Source: Candidatus Woesearchaeota archaeon (GTDB lineage Archaea > Nanobdellota > Nanobdellia > Woesearchaeales > GW2011-AR4). Taken from it: a DNA stretch of 64,000 nucleotides. Every line of letters begins with the position of its first letter. Positions within the stretch are counted from its first letter, which is position 1. Of the stretch, positions 1 to 64,000 are shown piece after piece. The DNA lies in assembly GCA_016187465.1 (NCBI GenBank), contig JACPJQ010000007.1, positions 62,001-126,000 of the forward strand, read 5' to 3'. Position numbers and translations under genes: made by a program. A model generated the notes under the pieces. It searched no databases. It was not told the DNA's origin and saw nothing but the letters and a program-made list of their open reading frames with translations.

Positions 1-438
1 TTCTTAAAGCTGGCCCGTAAAATAAACAACGGCATGCCCCATTATACAGTCGAGTTGCTTGAAAATGAACTGAACAAACTTAAAAAATCAGTCAAAAATG
101 CAAAAGTCGGGGTTCTTGGATTGGCTTACAAGGCAAATGTTGATGATATAAGAGAGAGCCCGGCATTTGAAATCATAAATATTTTGAAGACTAAAAAATC
201 TGATGTTTACGTCTTCGACCCCCATGTGAAAAAAGGCAGCAATGTAAAGGATCTTGACGAATTGCTGAATAAGAGCGACTGCATAATTTTAGTGACTGAC
301 CACAGCGAATTCAGGGATTTGGACTTAACAAAATTGAAAAAAAATAAGATATTAATTGTGATTGACGGCAGAAATTGCCTGGATAAGGAAAAGATAAAGT
401 CTATGGGAATAAACTATCATGGAATCGGCAGGAGCTGA
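1..438 (+). CDS. Nucleotide-sugar (UDP-GlcNAc/ManNAc-type) dehydrogenase, C-terminal part; 5' truncated by window edge
   Basis: Frame is open from base 1 (FLKLARKINNGMPHYTVELL...); VGVLGLAYKANVDDIRESPA and VIDGRNCLD motifs of the UDP-Glc/GDP-Man dehydrogenase C-terminal domain. Confidence 0.88.
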   Translation, partial: FLKLARKINNGMPHYTVELLENELNKLKKSVKNAKVGVLGLAYKANVDDIRESPAFEIINILKTKKSDVYVFDPHVKKGSNVKDLDELLNKSDCIILVTDHSEFRDLDLTKLKKNKILIVIDGRNCLDKEKIKSMGINYHGIGRS

Positions 439-449
439 CATCTAATCAA

Positions 450-1547
450 ATGAGGGTGCTTGTTACAGGCGGGATAGGACTTATCGGAAGTGCATGCTGC
501 AAGCTCCTTCTGGAGAAAGGGCATGAGGTTGTGAGTGTAGACAATAATACAAGAAAGGCATTGTTTGGAGACGAAGCAAATAACTTAGCAAATATGGACG
601 ATGATTTCTCTGGCAACAAAAATCTGGAGTTAGTTGATGCTGATATCAGGAATGAGGAGCTGATGTCGAAAATCATTAAAAATGTTGATGCCCTTATTCA
701 TCTTGCCGCGCAGCCGTCTCATCCAAAAAGCCTCGAAATTCCAATGGAAGATTTCCAGATTAACGCCTATGGGACCCTGCTGCTCCTTGAGATTACGAGG
801 CAGCTAAATCCTGAAATTCCGTTTGCTTTCATGTCAACCAATAAGGTATATGGGGATTACCCGAATTATTTCAATTATAAGATCATCGGAAGACGGTATG
901 AAAACGTTGCGTTAGAAAGCTTTAACGAGGAATTGCCAACAGACAGGTGCGGCCATACGCCTTTTGGCGTTTCAAAACTTGCAGCAGACACATACACCCA
1001 GGAATACGCCATAAACTACGGCTTAAAAACAGCAACCTTTAGAGGAGGATGCTTGACGGGGAAAAACTCCCGTGCTGTGGAGATGCATGGTTTCCTTCCT
1101 TATATCATCAAATGCGCATTAACAAGAAAAAGATATTATGTATACGGTGGCGGCTACAGGGTAAGGGATCAGGTACACAGCTCTGACGTTGCCGCTGCGC
1201 TATATGAGTTCATTAAGAATCCTAAACCTGGCATATTGGGCAGTTACGGGAAGGTTTACAACTTAGGCGGCGGAAGGGAAAATTCTGTATCCATTTTTGA
1301 GACCATTGATGCGATCAAGGCGAAAACCTCCATAGAGCTTGATTTTGAAGATGCACCTGAAAGAGAATCAGACCACATATGGTGGATATCAGACCTGTCA
1401 AAATTTAAGAAGGATTATCCATTATGGAAATTAACCAAAGACAAAGATTTTATCTTTAATGAGATAATTGAACATTACATAACAAGTCTAGGGCTCCCTG
1501 TTAAGCTTGGAATGGAGGATTACTTTAAAAGTAAAAATGTTGCTTAA
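450..1547 (+). CDS. NAD-dependent epimerase/dehydratase, CDP-paratose/tyvelose 2-epimerase-like
   Basis: N-terminal Rossmann (VTGGIGLIGS), STNKVYGD motif; YxxxK position reads FGVSK. Confidence 0.8.
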   Translation: MRVLVTGGIGLIGSACCKLLLEKGHEVVSVDNNTRKALFGDEANNLANMDDDFSGNKNLELVDADIRNEELMSKIIKNVDALIHLAAQPSHPKSLEIPMEDFQINAYGTLLLLEITRQLNPEIPFAFMSTNKVYGDYPNYFNYKIIGRRYENVALESFNEELPTDRCGHTPFGVSKLAADTYTQEYAINYGLKTATFRGGCLTGKNSRAVEMHGFLPYIIKCALTRKRYYVYGGGYRVRDQVHSSDVAAALYEFIKNPKPGILGSYGKVYNLGGGRENSVSIFETIDAIKAKTSIELDFEDAPERESDHIWWISDLSKFKKDYPLWKLTKDKDFIFNEIIEHYITSLGLPVKLGMEDYFKSKNVA

Positions 1548-1575
1548 CCGAAGTGCACATCACCTCTGGCGCATA

Positions 1576-2346
1576 TTAGCGAGAATCCCTTCTTAAACTC
1601 TTGGCAAGCATCTTGAGCATGCTGTAGCCGTGCCTGAAAGTTCTCATCTTTGAAACACCTGCAACACGCCATCTATAATGAATAGGCACTTCCAGAATTC
1701 TCATATTCATGCGCTTTGCTTTTATTAACAGCTCAAAATCAGGCCAGCCGTTTTCCTTGAGTTTACCTCTGAATTGCCTGACCTTGAAGGCTTTGAATCC
1801 GCACAATGAGTCTGTAAGGTATTGTTTGATTATCAATGACACAAGCAGTGCAAATGCCCTGTTGCCGGGCTTGTGCAACGCCTTCATGGAGCCTTTCTCC
1901 ATTGGGTAAACGAATCTTGTTCCATTAACAAAATCCGCAGTTCCATCAAAAAGAGGCTTCACAACCATTGGAATCTCCTCGGGCTGCGTGGCCATATCAG
2001 CGTCAAGAATAATGGCAAATTTGCCTCTTGCGGCATTAATTCCAACCCTAACTGCGTAGCCCTTTCCGCGATTTGGCTTATAGCCGATTACCCTTAAATT
2101 CTTAACTTTTGTTTTCAGCGCTGCTTTGGCAGTATCGTCATAGCTACCGTCGTCTATGACTATAATTTCAGTTCTCCAAGGCATACTGGGTATTCTTCTG
2201 AGGCACTTTTCTATATTATCCGCTTCATTGTAGCAAGGGACCAGTATAGACAATTCAATTTTTCCATGTTTTAAACTCCTTTTTTTATTTGCTATTGCGT
2301 ACCACCATTTAAGCGTTGATTTTTGCTCTGTCTCAGAAGATAGCAA
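1576..2346 (-). CDS. Family 2 glycosyltransferase (DPM1-like)
   Basis: LSILVPCYNEADNIEKCLRRIP, VIDDGSYDDT, DADMATQPEEIP. Confidence 0.9.
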   Translation of the reverse strand: MLSSETEQKSTLKWWYAIANKKRSLKHGKIELSILVPCYNEADNIEKCLRRIPSMPWRTEIIVIDDGSYDDTAKAALKTKVKNLRVIGYKPNRGKGYAVRVGINAARGKFAIILDADMATQPEEIPMVVKPLFDGTADFVNGTRFVYPMEKGSMKALHKPGNRAFALLVSLIIKQYLTDSLCGFKAFKVRQFRGKLKENGWPDFELLIKAKRMNMRILEVPIHYRWRVAGVSKMRTFRHGYSMLKMLAKSLRRDSR

Positions 2347-2493
2347 CTTAAATATAAATATTTACATTGTTATGGCTTTGCATAAGACTGCAGTATCTCA
2401 TAAGCCCAAGTCACATTGGTTATATGATATAAGATTTTAGCAGTATGGAAAAGGTTTATAAACAAAACTTAATTTTTTCTGTTAAAGGGTATA

Positions 2494-3882
2494 ATGTTTA
2501 AAAAAATATTCAAAAAAACCGAGTTTAAAATATTTTTAACTGTTTGGATTGTTTATCTTTTTTACTTCTCTGAAATCGGGGGATCTAATTCTAATTCTGC
2601 TGCGGCATTGACAGTCTCGATTGCAGAAGACAACACCTTAAGTATAGACCGATATAAAAACCATACTGACAGGCATAATTTTGCTTTTTACAAAGGCAAA
2701 TATTATTCTGCACTTCCGCCTGGGGCGTCATTTCTTGCCTTGCCACTTTATATGATATTTAAGCCGTTGCTGGATATCCTGCATTTCCCAGATCACACGG
2801 ATTCCATAATCAGGCTTGTGGTTGCATCAGTCATATCCACAATTTTCTTGACATCCGTGGCTTCGGCATTGACAGCTATTCTGCTGTTCAAACTTCTCAA
2901 ACATTTTACAAGGAATGATAAAAAAAGGATTTTTCTGACTTTCGTTTTTTCATTTGGAACCCTGTTTTTTTTATATTCTACCAGATACGAACCTGTTTTA
3001 ATATCAGCTTTTTTTTCCTTTTTTGCATTTTACCTACTATTCAATGTAAAGTATAAAGAATTTAATAATAAGATGCTTTTTTTGGCCGGTTTCCTGTCTG
3101 CTGCGGCAGTTACTGTGCACTATTTTCAAGCTGCGGTGTTCTTTATCTTATTTTTATATCTTCTGAGTTTTTCAAAAATCGATAAAAAAGTTTTGATATA
3201 TATATTGGGGACTTTGATTCCAATAGCCCTGCTCATGTGGTATCACTATTACATATTCGACAACCCGCTCAAAACCGGCTACAACTACAGCGCCTCTTAT
3301 CTGGATTGGTATCCGGATGAGAACAAGTTTGATTTTCCCAAAATTGGCAGTATATGGGGGCTTACTTTTAGCCCGTTCAAGGGTTTTTTCTTTTATATGC
3401 CGATTACTTTGTTGGCATTGTATGGTTTTTTCTGGAATCTTGCAAGAAAAAATATGTACAAAGCAGAGATTATATTTTCCTTTATAATATTTATCTCTAA
3501 TCTTATATTCGTTGCTTCTTCAGTTTTTTGGTATGGTGGCTGTTCTTATGGACCAAGGTATTTAGCGCCGTCTATACCTTTTATGTTTATAATTGTGGGT
3601 AGCGTAATGGGGAGTATACCTATGGTGTACATCTATTTTTTAAGTGCAATCTCCATTTTTATAAATTATTTATCAGCTATATACGGCAGATACTGCCTAA
3701 CTGATAACGATATTTTCAATTTTTATATACCTTCACTTTTTAACAAGGGGCTCGCAAACTACAATCCACTGCTCATGATTTCCAGATATTTCGGTGAGAT
3801 TCCATCCTATATTGTCGCTATATTGCACTTTCTTGTTATATTTCTGTTGTGCTTACTGATCTACCTTGTATGGAGAAGGTGA
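2494..3882 (+). CDS. Polytopic membrane protein, GT39-like/uncharacterised
   Basis: 462 aa, many hydrophobic segments; TATA-like tttataaa ~35 nt upstream of ATG. Confidence 0.7.
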   Translation: MFKKIFKKTEFKIFLTVWIVYLFYFSEIGGSNSNSAAALTVSIAEDNTLSIDRYKNHTDRHNFAFYKGKYYSALPPGASFLALPLYMIFKPLLDILHFPDHTDSIIRLVVASVISTIFLTSVASALTAILLFKLLKHFTRNDKKRIFLTFVFSFGTLFFLYSTRYEPVLISAFFSFFAFYLLFNVKYKEFNNKMLFLAGFLSAAAVTVHYFQAAVFFILFLYLLSFSKIDKKVLIYILGTLIPIALLMWYHYYIFDNPLKTGYNYSASYLDWYPDENKFDFPKIGSIWGLTFSPFKGFFFYMPITLLALYGFFWNLARKNMYKAEIIFSFIIFISNLIFVASSVFWYGGCSYGPRYLAPSIPFMFIIVGSVMGSIPMVYIYFLSAISIFINYLSAIYGRYCLTDNDIFNFYIPSLFNKGLANYNPLLMISRYFGEIPSYIVAILHFLVIFLLCLLIYLVWRR

Positions 3883-3963
3883 TAACCGATTACAGTCTTC
3901 TGAAGTTTCATATCAAACTACCTTTCAGAAATATTTATAAAAGATATAACAGCACTTTAATCG

Positions 3964-6498
3964 ATGAAATCCAAGTTTTTTCAGAAAAATAGTGACCTTA
4001 AATACGCAATTCTATTATTGTTGGTGACTCTTGTTCTGTTTTCAAAGGTTTTATCACATCCTAAGGATATTATTTGGTCACCCTCTTCAGACCTCATTGA
4101 GCAATTTTCTTATTGGAGCGAGTTTAGGTACAAATCAGTCAATGAATTTGGGCAACTGCCGCTTTGGAATCCTTACACATTAAGCGGATACCCTTATGTT
4201 GGCGACCCTAATTCTTCCCATCTTTTTTACCCCGGCAAGATATTACTTAATTTTTTCAATAATCCTCAATTCGGCTTTATTTTCATAATCCACTTTTTCT
4301 TGGGAGGCTTGTTCGTATACTTGTTTTTAAAGGCATTAGGCATAGATGACTTTAGCTCTTTTATTGCAGGCGCAGTTTATATCCTAAGCGTAAAATTAGC
4401 GTATATTGTTTGGCTGGGTTATCTTGATAGAGACACTAGTGTAATGGCAGTCCCTCTGCTTTTTTTATTAGTGGAAAAATATTTCAGAAAAAAACAGAAA
4501 TTTTATTTGATTTTGATTCCATTGGCATTGGCGCTTCAATTCTTCGGCGATGTTCCGCAATTCTCAGTTTATACTGTATTGGTCATATTTATTTATTATA
4601 TATTCAGGGCTTTTTCTGAGCAAAGCTCAGAGCCCTCTTGGCGAGGTTTTGCAGAGCAGTTAAAGATAAACTTCTATAATTTGTTTAAATATCTGAGCAT
4701 ATTTGCTATTATGCTTGTACTTTTTATATTGCTATCATCAATCCAGTTAATACCTAATTTAGAAAAGTTTCAGTTTAGCAGCAGGCGGCAGGGCCTAAGC
4801 TTTGAAACTATTACTAAAAGCTATGTTATTCCGCCATACTATATCATAACAATGCTGATGCCGGATTTTGCTGGCTCTTACAATAATGGCTCATACTGGG
4901 GGGTTTATGGTTACCCGGAGATAGCGAGTTATATCGGAATATTGCCTTTAATTTTTGTTATGTTAACTTTTTTAAACAGAAATAAATTTACAATCTTTTT
5001 TTATATTTTAGCTGCATTTTCCCTGCTTTTTGCTATTGGAAAATATTCGCCTTTATTTCTTTTATTCTATAATTTTGTGCCTACATTTAACTTGTTCAGG
5101 AACCCCCTAAGAATGCTGTTCTTTTTTAATTTTGCCATGGTTGTGCTAGTGGGATTCGGAACTAATTTTTTCCTGAGCAAACTTAAACCAAAAAAATCAA
5201 AACGAATTTTGTCCATCTTACTGGTCATCTTTATTGCATCAATTGCAACAACTGCCTTAATTTATTTGTTCGCTTCGCATATGATGAACATTGGCGAAAA
5301 AATGCTAATAAATAAGATATCTAACGCCTCAACTCCATTAAATTCTTTAGGATTTTACAAAGAAAAGCTGATGTTAGCGTATAATGAAATTGCATCTGGC
5401 TTCCTAACTTTTGATGCACTGCTCCTCTCAATAATTTTATTGTTCTATTGGAGATTGAGAATGCCAAAGTTGCCGAGCAAAGCTTGGACATATCCCCGAG
5501 CAAAGCTCTCGAATATAAAGCTGATAAAACCGCTTATATTTCTAATTATATTTCTTGACCTTGGCTTGTATTCTATGAGTATTATTCAGGTAAAAGACAA
5601 GTCTGCTATATTTGAAAAGACCGATATTATTAATTTTTTGGAAAAAGATAAAGGAATTTTTAGGGTACTGGCATTTAAAAATTATCTACTGCCCCAGTAT
5701 TCCTCAATAAAATACAATATATACAAAGTTGATGGGTATGAAGGCATGATAATGAAAGATTATTTTGATTACATCTCTGCTATGAACAACGCCACTGCCA
5801 TTCCTGCTACAGTTCTTCCTATAGTCGACATATATTATCCCGAGATGCTGAATCTTCTAAATGCCAAATATGTTGTATCAGAAAAGCAGTTATACGGAAA
5901 CTATTATAAAAATTATGAATTAGTATATAACACAACCAGCAATTTTTACCTGTCTTTTGGGATGACCCGTATGTATGACAAGGAATTCAATGATGCCTCC
6001 CACGAATTCATCGGAAGGAAAGGTGTATTTGTGTACCTCAATAAAGATTTTTTGCCAAGGGCTTTTGTTGTGCCAAGCGCCGCTGTTCTGGACAGAAACA
6101 ATATTTTAGCTGAACTTAAAAAGCCAAGTTTTAAATCAAGAGGGCTGGTTTTGCTGGAAAAGAGCCCAAACAAGCCTTTGGCTAATCAAGGGGGATACAA
6201 AGAAGCGAATATAACTTTTTACTCTCCAAATAAGATTAGCGTAAGCGTTGATACGGACTACCCTGGCTTTTTGGTTTTAAGTGAAGTGTGGTACCCTGGC
6301 TGGAAAGCCCTGGATAATGGAAAAGAAACAGAAATTTACAGGGCAAACTATATAACTAGGTCAGTCTATCTGGACAAGGGCGAGCATGATGTAGATTTTA
6401 TTTATGATCCGCTGTCTTTTAAAATTGGGTTATGGATAACTATTGCAACATTATTTTTTATTATGGCGTATATTGTAATTTATTATAGAGAACTTTGA
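3964..6498 (+). CDS. YfhO-family polytopic membrane protein
   Basis: 844 aa; LPLWNPYTLSGYPYVGDPNSSHLFYPGK-type N-terminal loop and C-terminal VLSEVWYPGWKALDNGKETEIYRANYITRSVYLDKGEHDVDFIY typical of YfhO proteins. Confidence 0.85.
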   Translation: MKSKFFQKNSDLKYAILLLLVTLVLFSKVLSHPKDIIWSPSSDLIEQFSYWSEFRYKSVNEFGQLPLWNPYTLSGYPYVGDPNSSHLFYPGKILLNFFNNPQFGFIFIIHFFLGGLFVYLFLKALGIDDFSSFIAGAVYILSVKLAYIVWLGYLDRDTSVMAVPLLFLLVEKYFRKKQKFYLILIPLALALQFFGDVPQFSVYTVLVIFIYYIFRAFSEQSSEPSWRGFAEQLKINFYNLFKYLSIFAIMLVLFILLSSIQLIPNLEKFQFSSRRQGLSFETITKSYVIPPYYIITMLMPDFAGSYNNGSYWGVYGYPEIASYIGILPLIFVMLTFLNRNKFTIFFYILAAFSLLFAIGKYSPLFLLFYNFVPTFNLFRNPLRMLFFFNFAMVVLVGFGTNFFLSKLKPKKSKRILSILLVIFIASIATTALIYLFASHMMNIGEKMLINKISNASTPLNSLGFYKEKLMLAYNEIASGFLTFDALLLSIILLFYWRLRMPKLPSKAWTYPRAKLSNIKLIKPLIFLIIFLDLGLYSMSIIQVKDKSAIFEKTDIINFLEKDKGIFRVLAFKNYLLPQYSSIKYNIYKVDGYEGMIMKDYFDYISAMNNATAIPATVLPIVDIYYPEMLNLLNAKYVVSEKQLYGNYYKNYELVYNTTSNFYLSFGMTRMYDKEFNDASHEFIGRKGVFVYLNKDFLPRAFVVPSAAVLDRNNILAELKKPSFKSRGLVLLEKSPNKPLANQGGYKEANITFYSPNKISVSVDTDYPGFLVLSEVWYPGWKALDNGKETEIYRANYITRSVYLDKGEHDVDFIYDPLSFKIGLWITIATLFFIMAYIVIYYREL

Positions 6499-6611
6499 AT
6501 AATCCATTATTTTTTACATTTCATTCAAAGTTCTCTTAGAGAATTTTGACAATTATGATAATTTTTCAAAATTCTCTATAGAAAGAATAAATCAACTTGA
6601 GACCTGATATC

Positions 6612-7415
6612 ATGCAGATTGAAAACAAAGTCGTTGTAATTACTGGCGCTTCCAGGGGGATAGGCAAATCTTTGGCAAGAGAGTTTTCTAGAAATGGGGC
6701 GATTACTGTGATAACCGCCAGGTCTATTGGCAAGTTAAAGGAAGTTGAATCAGAACTCAAGCACAATAGTGCAATAGTTCATCCAATCGCCTTTGATGTT
6801 ACATCAAAAAAATCCATAGAATCTATGATAAATGAAGTGATAAGAAAGTACGGAAGGATTGACGTATTGGTTAATAATGCTGCTTTAGCTTTTTATGAAG
6901 AAATAGCAGATTCAAAATGGGATGATATTGATAAATTATTCAAAACTAATTTTTTTGGCCCGCTTCAATGCATCCAAACGGCCTTGCCATACATGAAGAA
7001 AAGAAGGAAAGGTTTAATAGTAAATATATCAGCTCCGATTTCCAGGTATTCACTTCACCACCAGGGGGTGTACTCTGCCAGCAAAGCTGCTTTGGAGCGT
7101 ATAACCGAGGCTTTGGATATTGAAGAGGGTAAATACGGGATTGAGACTCTTATTGCGATTATAGACAGAACAAAGACCGATATAAAAAAATATGCCCTTG
7201 GCCCAAAAAAATACGCCCGTCTGCCTTATAATTTGCAGGAAGCTGATCCAGACGCTGTTGCAAAAAAAATTGTTAGGGCGGTGATCAGGGGCGATAGGGT
7301 TTGTTTTATGTCAAAACGAAGCTGGGTGTTCGGCATATTGAGCGTAGTATGCCCGCAATTCATAAATAAAATGTTCAAAAAAAGCCACAGCAAATTTATC
7401 AGCAGTTTAAAATGA
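6612..7415 (+). CDS. SDR-family oxidoreductase
   Basis: VVVITGASRGIG, NNAALAF, S...YSASK; ATG at 6612 preferred over TTG at 6597. Confidence 0.9.
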   Translation: MQIENKVVVITGASRGIGKSLAREFSRNGAITVITARSIGKLKEVESELKHNSAIVHPIAFDVTSKKSIESMINEVIRKYGRIDVLVNNAALAFYEEIADSKWDDIDKLFKTNFFGPLQCIQTALPYMKKRRKGLIVNISAPISRYSLHHQGVYSASKAALERITEALDIEEGKYGIETLIAIIDRTKTDIKKYALGPKKYARLPYNLQEADPDAVAKKIVRAVIRGDRVCFMSKRSWVFGILSVVCPQFINKMFKKSHSKFISSLK

Positions 7416-8404
7416 GCTCAAAAGTAATGGTGACTGGCGGCTTGGGGTGGCTGGGGAGCAGGCTTCTTCAGAGGCTGGTATCAGAAAAGAGGGAGATTGT
7501 ATGTGTGGATTTTTTTGACGCAAGCAAAAGCAAGCTGCCGAAATTTCTAATAGGCTATAAGAAATTCAAGATTGTTGCAGGCGATATAAGAAAATCGCAT
7601 GAATTTATCGAAGAGTTTAAGGATTGTGATGCTGTGTTTAATATAGCCGGTATGCAGCATCCGAGGTTTACTGGGGATATTTATACTGTAAACAGGGATG
7701 GTCCGGTTAGCCTTCTTAAGTCTTGTATTAAAATGAATGTGCCTGGTTTTATACATATAAGCAGCGCTGGCGTTCATGGCGACAATATTAATCCAGAAAT
7801 TCCCCATACTGAAAAATCCCCATTTAGGCCGCTTACGCATTATGCAATAAGCAAGGTTCAAGGAGAAAAATTGTTGGGAAGGTTTATCCAAAAGTCTCCA
7901 ACAAAGATTGTGATTATAAGGCCTGGTCTTTTTTATGGAGTCAATCCTTCGAAAAATTTTGCTGAACTTATCAAGAGACTTAAGGGCGGTTTTACATTGC
8001 TTTTTGGTAAAGAAGGTTACTATAGAACATACGTTGACATAGAAATGCTTATTGACGCTATTATTAATGCAGAAGGGTATAGTAAATCAGGGGAAGCATT
8101 CCTTATCGGAGACAGGGAACCGTTAAATACCCTTCAATTTTATCTTTGTATTGCTGATGAGATTGATGTTAAATTAAAGATTTTGAAACTCCCGACTTTT
8201 GTGTCTAGGATGTCTGAAAATTTGTCGTATGTATCTGGGAAATTCAATATCCATCTTCGTTTAGCTAATATCATAGGGGAATTCGGAAGAAATAATGTTT
8301 TTTCGAGTGAAAAGGCAGTAAAAGAGCTTTTATACAAGCCGCGCGACTCCTCGGAGGCTGGCATAAGGGAAATGACTAAATCTGTATTAAAAAGTTTGGA
8401 ATAA
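7412..8404 (+). CDS. NAD-dependent epimerase/dehydratase
   Basis: VTGGLGWLGSRL, HISSAGVHG, HYAISK; overlaps upstream stop by 4 nt. Confidence 0.88.
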   Translation: MSSKVMVTGGLGWLGSRLLQRLVSEKREIVCVDFFDASKSKLPKFLIGYKKFKIVAGDIRKSHEFIEEFKDCDAVFNIAGMQHPRFTGDIYTVNRDGPVSLLKSCIKMNVPGFIHISSAGVHGDNINPEIPHTEKSPFRPLTHYAISKVQGEKLLGRFIQKSPTKIVIIRPGLFYGVNPSKNFAELIKRLKGGFTLLFGKEGYYRTYVDIEMLIDAIINAEGYSKSGEAFLIGDREPLNTLQFYLCIADEIDVKLKILKLPTFVSRMSENLSYVSGKFNIHLRLANIIGEFGRNNVFSSEKAVKELLYKPRDSSEAGIREMTKSVLKSLE

Positions 8405-8585
8405 GAATGGAAAGTGAATTTTAGGGCAAAAAGTGAATATCGGATATTTTTATTTATTATTTCATTAATTTTATTTTTGAAGATTATTTTAATCCAAATT
8501 TTGTTAATAGAAAGTTTTATAAAGAAAAAATGATAATTGCCGTAGAGGTAGCAGCTTAAATAAATCTTAAAATTGTTTTTGGGAT

Positions 8586-10073
8586 ATGGAAACTGTTCAG
8601 ATTAAAATAAAAAAAGAAAGGCCAATATTTATTATTCATCCAGCCGATGTATATGTGCAAGGAGGCCTGCATCCGCCTTTAGGGCTTGCTTACATTAATT
8701 CTTCATTAAAGAATAACGGATACAAGCCAAACGTTGTTGACGTCGTTTTTGATAGAGAGTTAAAACAGCTAAAGGAATTAGAGTTAGATAATGGGATATA
8801 TTTAATTTCTTTTTCCACTGTGCTTTCCGATAGAGTTCATAAAATTATTGACATAATCAGGTCGAAAGACAAAAATGCCGTTATTTTGGGCGGAGGACCT
8901 CACCCTACTGTCAGAAAAGAAAAAACATTCGATGAATTTGGCTTGGATTTAATTGCCATGGGAGAAGTAAATATTGTGGATATTATGGATGCCTATCACA
9001 CTAGTGATACCTATGGAGAGCTATCAAAAGTCAAAGGTGTAATGTACAAGCAAGATGGCAAATTAGTGATAAATGAGCCTGCTGAATACTTAGATAATCT
9101 GGATAATATTCCACTGCCATCTTTAGAAGACTTTCCTATCTATGAATATTTTAAAATTAAAGGCTACAGGGAGCTTTCTTTGATAACAAGCAGGGGATGC
9201 CCGTACAGATGCACATTCTGCCAGCCCATCTTAAATAACTTATTCGGCAAAAAAATAAGATTTCAGTCGCCTAAGCGGGTTGTAGACGAAATTGAATATT
9301 TTGTTAATAAACTAAAGCTTGATGTTATAAGTTTTAATGATGATACATTTGCATTTCACCAGCAGAGAGTAATAGACATATGCAAGGAGATTATAGACAG
9401 GAAAATACATTTTTTATGGAGATGCCAGACAAGAGTGGGTTTGAGAAGAGAAGTACTAGAGTACATGAAAAAAGCAGGCTGCTTTTTAATTGAGTTTGGA
9501 GTTGAAAGCGGAAGCCAGACTATTCTGGATAATATACATAAAGATACTACAGTTGAAAAAATTATTGAGACGTTCAAATACTGCAGGGAATTAAATATAT
9601 TAACTCATTCGTTTCTCTCAATTGGGTGGCTGGGTGAATCGGAAAAAACAATAAATGAGACAGTTGAAATGCTGAAGATAATCAAACCATTCAGCTATAG
9701 CGTGGGCATTGCAACGCCTTACCCCGGAACATACTTATGGGATGAGATACAAGAAAAAGGTCTGCTAATCAATGCAGACTGGTCTAAATATGACCATATA
9801 CTTGATGATGCTAGCAAGATTGTGCGATTAAGTGAGTTTAGTCCCGAACAGCTTATAGAAAAAAAAAGATACCTGGAAAGTGTCTTAAGGAAAGTAAGAC
9901 AGCCAAAAAGAGACATGCTAAAATTATTGCACGATAAAGATTTTTTGATGAATGTCGCACATATCATAAAAAATAACCCGGGGTTGCCGCTAAGAATGAT
10001 GAAACTCACCAGTCGCTTCTTAGCCAGAAAAGGAAAGGGCTTTACAGTTATAAATCCTGATAGTGGAGCGTAA
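8586..10073 (+). CDS. Radical SAM protein with N-terminal B12-binding-like domain
   Basis: TSRGCPYRCTFCQ (CxxxCxxC), LGGGPHPTV, IEFGVESGSQ. Confidence 0.9.
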   Translation: METVQIKIKKERPIFIIHPADVYVQGGLHPPLGLAYINSSLKNNGYKPNVVDVVFDRELKQLKELELDNGIYLISFSTVLSDRVHKIIDIIRSKDKNAVILGGGPHPTVRKEKTFDEFGLDLIAMGEVNIVDIMDAYHTSDTYGELSKVKGVMYKQDGKLVINEPAEYLDNLDNIPLPSLEDFPIYEYFKIKGYRELSLITSRGCPYRCTFCQPILNNLFGKKIRFQSPKRVVDEIEYFVNKLKLDVISFNDDTFAFHQQRVIDICKEIIDRKIHFLWRCQTRVGLRREVLEYMKKAGCFLIEFGVESGSQTILDNIHKDTTVEKIIETFKYCRELNILTHSFLSIGWLGESEKTINETVEMLKIIKPFSYSVGIATPYPGTYLWDEIQEKGLLINADWSKYDHILDDASKIVRLSEFSPEQLIEKKRYLESVLRKVRQPKRDMLKLLHDKDFLMNVAHIIKNNPGLPLRMMKLTSRFLARKGKGFTVINPDSGA

Positions 10074-10097
10074 AGGGCGTGTATTAGACGTTACATC

Positions 10098-11504
10098 TTA
10101 ATTCTGCTCAAATATGCTTCTTTCCAGCTTCAGGCGGCTGTCCGGCTTGTTGACCTCCTCAGGATGCCATATTGTTATCTCTTCCTGGTTTAACAAAATT
10201 CTGTTTACGGCCTCAACTCCCTGCATGAAAGTATGGTCTTGATTAGAAACCTCATATTTCCACCCCCCAAAGCGTCCTCGGGAAAAAATGCCCAAATCGC
10301 CTAAAATCGGCAGGATTTTCAGCGCATCGTCTCTTTGCAGAGAGGGAGTCGGATATCCATATGGCTCAAAATGATGCCAAAAATCCACAATTGCACCTTT
10401 TGATGGTATCAATTTTGTGTTTATGAGCCCCTGAATCACGCCCTCTTCTATTGAAGAATGGTCAACAATTTTATCAGGAGATTCAGACACTTCCACCATT
10501 AAAGACCAGTAATTCTCTATATCCGGAACATTGAAATGGGAATAATTTGAAAACACTGTTGCCCTGTAAAAAGGGCAATCGTCTTCCGGAAAGTACATCC
10601 AGCATTTTTTTTTAAGGTGCTCAGGCGGAGAACCCTTCATCCCTATGCCGAATATGTGGACAGACGAGTGCATTAGTTCGCTCGCCGCCGATTTGTCGTT
10701 TAGGTCCGAGATTGATATCAGTTTGTCCAGAGGAATAGTGCTGATTAGGTAATCAAAATGCTCGATATGGCCATTGTTAAATTTCACATATTTTCTTGAT
10801 GTATTAAGTTCAATGGCTTCATGCCCAAATAACGCTTTGTTATCTATCTTATCATACAATTTTTTCCATATGCGGCCTGTACCGCCTCTTAGAGGAAATC
10901 GGAATGTGTTGTTCGGGCCCCACGACAAATCATCCTGATTGAATAAGATGTTTTCAGTAATGCGCTTTAAGTCAGGCACGGATACTCTTTCGCCAATCCA
11001 GTTGTATGACAGTTGCTCTGGCGGGTACGCCCATACCTTATAGTTATAAGGGAGGAGAAATATCTTTGATATGCCGTGCCCAAATGTTGCAATAATCCAT
11101 TCTTTGAAATTTTCTGGCTTTTTATGCGAATCTCTGTACAAGCCAATTATGCCCGACAAGCACTCCCACATATCTTCTTTGGGCAAGTGCCGAATATTGT
11201 TTTGAAAAGGGTATGGGACAAATCTGTCTCTTATCCAAACCCATGATTCTCTCTCGTGCTTAAGCCATTCATCTTTTAGCAGATAGTCCATAAGCTCGTC
11301 AAAGTACTTATAATGAGAAAATTGGATGTGCCCGCCGATGTCCCACGTAAAGCCTTTTTCATCAATAAAAGATGACGCCAATCCGCCGGGATAGGACAAT
11401 TTTTCAAAAATTTTAAAATTTTTATGCTTTAACTCTTGCAATCTCCATGCTGCGCCAAGCCCGCATGGACCCGTGCCCAATATAATAATTTTATTTTTTG
11501 GCAT
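10098..11504 (-). CDS. FAD/NAD(P)-dependent oxidoreductase, UDP-galactopyranose mutase/protoporphyrinogen-oxidase-like
   Basis: IIILGTGPCGLGAAWRL dinucleotide-binding motif, FEKLSYPGGLASSF, GGHIQFSHYKYFDEL, VPYPFQNN. Confidence 0.8.
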   Translation of the reverse strand: MPKNKIIILGTGPCGLGAAWRLQELKHKNFKIFEKLSYPGGLASSFIDEKGFTWDIGGHIQFSHYKYFDELMDYLLKDEWLKHERESWVWIRDRFVPYPFQNNIRHLPKEDMWECLSGIIGLYRDSHKKPENFKEWIIATFGHGISKIFLLPYNYKVWAYPPEQLSYNWIGERVSVPDLKRITENILFNQDDLSWGPNNTFRFPLRGGTGRIWKKLYDKIDNKALFGHEAIELNTSRKYVKFNNGHIEHFDYLISTIPLDKLISISDLNDKSAASELMHSSVHIFGIGMKGSPPEHLKKKCWMYFPEDDCPFYRATVFSNYSHFNVPDIENYWSLMVEVSESPDKIVDHSSIEEGVIQGLINTKLIPSKGAIVDFWHHFEPYGYPTPSLQRDDALKILPILGDLGIFSRGRFGGWKYEVSNQDHTFMQGVEAVNRILLNQEEITIWHPEEVNKPDSRLKLERSIFEQN

Positions 11505-11524
11505 ATCGATGAAAGTTCTGCACT

Positions 11525-12283
11525 TTATTTTGGAATCTTTTTTAGTACACTGGATAATTTCAACCTGAACAAAATCAATTCTTTTACCACCCTAAAGCAG
11601 ACTTTTATTAACTTCCATTTAACAATAGATATTTTTCCGGTTTTTCTTTCCTTATGGGAGATGGGAATAGCTATTAAATCATGGCCGTCTTTTAAAGCCA
11701 AAATTGATAGGATTATGTTTGGGGCAAATAAGTTTTTTGGCAATACACTCAATAGTTTTTTTAGATAATCTATTCTCATTAGCCTGTAAGGGACATTGGA
11801 GTCTCTTATGTAGCGGCCAAACAATATCATTATTAGCATTAAATTTATTTTTGTTATGATCAGCCTGTGCGAAGGGTCAAATCTCTTAAATCTGTCCCCC
11901 AAAATAAAAACTGATTTATGTCTTTGTTCCCATAATTTATCAAAATCTTCTGTAAAGAATTGATTGTCAGAATCAGTCTGGAAGACCCATCCATGCGGAG
12001 TTTTTGTCGATTCTATGTAGCCCCCGACTATAGTTGTTCCGTGCCCTTCATTGGTTTTATGGATCACCCTAAGATTTTTAAATTCTTTTTTCAATTTATC
12101 CAGCATTTGCCCAGTATTATCCTTGGATCCGTCATTGATAGCAAGCATTTCAGACCCGGTATGCCTGTTAACGACATTCATCCACGAACGAACAACCTTT
12201 TCTATGCAATGTTCTTCATTATAGACGGGCATTACAATTATAAAAGTGTCTTTTTTCTTTTGATTTTTTTTTGTTTCTGCCAT
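11525..12283 (-). CDS. Family 2 glycosyltransferase
   Basis: FIIVMPVYNEEHCIEKVVRSW, AINDGSKDNT, QTDSDNQF. Confidence 0.9.
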   Translation of the reverse strand: MAETKKNQKKKDTFIIVMPVYNEEHCIEKVVRSWMNVVNRHTGSEMLAINDGSKDNTGQMLDKLKKEFKNLRVIHKTNEGHGTTIVGGYIESTKTPHGWVFQTDSDNQFFTEDFDKLWEQRHKSVFILGDRFKRFDPSHRLIITKINLMLIMILFGRYIRDSNVPYRLMRIDYLKKLLSVLPKNLFAPNIILSILALKDGHDLIAIPISHKERKTGKISIVKWKLIKVCFRVVKELILFRLKLSSVLKKIPK

Positions 12284-12318
12284 TTAATTAGCGATAAACT
12301 TATCAAACTTTTCAGTCT

Positions 12319-13356
12319 TTATGGAATTATAAAATGTTTTTCAAGGTCGTTTTCCAGTCTTTTCGAGAAAATGGTGGAGCCATCAATATTCAAATGGCTT
12401 GGGTTATCAAAGTATTCTGGGCTGTCAAAAAATAGCTCATAGTAATCCAAAAGTACATAGTCAACCCCTGAAGCCCTAGTCTGCCGGAGTATGTATTCAT
12501 AATACTTTTTTTTTGATATGTTTAACTGGCGCAGGTCCATTTCAAACTCTTTGCTTACAGGATATATAATGAGCACGATCCTACTCTCGTCTTTTGCCAA
12601 CTCCATTGATTTTAGGAAGAAGTGCCATGAACTGTTTCTGGGTGTTGTATCGTAGAATTGCTTTGAACTCCGTTCGCGAAAAAAACGGAGATTCCTTGCC
12701 ATATCCATCCTTTCCTTTTCCGAGTATCTGGAAAAATCTCCTGTTAAATTGACCCATCCCAGTTCACCCTGCTGCATGCTCCTGCTTTGGTTTGCCAAAA
12801 AAAAGTTTGCGCCGTGCCCTACCACGGGCATGCACCTGGCAATTTTCTCAGTCGGGCTTTCATTAGCAGAAAAACATGCCTTGCGGGCGCTTGTGAAATT
12901 GTTTAACTCGGTATTATTTTTGTTTAGAGCTTCAATTAAATTTACATCCAGCGGCTTGATGTCATCGCTCAATGCACTGGTGAATATTGGCATACTTATC
13001 TCGAAAACGACTGTGTGCATCTTCAGGCCGTTCTCTTTCAGCAAGCTCAATCTGTAAAAGACGTTTTTGTAGTTAAGTCCTGAAGAGCCGAAGTTATAGG
13101 AATTTGGGATATATGCCGGGTTTATATCGGTTTCGGTGTGCGACGAGCCAAAAAAGGCGACATCTAGCTCACGCGCGCCAAATAATGTTGACCAATTCGT
13201 TTGTTGCGGGGCAACAAGCACGGCATTTTTATAAATGCTGTTGATTGTAATGAGAACGATGATTACTAGGGAAATGAATAGAACTGCTTTTAAGTATGTA
13301 TTTCCGAATATTGATTGACTCATTGTCAAATTAGCTGAATTTTTTGTTGGTATCAT
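12319..13356 (-). CDS. SGNH/DltD-AlgJ-like protein, predicted partner of MBOAT acyltransferase
   Basis: N-terminal TM, VAFFGSSHTETDINP and C-terminal NPSHLNIDG; abuts MBOAT gene. Confidence 0.7.
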   Translation of the reverse strand: MIPTKNSANLTMSQSIFGNTYLKAVLFISLVIIVLITINSIYKNAVLVAPQQTNWSTLFGARELDVAFFGSSHTETDINPAYIPNSYNFGSSGLNYKNVFYRLSLLKENGLKMHTVVFEISMPIFTSALSDDIKPLDVNLIEALNKNNTELNNFTSARKACFSANESPTEKIARCMPVVGHGANFFLANQSRSMQQGELGWVNLTGDFSRYSEKERMDMARNLRFFRERSSKQFYDTTPRNSSWHFFLKSMELAKDESRIVLIIYPVSKEFEMDLRQLNISKKKYYEYILRQTRASGVDYVLLDYYELFFDSPEYFDNPSHLNIDGSTIFSKRLENDLEKHFIIP

Positions 13357-15138
13357 TTAAAACTGGATATATATAAACTGCTGTTTTTCAAAAATACCAA
13401 ATACGAGGATTGCCGATATCAAGCTGATGTAAACTGCCCATCTGACTAGTGTTGTTTTTTTTGAAAGAGGGAATGCAGTCGGGTGCTCCTGCAGAAAATG
13501 TACAAGTTCCGCAATGCAGAAGCCAAAAAGGGCTATGAGGATGTGAACTTTAACCAATGGATTGATAAGATTCAGTGAAACCAGATTTAAAAACAATGCC
13601 AGTGTGAGTGTTATGCAAAAATAACCAAACCACTGCATAAACTTAGGAACTCCAGCAAAAACATTGGTATTGTCCAATACGAGTGCCGCACCAAAGAAGA
13701 GAACAAGATAGAGAACATTTGAGGCAAGAACAAAAGTTCCCCAGAACAGAAGGAGCAATACACATATTATAATAACGCCTTTTTTTGCTAATGGATACCC
13801 AGAACGTGATGAGTAAATATCCTTTTGGTTATAAATGTAGGTGAAGAACAGAAATGGCACTAAAACATATAGGAAGTTAAGAAGCCCTTTTAAACCAGCC
13901 GATGAAGAAAAATACGTTAATATGCTGTGAAGTATGAAGAATCCTTCTCCGATTGACTTGGCTCTGAAAAATATCCATGCCAAATTAACGAGCAAGAATG
14001 TCGTTGTTATCTGAAGAACATGATGGAGAGCATCATTCCTACTAATACTTTTTGTTGCAGTGAGTCGATTCCTGATCGGTTCGGTTATCCTTGAGGCAAT
14101 GATGTAAACCGCATGCAGAAGCCCCCAAATTACAAATGTCCAATTAGCGCCATGCCAGAGTCCACTGATTAGGAAGACCACCGCCACATTGATTCCCCAT
14201 CGTACAGAGGATACCCTATTACCGCCCAATGGAATATAGATGTAGTCTCTAAACCAAGACATTAAAGATATGTGCCAGCGCTGCCAAAATTCTGAGATTG
14301 ACTTGGAGAAGTATGGCATCTTAAAATTTTCAGCAAGAGAAAAACCAAGTACCTGAGCTGCCCCGCGGGCAATATCCGTATAGCCTGAAAAATCATTGTA
14401 TATCTGAATTCCAAACAGGACGGTGGCAAAGAATAATTCCGAACCACTATACATGCCAGGGGCATTGTATACCAGAACAACATAATCGCTGATTTGATCT
14501 GCTATAACAACTTTCTTAAAGAATCCCCAGAGCATTAGCAAAGCCCCTTCTTTGACAGCCTCTAAATTGAAAAATTTAAGTTTATGGAACTGGGGCAAAA
14601 GGGCCTGGGGTCGCCCTATAGGGCCGGCAACAATCTGTGGGAAGAACATTATGTATAATGCGTAAATTCCGTAATGGCGCTCCGCATTATGATTGCCTCT
14701 GTAGACCTCTATTATATAACCGAGACTCTGGAATATGTAGAAAGAGATTCCTATAGGGAGAATAAGGGATAAGGTATTTACTGAATAATTCCAGCCTATG
14801 GATTCTGCAAGAAGATTTAAGTTGGAGCCGATGAAGTCAAAATACTTAAAAAAGAATATTACGGAGCAATTGGCTAATATGGTGGAGATAAACAAGAAGG
14901 TTCTATGTTTCCCACGCTTTGCCTCAATTGCAATCGCAGCGAAGTAATCTAATGTTATTATCAGTAAGAGCACCAGAACATATACTGGCACAAATGAAAT
15001 GTAAAATACAAAGCTTGCAAGCAGCAAATATTGCCACTGAAACTTACCCGGTAGGAGGTAATAAAGAGTCGCTACAACAGGAAAAAATACTAAGAAGTTA
15101 ATGGAATTGAATATTAATGACCATTCCACTCTGATCAC
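13357..15138 (-). CDS. MBOAT-family O-acyltransferase (AlgI/DltB-like)
   Basis: IFNSINFLVFFPVVATLYYLLP N-terminus; SGLWHGANWTFVIWGLLHA catalytic-His motif. Confidence 0.92.
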   Translation of the reverse strand: MIRVEWSLIFNSINFLVFFPVVATLYYLLPGKFQWQYLLLASFVFYISFVPVYVLVLLLIITLDYFAAIAIEAKRGKHRTFLFISTILANCSVIFFFKYFDFIGSNLNLLAESIGWNYSVNTLSLILPIGISFYIFQSLGYIIEVYRGNHNAERHYGIYALYIMFFPQIVAGPIGRPQALLPQFHKLKFFNLEAVKEGALLMLWGFFKKVVIADQISDYVVLVYNAPGMYSGSELFFATVLFGIQIYNDFSGYTDIARGAAQVLGFSLAENFKMPYFSKSISEFWQRWHISLMSWFRDYIYIPLGGNRVSSVRWGINVAVVFLISGLWHGANWTFVIWGLLHAVYIIASRITEPIRNRLTATKSISRNDALHHVLQITTTFLLVNLAWIFFRAKSIGEGFFILHSILTYFSSSAGLKGLLNFLYVLVPFLFFTYIYNQKDIYSSRSGYPLAKKGVIIICVLLLLFWGTFVLASNVLYLVLFFGAALVLDNTNVFAGVPKFMQWFGYFCITLTLALFLNLVSLNLINPLVKVHILIALFGFCIAELVHFLQEHPTAFPLSKKTTLVRWAVYISLISAILVFGIFEKQQFIYIQF

Positions 15139-15297
15139 CCCTTAGTTTGTAATCATGTAATCACTCAAAAGATTATCTAGATTTTACCTGACTTCATGGT
15201 CAATTTAAAAACTTTTTTTGTTTCCGCCATTTAATTGATGGATAAGTTAGGACGGGTTCTATGCTATTGCCATATAGTTTCTATTATAGAACCTGCC

Positions 15298-16230
15298 TTA
15301 CTCATAAAACAATTCTTCTTTTCCGAGATTGTCCTTGTACCAGTTGTATGCTTTCTGGATGCCTTCCTGTGCGCTTACCGAAGGTTCCCATCCGAGTGAT
15401 TTTAATTTTTCAATGCTTGGGATTCTTGTCATGATTTCCCTTTCCTTTGTTCTTGTGTCCTTGCCGAAGCCAACAACATTCGGCTTCAGGTTCTTGCCTG
15501 AAATTTTTATTATCAGTTCTGCAAGTTCCTTCATTGTGATCTGGTCGGTGTTTGCTATGTTATATGCTTCTCCTTTTGCGCCTTTTTTCCTGACAGTTTC
15601 AATGCCGCTGACAACATCAGCAATGTAGGTAAAGCACCTTACTTGGGTTCCATCGCCAAAAACTACTGGCTGCTCGTTATTCAAAACCTTTTGTATGAAT
15701 ATTGGCATAACCCATTCAAAGCCCTGCCCGGGCCCGTAGACATTGAACAGCCTTACAGGGTTTATGTCCATGCCGTATTCCTGCACATAGCCTTTTGCAT
15801 ACATCTCTGCTGTCAGTTTTGAAACTCCGTAAATGCTAACTGGGCTTTTTGGACTGTCTTCCTTCAAAGGAATTTCTCTTGCTTCGCCATAGACTTCAGA
15901 AGACGAGGTATAAACTATTTTTTTTACAGTTGTGCCAAGGGCGCATTTAAAGACATTTACAGTTCCATCTATGTTTACTGCTAAAGTGTTCAGGGGTTTT
16001 TTATCAGAATTGACAACACCAAGCTCAGCAGCAAGATGGTAAATCATATCGCAATCGCGCATTTCCCATCTCAAGTCCTCAAGCACAGATTTTTTTACAA
16101 ATTCAAGCTTTGGGTGATTAAACTTTATGGGTTTAATATCAATAACCTTGACTTCGTTTCCTTCATTTAGCAAGTGCCTTACCAAAGTATGCCCAATAAA
16201 TCCATTGCCTCCAGTAACCATTATTTTCAT
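15298..16230 (-). CDS. NAD-dependent epimerase (UDP-glucose 4-epimerase-like)
   Basis: VTGGNGFIGHTL, YTSSSEVYGE, YGVSK. Confidence 0.88.
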   Translation of the reverse strand: MKIMVTGGNGFIGHTLVRHLLNEGNEVKVIDIKPIKFNHPKLEFVKKSVLEDLRWEMRDCDMIYHLAAELGVVNSDKKPLNTLAVNIDGTVNVFKCALGTTVKKIVYTSSSEVYGEAREIPLKEDSPKSPVSIYGVSKLTAEMYAKGYVQEYGMDINPVRLFNVYGPGQGFEWVMPIFIQKVLNNEQPVVFGDGTQVRCFTYIADVVSGIETVRKKGAKGEAYNIANTDQITMKELAELIIKISGKNLKPNVVGFGKDTRTKEREIMTRIPSIEKLKSLGWEPSVSAQEGIQKAYNWYKDNLGKEELFYE

Positions 16231-16334
16231 TTTAAGGCAAGATTTTTTGCTGAATATATAAAATTAACCCCATGATTTATTTTCTATATAGAAAGAATAA
16301 AACTTAATAAGGAGTGTAGTGTTTTCTATTATGA

Positions 16335-17525
16335 ATGAAAATCGTTCATTTAATGGGCTATTTTGTGCCTGAGCTGGGCTATCAGGAGTACTATCTGGCA
16401 AACCAGCACAGGAAAATGGGCCACGATGTCTATGTAATTGCATCTGATTTAGTATACCCATTTCCAAATATAGGGGAGATGCTGAAGGGAGCCGGAGCAA
16501 AAGAAACTTCAAGAAAGAGGCAGGCAGGATTTTCTATTGCGGAAGGCTTAAAGATTTACAGGCTTCCGCATGTGGTGGAGTACAGCGATTTTATACTTTG
16601 CAAAGGTTTGCGCAAAACACTTGAAAAAATAAAGCCGGATGTTGTGTTTGCCCATGAAAGCAGGCAGGGCTTGCCGGCAATAGGCGCTTACTACAAAAAC
16701 AAGGTTGGCTACAAGCTTGTTGTTGACCAGCATGACTTTTACCATAAAATACCCAACCATCCCTTGTGGAAAAAGGTTTTGAGATTTTTGGACTACCTTT
16801 GCTTTAGGAGATTTGTTGTGAATTACAGCCTAAGGAAAGCGGACAAAATTGTTGCGGTGACGAATGAAACAAAAGATTTTCTGACAAAAACACATAAAAT
16901 AAATCCAAAAAGAATTTTAATGGTGCCTTTGGGTGTTGATATAAGCTTTTTCAGATTTGACAGCAAAGCAAGGTTAAGCATAAGAAAAAAACTCGGGATA
17001 AAAGAGTCGGATGTTGCTTTGGTGTTTTCAGGCACTATAGTAAGAAGGAAAGGCATAGAGCTTTTGCTTGAGGCTTTGTCTGAAATAGAAAATAAAAATA
17101 TAAAATTAATCATAGTCGGAAGCGGAGAATCAGATTATATGCAGGAACTGAAAGATCTGGCAAAAAGATTAGGCATAGATGATAAATGCGCCTTTACCGG
17201 CTTTGTGAAAAAAGACGATGTCAAAGATTATTTTTCAGCTGCGGACATTGGGGTTTGGCCAGGCAATAACTCAGTAAGCATCATGGAGGCAATGGCCTGT
17301 AAACTGCCAATAGTAATGGTTGACTTACAATTGAACCATTTAATCGGCTATGGAAACGGGCTGAAGTTTCCGCAGCACGACAAGGAAAAACTGAAGGAAT
17401 CATTAAAGAGATTAATTGATAATAAGAATTTAAGAATGAAAATGGCTAATAATTCTTTAAGTGCAATAAAAAAGCATTACAGTTACGATGCAATTGCGCA
17501 AGATTTTCTTGATTTGGCAAATTAA
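16335..17525 (+). CDS. GT4 glycosyltransferase
   Basis: LVFSGTIVRRKGIELLLEAL; SIMEAMACKLPIVMVD. Confidence 0.9.
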   Translation: MKIVHLMGYFVPELGYQEYYLANQHRKMGHDVYVIASDLVYPFPNIGEMLKGAGAKETSRKRQAGFSIAEGLKIYRLPHVVEYSDFILCKGLRKTLEKIKPDVVFAHESRQGLPAIGAYYKNKVGYKLVVDQHDFYHKIPNHPLWKKVLRFLDYLCFRRFVVNYSLRKADKIVAVTNETKDFLTKTHKINPKRILMVPLGVDISFFRFDSKARLSIRKKLGIKESDVALVFSGTIVRRKGIELLLEALSEIENKNIKLIIVGSGESDYMQELKDLAKRLGIDDKCAFTGFVKKDDVKDYFSAADIGVWPGNNSVSIMEAMACKLPIVMVDLQLNHLIGYGNGLKFPQHDKEKLKESLKRLIDNKNLRMKMANNSLSAIKKHYSYDAIAQDFLDLAN

Positions 17526-18586
17526 ATTTTGTCTATTATTCTGGCAATGTTTTTTGAGGCATAACCATTGCCGTAATCCTCGTGCTGCTTTCCTTTCGGG
17601 CTGAAATTCTTTATAGCATTAAGAATTTTTGATTTGTCCGCTCCTGTGAGGAGGTTCCAGCCATCGCTTACTGTTTCCGCCCATTCTGTTGTATCTCTTA
17701 AAGTTACACAAGGCACTTTGAAAAAATATGCTTCTTTCTGCATGCCGCCTGAATCTGTCAATATTTTCGAGGAATTCTTTTCAAGAACCAGCATATCCAT
17801 ATAGCCCATAGGCTTCGTTACAATTACATTAGTTTTTTTCAATTTCTTGTCCAATTCATATAAATGAATATATTTCTCGGCCCTCGGATGTACCGGAAAG
17901 ATTATTTTTTCTCTTGATTCCGTAAAAGCACTTATAATTGCAGACATGTTTTTCTTATCATCTGTATTGCCCGCCCTGTGGACAGTGGCAACCATGTAGC
18001 TTTTGCTTTTCAATTTTAATTTTTTAAGAATATTTGATTTTTTCTCAGCAATGCCGATATTCTCCTTGATTGCGTCTATCATCACATCCCCAACATTAAA
18101 TACATTTTTTGCAATCCCCTCCCTCTTTAGATTTTGAACTGCTGTTTTTGTCGAGCAAAATAAGGCATCAGATACGTGGTCTGCAACAATCCTGTTGATT
18201 TCTTCTGGCATAGACTTGTCAAAGCTCCTCATCCCGGACTCTATGTGCGCAAGCTTTAAGTTCAGTTTTGAAGCTGCCAGCGCGCCTGCAAGAGTTGTAT
18301 TTGTGTCGCCTGAGACAATGACCAAGTCTGGTTTTTCCTTAAGCAGGATATCTTCAATCTTGGCTAGCATCTCTGCTGTCTGTTTTCCATGAGGGCCTGA
18401 GCCAATGCCTAAGTTGTAATCGGGCTCCGGAATTTTCAAGTCAGAAAAAAATACCTTTGACATCTCATAATCGTAATGCTGACCTGTGTGTATTATTATT
18501 TCTTCATGATTTTTCCTCAATTCCTTGACCAGAGGCGCTTCCTTGATAAACTCAGGCCTGGCGCCTATAACAGAGACAATTTTCAT
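17522..18586 (-). CDS. wecB: UDP-N-acetylglucosamine 2-epimerase (non-hydrolysing; WecB/WbpI class)
   Basis: IGARPEFIKEAPLV, HTGQHYDYEMS, VSGDTNTTLAGALAA, HIESGMRS. Confidence 0.94.
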   Translation of the reverse strand: MKIVSVIGARPEFIKEAPLVKELRKNHEEIIIHTGQHYDYEMSKVFFSDLKIPEPDYNLGIGSGPHGKQTAEMLAKIEDILLKEKPDLVIVSGDTNTTLAGALAASKLNLKLAHIESGMRSFDKSMPEEINRIVADHVSDALFCSTKTAVQNLKREGIAKNVFNVGDVMIDAIKENIGIAEKKSNILKKLKLKSKSYMVATVHRAGNTDDKKNMSAIISAFTESREKIIFPVHPRAEKYIHLYELDKKLKKTNVIVTKPMGYMDMLVLEKNSSKILTDSGGMQKEAYFFKVPCVTLRDTTEWAETVSDGWNLLTGADKSKILNAIKNFSPKGKQHEDYGNGYASKNIARIIDKI

Positions 18587-18588
18587 TT

Positions 18589-19767
18589 TCAGCCTAGAAC
18601 ATTTTTAACATCAACAACTTTGTTTTTTATAGATTTTAATTTGTTTTTATATTGGGATTCTTTGTTCATTAGTATAATGGCATCAATTTTTTTAAAATCG
18701 TCAAGGTATTTGACACTGAATTCTTTCTCAATTTCCTCTTTAGAATATAAGGGATCCAGTCCATAAACTTCATAGCCTTTTTTCTTTAGCAGCCTAATCA
18801 AGTCAATTGACCTGCTGTAGGCTTTTTCCTTTACACCCTCCCTGTAGCTTAACCCCATTACTCCGACTCTTTTTCCACCGAATTTTTCTATTTTTTTTGC
18901 ATAATAGTTTATCATGTCATCATTGATATTTCTCGCAAGCTTAATTAGTGGCACATTCGTTTCATTTATCAGAAACCATGGATAGACCGGAATGCAGTGC
19001 CCGCCAACATTTCCCGGCTCGAGAATATTGCAATATTGATGTTTTGCAGCTTCTTTCACCTCCCAAAAATCAATCCCGTAATGCTCTGAAACTTTAAATA
19101 GCTCGTTGGCCAATGCAATGTTGACATCCCTGTAAATGCCTTCTGCTATTTTTGCAAGCTCTGCGGTCCTTGAATTGCTAACTTTGATTGGCATTGCAAA
19201 TTTTTTGTAAAGATTGAAAGCCTTATCTGTACTTTTTTTGCTTACGCCTCCTACAAGTTTTGGAAATTCCTTGAACCTCGATATTGCATAGCCTGTCATT
19301 ATCCTTTCAGGGCTGTAAGCTAGGTAAAAATCTTTCCCTGCTTTCAAGCCGGAATTTTTTTCCAGAATATCTCTAACTATTGTTTCTGTCGTTTTAATTG
19401 GAACTGTCGTTTCCAAAACAACCAAGTCATTCTTTTTCAAGCCTTTTCCGACATTTTCAAGCGCTTTTTTTATTAAAGAAAAGTCGGGCTTTTTGTCCTC
19501 GTCAATAAAAAGAGGAACAATTATTATGTGCGTATTGCTTTCCTTTGCAGCAGCTATTGGGTCAGAGACGGCCTTGAGCCTTTTGCCTCCATATTTTTTT
19601 ATCAGTTCGCTTAAACCTTGCTCCTCCTTGATTGGATTTATTCCCTTGTTGATCAATTCAGTTTTTGATTTATCTAAATCGACTCCTATAACTTCCAGCC
19701 CTGCATCTGCTATGACTGCCGCCAACGGCAGGCCTGCTTTTCCCAAACCAACGACGCTTACTTTCAT
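18589..19767 (-). CDS. Nucleotide-sugar dehydrogenase (UDP-HexNAc 6-dehydrogenase, WecC/WbpA class)
   Basis: VVGLGKAGLPLAAVIADAG, ETTVPIKTTE, NVGGHCIPVYPWFLI. Confidence 0.9.
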   Translation of the reverse strand: MKVSVVGLGKAGLPLAAVIADAGLEVIGVDLDKSKTELINKGINPIKEEQGLSELIKKYGGKRLKAVSDPIAAAKESNTHIIIVPLFIDEDKKPDFSLIKKALENVGKGLKKNDLVVLETTVPIKTTETIVRDILEKNSGLKAGKDFYLAYSPERIMTGYAISRFKEFPKLVGGVSKKSTDKAFNLYKKFAMPIKVSNSRTAELAKIAEGIYRDVNIALANELFKVSEHYGIDFWEVKEAAKHQYCNILEPGNVGGHCIPVYPWFLINETNVPLIKLARNINDDMINYYAKKIEKFGGKRVGVMGLSYREGVKEKAYSRSIDLIRLLKKKGYEVYGLDPLYSKEEIEKEFSVKYLDDFKKIDAIILMNKESQYKNKLKSIKNKVVDVKNVLG

Positions 19768-20759
19768 AATGCAATGACCTTGTTTTTTTTTGATGACTCG
19801 ATGAATTTCTGAGCGATATTCAAGGCGTCTAGACCATCCTTACCTGTAACAGGAACACTTTTATTTTTTAATATGCTCTCTATAAATGCCTCCAATTCAT
19901 TTTTTAGCGGCTCTTCCTGCCTTATTTTAACCTGTATTTTTTTACCTTCAAGCACATTCATAAAGTTGCTGTTGTAGTCAGGCTTTTTTGCAAACTCATT
20001 TTCATAGAAATAAAATTCCTGAGTAAGATAATTTGCAACTAACATGCCCTTCTCTCCTGTCACTGTTATTTCCCTGACTTTTTTTGGGGTAAGCCAATTG
20101 GCATTTATAACTCCAAGTATGTCGTTTTCAAACCTTAATGTTCCTATAAGCAGGTCTTCATGAGCAGAGTGTATTCTCTGTGCTGTCTCGGCATATATCC
20201 TCTTTATTCTTGATCCAATTATGTGCTTTAGGATATCAATCTCATGAATGGCAAGGTCGACTATAACTCCGACGTCGACAACTCTTTGCGGAAATGGGCT
20301 AAGTCTCGCGCAATGCACTTTGTATATTTTTCCTAATTCACCATTTCCTATTTTCCTTTTTAATTCCATTACGACCGGGTTAAATCTTTCAATGTGCCCC
20401 ACCATAAGCTTCACATTGTTTTTGTTTGCCTCGCTTATGATTTCTTTTGCTTCTTCTACTGTCGCCGCAATAGGCTTTTCCACGAGCGCATTAAGCTTTT
20501 TTCTTATGCAATCAATCGCTACCTTTTTGTGAAATTTTGTCGGTACGCATATGGAAACTGCACTCAAGTTTTCCTTTTTGAGCATCTCATTGTAATCTGT
20601 GTAATGCCTTATCCCATATTTCTCTGCAATGCCTCTTGCCGTTTCCTCGTTGCTGTCGCATACTGCAGCCAGTTCTACATTTTTTAGAGTGCAATAAACT
20701 CTTGCATGGCTTTTGCCCATTGAACCTACCCCTATGACAGCAACTTTAAGTTTATCCAT
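19764..20759 (-). CDS. Gfo/Idh/MocA-family oxidoreductase (WbpB/WlbA-like)
   Basis: KVAVIGVGSMGKSHARVY, VEKPIA, DLAIHEIDIL; start MDKLKV at 20759 preferred. Confidence 0.9.
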   Translation of the reverse strand: MDKLKVAVIGVGSMGKSHARVYCTLKNVELAAVCDSNEETARGIAEKYGIRHYTDYNEMLKKENLSAVSICVPTKFHKKVAIDCIRKKLNALVEKPIAATVEEAKEIISEANKNNVKLMVGHIERFNPVVMELKRKIGNGELGKIYKVHCARLSPFPQRVVDVGVIVDLAIHEIDILKHIIGSRIKRIYAETAQRIHSAHEDLLIGTLRFENDILGVINANWLTPKKVREITVTGEKGMLVANYLTQEFYFYENEFAKKPDYNSNFMNVLEGKKIQVKIRQEEPLKNELEAFIESILKNKSVPVTGKDGLDALNIAQKFIESSKKNKVIAL

Positions 20760-20763
20760 TTTA

Positions 20764-21861
20764 TCAGAGTTCTTTAAAGGCATCAATTATATAATCCATC
20801 TCCTGCATTGTCAAATGAGGATGAACGGGCAAAGAAAGAACCTGCTCGCTCAATTTTTCAGCTATCGGGAAGTCGCCTTTTTTATACCCTAATTTTTTTA
20901 TGTGCTCGCATAAATGTAAGGGCTTCGGATAAAAAATACTGCAGCCAATGCCTTTATCATTAAGATATTTTATTAATTCATCCCTAGTTAATTTAAAGTC
21001 CCTTCCAACCTTTATAGCATATTGATGAAATACATGTTTATGGCCCTTCTTAACAATTGGTATTTGCAAGCCTCTAATCTTGCATAATTCTTTGCTTAAA
21101 TAAGCTGCATTCTCAATTCTTTTTTTCGTTATAACCTCAATTTTCTTTAACTGCTCCAGAAGAATTGCAGCGCTTATGTCAGTCATCCTGTAATTATAGC
21201 CTACATTTGAATAGTCGTAGCCGACCATATTCGACCTTCCGTGCTGCCTGAAAAGCTTGGCATTTTCGGCATATCCCTTGTTGTTTGTGGTTATAGCTCC
21301 TCCTTCTCCGCATGCAATGTTTTTTGTGGCGTAAAATGAGAATGTCGCTATGTCGCCAAAGCTTCCTGCCTTTTTTCCTTTATATTCTGCATTGACTGCC
21401 TGGCACGCATCCGCGATGACAATCAATTTATTGTCCTTTGCAATTTCATTTATTTCATCATAATCACAAAGATGTCCGAATAAATCGACTGTAACTATCG
21501 CTTTTGCCCTTTTTGTTATTTTTTGCCCTATTTTTTTTGCGTCTATATTGAAAGTGTCTTCCTGAATATCAACAAAAACCGGCTTTGCGCCCTGCATCAA
21601 AACAGTATTTGCTGTTGCTATAAAAGTGAATGGTGTTGTTATGACCTCGTCCCCTTGTTTTATGCCGGCCGAGCTTAGAGCTGTGTGCAATCCAGCTGTT
21701 CCGCTGTTCACAGCAACTGCATAACCTGTCCCGCAGAATTCCGCAAATATTTTCTCGAATTCACTTACTTTTGGGCCTTGCGCAATTGTCCCGGATTTGA
21801 GCACATCAGATACTGCCTTGATTTCCTTGTCATCTATATACGGCTTGGCGATAGGTATCAT
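20764..21861 (-). CDS. DegT/DnrJ/EryC1/StrS PLP aminotransferase (WbpE/WlbC-like)
   Basis: MIPIAKPYIDDKEI, AVNSGTAGLHTAL, DACQAVNAEYKGKKAGSFGDIATFSFYATKN. Confidence 0.92.
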   Translation of the reverse strand: MIPIAKPYIDDKEIKAVSDVLKSGTIAQGPKVSEFEKIFAEFCGTGYAVAVNSGTAGLHTALSSAGIKQGDEVITTPFTFIATANTVLMQGAKPVFVDIQEDTFNIDAKKIGQKITKRAKAIVTVDLFGHLCDYDEINEIAKDNKLIVIADACQAVNAEYKGKKAGSFGDIATFSFYATKNIACGEGGAITTNNKGYAENAKLFRQHGRSNMVGYDYSNVGYNYRMTDISAAILLEQLKKIEVITKKRIENAAYLSKELCKIRGLQIPIVKKGHKHVFHQYAIKVGRDFKLTRDELIKYLNDKGIGCSIFYPKPLHLCEHIKKLGYKKGDFPIAEKLSEQVLSLPVHPHLTMQEMDYIIDAFKEL

Positions 21862-22445
21862 TTGATTTTTTGAATTGTTATTTTTTCGTTGCATTTAGGG
21901 CAGTGCAGTATCAGATTACTGCCCTTTTCCTCTGCTTTCGCTATTTTAGCGCCGCATGCGCATACGTAGCCCATCAACTCAGCAGGATTGCCGTAAACCA
22001 GCCCATAATCAGGCACGTTTTTTGTGACGACAGAGCCCGCGCCAATCATTGCAAATTGCCCTATAGTTACATCTGGCAATACCACTGAAGAAGCGCCTAT
22101 AGAAGCTCCCTTCCTGATAGTTGTTTTTCCAACGCTCCATTCATTGCTTGTTTTCAATTTACCATCTTTGGTTATTGCCCTTGGCTCCTTGTCATTGGTA
22201 AGGCAGACGTTTGGGCCTATAAAAACACCATCCTCGATTTTTGAGCCATGATAAATTAAAGCATTGTTCTGTATCTTTACATTGCTGCCGATCACAACAT
22301 CGTGGTCTATGTATACGTTTTTGCCTATGATGCAGTTGTCCCCGATTTTTGCGTTTTCCCTTACCTGGGCATGATGCCAGATGGAAACATTTTTGCCTAG
22401 TTTAGCATCTTTTGAAACATCAGCTGTGTCATGTATTTTAGCCAT
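21858..22445 (-). CDS. Left-handed beta-helix acyltransferase (WbpD/WlbB-like N-acetyltransferase)
   Basis: Hexapeptide repeats (IGDNCIIGKNVYIDHDVVIGSNVKIQNN), GPNVCLTNDKEPRA; start MAKIHD at 22445. Confidence 0.92.
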   Translation of the reverse strand: MAKIHDTADVSKDAKLGKNVSIWHHAQVRENAKIGDNCIIGKNVYIDHDVVIGSNVKIQNNALIYHGSKIEDGVFIGPNVCLTNDKEPRAITKDGKLKTSNEWSVGKTTIRKGASIGASSVVLPDVTIGQFAMIGAGSVVTKNVPDYGLVYGNPAELMGYVCACGAKIAKAEEKGSNLILHCPKCNEKITIQKIK

Positions 22446-22510
22446 ATGCCAAGTTGAACTACAAATATTTAAAAAGCTTTGGATAGAAAAGAAGGCGTAC
22501 TTTTTTAGAG

Positions 22511-23791
22511 TCAAAAATTAGCTCTCTTATTCCACCATTCAGCTAATTCTTTAGGTGTAGAAACCCAAGCCTCTTTATCCTTTTCCAAGTAATTGATTAC
22601 ATTTATATAGGTTTTTATCTGGACTTCGTCTAAGAATGTAGTGTTCCAGTCTGCATCGTGCCAGTCCAAGACAACCAGTCCATTTTTCTTTTTTACCGAT
22701 TTTATTAGATTTATGCACCTTCTTGTAGCGTCTTTGACAGTCGTTTTTTTCCTGACAAGCATTGAATCCATTATAGAGGTCGGAAATACCAATAAATTTA
22801 TTCTCTTTTTTTTCTCATGATTGTAAGGATAAAACGGGAATGCCAAGCCTCTCCTGTAACCCAAATCCTCATTAAATGCCAAAGAGGCATCATATTCGAA
22901 TCCCGCTTTTTCATGGCACTCCCAAGTTTCTTCCGTGCTTTGCGGGTTAAAGTGGTAATAATGATGCCTTAACCCGTGTATTTTGCTGCCTAACAATTTT
23001 TCTAATGTGCGTTTTTCATTTACAAAAGAATTGATGCTTTTGTAAGCATTATAACTCGCATGAAGCCCAACTTCAAATCCTTCCTTATCAAGCTTTTTTA
23101 TTATATTTTTAAATCGTTTTTCGTTTATATTGTAAGTAACTTCATTCTCTCTTTTTATAAAGTTCATCAAGTAGCTGTTAGATTTTGTGGCAAAAAAGAA
23201 AGCAGACCTGAATCCTTTGCTGTTTTCCAAGTTCATATAGTCTTCAAAGTGCCAGTAATTATTTTTTCCAGTTATTACATCAAATATATCTTTCAAAGTT
23301 TTCATATTTCCTGATTTTATAAATCTTAGAAATAGCTTAATTGCCGATGGCAGCTTGTTCATGACAGCATAATCAACATCGTGCGTCAATAAAACTGCGT
23401 ATTTTTTGTTATTTTTCCAGAAGTGCTTAGCCTTAAAACCTTTATTTTCAAACAATTTTTTGAAATAAAGCGCATAATCATTTATTATCGGGTCTTCCAA
23501 CTTGTATTTTTTTGTAATAATGCTGTTACGGGGCTGAAATCTTCCATGAACATCCCGCTCCTTTGTTTCTTTCTCCTCCTGTCCGGACAATAAATAGAAA
23601 AAAAGCTCTAATTTGGGCTTGTCTTTATTCAGGTTTATTTTGCAGTATTTATCATTTTTATTCCCAATATATACGTCATATTCTTTATTTGTAAAGACAG
23701 GGCTGAATCCCAGAATCACACACAAATTCTCAAATACATATTTTAATTCTTCATATTTTTCTTTTTGATCAATATTTATTCTGAGATTCAT
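22511..23791 (-). CDS. Polysaccharide deacetylase-like (NodB-fold) protein
   Basis: YAVLLTHDVDYAV, EVGLHASYNAY, LRHHYYHF, VVLDWHDADW. Confidence 0.75.
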   Translation of the reverse strand: MNLRINIDQKEKYEELKYVFENLCVILGFSPVFTNKEYDVYIGNKNDKYCKINLNKDKPKLELFFYLLSGQEEKETKERDVHGRFQPRNSIITKKYKLEDPIINDYALYFKKLFENKGFKAKHFWKNNKKYAVLLTHDVDYAVMNKLPSAIKLFLRFIKSGNMKTLKDIFDVITGKNNYWHFEDYMNLENSKGFRSAFFFATKSNSYLMNFIKRENEVTYNINEKRFKNIIKKLDKEGFEVGLHASYNAYKSINSFVNEKRTLEKLLGSKIHGLRHHYYHFNPQSTEETWECHEKAGFEYDASLAFNEDLGYRRGLAFPFYPYNHEKKKRINLLVFPTSIMDSMLVRKKTTVKDATRRCINLIKSVKKKNGLVVLDWHDADWNTTFLDEVQIKTYINVINYLEKDKEAWVSTPKELAEWWNKRANF

Positions 23792-24204
23792 TTACTTTTT
23801 CCCAATACCATCTCGTCATATTCCTTCCTGAATTTGTGCTTCTTGAAAAATTCCTGAGCTGCCCTGTTATCTTTGTGAACTCTCAGAAATATTTCCATTT
23901 TATCCTTGTTTTCATCCAAAAGCCTCTTTACAAGCTGGGCTCCAAATCCTTTGGAACGATAACTCTCGCCGAGACCTACAGTCAGCTCCGCCCTTTTCCC
24001 GCTTTTGACCAGATAGGCTTTTCCAACTATCTTATCTCCATCTATCAGAACATATGCTATATATCTGACAGGAACAAATACTCTTAAGGGTGTTAGGGAA
24101 ATAACAAAAAATATGAAGCTAATTTTCCTGTATAACTTTATCTGAGCATATATCTGTTTTTGAAATATATCTGAAAACTTTACTTTTCTTATATACGGTT
24201 TCAT
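23788..24204 (-). CDS. GNAT-family N-acetyltransferase
   Basis: AELTVGLGESYRSKGFGAQLVKRLLD..., FFKKHKF. Confidence 0.85.
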   Translation of the reverse strand: MKPYIRKVKFSDIFQKQIYAQIKLYRKISFIFFVISLTPLRVFVPVRYIAYVLIDGDKIVGKAYLVKSGKRAELTVGLGESYRSKGFGAQLVKRLLDENKDKMEIFLRVHKDNRAAQEFFKKHKFRKEYDEMVLGKSK

Positions 24205-24212
24205 TTTATTTT

Positions 24213-25223
24213 TTATTTCTTACTTGCTAATTTGTAAAAACCTATCAAAAATTTCATAAATGAAGAAGATGTTTTAGATATGACATAGTAAGGAACGAGC
24301 TTTGAAACATAACCGCGCTTGAAGCTGATAATCTTTGGGGTGTTTGCCCCAACCAAGTCTATTTCCTTGTATTTGCTTGAAACATCTTCAAGTATCTTCC
24401 AAAGAAGCAAAGAAGATGCCTTATACTGCTTAAACTCATGGTTTGAGGCAGCCAAAAGATAATACGCCATGTTGGAGTCAAAAACCACCAATGAGGAGGC
24501 TATTAATTCACTGCCTTTCTTGACAAAGTATAGCTTGCATAAATTCTTTGGTTTGAGTGTCTTATACAAGCCGTATATAAAATTTTCAGAAACAGGAGCA
24601 GTCATTTTCTGCCGCGAGTATGTGCCTGAATATATCTGATAAAAATCTTTTATTTCGTCTGATTCAAAAAAAACTAGGTCATTTTTTTCAGCTTTTTTTA
24701 TATCATATTTGGTGCTCTTGTCAAGCTGTTTCCATAACAGTCCCATATCACTTAGATTGACATAATAAGTATAAGCCATGTCAATTGTCCAGTTTTCCCA
24801 CTTGAATGGCCTGACGTCAATAACCGAAGGATGCAGCGCTAAAGTTATATAGCCAAAATCCTTCTTCACTCTCTCGTTTAATGCACTGACAACCTCCTTT
24901 TGATAAGACTCAATTTTCGAGAAATTGTCTGTTTTTCTTCTGGCATAGACCACCCCCATAAAAGGGGTTATTGGGGGGTAAATTGCAATTACAAACATGC
25001 CTTTCCTGCGTGAATAAATCGGCAATCCTGCCACTAATTCATTATTTTTATTGAATACTCCATAGATATGAAATTTATTTTTTGTATGGATGCAGATATT
25101 GTCCGCCCAAAAAGATTTGCTGAATACGGAGTTCTGCTCAGAGTCCTCAACAAAATCATCCCACATGCCATACTCGTCTTTTTTCAAAATCCTGACCAGC
25201 AGCCCATCATGATTATTAGCCAT
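24213..25223 (-). CDS. FemAB-like / GNAT (acetyltransf_6) transferase
   Basis: WKQLDKSTKYDIKKAEKNDL, FKQYKASSLLLWKILEDVSSK, DLVGANTPKIISFKRGY; start MANNHD at 25223. Confidence 0.78.
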   Translation of the reverse strand: MANNHDGLLVRILKKDEYGMWDDFVEDSEQNSVFSKSFWADNICIHTKNKFHIYGVFNKNNELVAGLPIYSRRKGMFVIAIYPPITPFMGVVYARRKTDNFSKIESYQKEVVSALNERVKKDFGYITLALHPSVIDVRPFKWENWTIDMAYTYYVNLSDMGLLWKQLDKSTKYDIKKAEKNDLVFFESDEIKDFYQIYSGTYSRQKMTAPVSENFIYGLYKTLKPKNLCKLYFVKKGSELIASSLVVFDSNMAYYLLAASNHEFKQYKASSLLLWKILEDVSSKYKEIDLVGANTPKIISFKRGYVSKLVPYYVISKTSSSFMKFLIGFYKLASKK

Positions 25224-25311
25224 ACGCCAAGTTGAAGTATAAATATTTAAAAATCTTTGTATAAAAAATAAAGTGATTAGAGTCACAAATTTTATATATG
25301 ACGCACCATTC

Positions 25312-26451
25312 TCATGACTTATAAACCTGAACCAGTTTTTTAACGTTATGCTCCCATAAAAACTGCGATTTAACTCGCCTCATTCCTTTATTGCCGAGCT
25401 TTCTGCTTAATTTTGCATCTTTTAAAAGAGCGACAACCTTCCTTGCCAGTTCTTTGGTATTTGTTGGATCTATCCTATAACCTGTCACATTGTTTATGAT
25501 AGAATCAGCCGTCCCGCCTGATTTTCCTCCAATCACGGGTTTGCCGAAATAAGATGCCTCTATATAGGCTATTCCAAACCCTTCAACACCCTCTTTTTCA
25601 TTTATGGTTCGGCTCATTAGAATGAATATATCGCAAATATTGTAAAAATTTGCCAAATAATCATCACTAATAATTCCAGTAAAAACTACATATTTTTCCA
25701 AGCCAAGTTTCTTAACTAAATTTTGCAGATTTTCTTTTTCAGCGCCTTTTCCGATTATGAAATATTTTAAATTTTTGTAGGATTTTAAGATTATAGGAAG
25801 TGAATTCAAGATAATGTCTATGCCTTTTCTTTCTATCAAAGCGCCAATCGATAGTAGTATTTTCTCATTCTTCATGCCTAGTTTTTCCTTAAAAGCCATA
25901 GCACTTAGCGTAGGCCTTAATTTTTCCGCGTCCACTCCATTGTTTATTATAACTATTTTATTTTTGCTTGTGCATTCAGATACAAGTTTTGAGACATAAT
26001 CGCTGACGCATATTATTTTTGATGGAAATTGGAGATAAAATCTTACCATCGCTTTCTTAATTGGGTTTTCCGTCAGCAAGCCAATGCCATGAACTGTTGT
26101 CACTAATCTTTTTTTGGTTAATTTTGAAGCCAAGCCAATCAATACTGTCAAAGGGCCGACAAAATGAGAATGCACAACGTCAAAATCAAATTTTTTGTTC
26201 AAAATTATTAGCTTCTTCACCATCAGCAAAGCGAATATTGCGCCTTTAAACAGCAAGAAATTATATATTTTTATTCTATGGACTAACACCCCATCTTTTA
26301 TTTCGTAGTCTTTGCCTTCATTATTTCCAAAAGTTATAACATGGACACTGTGCCCTTTTTTGGCAAGATACTTTGCCTGCTCATGGACGAAAATGCCCAG
26401 AGGCGGGTTGGAAAAGGTAGGGTATATTGGAGATAAAATGCAGATTCGCAT
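25312..26451 (-). CDS. GT4 glycosyltransferase
   Basis: LLSIGALIERKGIDIILNSL; EGFGIAYIEASYFGKPVIGGKSGGTADSI. Confidence 0.92.
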   Translation of the reverse strand: MRICILSPIYPTFSNPPLGIFVHEQAKYLAKKGHSVHVITFGNNEGKDYEIKDGVLVHRIKIYNFLLFKGAIFALLMVKKLIILNKKFDFDVVHSHFVGPLTVLIGLASKLTKKRLVTTVHGIGLLTENPIKKAMVRFYLQFPSKIICVSDYVSKLVSECTSKNKIVIINNGVDAEKLRPTLSAMAFKEKLGMKNEKILLSIGALIERKGIDIILNSLPIILKSYKNLKYFIIGKGAEKENLQNLVKKLGLEKYVVFTGIISDDYLANFYNICDIFILMSRTINEKEGVEGFGIAYIEASYFGKPVIGGKSGGTADSIINNVTGYRIDPTNTKELARKVVALLKDAKLSRKLGNKGMRRVKSQFLWEHNVKKLVQVYKS

Positions 26452-26461
26452 CTAAAACTCC

Positions 26462-27916
26462 CTAACCAGTTGCGGGCTTTGGTAACCTAACCATTACTTG
26501 CAGTCTGCTTACAAAGTGCCCCCACAATATCTTAAATGTCTTAAATCTGATTCCCTGCTTCATAAAGGTGTTAATAAGTCGGCAGAGATTTATGGAGATA
26601 GCATTGTTGAATTCAAGCAGCCTTATGAATGGCCAGAAAATCTTGGGGCTTCTTACATAAATGATGAATGTCCTGTGCAGGCCCATAATCTGCTCTTTTG
26701 TCATATTCGGATTCCTTAAAATAGTGCCTTCGTAATAGCTGCTTAAATGCTCATTTTCATCAAAAAGATTATTTTCTTCTGCGTAATCCCTCAATCTCGT
26801 ACCCTTAAAAGGATAGAATAAAGTTATTTGCACTTCATCTACTTTACCATTTCGATTCAGCTCAATAGTGCTAAAAACATCTTTTCTTGTTTCATTTGGA
26901 AGCCCAATCATGTTGAAGGAATAGCTCCTGATTCCTATTTTCTTGGCAAGTAAAAAAGCATTTATAATATGCTGCTGGCTCATGTGCCTGTCCAGCACAT
27001 TCTTCCTGTAATCTTCATTTCCGCTTTCGATGCCCATGCATATCATATCGCATCCTGCGTCCTTAAGCCATTTGAATTTGTCCTCTGAAGCCACTTCCGG
27101 CCTTGTCATGCAGCCAAAGGGCACACCTACCTGCTCCTTGTACAATCTGCAGAATTCTCTCACCCTATCCGGCTTTATCGTGAACGTCTCGTCAATCAAA
27201 AATATGCGCTTGAAATTGTATTTTTTTGTAAAATAAGCTATTTCTTCCACTGAACGCTTCACACTTTTTTCACGATGATACCCTCCGACCCCCCCATAAA
27301 GATGCTGCATATAGTCATTAATGCAGTAAGTGCATGAGTATGGGCAGCCTCTTGACGTCTCAAATTTCCCCAGGTCGCTTATGTGGCGGGCATCGAATAA
27401 GTCATAATCCGGAAACGGCAGCCTGTCCAGGTCCTGCATTAAAGGCCTAATGGGATTTCTGAAAATCTTGCCATCTTTCTTTGTCCATATATTCTTTATG
27501 TTTGTCGCATCCCCATTGGCTTCAAGAGCTTTTACCAAATCAGAAATTGCTTCTTCGCCCTCGCCAACACAGATATAATCGACAACTTCGCTTTTTATGA
27601 CTTCTTCAGGCGAGACTGTAGGGTGCTGCCCTCCGACTACCACTTGAAGTTTTTCATTATTAACTGCTTTCAACAGCTTATTCGTAAAATCAAATTCAAG
27701 GCTTCTGCATCCTACAAGCAAAAGGTCGGGCTTTAAATTATCCATCTTGTCCCTCAGCTTTGAACTTATACTCTCAAAAGGCTCGTTAATGATAAAAGTA
27801 GTGTCAAACAGTGCAACATTGTGGCCCTGCTCCTTTAAAACAGAAGAGATGGACGCCAGCCCCATCTGTACCTGGCGCTGTCCATTGATGTTTGGGTATA
27901 TCAAAAGTATGTTCAT
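26462..27916 (-). CDS. B12-binding-domain radical SAM protein
   Basis: TSRGCPYSCTYCINDY; VVGGQHPTVSPEE; CMGIESGNEDYR. Confidence 0.92.
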   Translation of the reverse strand: MNILLIYPNINGQRQVQMGLASISSVLKEQGHNVALFDTTFIINEPFESISSKLRDKMDNLKPDLLLVGCRSLEFDFTNKLLKAVNNEKLQVVVGGQHPTVSPEEVIKSEVVDYICVGEGEEAISDLVKALEANGDATNIKNIWTKKDGKIFRNPIRPLMQDLDRLPFPDYDLFDARHISDLGKFETSRGCPYSCTYCINDYMQHLYGGVGGYHREKSVKRSVEEIAYFTKKYNFKRIFLIDETFTIKPDRVREFCRLYKEQVGVPFGCMTRPEVASEDKFKWLKDAGCDMICMGIESGNEDYRKNVLDRHMSQQHIINAFLLAKKIGIRSYSFNMIGLPNETRKDVFSTIELNRNGKVDEVQITLFYPFKGTRLRDYAEENNLFDENEHLSSYYEGTILRNPNMTKEQIMGLHRTFIIYVRSPKIFWPFIRLLEFNNAISINLCRLINTFMKQGIRFKTFKILWGHFVSRLQVMVRLPKPATG

Positions 27917-28027
27917 ACTCTGCCAGTGACTTATAATATTTAAATAACTTTCGCTAATTTCATGAGGTCAAGTTAGGTGTATTTTGTTTTATAACCATTT
28001 TTAAATACGCCTTCGGCAAACTTTAGT

Positions 28028-28190
28028 GCTCGGTGGCTTAATGCACCTCGCACACAGCCTATTCGAACGCGAGCAGTGAGTTGTGAGGCGAGTTCGGTGA
28101 GTTAGCGAGCGAAGTCGAGCTTCGCATGTCACGCCTCACTCGCCAGCTACCAGCGTTCTCGCACGCGACTACCGCCTCGCCTATTCATTT
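28028..28190 (+). ncRNA. Candidate structured RNA / GC-rich palindromic element
   Basis: GC-rich island in AT-rich intergenic; nested stems gaacgc(28065-28070)/gcgttc(28153-28158), gtgaggcg(28083-28090)/cgcctcac(28132-28139), gcgaag(28109-28114)/cttcgc(28120-28125); TATA-like tttttaaata at 27998-28007, ~26 nt before 28028. Strand uncertain. Confidence 0.4.
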
Positions 28191-28417
28191 ATTTCATTTT
28201 TTATTGTTTTGTTTTTAATGTTAATAGTTATTGAGTTTTCGTTAATTGATTTTTAGATTAATAATATTTATTAAGTCAGTTTATTGGATTTATTTTTGCC
28301 GCTTAACTTGGTATTGCCCGCTAATTCGGTTAAGTAGTATGTTGCATATCATCATGCTGGGCAAAAAGGTTGGCAATCAAAAGATATTTATAAGGAGATG
28401 TAAAGTTTGTTTTAATT

Positions 28418-29845
28418 ATGTCGAATGCAAAACTAATAATAAAAAATACAGGCATACTTGTTTTCGGGGAAATTTTAAGCAGGGTTTTTTCATTCTTTCT
28501 TATAATTTTCATTGCAAGGTATTTGGGCAATGTGGGCCTGGGAAAGTATTCTTTTATTTTTGCATTTGTAGGCATATTTTCGATAATGTCTGATTTAGGC
28601 ACAACTGTTTACATGACAAGGGAGATAGCGCGCAACAAGTCTGTAACAAAAGAATATCTCGGCAAAGTTTTCGTTTTGAAAGTCATGGCAAGCAGCCTTT
28701 CAGTTTTAATGCCGCTTATTTTTATAATGTTCACTACACAAACAAGCGAAATAAAAGCGGGCGTTTTGTTGGCATGCATAGCCATATTTTTTAACTACAT
28801 GGCTTTCCCCTTCAGGGCAGTTGTTAATGCATATGAAGTTCAGCAATACCAGTCCATTTATTCTTTTGTTGAGAGATTGACAGCCTTTGCGCTTGGCGTT
28901 TTTGTGCTTTCAAGAGGCTACGGGCTTATGGGGCTGCTTTTTGCACTGGTGGCTTCAAACATCGTAAGCTGGATAGTTTTGTACGCACTTGTGTCTAGAA
29001 AAATCTCTGCATTAACTCCCAAGATTGATTTTAAGTTTATCAATTTCCTTCTCAAGGAATCATTCCCGTTTTGGTTCACTACGATATTCATGACAATATA
29101 TTTCAAGATAGACACTGTTATGCTGTCTTTTATGAAGGGCTATGCCGCAACAGGCTGGTACAATGCCTCTTACAAGATAATAGACACCCTGTCATTCTTG
29201 CCGTTTGTAGTCGTAACAGCGATATTCCCGGCAATGTCAAAGTTCCACAGGGACAGCAAATTATTGCTGAAAATACTTTATGAAAAATCATTTTATTACA
29301 TGGCAATATTAGCGCTGCCGTTGGGCTTAGGGGCAACTTTATTGGCAGATAGGATAATCTGGTTTGTTTATAAGCAAGAATTTGCTAATTCCATTGTTGT
29401 ATTGCAGATATTAATATGGGCTTTGGTGTTTATTTTTGTGAATTACCTAATGGGCTATCTGCTTAATTCCATAGAAAAACAAAAATTGTTTACTTTGACA
29501 ACTGGTTTATGCGCTGTATTGAATATTGCCCTAAATTTATTTTTAATACCTTTATACAGTTTTATAGGCGCTTCTGTTGCTACAGTCATAACAGAACTAT
29601 TTAATTTCAGCATGCTTTATTATTTCACATCAAAGAACGGATTAAAAATAGACATATTAAGGATAATCCTAAAGCCTGCGCTAGCAACTGCATTAATGGG
29701 CCTCTTTGTTGTATATTTGAGCGGATTTCACCTTTTATTGCTCATTCCTTCAAGCATTCTGTTTTATTTCTCGATATTGTTTATTATTGGCGGCATACGG
29801 GAAGAGGATAAAAAACTTTTACTTTCATTTGCAGGAATCAAATAA
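28418..29845 (+). CDS. Oligosaccharide flippase (Wzx/MATE-like polysaccharide transporter)
   Basis: NTGILVFGEILSRVFSFFLIIFIARYLGNVGLGKYSF; 12+ TM pattern. Confidence 0.92.
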   Translation: MSNAKLIIKNTGILVFGEILSRVFSFFLIIFIARYLGNVGLGKYSFIFAFVGIFSIMSDLGTTVYMTREIARNKSVTKEYLGKVFVLKVMASSLSVLMPLIFIMFTTQTSEIKAGVLLACIAIFFNYMAFPFRAVVNAYEVQQYQSIYSFVERLTAFALGVFVLSRGYGLMGLLFALVASNIVSWIVLYALVSRKISALTPKIDFKFINFLLKESFPFWFTTIFMTIYFKIDTVMLSFMKGYAATGWYNASYKIIDTLSFLPFVVVTAIFPAMSKFHRDSKLLLKILYEKSFYYMAILALPLGLGATLLADRIIWFVYKQEFANSIVVLQILIWALVFIFVNYLMGYLLNSIEKQKLFTLTTGLCAVLNIALNLFLIPLYSFIGASVATVITELFNFSMLYYFTSKNGLKIDILRIILKPALATALMGLFVVYLSGFHLLLLIPSSILFYFSILFIIGGIREEDKKLLLSFAGIK

Positions 29846-31688
29846 TTTGGAATAGCAACATTCCATTATTCTGGAAAACTGGTTTGAACTTGTTAAAGGC
29901 GGTTATATCCTGCAGCTTTTTGTTTGTCTCGTTGACTCCAAATTTTCTTGCGGTCTGTCCGTCAATTACAATGTATCCGTAATCTTTGCCTTTTAGCCAA
30001 TTATAAGTATCATCAATGCTTTTATTAAATCCATTTTTCTGAAAGCTATTTACATCTTCGCACCAATGGCATGTAAATTTGTCAAAGCCGATTATGGGTG
30101 CGTTGTTAGCAAAAGTGAATATTTTTGCTCCTTTTGGAAGATTGTCTTTAAGCCAAAGATAGCCGACCAATTCTTCACTCTGGCCCCTTTCATTAAATGT
30201 CCAGAAAGCTCCAGGCGGCCATTGTGCTGTATTCACTGCAATCTTCGGCTGCATTGAAGTAAAATATATTCCAATAATTAGGATTACCAGAACAGCATAT
30301 TTTCCTATGTTGCCTATCGATTTTTTTGACACATTCATTAAATTAAATGCCCCTTCTGCTGACAAGATACATACTGGTATGGCAAGAAGCATCCATGCCC
30401 TGAAAGGCGATATTTTTATCGGCATTTTAGCGGCATTTACCGCATAAAAAGTAAAAACAAGCCAGACAAATGCTACAATAAGCCAGTTGTTTTCTTTATT
30501 AAGCAAGTCCTTGTACCGCAAGAACAAAAATATAAGTGCAATTATCGTAAGTGCAGACAAAACTATTCCAATTCCGACAGGATTATTTATGGCATTTATT
30601 CCGTTGTAGCAGTTTGTTCCGGGCTGGCAAAGAAAATCTGAAAGAGTGTAAAGCCTGTCACCAGTTCCGCCAACTCCCAGTGCAGATTCCCTCCCTGGAG
30701 CGATTATACCTAAAGTAGTCAACACGCCGTAAAAGCCGTGCTTAAGTACCATAGGCAACCACCAGAAAATAAAAGAGAGAAAAACTCCTGCAATTCCTGC
30801 AAGCACATGATAAACCATAATACTCCTTTCCATGATCATCTTTGCAAGCAGGTAGAAAACAAAAAACAACCCAAAGTAAGTGCTGTGAGTCGGTGACGAT
30901 GTCAAAGCTGTCACCATCGCCAAGCCTGCTACAATCCACCATTTCTTGTCATATTTAATCCTTTCAAGAGCATAAAAAGCCACAAAATACAATGGAACTG
31001 TCAATGATATGCTCCAGATGAAGTGGCTCATGAATGCAGGAATAGAAGCCAATGCAAATGAAGCTAACAGCGCCTTGTTTTTGTTTTGCGTGAATTCCTT
31101 GACAAAAAAATAGAAGAAAATAATAGATAGCGAAACAAGAAGTGCATTAAAAAACTTCAGTGTCCAGTGAACAGAATCGTTGGTCTGGTGCAGCAAACCC
31201 ATCAATAACTCATATGTCGGCGGGTAAGGATCCATATAATGAAAACCCACAGATGTCTTTTGAAAAACTGTTTTTTCTATAGACACATATTTAACACCCA
31301 TTGCATGGCTCCATGGGTCGTCATCTTCCAAATAAGGGTAGCTAAACGCACCAGATCCATAGATGTATAAGTTGATTAGAAAGATTACAAGCATAGCCAG
31401 AATACTTAAATCAGTTTTTGTTATTGCGAATCTCGGTTTTATTTGGGATTTATTTTTTATAAGGTAATACAAGGGGCAAATCAATGATAAAACCAACATA
31501 ACTTTCCAATCAATGGGGATTCTGAGCAAATTCAATATTAAGCCTAAAAATGGCAGCAATGCCAATCCAAAGCCCATTCTCATCAAGTTTCTTTCGAGGA
31601 AATTATCGGAGTTTTTTACAAAAGAAGTTACAGCAAACCCTAAACCAAAGGTGTAAACAAAAAAAAGCATTATGGTTAAAAAACTCAT
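29838..31688 (-). CDS. Polytopic membrane glycosyltransferase-like protein (GT39/GT-C type)
   Basis: 616 aa; luminal-loop LEDDDPWSHAMGVKYVS, YPPTYELLMGLLH; hydrophobic throughout. Confidence 0.7.
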   Translation of the reverse strand: MSFLTIMLFFVYTFGLGFAVTSFVKNSDNFLERNLMRMGFGLALLPFLGLILNLLRIPIDWKVMLVLSLICPLYYLIKNKSQIKPRFAITKTDLSILAMLVIFLINLYIYGSGAFSYPYLEDDDPWSHAMGVKYVSIEKTVFQKTSVGFHYMDPYPPTYELLMGLLHQTNDSVHWTLKFFNALLVSLSIIFFYFFVKEFTQNKNKALLASFALASIPAFMSHFIWSISLTVPLYFVAFYALERIKYDKKWWIVAGLAMVTALTSSPTHSTYFGLFFVFYLLAKMIMERSIMVYHVLAGIAGVFLSFIFWWLPMVLKHGFYGVLTTLGIIAPGRESALGVGGTGDRLYTLSDFLCQPGTNCYNGINAINNPVGIGIVLSALTIIALIFLFLRYKDLLNKENNWLIVAFVWLVFTFYAVNAAKMPIKISPFRAWMLLAIPVCILSAEGAFNLMNVSKKSIGNIGKYAVLVILIIGIYFTSMQPKIAVNTAQWPPGAFWTFNERGQSEELVGYLWLKDNLPKGAKIFTFANNAPIIGFDKFTCHWCEDVNSFQKNGFNKSIDDTYNWLKGKDYGYIVIDGQTARKFGVNETNKKLQDITAFNKFKPVFQNNGMLLFQII

Positions 31689-31707
31689 TTTAGGCTTGAA
31701 TCAATGA

Positions 31708-32760
31708 TCATTTAATTTCTCTCGACAACCTTTTCAGATCGTAATCCGCCATTATCTTAACAAGCTCGTTGAATTTTGTCTTTGGCTTCCATCCCAGTTT
31801 TTTTCTTGCGTATGAAGCATCGCCAAGAAGATTTTCAACTTCTGCCGGCCGAAAATAATAAGGATCCACTTCAACTAGAATTTTCCCGCTCTTTGTATCA
31901 ATGCCCTTTTCCTCAAGCCCTTTTCCTTTCCAATTTATATCTATCCCGACAATTTCAAAGGCCTTTTCAACAAATTCCCTTACGCTATGACTTTCTCCAG
32001 TAGCTATCACATAGTCATCTGGCTTGTCCTGCTGAAGCATAAGCCACATGGTTTCAACATACTCCTTTGCATACCCCCAATCTCTTTTAGCATTAAGGTT
32101 TCCAAGCATTAGTTTCTCAGAAATACCCAGCTTTATTTTTGCAACTTGCTGTGTTATTTTCTTTGAAACAAAATTTTCCCCTCTTCTTTCAGATTCATGA
32201 TTAAACAAAATGCCATTGCAAGCAAACAGCACATAAGCTTCCCTATAGTTTTTGGTAATCCAGTGTGCATAAAGCTTTGCCACCCCATAAGGGCTTCTTG
32301 GATAAAAAGGCGTCTTCTCTGTCTGAGGCACTTCCTGCGCCAAGCCGTACAGTTCGCTTGTTGATGCATTATAAAATCTAACATTCTTTGTCATCCCAAG
32401 AATCCGTATAGCTTCCAGAATCCTCAAAGTCCCCAATGCGTCAGCATTCGCAGTGTACTCCGGTATCTCAAACGACACCCTAACGTGGCTCTGGGCAGAA
32501 AGATTATAAATTTCATCAGGCTTGGTTTGCTGCAGGATATGCATTATGGAGCTTGAATCGGTCATATCACCATAATATAATTCAAAATTGCCCCTGTTGG
32601 GATTTATATAATTGTAGATATTCTTAAGCCTTGACCTGTTGAATGAGCTAGCCCTTCTAACGAGCCCATAAACTTTATATCCTTTCTCAAGCAAAAGTTC
32701 CGCTAAATATGAGCCATCTTGGCCAGTAACGCCCGTGATTAGAGCTGCTTTCTTAGTCAT
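31708..32760 (-). CDS. gmd: GDP-mannose 4,6-dehydratase
   Basis: [86 protein letters not shown]. Confidence 0.95.
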
Positions 32761-32892
32761 TTTATTTGGTATCCAGTTTTATATACGGGGGTAAATGTAA
32801 TTATATAAATTTAGTGGTTTGCTAAATTATAGCTTGACAGGACAAGGTTTATATATGGAAAATAAATACATTAAAATAGAATCAATAAATCG

Positions 32893-33300
32893 ATGGCAGA
32901 AAAAAATTTGGAGAAGATAGAAGCGGATGGGCAGCTTTTGGCTATAGTAGTAAGGGGCTCTCTCAAAAAACCAGGCTACAATTTCGTCTCGCCAGTTGAA
33001 TTCCCATTGCAACTGGGGGTGAGCATCAGGAAAAAAGGGGATAGTGTAAAACCCCACAGGCATTTGCCTTTCAAGGAAATGCATGATTTGGCTGCACAAG
33101 AGATTTTATACATAGAATCTGGCCAGATTGAGGTGAGCCTCTTCCATGATAAAAAAAAATACAAAATAGTGAGGCTAAGGGATGGGGATATGATACTTCT
33201 TAATTGCGGCCATGAAGTCAGGTTTCTTAAGGATACGAAGATGGTTGAGGTAAAACAAGGGCCATACAGGGGGAGAGATGTCGAGAAAGAATACTTTTGA
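32893..33300 (+). CDS. Cupin-fold protein
   Basis: VKPHRHLPFKEMH...EILYIESGQIEVSLF...LRDGDMILLNCGHEVRF. Confidence 0.7.
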   Translation: MAEKNLEKIEADGQLLAIVVRGSLKKPGYNFVSPVEFPLQLGVSIRKKGDSVKPHRHLPFKEMHDLAAQEILYIESGQIEVSLFHDKKKYKIVRLRDGDMILLNCGHEVRFLKDTKMVEVKQGPYRGRDVEKEYF

Positions 33301-33760
33301 CAGCAAAAAAATAACGCTGGAGTTATACAAAAAGTTTGTCAGCCTTATGCCAATATGCTGTGTGGACATTGTATTTAAGTCTGGGAAAAAAGTTTATTTG
33401 TTTAAGAGGGCTTACGAGCCTGCAAAAAATGAATGGTGGGTTGTAGGCGGCAGAGTTTTAAAGGGGGAAAAATTAGGGAATGCAGCAAGAAGAAAAATAA
33501 AGGAAGAGATAGGAGTTGATGCAAAAATTGAAAGCGTGATTGGCGTGTATGAGACTTTTTTAAAGGCAAATCGATTTGACACGAAAGACAAAAGCGGCAT
33601 ACATTCAATAAGCGTATGTTTTTTGGCCGAGCCCAAGAAAAAAAATTTTAGGCTAAAGCTAAATGAAGAGTACACTGGCTGGAAAACTATAGAAAAAATT
33701 GATAAAAATTTGCACCCGTATATTCAATCGGTGCTCAGAGACAGCGGAGCAATAAAATGA
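33278..33760 (+). CDS. NUDIX hydrolase (GDP-mannose mannosyl hydrolase-like)
   Basis: WWVVGGRVLKGEKLGNAARRKIKEEIGVDA (Nudix box). Confidence 0.88.
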   Translation: MSRKNTFDSKKITLELYKKFVSLMPICCVDIVFKSGKKVYLFKRAYEPAKNEWWVVGGRVLKGEKLGNAARRKIKEEIGVDAKIESVIGVYETFLKANRFDTKDKSGIHSISVCFLAEPKKKNFRLKLNEEYTGWKTIEKIDKNLHPYIQSVLRDSGAIK

Positions 33761-34881
33761 TTCCAGTTTGCGAGCCTACACTAAAAGGGAACGAGCTCAA
33801 GTACGTGACAGAATGCGTTAAATCCGGCTGGATATCTTCTTCTGGCAGGTTTATAAAAAAGTTTGAGGACGGATTCAGCGAATACTGCGGCACAAAATAC
33901 GGAGTAAGCTGCTCATCGGGAACAGCTGCTTTGCATTTAGCGATAGAAGCGATGGGAATAAGCAAAGGAGACGAAGTAATTATCCCCACATTTACTATGA
34001 TTGGGGCTTGTAATGCTGTTATTTATTCTGGTGCAAGGCCTGTATTAGTCGATTCTGAATTGGAGACATGGAACATGGACACTAACAAGATAGAAGAAAA
34101 AATAACCAAGAAAACAAAAGCGATTATGGTTATGCACACATACGGGCATCCGGTTTTCATGGACAAAGTGAAAGACCTGTCCGGAAAGTACAGCATTCCA
34201 ATAATAGAAGATGCTGCCGAGGCGCATGGAGCGGAATACAAAGGCAGGAAAGCAGGAAGCTTGGGCGATATTGCCTGTTTCAGCTTCTATGCAAATAAAG
34301 TCTTAACGAGCGGTGAAGGCGGTATGGCTGTAACCGATAATGAAAAATGGGCCAATGATGCAAGCTCGTTAAGGAATCATTATTTTGGAGAACACAGATT
34401 TTTGCATGAAAAAGTGGGCTATAATTACAGGCTCACTAATCTACAGGCTGCCGTAGGGCTTGCACAATTGGAAAGGATAGATTATTATGTAAATTGCAGG
34501 AGAAATAACGCAAAATCCTATAATAAACTGCTCTCAGATGTCAAGGGCATCATTACACCTCCAGAAGCAAAATGGGCAAAAAATGTCTATTGGATGTATG
34601 GTTTGCTTGTGGAAAAAGAATTTGGCATTTCCATGCCTGAACTCAGAGAGGAGTTAAGCAAAAAGGGAATTGATACACGAACTTTTTTTATAGGTATGCA
34701 CAGACAGCCGGCATATAAAGGAAAAGACGAAAGATTCCCTGACATATCCGGAAGCTATCCTATTGCTGACGAGCTTGAGAGAAAGGGATTTTATCTTCCT
34801 TCTTCCAGCCACCTTAAGAAAGAAGAGATAACTCAGATAGCTAAAGCTATTAAGACCATTCAGGAAGAGAAAATGAAATGA
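33757..34881 (+). CDS. DegT/DnrJ/EryC1/StrS aminotransferase, GDP-perosamine synthase-like
   Basis: MIPVCEPTLKGNELKYVTECVKSGWISSSGRFIKKFE; DAAEAHGAEYKGRKAGSLGDIACFSFYANKVLTSGEGGM; Gmd is encoded ~1 kb away. Confidence 0.9.
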   Translation: MIPVCEPTLKGNELKYVTECVKSGWISSSGRFIKKFEDGFSEYCGTKYGVSCSSGTAALHLAIEAMGISKGDEVIIPTFTMIGACNAVIYSGARPVLVDSELETWNMDTNKIEEKITKKTKAIMVMHTYGHPVFMDKVKDLSGKYSIPIIEDAAEAHGAEYKGRKAGSLGDIACFSFYANKVLTSGEGGMAVTDNEKWANDASSLRNHYFGEHRFLHEKVGYNYRLTNLQAAVGLAQLERIDYYVNCRRNNAKSYNKLLSDVKGIITPPEAKWAKNVYWMYGLLVEKEFGISMPELREELSKKGIDTRTFFIGMHRQPAYKGKDERFPDISGSYPIADELERKGFYLPSSSHLKKEEITQIAKAIKTIQEEKMK

Positions 34882-35600
34882 AAGTTCTCGATAAAGAAAG
34901 ATTCAAGGTCTCTGTCATATTTCCGTCCTATAATGAGAGCGAAAATATTGAAGAGGCAATCAGAAGAGTTTCTAAAAGTTTGGGCAGGCAGTTATACGAA
35001 GTTATAGTTGTGGACGACAACAGCCCAGATCAAACATGGAAAATAGTTAGAAATATGAGAAATCCAAAGTATAATGTGATAAGAAGGACGAAAGAGAGGG
35101 GCTTGGCTTCTGCGATTGCGCGGGGCATTGAAGAAGCAAAAGGCAATGTAGTTGTATGGATGGATTGTGATTTGGGAGTCCCTCCCGAAGTTGTTCCAAA
35201 ACTTGTTGAGAAATTAAAAACTTACGATGTTGCCATAGGCTCAAGGTATGTAAGTGGGGGAAAAGATTCCCGTACATTCTTTAGGAAAAGTGTAAGCTAC
35301 CTGATGAATTTGTTCGCAAGCTGCATGCTGGGATTTAAGGTTAGGGATTATACATCCGGCTTTGCTGCTGCAAGAAAAAAAGTTTTTGACAAAGTCAAAT
35401 TTTCCAAGCATGGATTTGGGGAATACTTTATAGATTTTGTATATGGATGCATAAAAGGAAATTATAGACTTGTGGAAGTAGGATACAAATACAAGTATAG
35501 AAAGTGGGGGGTTTCAAAATTAGACAATAGCCTTTTTACTCTTTTGAAATTTGGAATACAATATGCTTACAGAATAATAAAAATCAGATTAGGCAACTAA
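34878..35600 (+). CDS. Family 2 glycosyltransferase (polyprenol-P-sugar synthase-like)
   Basis: VSVIFPSYNESENIEEAIRRV, VVDDNSPDQTW, MDCDLGVPPEVVP. Confidence 0.92.
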   Translation: MKVLDKERFKVSVIFPSYNESENIEEAIRRVSKSLGRQLYEVIVVDDNSPDQTWKIVRNMRNPKYNVIRRTKERGLASAIARGIEEAKGNVVVWMDCDLGVPPEVVPKLVEKLKTYDVAIGSRYVSGGKDSRTFFRKSVSYLMNLFASCMLGFKVRDYTSGFAAARKKVFDKVKFSKHGFGEYFIDFVYGCIKGNYRLVEVGYKYKYRKWGVSKLDNSLFTLLKFGIQYAYRIIKIRLGN

Positions 35601-35653
35601 CATTCTAAAACAAAAAGGTTTATTAAAAAGCGCGCATTAATGCAGTAAACAAA

Positions 35654-36883
35654 ATGTCTAAAAATGTCGCTGAGCTGGACCACCAGCTTGTTGTTACGGA
35701 AAGAAAAACGTGCAGGGTTTGCTATTCAAATAGATTGGTCTCTATTTTTTCGTTGGGTTCGCAATATGTGTCTAATTTTGTAAAGAAAGGTGAAACAGGT
35801 ATTAAGGCTCCATTGGAATTGGTATTGTGCGAGAACTGCTCTTTGCTCCAGCTTAAGAATACTGCACCACAGGAATTGCTATATTCAAGATTTTATTGGT
35901 ACCACTCTGGTTTAACTCAAACAATGAAGTATGCCTTAAAGGAAATAGCAGAAACTGCTGCACAAACGGTTAATCTTAAGGAAGGTGATATGGTATTAGA
36001 TATCGGAGCTAACGATGGCACATTGTTAAGCTTTTATCCAAAAGGTATCATTAGAGTCGGATGCGAGCCAGCTAACAACCTTATTGAAGAACTTAAACAA
36101 AATTGCGAATATGTAATCCATGATTTTTGGAGCTATAATGCCTATGAAAGGTTAGGGGTTAAAAAAGCAAAGGTTGTCACCGCAATAGGCATGTTTTATG
36201 ATATGGAAGACCCTAATCAGTTTGTTTCTGATGCACAAAAAGCTATGTCAGAAGATGGTATATTTGTTGCACAGCTAATGTGCTTGAAGAACATGCTAGA
36301 AAAAAATGATGTTGGGAATGTGTGCCATGAGCATCTTGAATTCTACTCTCTTGAATCCTTAAAGTACCTTTTTGAAAAAAATGGCTTAGAAATTTTTAAG
36401 ATAGAAGAAAATGACATTAATGGCGGCTCGTACCGATTATATGCTAAGCATTACAAAAACGGCAGCATACCATTTGATGAAAAATTCACCAAAGAGGATT
36501 ATCTGGATTTCTATAAGCGAATTGAAGAAAATAAGAAAAAATGTGTAAATTTTATTAAACAAGAAGTTAAGAAAGGTAAAAAAGTTTATGTGTATGGTGC
36601 CTCAACAAAAGGCAACACCATTCTTCAATATTATGGCCTTACAAATGAATATATATGTGGTGCAGCTGACAAAAGCCCTGAAAAGTGGGGAAGGTGTACC
36701 ATAGGAACTTGGATTCCAATAATGTCTGAGGAAGAAGCAAGAAAGAAAGCAGATTATTTCTTAGTTTTACCATACGCTTTTTTAAATGAATTCCTTGAAA
36801 GAGAAAAAGAGTGGTTGGAAAAAGGAGGGAAGTTTATTGTTCCTCTGCCTGAATTCAGGGTTATTAAATACCAACAAGGATAG
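35654..36883 (+). CDS. Class I SAM-dependent sugar C-methyltransferase-like protein
   Basis: N-terminal zinc-binding CRVCYSN...CENCSLLQL; VLDIGANDGTLLSFY; C-terminal KKVYVYGASTKGNTILQYY. Confidence 0.88.
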   Translation: MSKNVAELDHQLVVTERKTCRVCYSNRLVSIFSLGSQYVSNFVKKGETGIKAPLELVLCENCSLLQLKNTAPQELLYSRFYWYHSGLTQTMKYALKEIAETAAQTVNLKEGDMVLDIGANDGTLLSFYPKGIIRVGCEPANNLIEELKQNCEYVIHDFWSYNAYERLGVKKAKVVTAIGMFYDMEDPNQFVSDAQKAMSEDGIFVAQLMCLKNMLEKNDVGNVCHEHLEFYSLESLKYLFEKNGLEIFKIEENDINGGSYRLYAKHYKNGSIPFDEKFTKEDYLDFYKRIEENKKKCVNFIKQEVKKGKKVYVYGASTKGNTILQYYGLTNEYICGAADKSPEKWGRCTIGTWIPIMSEEEARKKADYFLVLPYAFLNEFLEREKEWLEKGGKFIVPLPEFRVIKYQQG

Positions 36884-36938
36884 AAATATTTATATATGGG
36901 GGCATACCAAACTTAACAATTGTTAATAATTAATTTTG

Positions 36939-38027
36939 ATGAAACAAGAAGTGCAAAAAATCATAAAAGATAGTGCAATAAGAGGGATTATAGGAAAATG
37001 TATTACGGGTGTTATATTAAAGATGTTTAAGATGAAATTATCAGTTATAGTGCCTGTATATAACGGTGAGGCTACTATAGAAAAGTGCCTAAACCATATT
37101 TTTAATTCCGATTATAAGAATTTTGAAGTTGTAGTTATTGATGATGCCTCAACAGACTCGACAGTTGAAAAGATAAAGAAATTTAATTGTAGAATAATAA
37201 GGTTAGATAGGAACAGGGGGGTGGCTAACGCTAGAAATGCGGGAGCAAAACATGCGAAGTCAAATATTCTGGTTTTTGTTGATTCGGACTTATATGTCCA
37301 TAAGGATACTTTCTCAAAAATGGTTGAGATTTACAAATCAAATCCTGACATGAGGGTAATTGGCGCCGTTAATTCAGGAAAATACAACACAAAAAAATTT
37401 GGAACAAAGTTCCTTTCACTGAAGCTCTCGTATGACTATAAATGGAAAAAAGGGGAAAAATACAGAAAATTTTCTTCATTTCAATCAGAATGCTGTTTAA
37501 TAGAAAAGAAAATATTTGAAGGGGTTGGGGGTTTTAATTCTAAATATAAAAAAGCAGGTGTCGAAGAGTATGAAATGGGGCATAGGCTTATTGAGAAGGG
37601 CCATGCTAATTATATCTGTAGAGACGTCCTATACGACCATTACTACGATAGCCTGCCTAAAAGGGCATACTCCCTACTTAGGAGGACGATTATCTACACA
37701 CCTTTATTCTTTAAAAAAAGAAAGTTTGAAACTGATGGCGGGACAGGAACATTTTTCGAATTTATCATGATATTTTTTTCTTTCACCGGGGTGATAGCAA
37801 TACCTATGATTTTACTGTCATCTAAACTTTCTGTTATACCATTTTCTACTTTTGCAATTATTTTTTTATTGAATATTAAATTTTTGTTCTACCTTATGGT
37901 TAAGGAAGGGGTCTTTTTTTCTTTTCGATCATTCTTTGCATTACTTTATCTGTATATTTCAATGGGGTTGGGCATAATACTTGGCGTATTCAGTCTGGCA
38001 ACGGGAATGGGTGATCAGAGTGGTTAA
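36939..38027 (+). CDS. Family 2 glycosyltransferase (start uncertain)
   Basis: LSVIVPVYNGEATIEKCLNHIF, VIDDASTDST, VDSDLYVHKDT. Confidence 0.9.
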   Translation: MKQEVQKIIKDSAIRGIIGKCITGVILKMFKMKLSVIVPVYNGEATIEKCLNHIFNSDYKNFEVVVIDDASTDSTVEKIKKFNCRIIRLDRNRGVANARNAGAKHAKSNILVFVDSDLYVHKDTFSKMVEIYKSNPDMRVIGAVNSGKYNTKKFGTKFLSLKLSYDYKWKKGEKYRKFSSFQSECCLIEKKIFEGVGGFNSKYKKAGVEEYEMGHRLIEKGHANYICRDVLYDHYYDSLPKRAYSLLRRTIIYTPLFFKKRKFETDGGTGTFFEFIMIFFSFTGVIAIPMILLSSKLSVIPFSTFAIIFLLNIKFLFYLMVKEGVFFSFRSFFALLYLYISMGLGIILGVFSLATGMGDQSG

Positions 38028-39468
38028 TCCAATACTTTTCATATACCCGGAGCATAGCCCGATTCCACACACAGTAAACTTTCCTTTATCAATGTACGCC
38101 TTAGGCAAATATCTTGAAAAGAGAGGTTATGATATTTTGTATTATGATGAAAGGATTGACAGGAAGAAAATACTTGAAGACCACCTTAAAAGAGAGCCAT
38201 TGCTTGTTTTATTGTCCACCATGACTTCATACCAGATAATATCCACAATAAACCTTTCAAAATTAGTAAAAAAGAAAAATCCAGACACGCCGATAGTGTG
38301 GGGCGGCGTGCACCCAAGTTTGAGCATTAACCAGACAATAGAGCAGGAGTATGTTGATTTCATTGTGGTGGGAGAGGGCGAAAAAACAATTTTGGAGCTT
38401 GCAGATTTTCTGAAAAATAAAAGGACGGATTTTGAAAAAATTGACGGCCTTGCCTGGAAAAACAACGGAAAAATCATTATTAATAAGCCGCGGGAGTTCA
38501 TGAACTTTGGCGAAGCCGAATTTCCGTACGAAGGGATTAACAACGAAAACTTGAATAAGTATTTAGTTATGGATAAGCATATAAAGTCGATAAAGCCTGT
38601 TTTTTATCAGTCTTCAAGGGGCTGCCTTTACAGCTGCACATTCTGCTATAACGACGCCTTTAATAAAAAGATTGTCCGCCTTAGACCGATACAGCTTGTC
38701 AGGGAGGAGTTAAAAAAATTAAAAGATATAGGGGTTACAGAAATATCTTTTTGTGATGACGATGCTTTTTCAAAAGAACGCTTGTTTGAGATAAATAAAA
38801 TAACAAAAGATTTGGGTATGAACTGGAGTGCCAGCATGAGAGTAAGCTACATCGATGATGAAACTGCAAGAATACTTGAAGATGGCAACTGCCAGTATAT
38901 CTTTTTTGGAGTCGAATCTGGCAATCAGGAAACATTGAATTATATGAAAAAGGGGGTAGTTTTGCAGCAGATTAAAAGATGTGTAGAAGCGATATCAAAA
39001 ACCAAAATAATTCCAACTTACTCCTTTGTTTTTGGATTCCCTCGTGAGCCAAAGGGCCATATGAAAGACAGTTTTGAATTAATTGACTGGATACTTAAAG
39101 TTGATAAAAAAGCAAACCTTACCTTGCAAACTTTTACGCCTATTCCGGGAACAGAACTGTACAGGATATCAATCGAGGAAGGATTTGAAGAGCCTAAGAG
39201 GCTTGAGGACTGGGCAAAGATGGTTGCCCATGAAGTGAATACTCCCTGGGTTAAAGACAAGGCTTTGCTCAAAAACCTGTATGTGGTTGCAATGCTTGCA
39301 TTTAGATACGGAGAATTCTTGAACAACAAGATTTTTTATATTTTCCATGTTATAGCTAAATGGAGATGGAAACACAAATTCTTTAAATTGTGTTATGAAA
39401 GGGTATTATTTGATATGGCGCAAAGGCTTACACTAGGCTATTATTCCATACGAAGAAGAATAGCATAG
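38011..39468 (+). CDS. B12-binding-domain radical SAM protein
   Basis: SSRGCLYSCTFCYNDAF, VWGGVHPSLS, FFGVESGNQET; GTG start at 38011 more plausible than TTG 37981. Confidence 0.9.
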   Translation: MIRVVNPILFIYPEHSPIPHTVNFPLSMYALGKYLEKRGYDILYYDERIDRKKILEDHLKREPLLVLLSTMTSYQIISTINLSKLVKKKNPDTPIVWGGVHPSLSINQTIEQEYVDFIVVGEGEKTILELADFLKNKRTDFEKIDGLAWKNNGKIIINKPREFMNFGEAEFPYEGINNENLNKYLVMDKHIKSIKPVFYQSSRGCLYSCTFCYNDAFNKKIVRLRPIQLVREELKKLKDIGVTEISFCDDDAFSKERLFEINKITKDLGMNWSASMRVSYIDDETARILEDGNCQYIFFGVESGNQETLNYMKKGVVLQQIKRCVEAISKTKIIPTYSFVFGFPREPKGHMKDSFELIDWILKVDKKANLTLQTFTPIPGTELYRISIEEGFEEPKRLEDWAKMVAHEVNTPWVKDKALLKNLYVVAMLAFRYGEFLNNKIFYIFHVIAKWRWKHKFFKLCYERVLFDMAQRLTLGYYSIRRRIA

Positions 39469-39561
39469 GTTCATATTTCTAAGGCTGTAATTGGAATATT
39501 GACATAAAATCATAAAACTTATTAAGTCAGTAAGAATTCTCCTCGATCTTGGAGTAGTGCG

Positions 39562-40545
39562 ATGAAGAAGGTATTGATTTTCGGGATTACCGGACAGGAT
39601 GGGAGCTATCTGGCTGAATTTCTGTTGGAGAAGGGCTATGAAGTGCATGGCCTAATCAGGAAATCTGCAACAGGCAACAAAAAAAATATCATGCACATTC
39701 TTGACAGGATTACCCTTCACAAGGGTGACTTAGCTGATGCCACTTCAATCTATAGGATTATTAAAAATGTAAATCCACTCGAGCTTTATAATTTTGCAGA
39801 CCAGGACCATGTCAGCTGGAGCTATGACTCTGTTGATTACTCATTCGACATCACAGGCGCTGCAGTCGGAAGGATTCTTGAGATAATCAAGCAGGTTAAT
39901 CCAAAAATAAAATTTTTCCAGCCGGTCTCCTCCAACATGTTCGGCAGAGCGCAAAATCCTCAGAATGAGGAAACGAACTTCAGGCCGCAAAGCCCTTATG
40001 GATGCGCGAAGGCTTTTGCATATATTCTAACCAGGTACTACAGGGATGTCTTTGGGCTATTTGCCTCAACAGCCATATTTTACAACCATGAAAGCCCAAG
40101 ACGCAGCGAGGAATACGTGACAAGAAAGATAACAAAAGCAGCTGCCCGCATTTCTAAAGGATTGCAGAAAAAATTGTATCTGGGGGACATAAACATTAAG
40201 ATTGATTTTGGATATTCAAAGGACTATGTGGAAGCTGCCTGGAAAATACTCCAGCTCGACACGCCAGAGGATTTCATAATCTGCACAGGCGAGCTGCATT
40301 CAATCCGGGAATTTGTCGAAAAAGCCTTCGATTGCGTCGGGCTGAAGGCGGATGATTATATGGAAATAGATAAAAATTTGCTAAGACCCGGCAAGACTGC
40401 AGAGCTAGTTGGTGACTTTTCAAAAGCGAAAAAAGCTTTCGGGTACAAGCCTAAAGTCAAATTTGGCGAGCTTGTCAAGATTATGGCCAACCATGACTTG
40501 AAGGAAATTGAAAAGGAGCCGCTGCTTAGCAAGATAGAAGAGTAA
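39562..40545 (+). CDS. GMD-like short-chain epimerase/dehydratase paralogue with altered catalytic motif
   Basis: [55 protein letters not shown] where canonical Gmd has ASTSELYG. Confidence 0.85.
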   Translation: MKKVLIFGITGQDGSYLAEFLLEKGYEVHGLIRKSATGNKKNIMHILDRITLHKGDLADATSIYRIIKNVNPLELYNFADQDHVSWSYDSVDYSFDITGAAVGRILEIIKQVNPKIKFFQPVSSNMFGRAQNPQNEETNFRPQSPYGCAKAFAYILTRYYRDVFGLFASTAIFYNHESPRRSEEYVTRKITKAAARISKGLQKKLYLGDINIKIDFGYSKDYVEAAWKILQLDTPEDFIICTGELHSIREFVEKAFDCVGLKADDYMEIDKNLLRPGKTAELVGDFSKAKKAFGYKPKVKFGELVKIMANHDLKEIEKEPLLSKIEE

Positions 40546-40570
40546 TCTCCTTATTTTATCTGTAAATGCA

Positions 40571-42040
40571 ATGAATAAAAAAACTTTATTGCTGCTCATT
40601 TTAATATTATTTCTGGGCGCGTTCCTAAGATTCTATAATTTAGGGAGCGAAAGCTTTTGGCAGGATGAAAGCTACACGGCACTGGCTGTTAAAAAATTCA
40701 GCGCATTAGACATCATAAAAAATTCCATTGCCGGGGGGCAGATCATCCCTGATGCCAAATACTCCTATAACAGCGAGCTGCCCACTTATTTCGTAATTTT
40801 GAAAGTATGGTCAGGCATATTTGGTTTAAGCGAATTTTCGCTAAGAGCTTTTTCAGCCATATTCGGTATTTTGTCGTTGATTGCAATTTTTTATCTTGCG
40901 AAGCATCTCTTTGGAGAAAAGGCAGCCTTGCTTGCCAGCTTTCTTGCATCAATAAATCTGACACTCATATGGTACTCTCAGGAAGCAAGACCTTATAGCT
41001 TTCTTATATTTTTGAGCTTATTATCCCTAATATTTCTTTTGAAGGCGTTAAAAGACGAGAAATTTCATTACGTAGCTGGATTTTTCGCCGTTAATCTTGT
41101 CATAATTTACACGCACTTTACCTGGATAATTTTCATGCTTTTTGAAGGCATTTATATGTTGTACATTGTGTACAGAGATTATGTAAAAAAAAAGAGCATC
41201 CATGCAAAAACGTTATTGGCATTTTTTGTGATTGGCCTCTTCTATCTGCCTATTATAGAAAGGGCTTTATTCAGCGGGGATGAAACACTTTACCTGTCGG
41301 GCAGACCAGATATCATTGAGATCGGCCAGCTTGGAGTCAGAATGCATACATGGCTTTATCCTTCCGAATCTATGAGGCAAAAACTCCATGAATTCTTTTT
41401 TGATTTTTCTCCATCGGAGTGGCTGCTTTTGATTTCAACCTTGTCCAGCGCCTTGATTATTGGGTTGCTGTTTCTTATTGGTCTTGCATCAGTTTATAAA
41501 AAAAGGGCAGATATTGTTATTCCGCTAATGTTCTTTTTTCCGTTATCATTCACTTTACTATTTTCATTCATGCATCCTTCGATATCCATTTTTAATATAA
41601 GAGTACTTGTTTATATCATTCCTGCTTACCTTATAATCACTTCTCTGGGCTGTTTGAGACTCAGGAAATGCAAGTTCTTAATTATTCTAATAATAATCTT
41701 AAGTATGCCTCCAGTATACGCGTATTATGCCAATGTTGACAAGCAACAATTCCGCGAAGCGTCTGCTGTTTTGCCGAAGAATGAGTTAGTCTTCGTCAGC
41801 AAAGATACCGCTAAAAGAGGTGTATGGTATTATTTCGGAGAAAGAGATAATGTTATTGGAATTGATGACGTTAATGAGCTTAAATCCCATCTCAACAATA
41901 AAGATTCATTTTGGGTGCTGCTTACTTTCACAAAATATTCAGACCCTGAGGGCAAAATTAAAAAATATTTAGATGATAACTATAAGCTTCTGGATAAAAA
42001 AGAATTCTTTGATATAGAAATCCTACATTACAGAAAATAG
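40571..42040 (+). CDS. GT39-family membrane glycosyltransferase
   Basis: ILFLGAFLRFYNLGSESFWQDESYTALAVKKF; WYSQEARPYSFLIFLSLLSLIFL. Confidence 0.9.
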   Translation: MNKKTLLLLILILFLGAFLRFYNLGSESFWQDESYTALAVKKFSALDIIKNSIAGGQIIPDAKYSYNSELPTYFVILKVWSGIFGLSEFSLRAFSAIFGILSLIAIFYLAKHLFGEKAALLASFLASINLTLIWYSQEARPYSFLIFLSLLSLIFLLKALKDEKFHYVAGFFAVNLVIIYTHFTWIIFMLFEGIYMLYIVYRDYVKKKSIHAKTLLAFFVIGLFYLPIIERALFSGDETLYLSGRPDIIEIGQLGVRMHTWLYPSESMRQKLHEFFFDFSPSEWLLLISTLSSALIIGLLFLIGLASVYKKRADIVIPLMFFFPLSFTLLFSFMHPSISIFNIRVLVYIIPAYLIITSLGCLRLRKCKFLIILIIILSMPPVYAYYANVDKQQFREASAVLPKNELVFVSKDTAKRGVWYYFGERDNVIGIDDVNELKSHLNNKDSFWVLLTFTKYSDPEGKIKKYLDDNYKLLDKKEFFDIEILHYRK

Positions 42041-42784
42041 CTATTTTGAAGGCTTCTTGGCAATTGCAATAATATTCACCCCGAATGGGTAAGATATGCG
42101 GTTCAGACCTTTTATCTCAATTCTGAACATCATCTTTAAAAATGAGTTTAAAAGAGGGTTTATTTTTTCCTGAACTTCCGATTTCGGTGCAGACTTACTG
42201 AATCTTTCCAATTTTCTCCTGACAAATACCGCTGGAAACAAAAGAAAATTTATGTACGATATTTTCTCAACGCCAAAGCCTGCCTTTTCGAGCTTCAGCT
42301 TAAGCTCCTTTTTTGAATATCTTCTAAGGCCACCAAAAGCGATCTCGTGCTTCCCATAAAGGCTCATCATTGCGCAGTCAAAAAAAATTAGCCTGCCTCC
42401 CGGCTTGAGTACTCTATTGATTTCCTTAAATCCCTTAATATCATCTTTGATGCTTTTATGATAAAAAACTCCTAAGCAGGTAACAGCATCAAAAGTGTTG
42501 TTGCCAAATTTTATGTCCATCACGTTGGATTTCTTAACATTATTAACCCCCCTAATCTTGCAATAGTTTATAGCATCGTCAGAAATATCTATCCCGTACG
42601 GCACTCCGTATTTTCTCAATAGCTCGAGCGTAGCGCCTGTGCCGCACCCCACATCCAATAGCCTCAAATTATTTTTCGAACTGTAGTATTTTTTTAGATA
42701 GCACTCCACCAGGTATCGCTGACCCACGAACCACCAATAGTTTCCTTCAGTTTTGTACAGGAGATCGTAAAGCTGTTTTATCAT
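42041..42784 (-). CDS. Class I SAM-dependent methyltransferase
   Basis: LRLLDVGCGTGATLELL; FDAVTCLGVFYH; INRVLKPGGRLIFFD. Confidence 0.92.
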   Translation of the reverse strand: MIKQLYDLLYKTEGNYWWFVGQRYLVECYLKKYYSSKNNLRLLDVGCGTGATLELLRKYGVPYGIDISDDAINYCKIRGVNNVKKSNVMDIKFGNNTFDAVTCLGVFYHKSIKDDIKGFKEINRVLKPGGRLIFFDCAMMSLYGKHEIAFGGLRRYSKKELKLKLEKAGFGVEKISYINFLLFPAVFVRRKLERFSKSAPKSEVQEKINPLLNSFLKMMFRIEIKGLNRISYPFGVNIIAIAKKPSK

Positions 42785-42805
42785 TCTGCTTTCATCCTTT
42801 TATAG

Positions 42806-42995
42806 CAAACGCAGTAAATTTTCGTAATAGATATGCGTTTGACATGTCGGAAATCGCAGAGGCACATACTTTGGTACTTAAGTCCAAAGCAAGCCGTCGA
42901 ATGCGAATGGGCGAAGCGAACTCGCTTACAAGTCACGGATTTCCGAGCATGCTCAAAAATTCCATCAATTTATAATAAATACATGGAATTTTTGA
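42806..42995. other. Strongly palindromic intergenic block, candidate structured RNA or repeat element
   Basis: Three successive hairpins: caaacgca(42806-42813)/tgcgtttg(42834-42841); tcggaaatc(42847-42855)/gatttccga(42938-42946) enclosing ctttgg..ccaaag and aagcg..cgctt; tcaaaaattccat(42953-42965)/atggaatttttga(42983-42995). Confidence 0.45.
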
Positions 42996-43154
42996 TATAT
43001 TAGAACAAATTAAACAATTTTAATGAATAAATATTTAATCCGTTCTCTATAGAAGTCCAGCACAAACACCTCCGCTATATAAAATCTCTGATTGTTCGTA
43101 CTCCAAACTTAACCCATAGAAAGGCATTTAAATACCAAACTGTTTTTCAGCATA

Positions 43155-44039
43155 ATGCGGATAATAGTAACAATACCTGCCTATAACGAGGAAAAGACTT
43201 TAGGGGAGGTGATAAAGAAAATTCATGAAGTGATGAAGAGTAATAGATATAATTATACTATTCTTGTTGTTGATGACGGCAGCAGAGACAACACCGCAAA
43301 GGCAGCGAAAAGGGAAGGCGCTGTGGTATATTCTCATCCAAAAAACTATGGGCTTGCTGAAGCTTTCAAAACTGAACTGAAAAAAGCACTGGAGCTGAAG
43401 GCAGACGTGATTGTGCACATAGATGCAGACGAGCAGTACAGGCCTGAAGAAATTCCAAAGCTTGTAAGAGAGATTAAAAATGGTTACGATCTTGTTCTTG
43501 GAAGCAGGTTTAAGGGAAAGATTGAAAGCATGCCTTTGATAAAAAGGCTTGGCAACAAAGCTTTTTCTGAAGTAGTATCGGGAATTGTATCTATGGATAT
43601 TTCAGATGCTCAGACTGGTTTCAGGGCATTCACCAAGGAAGTTGCTGAAAAAATAAATATTATTTCTGACCACACATATACTCAAGAGCAGATTATAAAG
43701 GCGATAAGGCAGAAATTCAGGATAAAAGAAGTGCCGATTTATTTTGGCAAAAGAGATGGGAAGAGCAGGCTGATAAGCAATCCATTTAGCTATGCTGTAA
43801 GGGCAGGAATCAACATAACAAGAATTTATAGGGATTACCAACCCTTGAAGTTTTTTGGCATGGTGGGGTTTTGGATATTTTTTATAGGCTTTATTCTTGG
43901 ATGGTATTTGATTTATGTTCAGATATTTGCCGAGGGCGTAAACAGGCACCTTGGATTGATGATGCTTGATATCCTTATACTCAGTATAGGCTTGCAGATA
44001 ATCATATTCGGCTTTATAGCTGACATGCTGAAAAAATAA
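43155..44039 (+). CDS. Family 2 glycosyltransferase with C-terminal TM segments
   Basis: IIVTIPAYNEEKTLGEVIKKI, VVDDGSRDNT, HIDADEQYRPEEIP. Confidence 0.93.
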   Translation: MRIIVTIPAYNEEKTLGEVIKKIHEVMKSNRYNYTILVVDDGSRDNTAKAAKREGAVVYSHPKNYGLAEAFKTELKKALELKADVIVHIDADEQYRPEEIPKLVREIKNGYDLVLGSRFKGKIESMPLIKRLGNKAFSEVVSGIVSMDISDAQTGFRAFTKEVAEKINIISDHTYTQEQIIKAIRQKFRIKEVPIYFGKRDGKSRLISNPFSYAVRAGINITRIYRDYQPLKFFGMVGFWIFFIGFILGWYLIYVQIFAEGVNRHLGLMMLDILILSIGLQIIIFGFIADMLKK

Positions 44040-44040
44040 A

Positions 44041-44691
44041 ATGCTTGGAGAATTCTTTATAATAAAAAGAAGAATTTCAAGTTTGCTGAAAGATAAATTC
44101 AGTCCTGACGAGCTTATTCTTGACATTGGATGTGGAGAAAGGCCATATTACCATAAAAACATTGGCGCGAAAATAATCTGCGCAGACATAAAACAAAGCA
44201 AAAAAACTCACTTTATATGTGACGCTTCCAGCCTCCCTGTTAAAAAATCGAGTTTTGACGGCATTGTGTGCGTAAATTCATTATATTATTACAATGACCC
44301 ATTAAAATCAATAAAAGAATTTTCAAATATTTTAAAAAAAAGTGGAAAGCTGATAATTGTGACGCCTTTCATTTACCCAGTGCATGACATTCCTGACGAT
44401 AAATACAGGTTCACGGAATTTGGAATCAGGGAACTCCTAAAAAATGAATTTACCGTAAAGGAGATTAAAACTATTGGCGGCATATTCAACCTTAAAGCTG
44501 TATTTTTGCACTCTTTGATAAAGGGAATCCCGTTATTAGCTCCAATGGGATTGAAAACAATAGCTAAATTCTTTGCAGTTGTGCTGTTATACCCATTTTA
44601 TATTCTGGTCCAGTTATTAGAACCTTTAGATTTCTTAGACAAATCCAGAAGATGGCCGACTTATTATTTTACAGTTGCAGTCAAGAATTAA
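44041..44691 (+). CDS. Class I SAM-dependent methyltransferase
   Basis: LILDIGCGERPYYHKN; FDGIVCVNSLYYYNDP; LKKSGKLIIVTPF. Confidence 0.9.
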   Translation: MLGEFFIIKRRISSLLKDKFSPDELILDIGCGERPYYHKNIGAKIICADIKQSKKTHFICDASSLPVKKSSFDGIVCVNSLYYYNDPLKSIKEFSNILKKSGKLIIVTPFIYPVHDIPDDKYRFTEFGIRELLKNEFTVKEIKTIGGIFNLKAVFLHSLIKGIPLLAPMGLKTIAKFFAVVLLYPFYILVQLLEPLDFLDKSRRWPTYYFTVAVKN

Positions 44692-45743
44692 CTTAATCTC
44701 TCATAAGCTTCCTGCAAGGTTACAAATTTGACCTTATCATAATTTTTTGCAAACAATATGAATTCTTCCAAGTCTTTCACTGCCTTTGTCGGCCTTCCGT
44801 CTAGATAAGTCGCTTCAGAACTGTGGGTTATAACGACAAATGGAAACGGCTTATTGGATCTGTCGGCATTTTTGTAATATTCAGCACATGCCTTGTTCAG
44901 CAATACAGAGTTTACAGGGTCTGCCCTTAATTTAAGCCCAAAAAATTCAAAAGTAGCGATAGGAATTTCCATATTACCTGAATCGCCTGAGGCAGCTGCC
45001 TGATAATTGTCAAGGTTTAATTTCCAAGGGTAATGTGTGCTTACCCTGCTCCAATCATATTTCATTGCATCATTTGTGTGACCTTTTATTCCTGGAGTTG
45101 CAGAGCTGTCTATCTTGAACCCTGCTTTGCCCAATGCCTTAGCTCCGTCGGAATCCAATGCCCAGTTGCCCCACCTGAAGCTTGTCAGTTTTTCTGCTGC
45201 CTTGTTTCCAAGATGCTGCCTTACCAGTTCTTTGGCAGCGTTTATAATTTGCAGTTTTTCCTCATAATCGTAAAAAAAAGCGCTTGTAGCCTTGAATTTT
45301 CTCGAAAGCTTTTTTTGGATGGCTAAATCCGAGTCCGGATGCAAATGCAGGCCGATTTCATGTCCATTTTTTATTGCAAAGCCAATCTCTTTTTTTATTT
45401 TATCGTACTCTTTTCCTTTGCTTGAAAAACAGTTTGTCGAGAGAAAAAAGGTAGCTTTAACCTTATGCTTATCAAAAATCTTTGTTAGATTTCTTATGCC
45501 GCTCGAATACCCGATAAAAGCCGTTGGATTTTCCCTCTGCCAGATCCGCCTTTCATCTTTACCCACATAGCCCGATTCAGAGTCAACAGTTAGAACAACA
45601 AAAAACTGGTGGTTTTTTTGACTGGTTTCGTTACCTAGATTTTCTACCTTGACTCCGAAATCTAATGATTTTAAGATAGCTTTTCCAAAAGATGTGGAGA
45701 AAAACCTGTACAAAAACAATTTTATTGTTAATCTTATTTTCAT
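44688..45743 (-). CDS. Polysaccharide deacetylase-like protein
   Basis: FVVLTVDSESGYVG, KVKATFFLSTNCF, HEIGLHLHPDSDL. Confidence 0.78.
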   Translation of the reverse strand: MKIRLTIKLFLYRFFSTSFGKAILKSLDFGVKVENLGNETSQKNHQFFVVLTVDSESGYVGKDERRIWQRENPTAFIGYSSGIRNLTKIFDKHKVKATFFLSTNCFSSKGKEYDKIKKEIGFAIKNGHEIGLHLHPDSDLAIQKKLSRKFKATSAFFYDYEEKLQIINAAKELVRQHLGNKAAEKLTSFRWGNWALDSDGAKALGKAGFKIDSSATPGIKGHTNDAMKYDWSRVSTHYPWKLNLDNYQAAASGDSGNMEIPIATFEFFGLKLRADPVNSVLLNKACAEYYKNADRSNKPFPFVVITHSSEATYLDGRPTKAVKDLEEFILFAKNYDKVKFVTLQEAYERLS

Positions 45744-46948
45744 TTCAGCAAGTCTCCATAAATTTCCATAAATTGATTTGAAATCTTATCCCAAGAATAG
45801 CTTTTCCTTACCAATTGCGCTGCATTTCTTCCTAGCTTTCGCGCTTTAGATTTGTCTTTTAACAATGTTAGTATGGCTTTGGCTAATTCGGCAGAATTTC
45901 TCTGCTCGACTAATAATCCATTGTAATTGTCTTTTATAATAAAAGGTATTCCCCCAACTCTTGTGCCTATAACCGCACATCCGGATGCCATGGCCTCCAA
46001 AAGCGACAGCCCAAGAGCTTCTGTGCCTGTCTTGTTTGAAAGCGAGGGGAGGATGAAAATATCGGCAAAATTATAGTATTTCGTAATCTCGGCAGACTTC
46101 ATAGAGCCCAAGAATTCGACATGTTTTTCCAAATGATTGCCAATGACGATATCCTTCAATATTTTTCCGTAGGGGCCTTCCCCTATAACCAAGAGTTTTA
46201 TGCTATGACTATACTCAATCACATCTGGCATGGATTCGATAAGATACTGCAAGCCTTTTTGGTCGCTTAATCTGCCGACAAAAAGCATTACGGTACTTTT
46301 TCCGTATTTTTTTGGTTTTCTTATGTTTCTCGGCTTAAACAGATTCATATCAACCCCCATAGGAATCATTTTAACTTTTGATGAATATTGAGGAAATCTT
46401 TGCAATAACTCTTTTTTTGTTGCTTCGCTGTTCACTGTTATGAAGTCAGCATTTTTAATGACAAAATGCTGCATATTTTTGAAAAATGCGCTTTTTAGGG
46501 GGAACAAATCGCTTCCGTGCACGCTGACCAGCAATGGAATTTTACGAATTTTCTTCAGAAAAACCCCTATCAAGCCCTGAGGAAGAATCCAGTGCGCATG
46601 CATCATTTCAATTTTTTCTTTGTTTATTAGATGATGGGCTGCGGTAAATTCAGACATTATCAGAAAGGGCATTTGTATTTTTGCCAGAAAGCTGCTTTTC
46701 ATATTGGGTATAATGCCGCCTCCATAGCAAAGTTTCTGCAGGCTTTCGGGCTTGAAATAGGCAAATCTCCTTATGTCCATCCCGGCCATATCTCCCATTT
46801 TTGCAGCTCCCTTGTGATGGGGAGCCAGAACTATGATTTTGTACCTTGAAACCAGCTCTTTAGATAAATTGTATACAAATCTGGGAGTTGAGTCATTTTC
46901 CCATCTTGGGAAGGTTGTTGCTAAAACCAGCACGCTTTTCTTAACCAT
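45740..46948 (-). CDS. GT4 glycosyltransferase
   Basis: VMLFVGRLSDQKGLQYLIESMPDV; EALGLSLLEAMASGCAVIGTRVGGIPFII. Confidence 0.94.
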   Translation of the reverse strand: MVKKSVLVLATTFPRWENDSTPRFVYNLSKELVSRYKIIVLAPHHKGAAKMGDMAGMDIRRFAYFKPESLQKLCYGGGIIPNMKSSFLAKIQMPFLIMSEFTAAHHLINKEKIEMMHAHWILPQGLIGVFLKKIRKIPLLVSVHGSDLFPLKSAFFKNMQHFVIKNADFITVNSEATKKELLQRFPQYSSKVKMIPMGVDMNLFKPRNIRKPKKYGKSTVMLFVGRLSDQKGLQYLIESMPDVIEYSHSIKLLVIGEGPYGKILKDIVIGNHLEKHVEFLGSMKSAEITKYYNFADIFILPSLSNKTGTEALGLSLLEAMASGCAVIGTRVGGIPFIIKDNYNGLLVEQRNSAELAKAILTLLKDKSKARKLGRNAAQLVRKSYSWDKISNQFMEIYGDLLK

Positions 46949-47031
46949 AATACCGTAAATATTGTTATTTATTTAAAAATTTGTCCAAAAGACGCCAATA
47001 GGCAACATTTTTAAATCTTGATTCATACCAT

Positions 47032-47751
47032 TTGTATATGGAAGTGGTGATTCTGTGCGGGGGGAAGGGTACAAGGCTAAGCGAGTACACACAGGCAATT
47101 CCCAAGCCTATGATAGAGATAGGCAGCAAGCCGATATTGCTGCATCTCATGCAATATTACGCCAGCTTGGGGCACAAAGATTTTATACTGTGCCTTGGCT
47201 ATAAAGCAGATAGAATAGAGGAATATTTTAGAAAGGTAAATTTGAAGGGCCTTAATGTCCAGACCGTAGATACAGGAGAAAACTCAAACAAGGCTGAGAG
47301 GCTGTTAAAGGTAAAAGATAAAATAAAAGGGAGTTCATTTTTGGTGTCGTATGGGGACGATGTAAGCGACGTGGATATAAATGAAGTGATAAAATTCCAC
47401 AATAAAAATAAAAAGGTAGTGACTCTTATAGCAGTGCCGTTGGTATCCCAGTTCGGTATTATTGAATTAAACAAAAAAAATGAGGTGACGAGCTTCAAAG
47501 AAAAGCCAAAGCTTGCTCATTTCATGAATGGCGGGTTTTATGTTATGGATAAGAAAATTTTTAATTATATTAAAAAAGGATTTGACCTTGAGAAGGAGAC
47601 TTTTGAGGGGCTTGCAAGGCAACGCCAGATTGCTGCATTCAAGCACGAGGGGTTTTGGAAGTCTATGAACACGCTAAAAGACGTTATAGAGCTGAATGAG
47701 TTGTATGGAAATGGCAGTGCGCCGTGGTTGAAATGGACTGGAAAGGAATGA
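47032..47751 (+). CDS. Glucose-1-phosphate cytidylyltransferase-like nucleotidyltransferase (RfbF-like)
   Basis: EVVILCGGKGTRLSEYTQAIPKPMIEIGSKPILLHLMQYY. Confidence 0.85.
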   Translation: MYMEVVILCGGKGTRLSEYTQAIPKPMIEIGSKPILLHLMQYYASLGHKDFILCLGYKADRIEEYFRKVNLKGLNVQTVDTGENSNKAERLLKVKDKIKGSSFLVSYGDDVSDVDINEVIKFHNKNKKVVTLIAVPLVSQFGIIELNKKNEVTSFKEKPKLAHFMNGGFYVMDKKIFNYIKKGFDLEKETFEGLARQRQIAAFKHEGFWKSMNTLKDVIELNELYGNGSAPWLKWTGKE

Positions 47752-48698
47752 ATGTGCTTGTCACAGGCGCTGACGGCTTTATAGGAAGCCATGTAGCGAA
47801 AGAATTAGCGGAGAAAGGCGCAGAAGTCACTACAATAATCAGGGATATAAAAAAAAGAAGCAATGTAGACATACTTGGCTTGAAAAGCAAGATAAACATC
47901 ATACACGGGGACATTATTGACTATGAATGCTGTGAGAGGGCAATTAATGAATACGGCATTGAGTTTTGCTTTCACATTGCAGCTCAAACAATTGTAGGCA
48001 TTGCGAACAGAAGCCCTTTGTCAACTTTTGAATCGAACATCAAGGGAACGTGGAGCTTGCTGGAAGCGTGCAGGCTGTCAAAAAGCATCAAAGGAATGAT
48101 AGTTGCTTCCTCAGACAAAGCTTACGGACAGCAGGAAAAATTGCCCTATAAGGAAGGTTTTCCGCTTAATGGCTATTTTCCTTATGATGCTTCAAAAGTT
48201 TGCACAGAAGTCCTTGCGAGATGCTATTTCATGAGCTACAACCTGCCTTTAGCGATAACAAGGAATGCAAACACATACGGGCCTGCGGACATGAATTTCA
48301 GCAGAATAATCCCTGATGTGATCATAAGGCTGATAAAAAACGAGCAGCCTGTCATAAGAAGTGATGGCACACCGGTAAGAGATTATATGTACGTAAAGGA
48401 TGCTGTCAGCGCTTACATGATTCTTGCAGAGAATTTACACAGGAAGGAAGTAATCGGGAAGGCTTTTAATTTTGGCACCAATAAGCCTATAAGCGTGCTT
48501 AATCTTTACAAGAAAATAATAAAATTAATGGGCAAGAAAGTAGAGCCTGAAATACTTGGCTCTGCAAAAAATGAAATTGACAGGCAGTATCTTGATTCTG
48601 CAAATGCAAGGAAAGTGCTAAAATGGGAGCCAAAATATGATCTGGATTCTGGCTTGAAGGAGACAATTGAGTGGTACAAGAACTTTTTCTCAAAATGA
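47724..48698 (+). CDS. NAD-dependent epimerase/dehydratase, CDP-glucose 4,6-dehydratase-like (RfbG-like)
   Basis: VLVTGADGFIGSHV, ASSDKAYGQQ (SDK motif), YDASK; translationally overlaps RfbF-like gene. Confidence 0.8.
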   Translation: MVEMDWKGMNVLVTGADGFIGSHVAKELAEKGAEVTTIIRDIKKRSNVDILGLKSKINIIHGDIIDYECCERAINEYGIEFCFHIAAQTIVGIANRSPLSTFESNIKGTWSLLEACRLSKSIKGMIVASSDKAYGQQEKLPYKEGFPLNGYFPYDASKVCTEVLARCYFMSYNLPLAITRNANTYGPADMNFSRIIPDVIIRLIKNEQPVIRSDGTPVRDYMYVKDAVSAYMILAENLHRKEVIGKAFNFGTNKPISVLNLYKKIIKLMGKKVEPEILGSAKNEIDRQYLDSANARKVLKWEPKYDLDSGLKETIEWYKNFFSK

Positions 48699-49780
48699 AG
48701 ATTCTTGTTATTATGAAGCGTTTTGGCGCAAACAAAGATATGGTTGGAGAAAATTTCGGAAGGCAGATAAGGCTTTTCGAGAATCTTGCCAAAAAACATG
48801 AAATTGACTTTTTCTGCCCTGATTATGTAAAAAAAGAGTCCAAAGCAATAACAAGAGACGGGATAAGGTATATCATAATGCCTGTTTCGTTGCTTTCGGT
48901 TTTTTCTTTTTATGGTTCTTTAAAGAAATTGATAAAAAAAGAAAGATATGATGTCATTATTGCTTCCACTGATTCTTTGATTGGAATAATTGGACATAAA
49001 CTTTCAAAAAAATTTGGCATACCTTTGGTTTATGATCTTCAGGACAATTTTGAGTCATACGACACGTACAGGATACCCTTCGTTAAATATTTTGACAGGA
49101 AAGTCCTGAAAAAGGCAGATGCGGTCATTACGGTAAGCGACTCATTAAAAAAGTATATTTCTAAAATAAGGAGTGGGCCAATTTATACTATACAAAACGG
49201 GACTGATTTGAATCTGTTTAAAATTACAGATAAAACTACAGCCAGAAAAAAATTAAAGCTTCCTTTGAAGGCCAAAATAATAGTTTTTATAGGCCATGTA
49301 GAAAAACTGAAGGGCGGACAAATCCTCATTGATGCGTTTGACATAATAAGAGAAGGCTATCCTGATACATATCTTTTGCTGAGCGGAAAAATCGGCAGTG
49401 ACATCAATATAAACAAAAAAAATGTTATCTATAGGAAGTTTCCGAAAAGAGAGGAAGTCGTGCTTGGGATTAATGCAGCAGATGTTGCAGTTTTGCCTAA
49501 TCCGGTTAACAGCTTCACAAAATACTGCTTTCCTTACAAGCTTCTTGAGTACATGGCGTGCAACGTTCCCATAGTGGCTACTGATGTAGGGGATGTATCC
49601 GAATTGCTTGGAAAATATGAAGGATCATTATGCAAACCGGACGATGCTTTTGACTTGGCCAAAAAATTGATTGCAAAGCTTCAATTTGATGGCAGAGTCA
49701 ATTATAGGAAAGGTTTGGGGAAGTTTGACTGGAGAATTCTATCAAGAAAACTTGATGAAATTTTAAATGATTTAAAATAA
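48695..49780 (+). CDS. GT4 glycosyltransferase
   Basis: IIVFIGHVEKLKGGQILIDAF; LLEYMACNVPIVATDVGDVSELL; ATG 48695 (MKILVIMKRFG) preferred. Confidence 0.88.
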   Translation: MKILVIMKRFGANKDMVGENFGRQIRLFENLAKKHEIDFFCPDYVKKESKAITRDGIRYIIMPVSLLSVFSFYGSLKKLIKKERYDVIIASTDSLIGIIGHKLSKKFGIPLVYDLQDNFESYDTYRIPFVKYFDRKVLKKADAVITVSDSLKKYISKIRSGPIYTIQNGTDLNLFKITDKTTARKKLKLPLKAKIIVFIGHVEKLKGGQILIDAFDIIREGYPDTYLLLSGKIGSDININKKNVIYRKFPKREEVVLGINAADVAVLPNPVNSFTKYCFPYKLLEYMACNVPIVATDVGDVSELLGKYEGSLCKPDDAFDLAKKLIAKLQFDGRVNYRKGLGKFDWRILSRKLDEILNDLK

Positions 49781-49827
49781 ATGGTTAATTTTTGTTATAA
49801 TGAATGATTTATACCAAAATAGAAACA

Positions 49828-49835
49828 TTTATATA
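49828..49835 (+). promoter_or_regulatory. Putative TATA box for pyruvate kinase-sat-cysC-PHP operon
   Basis: aaacatttatatatg, ~60 nt upstream of ATG 49893; TATA spacing predicts a TSS near 49857. Confidence 0.55.
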
Positions 49836-49840
49836 TGAAT

Positions 49841-49873
49841 ATTATTCACTTTTTTATTACAATTATTCACTTT
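49841..49873 (+). promoter_or_regulatory. Pair of perfect 12-bp direct repeats attattcacttt, 21 bp apart (candidate operator)
   Basis: attattcacttt at 49841-49852 and 49862-49873, straddling the predicted TSS. Confidence 0.5.
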
Positions 49874-49892
49874 AAATCAATTTGGAATAAAA

Positions 49893-51572
49893 ATGAACAA
49901 CTTGCAGGCTGTGTTTGAGTTTTTGTATAAGAATCAGGAGGATAGGCATAACATAAATCAGCTAGCCAAGCTAGTCAACATAAGCGTTGGCAGTGCATTC
50001 AAAATATTGAAAAATCTAAAAAATGGTAACTATGTGGAAGTTATTTATGAAAAAAATTCCACCTATTACAAGATAAAGTTGAGCGACAAATCCAGGGAAT
50101 TTTATTACCAAATTATGATGGACATTAACCAAGGAGAAAAGAAAAAAACAAAGATAGTAGGGACAATAGGACCTGCTTCCAACAATCCAAAGATAGTAAG
50201 AAGACTGATTGATAACGGCCTTGATTGTATTAGAATAAATGCTTCACATTGTGACGAGAATTCCGCGCTTCAGTTAATAAACACCATAAGAAAAACTTCT
50301 TCAGAAATTCCAATAATTTTGGATATACCTGGACCAAAAATAAGATTGAATAACCTTAGCAAATCACTAGAAATAAAAAGTGGGGATATAATAAAATTTA
50401 AATTTAAAAAATCTGGCGATGATAGTTTGTTATTGGACACCCCTTTGCATAAATTTGTAAGTAAAGGTCACAGGATTCTAGTCGACGACGGAAAGATAGA
50501 GCTTAGGGTTTTGGGTTCTAGCAAAAGCTCCATATCATGCCAAGTGCTGAACAACGGGATACTAACGAAAAGCAAGGGACTAAACTTCCCGGATAGTTTT
50601 GTGGATTACGGAGACATGTCGGAAAATGACAAGTTTTGGATAAAGTTTGCTATGAAAAATGACATAGATTTTATAGGAACATCATTTGTAAGATCACAAT
50701 CAGACATAAAGAAACTGAACAGGGTGCTGGGTTATGATAGTCTAAAAGAAGTTGTTGGCGGGAAAATAAAAGTTATAGCCAAAATAGAGACAAAGGAAGC
50801 TATAAAAAACTACAAAGAGATAATTAGCGAAGCATACGGAATAATGATAGACAGGGGCGACCTAGCCTCAGAAACTAGGTTTGAGATAATACCTAGGTTA
50901 CAGAAGATAATCATAGAAGAATGCAACAGACAAGGCAAGCCGGTAATAATTGCTACTCAGATGCTGGATTCTATGGTAAGCAATCCCCAACCTACAAAGG
51001 CTGAAATTTCTGATATAGCGAACTCTGTACTTGACGGCGCTTCATGTTTAATGCTATCTGCTGAGACCGCAGCAGGAAAATATCCATTGGATGCCGTAAA
51101 AACTATGTCCAAAGTGATTAGAGAGGTTGAAGGAGAGATAGTAAAGAAGAATTTTAGTCCAGATCGCAATGTCACATTTACGGACTGCATAGTCAACGCA
51201 ATATCAGAAATAGACAAAATGCTTCGCATGGACGCAATATTAGTTATAACATCTGGAGGGTATACGGCGAGAATGCTTGCAAGCAAAAAATTAAGGCCAA
51301 GGATAATTGCCATAACAAATAAAGAAAAAGTGTTTAGACAGATGCATATTTTATGGGGAATAACTCCTATGAAAATAGCTGCTGATTTGGAAGATATAAC
51401 AAATAGGGAAAAAGCTGCGGCAATAACGGAAGCGATAAAAAAAGGATTTATAACTAAAACTAGTCTTATAATCTTAACAGGTTCTGTATTTCATTTTAAA
51501 TCGAAAAGAACTAACATGATTGAGATGCACAAGGTTAATGAATTTTTGGATTTTGTAAAATCAAATGGGTGA
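49893..51572 (+). CDS. pyk: Pyruvate kinase with N-terminal winged-helix-turn-helix domain
   Basis: N-term ~85 aa INQLAKLVNISVGSAFKILKNLKNGNYVEV (wHTH) followed by KIVGTIGPASNN, CIRINASHC, LDIPGPKIR, VIAKIETKEAI, IDRGDLASE, GKPVIIATQMLDSMVSNPQPTKAEISDIANSVLDGASCLMLSAETAAGKYPLDAV. Confidence 0.93.
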   Translation: MNNLQAVFEFLYKNQEDRHNINQLAKLVNISVGSAFKILKNLKNGNYVEVIYEKNSTYYKIKLSDKSREFYYQIMMDINQGEKKKTKIVGTIGPASNNPKIVRRLIDNGLDCIRINASHCDENSALQLINTIRKTSSEIPIILDIPGPKIRLNNLSKSLEIKSGDIIKFKFKKSGDDSLLLDTPLHKFVSKGHRILVDDGKIELRVLGSSKSSISCQVLNNGILTKSKGLNFPDSFVDYGDMSENDKFWIKFAMKNDIDFIGTSFVRSQSDIKKLNRVLGYDSLKEVVGGKIKVIAKIETKEAIKNYKEIISEAYGIMIDRGDLASETRFEIIPRLQKIIIEECNRQGKPVIIATQMLDSMVSNPQPTKAEISDIANSVLDGASCLMLSAETAAGKYPLDAVKTMSKVIREVEGEIVKKNFSPDRNVTFTDCIVNAISEIDKMLRMDAILVITSGGYTARMLASKKLRPRIIAITNKEKVFRQMHILWGITPMKIAADLEDITNREKAAAITEAIKKGFITKTSLIILTGSVFHFKSKRTNMIEMHKVNEFLDFVKSNG

Positions 51573-52713
51573 ATCGAAGCCTTATGGCGGAAAATTGGTA
51601 TCTAGGAGGATTGATAAAGGTGCAGATACAACCTTTGATACTAGGATAAATATAGACAGGGATGTTTTGCTTAACATCGAGCAGATAGCAACAGGTGTTT
51701 TCTCCCCTCTTGAGGGATTTATGAACCGAGAGGAATTCGAGTCCTGCATCGATGATATGAGACTTCCAAATGGCTTGATCTGGCCATTGCCGATAGTTTT
51801 GCCGGTATCTGAATTAATATGTGATGATATAAAAAGCAAAAATGCAAAAAAGGCTGGCCTGTTTTACGAAAGTAAGCTGCAAGCTATTTTAAAGATAGAT
51901 GGCACATTTAATTTGGATAAAAGGAGTAGTGCAAAAAAAATATTTGGGACTGATGAAACTAATCATCCTGGAGTTAGAAAGTGGCTTTCCCAAAGCGATT
52001 ATTCAGTAGGAGGAGAGATAAGCCAAATTACGCCTATGAAATATGATTTTCCAGATTATATGTTTACTCCTTTACAAACTAGAAAAATGTTTAGAGAGAG
52101 GCGATGGAAGACTATATGCGGCTTTCAAACAAGAAATGTTCCGCACAGAGGACATGAAAATCTGCAAAGGATAGGCTTGAGTGAGTGCGACGGTCTGTTT
52201 ATACAACCCTTAATTGGCTGGAAAAAAAGAGGAGATTTCAAGCCTGAAGCAATTATAAGAGCTTACAGGGAGCTCGTACAGTATTATTACCCAGAAAATC
52301 GTGTAATTTTGGGGACTCTTTCAACCGCTATGTTCTATGCAGGACCGAAAGAGGCAATTTACCATGCCATTATAAGGAAAAATTTTGGCTGTACTCATTT
52401 TATAGTTGGGAGAGACCATGCCGGGGTAGCCAGCGATGGAAAAAGCTATTATGGTTTGGATGAAGCATGCCGAATCTTTGATAATATAGAGCAAGAATTA
52501 GGGATAAAAACTATAAGAGTGGATACTGTTTACTATTTCAACAAAAAAAAAGATGGGATTGTTGAGTCTTTGCACGGTTTAAATAAGGAGGATTATCAAA
52601 TTATAAGTGGGTCAACGGTTAGAGACATATTAATAAAAGGCTTGAAGATAAGCCCTGGATTAATGAGACCAGAGGTGGCAAAAGTCATTAGCAAAAAGGA
52701 CTTGATTTCATAA
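51565..52713 (+). CDS. sat: Sulfate adenylyltransferase (ATP sulfurylase)
   Basis: FQTRNVPHRGHENLQRIGL (QTRNxxHxxHE), FIVGRDHAGVASDGKSYY, ISGSTVRDIL. Confidence 0.93.
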   Translation: MGESKPYGGKLVSRRIDKGADTTFDTRINIDRDVLLNIEQIATGVFSPLEGFMNREEFESCIDDMRLPNGLIWPLPIVLPVSELICDDIKSKNAKKAGLFYESKLQAILKIDGTFNLDKRSSAKKIFGTDETNHPGVRKWLSQSDYSVGGEISQITPMKYDFPDYMFTPLQTRKMFRERRWKTICGFQTRNVPHRGHENLQRIGLSECDGLFIQPLIGWKKRGDFKPEAIIRAYRELVQYYYPENRVILGTLSTAMFYAGPKEAIYHAIIRKNFGCTHFIVGRDHAGVASDGKSYYGLDEACRIFDNIEQELGIKTIRVDTVYYFNKKKDGIVESLHGLNKEDYQIISGSTVRDILIKGLKISPGLMRPEVAKVISKKDLIS

Positions 52714-52714
52714 A

Positions 52715-53257
52715 ATGAAAACTAAAATAGGGTGGACCATATGGTTCACAGGACTGCATGGCGCCGGAAAAACGACAATTGCCAAAAAACTGGCAGATAT
52801 ATTAAGGAAAAAAAATTTTCCGGTAATCCTGCTTGACGGAGATGAATTAAGGAGAAGCGTATCATCAGATTTGGGCTATTCTTTAGATGAAAGGAATAAA
52901 CACATGAAAAGAGTAGCTGATGTATGCAAGGTGATTTCAGAAAATGGTATTCTTGCTATAGCGTCAGTTGCTTCACCTACGGAAAAATCCAGAGCCTACG
53001 CAAGGCAGGTAATCAAAAATATGTTTTTAGTTTACGTAAAATGCCCCCTAGATGTGTGTGAAAAACGGGATGTGAAAGGGCATTACAAAAAAGCCAAAGA
53101 AAGAAAAAAAGGATTTGAGTATTTTATATCTATTTCCTCAGGCTATGAAGAGCCTAAAAGTCCTGACATCATTCTTAACACCGATAAAGAGTCTGTTGAA
53201 GAATCAGTCAATAAGTTAATAACAAAGCTTAAAGAAAAAAGGATAATAAACTTTTAA
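52715..53257 (+). CDS. cysC: Adenylylsulfate (APS) kinase
   Basis: WTIWFTGLHGAGKTTIAKKLADIL, LLDGDELRRSVSSDLGYS, DVKGHYKKAKERKKGFEYF. Confidence 0.93.
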   Translation: MKTKIGWTIWFTGLHGAGKTTIAKKLADILRKKNFPVILLDGDELRRSVSSDLGYSLDERNKHMKRVADVCKVISENGILAIASVASPTEKSRAYARQVIKNMFLVYVKCPLDVCEKRDVKGHYKKAKERKKGFEYFISISSGYEEPKSPDIILNTDKESVEESVNKLITKLKEKRIINF

Positions 53258-53273
53258 TGTTCATTCATAAAAA

Positions 53274-54134
53274 ATGAAACAAAACATCGACTTGCAATGC
53301 CATACAACCGCATCTGACGGCTTGCTTACCCCAAAAGAGTTGGTAGGATTGGCACTGAAGAAAAAATTGAAAGCAATCGCCATTACCGACCACGACAGCG
53401 TGAATGGGATTGATGCCGCCCTAAAAGCAGCAAAAGGCAAAGATATTGAAATTGTGAAAGGTGTTGAAATAAGCTGCGACGATCCCGGGTTTGTTGACAC
53501 CCATATTTTGGGCCTATTCGTAAATCATAAAGACAAAACATTGAATTCTCTGTTAAAAAAAGCCAAAGAGTACAGGGAGAGGCAAAAAAAAGGCATTATA
53601 AACAAATTCAAAAAATTGGGATTTAAGGTTTCCTATGAAGAAGTTAAGGCGCTTGCCAGGGGCGAGATTGGAAGGCCGCATATTGCAAAAATTGTTTTGA
53701 AGAACAATCCTGACAAAGTTAGTTCTATAGAAGACATATTTAACAGATTTTTGTCTGTAGGCAAGAAAGCGTATGTGGAAAGAAGGAATAAGATAAGCGT
53801 AAAAGATGCAATAAAAGCCATACATTCTGCGCAAGGTCTTGTTTTCGTAGCCCATCCGGGAGTCTATAATTATTTTGATATAGATAAGTTCATAAAATAC
53901 TTTATTAAAAATAGGGGAGATGGTATAGAGACTTATTATGACTATTCAGCCTCAAGGCACCATACAAGCTTTGCACAAAATAACAAAATCAATAAAAAAT
54001 TCAGAAAAATTGCCAAAAGATACGGCTTGCTGGAAACTGGCGGCTCTGACTTCCACGGCAGGCCTGATCAAATTCTTGGAAAATTAAAGGTTCCTTTTTC
54101 AGTTCTTGAAAATTTAAGAAAGAAGGCAAAATAG
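53274..54134 (+). CDS. PHP-domain phosphoesterase, 3',5'-nucleoside bisphosphate phosphatase (RNase AM/TrpH, Cv1693)-like
   Basis: DLQCHTTASDGLLTPKELV, AIAITDHDSVNG, GRPHIAK, VAHPGVYN, TGGSDFHGRP. Confidence 0.88.
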   Translation: MKQNIDLQCHTTASDGLLTPKELVGLALKKKLKAIAITDHDSVNGIDAALKAAKGKDIEIVKGVEISCDDPGFVDTHILGLFVNHKDKTLNSLLKKAKEYRERQKKGIINKFKKLGFKVSYEEVKALARGEIGRPHIAKIVLKNNPDKVSSIEDIFNRFLSVGKKAYVERRNKISVKDAIKAIHSAQGLVFVAHPGVYNYFDIDKFIKYFIKNRGDGIETYYDYSASRHHTSFAQNNKINKKFRKIAKRYGLLETGGSDFHGRPDQILGKLKVPFSVLENLRKKAK

Positions 54135-54184
54135 CTCTCGATAAAGCGGGATAGATTTAAATATGGATAAATGTTTCAAAAACC

Positions 54185-55003
54185 ATGGTAGAATCCATTA
54201 GAGAGCTAAGGGAAATATGCGGCTCAAAGAAGAAGCAGCCGCTGTACATGGAGCTGGTTTCTATGAAGATGTCAGTTTACATTACAAAACTCCTGTTGTA
54301 CACAAAAATATCTGCGGATTACGTCACTATATCAATGATTATTTTGCTTATTATTGGGTCCGGATTCATGGCATTTGGGGGCTTGTGGAGCATTTTAACA
54401 GGAATTTTGATAATCCATTTTACAATAATCCTTGACAATGTAAACGGCGAGGTTGCAAGATACTGGAAGGAAGACGGTCTTATAGGCACTTTCCTTGAGC
54501 AGGTGTATCACAACATTGCAGTTCCTCTTGTTTTCTTTATGCTTGCGTTTGGAGTTTTCATGAGAACCGGGTATACGCCAATTTTAATATTTGGGTTTTT
54601 GTGCGCTGTGTTCGGAAAGCCGATTATTCTTAATTCAATAAAAGATGCTGTTATTGAAGAAAGGTCGAGTGAAATCAAAACAGGAAAAAAAGTCAAGGTA
54701 AGTTTGGCAGGAAAATTAAATATGAAGGGCGGTGATACAAAGATTGGCGGAAATCTATATCGGGCTTATGACATAGTACGTGAATTCTGGGTTTATCCGG
54801 CCAATATTGTGCACATAACCCTATTGGCAATTTTAGAGTTGATTAACGCAAGCTATGGGTTTACTTCCCAATATATGCTGTTCATTATTTATTTAGCTGC
54901 GTACGGCTCTATTTCTGTGCTTATACAGACTGTTGCGTTTATTGTAAATTACAAAGGCAAAACTGTTGATCATTACTATGAAGCCCTCTTCAAAAAAAAG
55001 TGA
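54185..55003 (+). CDS. CDP-alcohol phosphatidyltransferase-fold membrane protein with degenerate motif
   Basis: ILDNVNGEVARYWKEDGLIGTFLEQVYHN aligned to DxxDGxxAR(x8)GxxxDxxxD; multiple TMs; own TATA-like atttaaata ~30 nt upstream. Confidence 0.8.
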   Translation: MVESIRELREICGSKKKQPLYMELVSMKMSVYITKLLLYTKISADYVTISMIILLIIGSGFMAFGGLWSILTGILIIHFTIILDNVNGEVARYWKEDGLIGTFLEQVYHNIAVPLVFFMLAFGVFMRTGYTPILIFGFLCAVFGKPIILNSIKDAVIEERSSEIKTGKKVKVSLAGKLNMKGGDTKIGGNLYRAYDIVREFWVYPANIVHITLLAILELINASYGFTSQYMLFIIYLAAYGSISVLIQTVAFIVNYKGKTVDHYYEALFKKK

Positions 55004-56438
55004 CGGCATAAGATTTGGAACTGCCAGGAGGATTACTGCTAATTTTGCTAGTCTCCTGACTGCCGAGATCATCTCCAGGATATTGCAATTTGTTATTTTT
55101 GTCTATCTTGCAAGAAGCCTGGGAAAGGATAATTTCGGCATTTTCAGCTTCGGGCTTGCTTTTGGCTTGATTGTGATGGTTATTGTTGATTTTGGCTTAA
55201 ACCAGCTGTTTGTAAGGGAAATAAGCAGAAATAAAGCTTTGGCTTCCAAATACCTGTTTAACGGCATAATCATCAAGATTTTTCTTGCTGGATTTGCAAT
55301 GATTATTGCTTATCTATTCCTGAATATTATGGATTACCCTTCCCAAGTCAAAATAGTGGCGTATATAATGCTCCTGTTTGCTTTGGTACAGTCATTCAAC
55401 GAACTGTGTTTTTCCGTATTCAGGGCTTTTGAGCGGATGCACTACGAGATGGGCATTAAAATATTAAGGATGCTGGTGCTGATTAGCTCAGTTTTTTACC
55501 TGGTGAAAAATAACTATGGGCTTGCTGTTTCAGTATGGGCTTTCCCTGCAGCAGAATTTATTGTGTTGAGCATCGCTACTGTGATTGTTTATGCCAGATT
55601 TGCAAAGATAAGTTTTGAATTTGACTACGGGTTTTCAAAAATGATTGTTAAAGAGTCTTCTTTATTTTTCTTTTCTGCGATTTTTACAACATTATATTTG
55701 TACGCAGACCAGATAATGATTTCAAAATTGCGCAGTACCACTGAAGTCGGCATCTATTCTGCAGCGGCAAACATAACGATTGCGCTTATTTTCATACCGC
55801 TTATGTACGCAAATTCAATTTATCCCGTGATATCTAGGTTTTACATAAATTCAAAAAAATCGCTAAAGCTCGTTTATGAAAGGTCGTTTAAGTATATGCT
55901 TGTGCTAGGGCTTCCAATAGCTGCAGGGATTTACGTTCTATCAGATAAAATAATTCTTTTTTTATACGGGGAAGAGTATTCAGCCTCTGCAGCAGTACTT
56001 TCTATGCTTTCCGGATACATACTCTTAAAGTTCCTTAACCCAGTAACTGGTTATACTCTGATGGCCATAAACAAGCAGGGAACAAGGCTGCTCGGGCAGG
56101 CCAGCGCAGCTGCAATAAACATAGTACTGAATTTTGTATTAATCCCAATTTACGGTATAATTGGAGCTGCCGCAGCGACATTGATTACCGAGATTATTTT
56201 TTTCATTATTTACTCCGGGTTTGCAGCTAATTACGGGTTTAATTTAAGATTTTTGATAATGTTTGTGCACAAGCCCCTAATAGCGGCAGGCACAATGGTT
56301 TTCTTGCTGCAGTTCATAGGTAACTTATTTATTGCTGTTTTTGCCGGGTTTTTAATATATATATCAATACTTTTATTCCTTAAAATAATGGACAATGAGG
56401 ACAAGCGAATATTTTATAAAATAATCAATAATTTGTGA
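54978..56438 (+). CDS. Oligosaccharide flippase (Wzx-like)
   Basis: NFASLLTAEIISRILQFVIFVYLARSLGKDNFGIFSFGLAFG; 12+ TM pattern. Confidence 0.92.
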   Translation: MKPSSKKSDGIRFGTARRITANFASLLTAEIISRILQFVIFVYLARSLGKDNFGIFSFGLAFGLIVMVIVDFGLNQLFVREISRNKALASKYLFNGIIIKIFLAGFAMIIAYLFLNIMDYPSQVKIVAYIMLLFALVQSFNELCFSVFRAFERMHYEMGIKILRMLVLISSVFYLVKNNYGLAVSVWAFPAAEFIVLSIATVIVYARFAKISFEFDYGFSKMIVKESSLFFFSAIFTTLYLYADQIMISKLRSTTEVGIYSAAANITIALIFIPLMYANSIYPVISRFYINSKKSLKLVYERSFKYMLVLGLPIAAGIYVLSDKIILFLYGEEYSASAAVLSMLSGYILLKFLNPVTGYTLMAINKQGTRLLGQASAAAINIVLNFVLIPIYGIIGAAAATLITEIIFFIIYSGFAANYGFNLRFLIMFVHKPLIAAGTMVFLLQFIGNLFIAVFAGFLIYISILLFLKIMDNEDKRIFYKIINNL

Positions 56439-56444
56439 GTATAG

Positions 56445-57119
56445 ATGAAAAAAACAGGAAGTATCGACAAGAAAAATGAGAACTGGCTGGCCAAACATAC
56501 ATACAGGAAACTCTCCAATCCATTAGCGATGCTGCTGTCAAAAATAGGAGTAACCCCGGTGCAGGCTTCTGTTATAAGCATTTTAATGTCAGTGGCATCA
56601 TTCATATTTTTCTCATTTGGTGACTGGAAAAATCTGGTAATTGGGTACATCTTCCTGCAACTGACTGTGCTGATGGACCATATTGACGGGGCTATTGCAA
56701 GATACACCAACAACCAGACCATTGTAGGCAGCTGGTATGATAAGTTTGGGAACAAGATTCACAAATTCGCATTTGTTTTCGGAGTTTCGCTTGGAGTGTA
56801 CAGAACCACCAATGATCCGTTTTATTTAATATTGGGGAATGCGGCAGGATTCATGTGGATATTCTCATTATACATATCCGAGACAAAAAGGTTCTTCTTT
56901 AAATTCAAGGAAGACACCACAATGTTTAAGGAATATCAGTACAAGACATTTTTTCCTTTTACCTTGCTTGTAACTAATATTTTTGGCCTGCTTGCGGTTA
57001 TCAACCGGCCAGTCTGGGCATTATGGTTTGTTATAATTGCCAGCCTCAATGCATTTCAGCAGATTTATACTGCAACAAAAAAGTGGACTAAAGAGAATTA
57101 TAGCCAGCTCAAGCTTTGA
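56445..57119 (+). CDS. CDP-alcohol phosphatidyltransferase family protein
   Basis: [32 protein letters not shown] motif, TM-rich. Confidence 0.86.
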
Positions 57120-58035
57120 AAGAATCTATTGTTTTTTTAATCCCTGTTTTAAGCTCTACTTTCGGCTCCCATTTCAATTCTTTCCTTGCCTTGGTTATAT
57201 CGGGACATCTTACATGAGGGTCGTCAAGAGGAAGCTGCTTGAATGCTATTTTGCTTTTGCTTTTTGTCAGTTCCTTGATTAGCTCTGCAAACTCCAATAT
57301 AGTATGCTCTTCCGGGTTTCCTATGTTCACAGGATCATTTATATTTGATATCATCAGGCTGTATATGCCTTCCACCAAATCGCTTACATAGCAAAAGCTT
57401 CTTGTCTGCCTGCCGTCTCCATAAACGGTTATTGGAGCATTCTTCAATGCCTGTGTTATGAAGTTTGGAACCGCCCTTCCATCGTCTTTCCTCATCTTGG
57501 GGCCGTAAGTATTGAATATTCTAACTATTTTCGTATCAAGCTTGTGTATCCTGTGGTAAGCCATTGTCAAAGCCTCTGCAAATCGCTTGGCCTCGTCGTA
57601 GCAGCCTCTGATTCCGACAGGATTTACGTTTCCCCAGTAGCTTTCCGGCTGCGGGTTTACTAATGGATCCCCGTAAACTTCAGAAGTGGATGCAAGCATG
57701 TATTTTGCTTTTTTTGCCAGGGCTAATCCGAGGGTATTGTGGGTTCCAAGACTTCCAACTTTTAATGTTTGTATCGGTATTTTTTGGTAATCGACAGGGC
57801 TTGCTGGAGAGGCAAAATGCAGCACATAATCCAAGTTTTCATTTACGACAGTATGCTTGCTTACGTCGTGATGCATGTAAGTGAAATTTTCATTGCCTCT
57901 CAAATGCTCTATGTTTTTTAAGCTGCCCGTTATGACATTGTCCATAGCAATTACTTTGTAGCCTTTGCCTAAGAGAAATTCGCACAGATGGCTCCCTATA
58001 AATCCAGCTCCTCCAGTGATTAGTACGGTTTTCAT
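57109..58035 (-). CDS. UDP-glucuronate decarboxylase-like (UXS) SDR
   Basis: [87 protein letters not shown]. Confidence 0.92.
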
Positions 58036-58778
58036 TTTTGTTTGTAGTGCTTATCTGCTTTTTTTAATTGCTCTATGCTTCCTATGTCATACCATTTTTT
58101 ATCTGTTATGTAAGAGTATACCTTTTCTCTTTTATGGAGCCATTCAATAAAGCTTCCAGTCTTATCCGGATTATTGCCCTGGGAGATATATTTTTTTATC
58201 AATGATATGGTTTTTTTTGGGAAAAAGTAAATCACAGTTGAAGCAAGAGTCGATTTTGGCGAAACTGGTTTTTCCTCGAAGTTCACAACAAGATTATTGC
58301 TTACTTCAACAATGCCGTAATGCTTTGCCAAGTCAAAATCTTTTACATCATGGAGCACAATAACATTTGATTTACGTTTTTTAAAAAAATTAAATACCTC
58401 AATAAGAGATTGCTCAAAAAGATTGTCGCCGGCAACCACTAGTATTTCATCGTCTATGTTTTTCAGGCTTATTATGTGGTGTATGTCCCCTAAGGCTCCC
58501 AAACGGTCCTCATTTGTTTTGGTGCCGTCATTTATTACTTCAATCGGCCTTTCTGAATCAAAATTTTCCAGCCATTTCCTGAAATGCTGCTCAAACTTGT
58601 CATTTGTCACTATGTAAATTTTGTTTATGGCCGGTATGACTTCTAATTTTCTTATTATATGCTCAAGTATGGGCTTTCCAGCAACATTTAACAAAGGTTT
58701 TGGGATATTCTCTGTTAATGGGTATAGACGGGTAGCATAACCAGCTGCAAGCACTATCGCTTCAATATGTATCACCAC
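58032..58778 (-). CDS. Sugar-1-phosphate nucleotidyltransferase
   Basis: [40 protein letters not shown] start. Confidence 0.9.
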
Positions 58779-58853
58779 CCTTATATCCTTCCCTTATTTT
58801 TCTATTATATTGCTTAATTTTTTCCATTTTTCCAGACAAAGCTTTCCATTCCA

Positions 58854-58907
58854 GATCTTTCAAATCTTTCAAATCTTTCAAATCTTTCAAATCTTTCAAA
58901 TCTTTCT
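58854..58907. repeat. 9-bp tandem repeat, 6 units (aatctttca on + strand)
   Basis: gatctttca + 4 x aatctttca + aatctttct read directly. Confidence 0.97.
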
Positions 58908-58924
58908 AATATCATTGCTTCCGT

Positions 58925-60226
58925 TCAAACCACTTCTTTTCTCCCCATGCTTATATACGTGAAGCCTTCTTTTTTAAGCATTTCAGGATTGTATATATTC
59001 CTCCCGTCGACAATCAAAGAATGCCTCATAAGGCCATTTATGCGCTTTAGGTCAAGCTCCTTGAACTCATTCCACTCAGTAACTATAACCAGTGCATCCG
59101 CATCTTTAGCAACATCATAAGGGTTGTTGCAGTAGGTTATGCCTTTAAGAAAGTCTTTTGCCTTTTCCATTGCCTTAGGGTCATAAGCTTTTATTTTTGC
59201 GCCGTCTTTTTGCAGCTCAGTTATTATGTCTAGAGACGGAGCGAATCTCATGTCGTCTGTATTTGGCTTGAACGCCAGCCCAAGCACCCCGATTGTCTTC
59301 CCCTTGACTACCCATAACGCCTTTTCTATCTTCTTGACAAAGCGCTTCTTCTGGTCATTGTTTATCTCCTGAACTGATTTAAGCAATTTAAAATCGTAGC
59401 CCAGTTTTTCGGCTATCCTCACAAATGCATCAGCGTCCTTGGGAAAACAAAAACCGCCATAGCCAATGCCCGCATTCAAAAATGCCTTTCCTATCCTTTT
59501 ATCAGAGCCTATGCCTTCCGCTACTTTCTCCACGTCAGCCCCCGCAAGCTCGCAGATATTAGCTATAGCATTGATAAACGATATTTTTGTTGCCAAAAAT
59601 GAATTGGAGGCGTGCTTGATTATTTCCGAGCTTTTTATGTCAGTAAAGATAATTGGCGCTTTTAACGGTGCATACAGCTTTTTCATTATATTTTTTGCTT
59701 TTTCGCTTTCGCATCCGACTACAATCCTGTCTGGATTCATAAAATCCTTTACAGCGCTGCCTTCCCTCAGGAATTCCGGGTTGCTGACTACATCAAAATC
59801 AACTTTGTGCTTGTTGTATGCCCTTATTGTTTTCGCAACCTCATTGCCTGTCTCAACAGGAACAGTGCTTTTTTCGACAATTACTTTGTAAGAATCCATG
59901 ACATCAGCTATTGTCCTTGCTACGTTGTCCACATAGCTCAAATCAGCCTCGCCATTCTCCTTTGGAGGAGTGCCAACGCAAATGAAAATTATTTCAGATT
60001 CTTTTATTGCTCTCTTTAAATCATTTGCAAAGCTTAATCTTCCGGCCTGCTTATTTTTGATAACCATTTCTTCCAAGCCTGGCTCGAAAATTGGTATGAT
60101 ATTGCTATTCAGCTTTCTTATCTTATCTTTGTCTATGTCAACGCATACGACATCGTTGCCAATCTCGGCAAAGCAAGCCCCAGTAACAAGACCTACATAG
60201 CCTGCGCCCACGACTGCAATTTTCAT
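58925..60226 (-). CDS. UDP-glucose 6-dehydrogenase
   Basis: KIAVVGAGYVGLVTGACFAEIGNDVVCVDID, IFEPGLEEMV, ISFINAIANICE, GYGGFCFPKDADAF; ATG at 60226 with TATA-like tatttaaat ~27 nt upstream. Confidence 0.95.
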   Translation of the reverse strand: MKIAVVGAGYVGLVTGACFAEIGNDVVCVDIDKDKIRKLNSNIIPIFEPGLEEMVIKNKQAGRLSFANDLKRAIKESEIIFICVGTPPKENGEADLSYVDNVARTIADVMDSYKVIVEKSTVPVETGNEVAKTIRAYNKHKVDFDVVSNPEFLREGSAVKDFMNPDRIVVGCESEKAKNIMKKLYAPLKAPIIFTDIKSSEIIKHASNSFLATKISFINAIANICELAGADVEKVAEGIGSDKRIGKAFLNAGIGYGGFCFPKDADAFVRIAEKLGYDFKLLKSVQEINNDQKKRFVKKIEKALWVVKGKTIGVLGLAFKPNTDDMRFAPSLDIITELQKDGAKIKAYDPKAMEKAKDFLKGITYCNNPYDVAKDADALVIVTEWNEFKELDLKRINGLMRHSLIVDGRNIYNPEMLKKEGFTYISMGRKEVV

Positions 60227-60323
60227 AATGTGGAAAAATCCAACGCCATTTAAATATCTTACCTTTATCCTACTTTGTGCTACCCAACAAATAAATTTGC
60301 AGGCATGTTGACAAACAACAAAA

Positions 60324-60330
60324 TATATAA
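60324..60330 (+). promoter_or_regulatory. Putative TATA box for leader/ncRNA upstream of 60701 CDS
   Basis: acaaaatatataaac; predicted TSS ~60353. The divergent ugd has its own TATA nearer its ATG. Confidence 0.45.
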
Positions 60331-60352
60331 ACAAAACTTGCCTATTTTTTAT

Positions 60353-60700
60353 TATGATTGCATGTTTAACCTCTTGTTTGTTTTCAGGCCAAAATTAGGG
60401 CAAAAAATAAATAGGAGGTTTGTTAGAATATGATAATGAGAGACAGAAAATGGTGTGGGAAGGTGAAAAATCATCTTTTCATATCATTATATATTCATGT
60501 TTTGCAACAATTGAATGCACCATAGGCTTGCTCGTATTGTCCATGCACATTAACTGTGCGTTTTATGATTGAGCTTTGCCTTGCTGCGACGGCAATAATG
60601 CACTTTCGTGCGGATAGATGGATGTCGCAATAAGCCTTTTATTGCAAAAAAATGATTGCGGGTTAACATGCAATACGCAATGGCAAGAGGTTAAACATAG
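60353..60700 (+). promoter_or_regulatory. Long structured 5' leader or ncRNA with 15-bp terminal inverted repeat
   Basis: atgtttaacctcttg(60362-60376) is the exact reverse complement of caagaggttaaacat(60684-60698); internal hairpins gcgac..gtcgc, gcac-tttc-gtgc, gcaataa..ttattgc, attgcg..cgcaat. Confidence 0.55.
60430..60525 (+). CDS. 31-aa upstream ORF MIMRDRKWCGKVKNHLFISLYIHVLQQLNAP
   Basis: Below ORF-track cutoff; preceded by aggaggt (60413-60419) 10 nt before ATG. Confidence 0.35.
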   Translation: MIMRDRKWCGKVKNHLFISLYIHVLQQLNAP

Positions 60701-61687
60701 ATGGAAACTAGAGATAAGATTATTGAAATTATAAAGATTAAAGGGCCTGTTTTGCCTGTGCAGATCTCAAAAGAGATTGGAAGCAACATACTGATGGCAT
60801 CTGCGCATCTTGCAGAGCTGACGGCAAGCAGCAAGCTGAAGATATCAACAATCAAGGTAGGGGGATCGCCTCTTTACTATCTTGCTGGGCAGGAATCCAT
60901 GCTGCAAAAATACACAGGGAACATGAACGACAAGGAGAAAAAGGCATTCGACTTGCTGAGCCAAAACAAGGTATTAAAGGATTCTGAGCAGGAGCCTGTA
61001 GTGAGAGTTGCATTAAGGGAGATCAAGGATTTTGCGAAGCCTTTGAGCGTCAACTATAACAATAGCAAGGAGATATTCTGGAAATGGTACCTTGCAAGCA
61101 ATGAGGAGGCTGAGCAGCTCATAAAATCACAGCTTCGAATTCTTGAGAAGCCTGCAGAAAATAAAATAGATGAAAAATCAGCAGAAAAAGCACAGCAGGA
61201 AAGTAAAGAACAGCAAAAAACAGAAGAAAAACCAATGCAACAAACTCAAAAACAGTTAAAAGAAAAAAAAGAGTCGGATGCGAGTGAGCTGGCAAATGGC
61301 GAGCGAGCCTTGCGAGCCTCGCAAGTCACGCGAACTCGCTCGCAAGTCACTAGAAAATACAAAAAGAGGGAAACTGAAGACATATTCCTGAAAGATATTT
61401 TGAGATTCTTTGAGAAAAACAAGATAGGCATCATTGACACAGAAACAATAAAGAAGAATTCTGAAATTGATTTTATTGTCGAAATTCCAAGCGTTGTTGG
61501 AAACCTGCAATATTACTGCAAAGCAAAAAACAAGAAAAGGGTAAGCGATTCTGACTTGAGCAACGCCTATGTAAAAGGCCAGTTCAAGAAGCTGCCGGTA
61601 ATCCTTATCGCGCCAGGGGACTTATCGGCAAAGGCGCAGGACATGGCAGGCAAAGAATTAAAAAACTTGACCTTTAAGAAAATATAA
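60701..61687 (+). CDS. Protein with N-terminal winged-helix-like region, low-complexity linker and C-terminal possible restriction-endonuclease-like domain
   Basis: N-term METRDKIIEIIKIKGPVLPVQISKEIGSNILMASAHLAELTAS; linker rich in K/E/Q; C-term SEIDFIVEIPSVVGNLQYYCKAKNKKRVSDSDL. Confidence 0.7.
   Translation: METRDKIIEIIKIKGPVLPVQISKEIGSNILMASAHLAELTASSKLKISTIKVGGSPLYYLAGQESMLQKYTGNMNDKEKKAFDLLSQNKVLKDSEQEPVVRVALREIKDFAKPLSVNYNNSKEIFWKWYLASNEEAEQLIKSQLRILEKPAENKIDEKSAEKAQQESKEQQKTEEKPMQQTQKQLKEKKESDASELANGERALRASQVTRTRSQVTRKYKKRETEDIFLKDILRFFEKNKIGIIDTETIKKNSEIDFIVEIPSVVGNLQYYCKAKNKKRVSDSDLSNAYVKGQFKKLPVILIAPGDLSAKAQDMAGKELKNLTFKKI
61278..61350 (+). repeat. GC-rich palindromic element inside a CDS
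   Basis: gcgagcgag(61299-61307)/ctcgctcgc(61335-61343); cttgcgag(61309-61316)/ctcgcaag(61318-61325); direct repeat ctcgcaagtcac at 61318-61329 and 61339-61350. Confidence 0.75.
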
Positions 61688-61688
61688 G

Positions 61689-62726
61689 ATGGGAGTAGCC
61701 TTAACTGAATTATTGCTAATCAAGGAGATTAATCTAGAATTTCTTAAAAACAAAGTGTTGGCTGTCGATGCCCCAATGTGGCTTTACCAGTTCTTAAGCT
61801 CGATAAGGCAAAGAGATGGTTCCCTGCTGATAGATTCAAAAGGCAATGTCACCTCTCATTTGATGGGATTGTTAACAAGAGTGTCTAACCTAACCCGGCA
61901 GAATATCAAGCTTGTATTTGTTTTTGACGGCGAGCCGCCGAAGCTGAAGCACTCGACTCTTGAAAAGAGAAAGGAAATCAAGCTGGAAGCCCAGAGAAAT
62001 TTTGAGAAAGCTAAGGAAAGGGCTGATGCTGAATTGATGAGAAAGTACGCTTCAAGAACATCCAGACTAACTGGCGATATGATAGGAGAAGCAAAAAATC
62101 TTATAGAGGCTTTTGGATTGCCTGTTGTGGAAGCTCCTTCTGAAGCAGAAGCTCAGGCATCCCTCATAGTGAAAAACAATGATGCGTTTGCCTTGGCAAC
62201 AAATGACGCTGATGCATTGCTTTTTGAGGCCCCCCTAATAGTAAGAAATCTGAATATGGCCGGCAAGAAGAAAAAAACGAACAAGTTAAGCTATGAAACC
62301 ATAAGTCCGGACATTATCAATCTGGATGATAACCTCAAGCATCTTGGAATAAGCCAAGAGCAGTTAATAGCGCTGGCGATGTTGATTGGAACTGACTACA
62401 ACAGTGGAGGGATAAAGGGCATAGGCCCAAAAACTGCTTTAAAATTGGTAAAAAGGCATAAGAATGATTTTGAAGGATTGTTTATTGACACAAAATGGAA
62501 TGACTCCTTTGAATTTTCGTGGAGAGAGGTTTTCGATTTGATAAAAAATATTCCTGTCAATGAAAAGTATGAATTGAAATGGAAGCCTATAGACGAGGAA
62601 AGGATTATGAGACTGCTTGTGGGTGAGCATGATTTTTCAGAAGAAAGAGTAAAAATGCAGATAGAAGGATTGACAGATAAAAAAACAAAAAAAATGCAGA
62701 CAGGGTTAAGTGATTTTTTTGGTTAG
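61689..62726 (+). CDS. fen: Flap endonuclease-1
   Basis: VLAVDAPMWLYQFLSSIRQ, LVFVFDGEPPKLK, VVEAPSEAEAQASLIV, ALATNDADALLF, LIGTDYNSGGIKGIGPKTALKLV, C-terminal PIP-like QTGLSDFFG. Confidence 0.97.
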   Translation: MGVALTELLLIKEINLEFLKNKVLAVDAPMWLYQFLSSIRQRDGSLLIDSKGNVTSHLMGLLTRVSNLTRQNIKLVFVFDGEPPKLKHSTLEKRKEIKLEAQRNFEKAKERADAELMRKYASRTSRLTGDMIGEAKNLIEAFGLPVVEAPSEAEAQASLIVKNNDAFALATNDADALLFEAPLIVRNLNMAGKKKKTNKLSYETISPDIINLDDNLKHLGISQEQLIALAMLIGTDYNSGGIKGIGPKTALKLVKRHKNDFEGLFIDTKWNDSFEFSWREVFDLIKNIPVNEKYELKWKPIDEERIMRLLVGEHDFSEERVKMQIEGLTDKKTKKMQTGLSDFFG

Positions 62727-62728
62727 AG

Positions 62729-62911
62729 ATGAAAAAAATAACAAAATCTTCAATAGAGCAATTTGAAAAATTGAAAAAAGAAAGAATTAAAGATGATATC
62801 AAAATACAAGAGATAATAAATTATGATACGACAGCAACCAAGAGATTCCTTCCTTACATTATAATTTTTCTAATAATTTCATTGATTTTTATTATTTTAT
62901 TAAAAAAATGA
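62729..62911 (+). CDS. Small single-TM protein (60 aa)
   Basis: Starts 3 nt after fen stop, overlaps the next start; C-terminal hydrophobic helix YIIIFLIISLIFIILLKK. Confidence 0.6.
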   Translation: MKKITKSSIEQFEKLKKERIKDDIKIQEIINYDTTATKRFLPYIIIFLIISLIFIILLKK

Positions 62912-63741
62912 AACACAATCTAAAATATTACCTAAAAAATAAATTAACCAAAAAGGAGCTGGAATTTGCGCCGTCTTCTTTTGATGTAGTCGGCGATATA
63001 GTTATTTTCTCTGAGATTCCTAAAGAATTGGCAAAAAGAGAAAAAACAATAGGCAATACAATTTTGGAAAACTACCATCATATAAAAACAGTTCTTAAAA
63101 AAACAAAAAAGTACTCTGGGAAGTTTAGGACGCCTAAGCTGAAGGTTATCGCTGGCGAAAATAAAAAAGAAACAACACATAAGGAAAACAATGTTCTTGT
63201 CAAGCTTAATGTTGAAAAAGTCTATTTCTCTGCAAGAATGTCTTCTGAAAGAAAAAGGATTGCCAGATTAATAAAGCCAAGTGAATCTGTTCTTGTGATG
63301 TTTTCGGGCTGCGGAATCTATCCTCTGGCCATAGCAAAAAACACAAAATGCAAGGAAGTTTATGGAATTGAAATCAATCCAGTTGCGCACAAATATGCTT
63401 TGGGAAATGCTAAAAAAAACAAATTAGAAAGTAATGTGAAGTTATTTTTCGGCGATGTGGGGAAAATCGTGCCTAAGCTGAAGAAGAAATTTGACAGGGT
63501 CCTTATGCCGCTGCCAAAAGGTGGAGAAAATTTTTTGGATTTAGCCATAAAATACGCTAAGAAAAATGGCACTATCCACTTCTATGACTTTTTGCACGAG
63601 GACGAATTCTACAAGGCAGAAGACAAAATTAAAGAAGCTTGCTTTAGTCTAAAGAAAAAATGCAGAATGCTTGAAATCGTAAAATGTGGTCAATATTCCC
63701 CAAGGTTTTATCGAATTTGCGTCGATTTTATTGTGAATTAA
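62908..63741 (+). CDS. Trm5-like tRNA (guanine37-N1)-methyltransferase
   Basis: FDVVGDIVIFSEIPKEL, GKFRTPKLKVIAGENKKETTHKENN, FSGCGIYPLAIAKN, YGIEINPVAHKYA, LMPLPKGGENFLDLAI. Confidence 0.9.
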   Translation: MKHNLKYYLKNKLTKKELEFAPSSFDVVGDIVIFSEIPKELAKREKTIGNTILENYHHIKTVLKKTKKYSGKFRTPKLKVIAGENKKETTHKENNVLVKLNVEKVYFSARMSSERKRIARLIKPSESVLVMFSGCGIYPLAIAKNTKCKEVYGIEINPVAHKYALGNAKKNKLESNVKLFFGDVGKIVPKLKKKFDRVLMPLPKGGENFLDLAIKYAKKNGTIHFYDFLHEDEFYKAEDKIKEACFSLKKKCRMLEIVKCGQYSPRFYRICVDFIVN

Positions 63742-64000
63742 TACTTTGGAACTTTTGGTTCTGTTTTCCTAATACTTCTTAATTTTTAGTTAAGTTTTTC
63801 AGGTTTTTGCATTAATCCTTTTTGCCTTGGGGAATAAATGACTTTGAATCTGAGTTTAGTCACCTCCATGGCTTCACTTGTCCTCAAAATCTTCCATTGT
63901 GTTTACATCCAGAATTCCTATCTGAAATTCTTTTTTGTCTTTCATATTAATCATCAAAAAAGTATATGTGTTGGAGTATATAAATAAGTGTGGTGACACG

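Follow-up and report, generated by a model that had tools for sequence, protein, structure and literature searches.

A dispersed palindromic element, probably mobile, found in protein genes, RNA genes and intergenic DNA of Woesearchaeota

Rickettsia and Wolbachia palindromic elements are dispersed, multicopy sequences that also lie in frame within the ORFs of many unrelated genes; their mechanism is unknown (PMC3767692, PMC10969869). Mitochondrial genomes contain repetitive hairpin-forming elements, among them the double-hairpin elements of fungi and the GC clusters of yeast (PMC2800124). REP elements are GTAG/CGTC-tagged and have RAYT transposases (PMC3733652). Here we describe an apparently unrelated palindromic family in a DPANN archaeon, with copies in gyrB, PDH-E2, FtsY, 16S rRNA and tRNA-like genes. 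To our knowledge, in-frame protein-coding palindromes were previously known only from bacteria, chiefly Rickettsiales, and from organelles, and in the open-licence literature we found no report of such an element in Woesearchaeota, DPANN or archaea. We consider it, with a probability of roughly 0.85, to be a mobile palindrome of Woesearchaeota that is dispersed and non-autonomous and inserts into genes for proteins and RNAs as well as into intergenic DNA.

The stretch of DNA analyzed, here called the window, comprises 64,000 nt of Candidatus Woesearchaeota archaeon GCA_016187465.1 (contig JACPJQ010000007.1, forward strand, 62,001–126,000). The host gene and the element within it have the following features, in window coordinates:

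60701..61687, plus strand: host ORF, 328 aa, with a winged-helix-like N-terminal part, a disordered linker and a C-terminal domain
61272..61351, plus strand: the 80-nt palindromic element, of the long, nested type, in frame with the 60701 ORF
61279..61288, plus strand: left outer arm TGCGAGTGAG of the family hairpin, placed by alignment and structure
61335..61344, plus strand: right outer arm CTCGCTCGCA, family consensus CTCGCTCACA
61299..61343, plus strand: strongest local palindrome, GCGAGCGAG...CTCGCTCGC around CTTGCGAG/CTCGCAAG

A preliminary description had placed a GC-rich palindromic patch with the in-frame peptide GERALRASQVTRTRSQVTR at 61278–61350, in the linker of the 60701 protein. 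The patch is present letter for letter; the complete element is slightly wider, at 61272–61351, and its last CT is probably target sequence. A 12-bp direct repeat, also proposed there, is present as CTCGCAAGTCAC at 61318–61329 and again at 61339–61350, and CGCAAGTCACGCG occurs three times in the window with up to two mismatches, against 0.26 expected. The GC content of the element is 61%, compared with 37.6% for the window, where 0.05% of 80-mers are equally GC-rich. It folds as a hairpin inside a hairpin, better than dinucleotide shuffles as single-stranded DNA (z −2.7) and somewhat better than shuffles as RNA (z −1.8). A covariance model scored it at 86 bits (E 2.8e-19), a value that is not independent, this being among the 16 copies that built the model.

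Within the 328-aa ORF the element is read as ESDASELANGERALRASQVTRTRSQVT and contributes about 25 residues. The surrounding linker is of low complexity and varies in length among orthologues. AlphaFold2 gave nearly all of residues 151–225 a pLDDT below 50, flanked by two confident domains, and the insert (about residues 191–217) therefore sits in a disordered linker. Pfam has no family for the protein. Its C-terminal domain found its best PDB match in the MspJI endonuclease, a weak one (E 4e-4, TM 0.23), so that an MspJI-like nuclease fold is possible for the modeled domain. The gene, 60701–61687, encodes a conserved woesearchaeal protein, whose close relatives in the named genome collection are all labeled Candidatus Woesearchaeota, and adjoins FEN1 (61689–62726). 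All 16 orthologues aligned from the same genus are without the insert residues and align on its flanks. The nearest empty form, L018, reads AAAAAAAGAACCTAGAAAATAT, and the filled form reads AAAAAAAAG[AGTCGG...GTCA]CTAGAAAATAC.

Further copies are numerous. A BLAST-type DNA search of the same genome, independent of the covariance model, returned two at 84% identity (E 1.2e-17) together with several weaker ones. Two similar pieces already suspected within the window, at 28065–28158 and 42911–42937, turned out to be, respectively, a diverged copy and the right part of a degenerate one:

28075..28170, minus strand: diverged copy, 33 bits, lying within a larger intergenic repeat that is itself structured (about 28008–28190)
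42895..42937, plus strand: degenerate short copy CGTCGAATGCGAATGGGCGAAGCGAACTCGCTTACAAGTCACG, intergenic

The larger repeat at 28008–28190, ATGAATAAATAGGCGAGGC...GCCGAGCACAAAATTTGCCGAAGGCGGATTGA, is a second repeat that is dispersed, intergenic and structured, and it is frequently positioned just 5' of genes; its middle is variable and at times contains the palindromic element (loci L042, L043, L045, L047, L050, L052, L053, L065 and L066). Elsewhere in the window, a 9-bp tandem repeat, TTTCAAATC, in about six copies, lies between two minus-strand genes at 58849–58911.

The covariance model matched 19 of the 20 genomes of this Woesearchaeota genus, with up to 67 matches per genome; some sites figure in these counts with matches on both strands, and the counts rest on search tools. 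Of about 190 genomes sampled elsewhere in the order, where the filters were stricter than for the genus, only 6 gave matches, two of them 17–19. The element in the 60701 gene is thus one copy of a dispersed palindromic family that is patchy outside the genus. In one genome of the genus, G003, the arm 12-mer pattern WTGYGAGYGAGY gave 62 matches and the reversed control none. Rfam searches of eight copy-bearing loci brought only 16S rRNA to the gathering score, and at E values up to 0.1 four loci gave only 16S rRNA and a tRNA. Viral contigs held no exact arm-pair match, and phages and plasmids gave no BLAST match; spread by viruses or plasmids was rejected on these grounds.

Copies carry polar arms, ATGCGAGTGAGC...ACTCGCTCACAA. 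Canonical arms were read in 94 of 130 distinct copies, the left mostly as GTSRMATGCGAGTGAGC and the right mostly as ACTCGCTCACAANTSACT. Apart from a single conserved mismatch and a single wobble they pair completely, and it is this imperfect pairing that makes the element polar. Copy lengths fall into clusters of 38–54, 76–88, 110–116 and 166 nt because hairpins are nested in hairpins, the loop of the longer forms enclosing one or two additional hairpins with ends of the same kind. At one gyrB site filled in three genomes, and at a GINS51 site filled in two, the outer arms are common and the inner modules differ. The element itself encodes no protein.

Copies lie in about 16 distinct protein genes, and nearly all of these copies are stop-free and in frame. 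Hosts recognized by Pfam are GyrB (three genomes), GINS51 (two genomes), PDH-E2 (two genomes), PGM/PMM (two different sites), a metallophosphoesterase, FKBP26, a YGR210-like GTPase, FtsY, a glycosyltransferase 2 (GT2), ThiF, PS decarboxylase and TatD; in these the domains run on at both sides of the insert or beside it. A 548-aa ORF has its copy at the N-terminal end. In an S3-like ORF, which we take for ribosomal protein S3 from its sequence and neighbors, the stop codon comes from the element and the C-terminal tail is trimmed.

In the genome's own 16S rRNA a copy lies at a helix tip, where 43 nt occupy the place of 4 in the archaeal model. A copy also stands between the variable arm and the T stem of four tRNA-like genes of class II, two each in the genomes G001 and G013. 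Genes of this class (L297–L317) occur genus-wide with a common acceptor, GCCGCGG/CCGCGGC, and the genome studied here has its own near 4317–4406 of contig 7 (G000). They show an apparent intron of about 30 nt in the T loop and, on manual reading, odd anticodons (GAG, CAG, AAG, GAC or GAT). ARAGORN misses the interrupted genes and also their uninterrupted relatives. The T loop of one tRNA-like gene (L315; G011 contig 4, about 2490–2656) contains an inserted palindrome of another kind, GAAAATGCATAGCATTTTC and CAAAAATCTTCGATTTTTG, and other palindrome families may accordingly do likewise.

Most other copies are intergenic, some of them within another structured repeat. The apex of a flanking inverted repeat is occupied by 14 of 131 copies, compared with 1.0 expected from re-paired flanks, an excess due in part to copies that lie within other palindromic repeats. 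Copies were seen at the apex of one recurring outer palindrome, GAATAGGNTTTT...AAAANCCGTGTTTG, in the flanks of L220, L247, L150 and L153. Coding insertions showed no preference for predicted hairpin loops (21 sites, P 0.68), so that hairpin-tip targeting was rejected as a general rule and applies at most to a subset.

Empty and filled orthologous sites were compared between genomes of the genus, not within one species. Three gene families offer clear empty sites (tRNA-like, gyrB and 60701/P0001), and in none of them was a target-site duplication found. GGC-AT-CTGGG becomes GGC[TGTGAC...GTCA]CTGGG in the tRNA-like genes, AAAG-ACA-CTGG becomes AAGG[AGTC...GTCA]CTGG in gyrB, and AAAG-AAC-CTAG becomes AAAG[AGTC...GTCA]CTAG in 60701. 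In each family the element takes the place of 2–3 target nucleotides, and the right flank begins with CT; the junctions are uncertain by 1–2 nt because the empty sites come from relatives and not from the same strain. The gyrB site is empty in 17 of the 20 genomes and filled in three. These three do not form one clade on the GyrB tree, where support is modest, and the site is therefore either a repeat target or was filled once and lost several times.

These junctions bear on whether the element could be an ordinary MITE, a remnant of an inverted-repeat transposon moved by a resident, target-duplicating transposase. Such an origin would fit a short, multicopy sequence with terminal inverted repeats that lacks its own coding capacity, and a Y1-type transposase (PF01797) is encoded in 8 of the 20 genus genomes, this one included. 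However, target nucleotides are replaced and not duplicated, and nested hairpins are not a MITE feature. The Y1 gene is absent from the high-copy genomes G010, G001 and G014 and present in the low-copy genomes G016, G009 and G002. For reverse transcriptase (RVT_1), too, some high-copy genomes lack the gene and low-copy ones have it. Neither tracks copy number across these incomplete MAGs, which makes both unlikely drivers. G003 contains no long autonomous form bearing exactly these arms, all arm 12-mer pairs falling within about 110 bp. We regard the MITE explanation as unlikely, while giving it more weight than the other alternatives.

Among copies in protein genes of known strand, 15 are in sense orientation and one, in TatD, is antisense. 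Stop-free frames alone predict 53:47, from which 15:1 departs with P of about 6e-4, and all five rRNA and tRNA-like copies are sense. The counts are small and the classification partly manual, making the sense bias a lead rather than a result. The established splicing of bulge-helix-bulge introns out of archaeal tRNA and rRNA, the invariably sense copies in 16S rRNA and tRNA-like genes and the bias in protein genes would all agree with an intron-like hairpin that is removed from rRNA, tRNA and mRNA precursors, leaving the protein without the peptide. Splicing would not need the protein-gene copies to be stop-free and in frame, as nearly all are, however; most copies are intergenic, and the S3-like ORF takes its stop codon from the element. 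An intron-like nature is consequently very improbable. That the insert is a conserved functional peptide or RNA feature that arose in place in the 60701 protein, as its low-complexity linker of variable length might suggest, is effectively refuted by near-identical DNA at other places in this genome and across the genus, and by the occurrence of this element in unrelated, conserved genes whose empty sites are precise.

For the mobile element that we favor, movement would be in trans and free of target-site duplication, and would act on a folded single strand, either hairpin DNA or possibly RNA that is copied back. Hairpin loops, including the element's own, would be favored points of re-entry, giving rise to the nested forms. 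In protein genes, copies that lie in a loop or linker and leave the frame open would be tolerated and become part of the protein. The element is probably still mobile, or was so recently. A more specific proposal, which we put forward as doubtful, is that it enters genes in the sense direction through RNA-level insertion or a single strand exposed by transcription, and grows by re-entering its own hairpin loop. If true, sense entry together with loop re-entry would be a kind of movement so far undescribed for cellular chromosomes. The 20-genome data set with its exact empty sites makes the mode of movement, open since the description of the Rickettsia elements, testable.

The family was not filed with the Rickettsia palindromic elements (RPEs), the MITEs or the REP elements, since it departs from them in host or length, in target-site duplication and in location, respectively. 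Like REP elements, it is short and imperfectly palindromic, with a stem that is conserved and asymmetric (PMC3733652). Unlike them, its copies are not restricted to extragenic DNA, many being in genes, and the Y1-type transposases do not follow copy number as a RAYT-like partner might. With the MITEs of bacteria and archaea it shares small size, non-autonomy, multiple copies and inverted repeats (PMC10969869), but it has no target-site duplication, and the arm scan of G003 found no parent transposon. The mitochondrial elements share more: GC-rich hairpins in an AT-rich genome, located in intergenic DNA, rRNA genes and ORFs, var1 for example, in single, double and more elaborate forms, without a known enzyme (PMC2800124). 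The present family differs in residing on the chromosome of a free archaeal lineage, in its polar conserved arms and in being common to a genus.

The likeness to RPEs, suggested in the preliminary description, is supported as an analogy: the behavior is the same in another domain of life, and neither kinship of sequence nor membership of the RPE family is claimed. The description had also proposed to look in the genome for other copies and in sister genomes for the absence of the insert, and both were found; the orthologues do not keep the peptide. RPEs, the Wolbachia elements and this family are all dispersed, multicopy palindromes, also in frame in many unrelated genes of a small, host-dependent genome (PMC3767692, PMC10969869). 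The host here is Candidatus Woesearchaeota and not Rickettsia or Wolbachia. RPEs measure about 100–150 bp, whereas canonical copies here span 38–166 nt in nested steps, most being 38–88 nt and that in the 60701 gene 80 nt, and copies lie also in 16S rRNA and tRNA-like genes. The parallel suggests that small host-dependent genomes repeatedly acquire selfish DNA of this kind.
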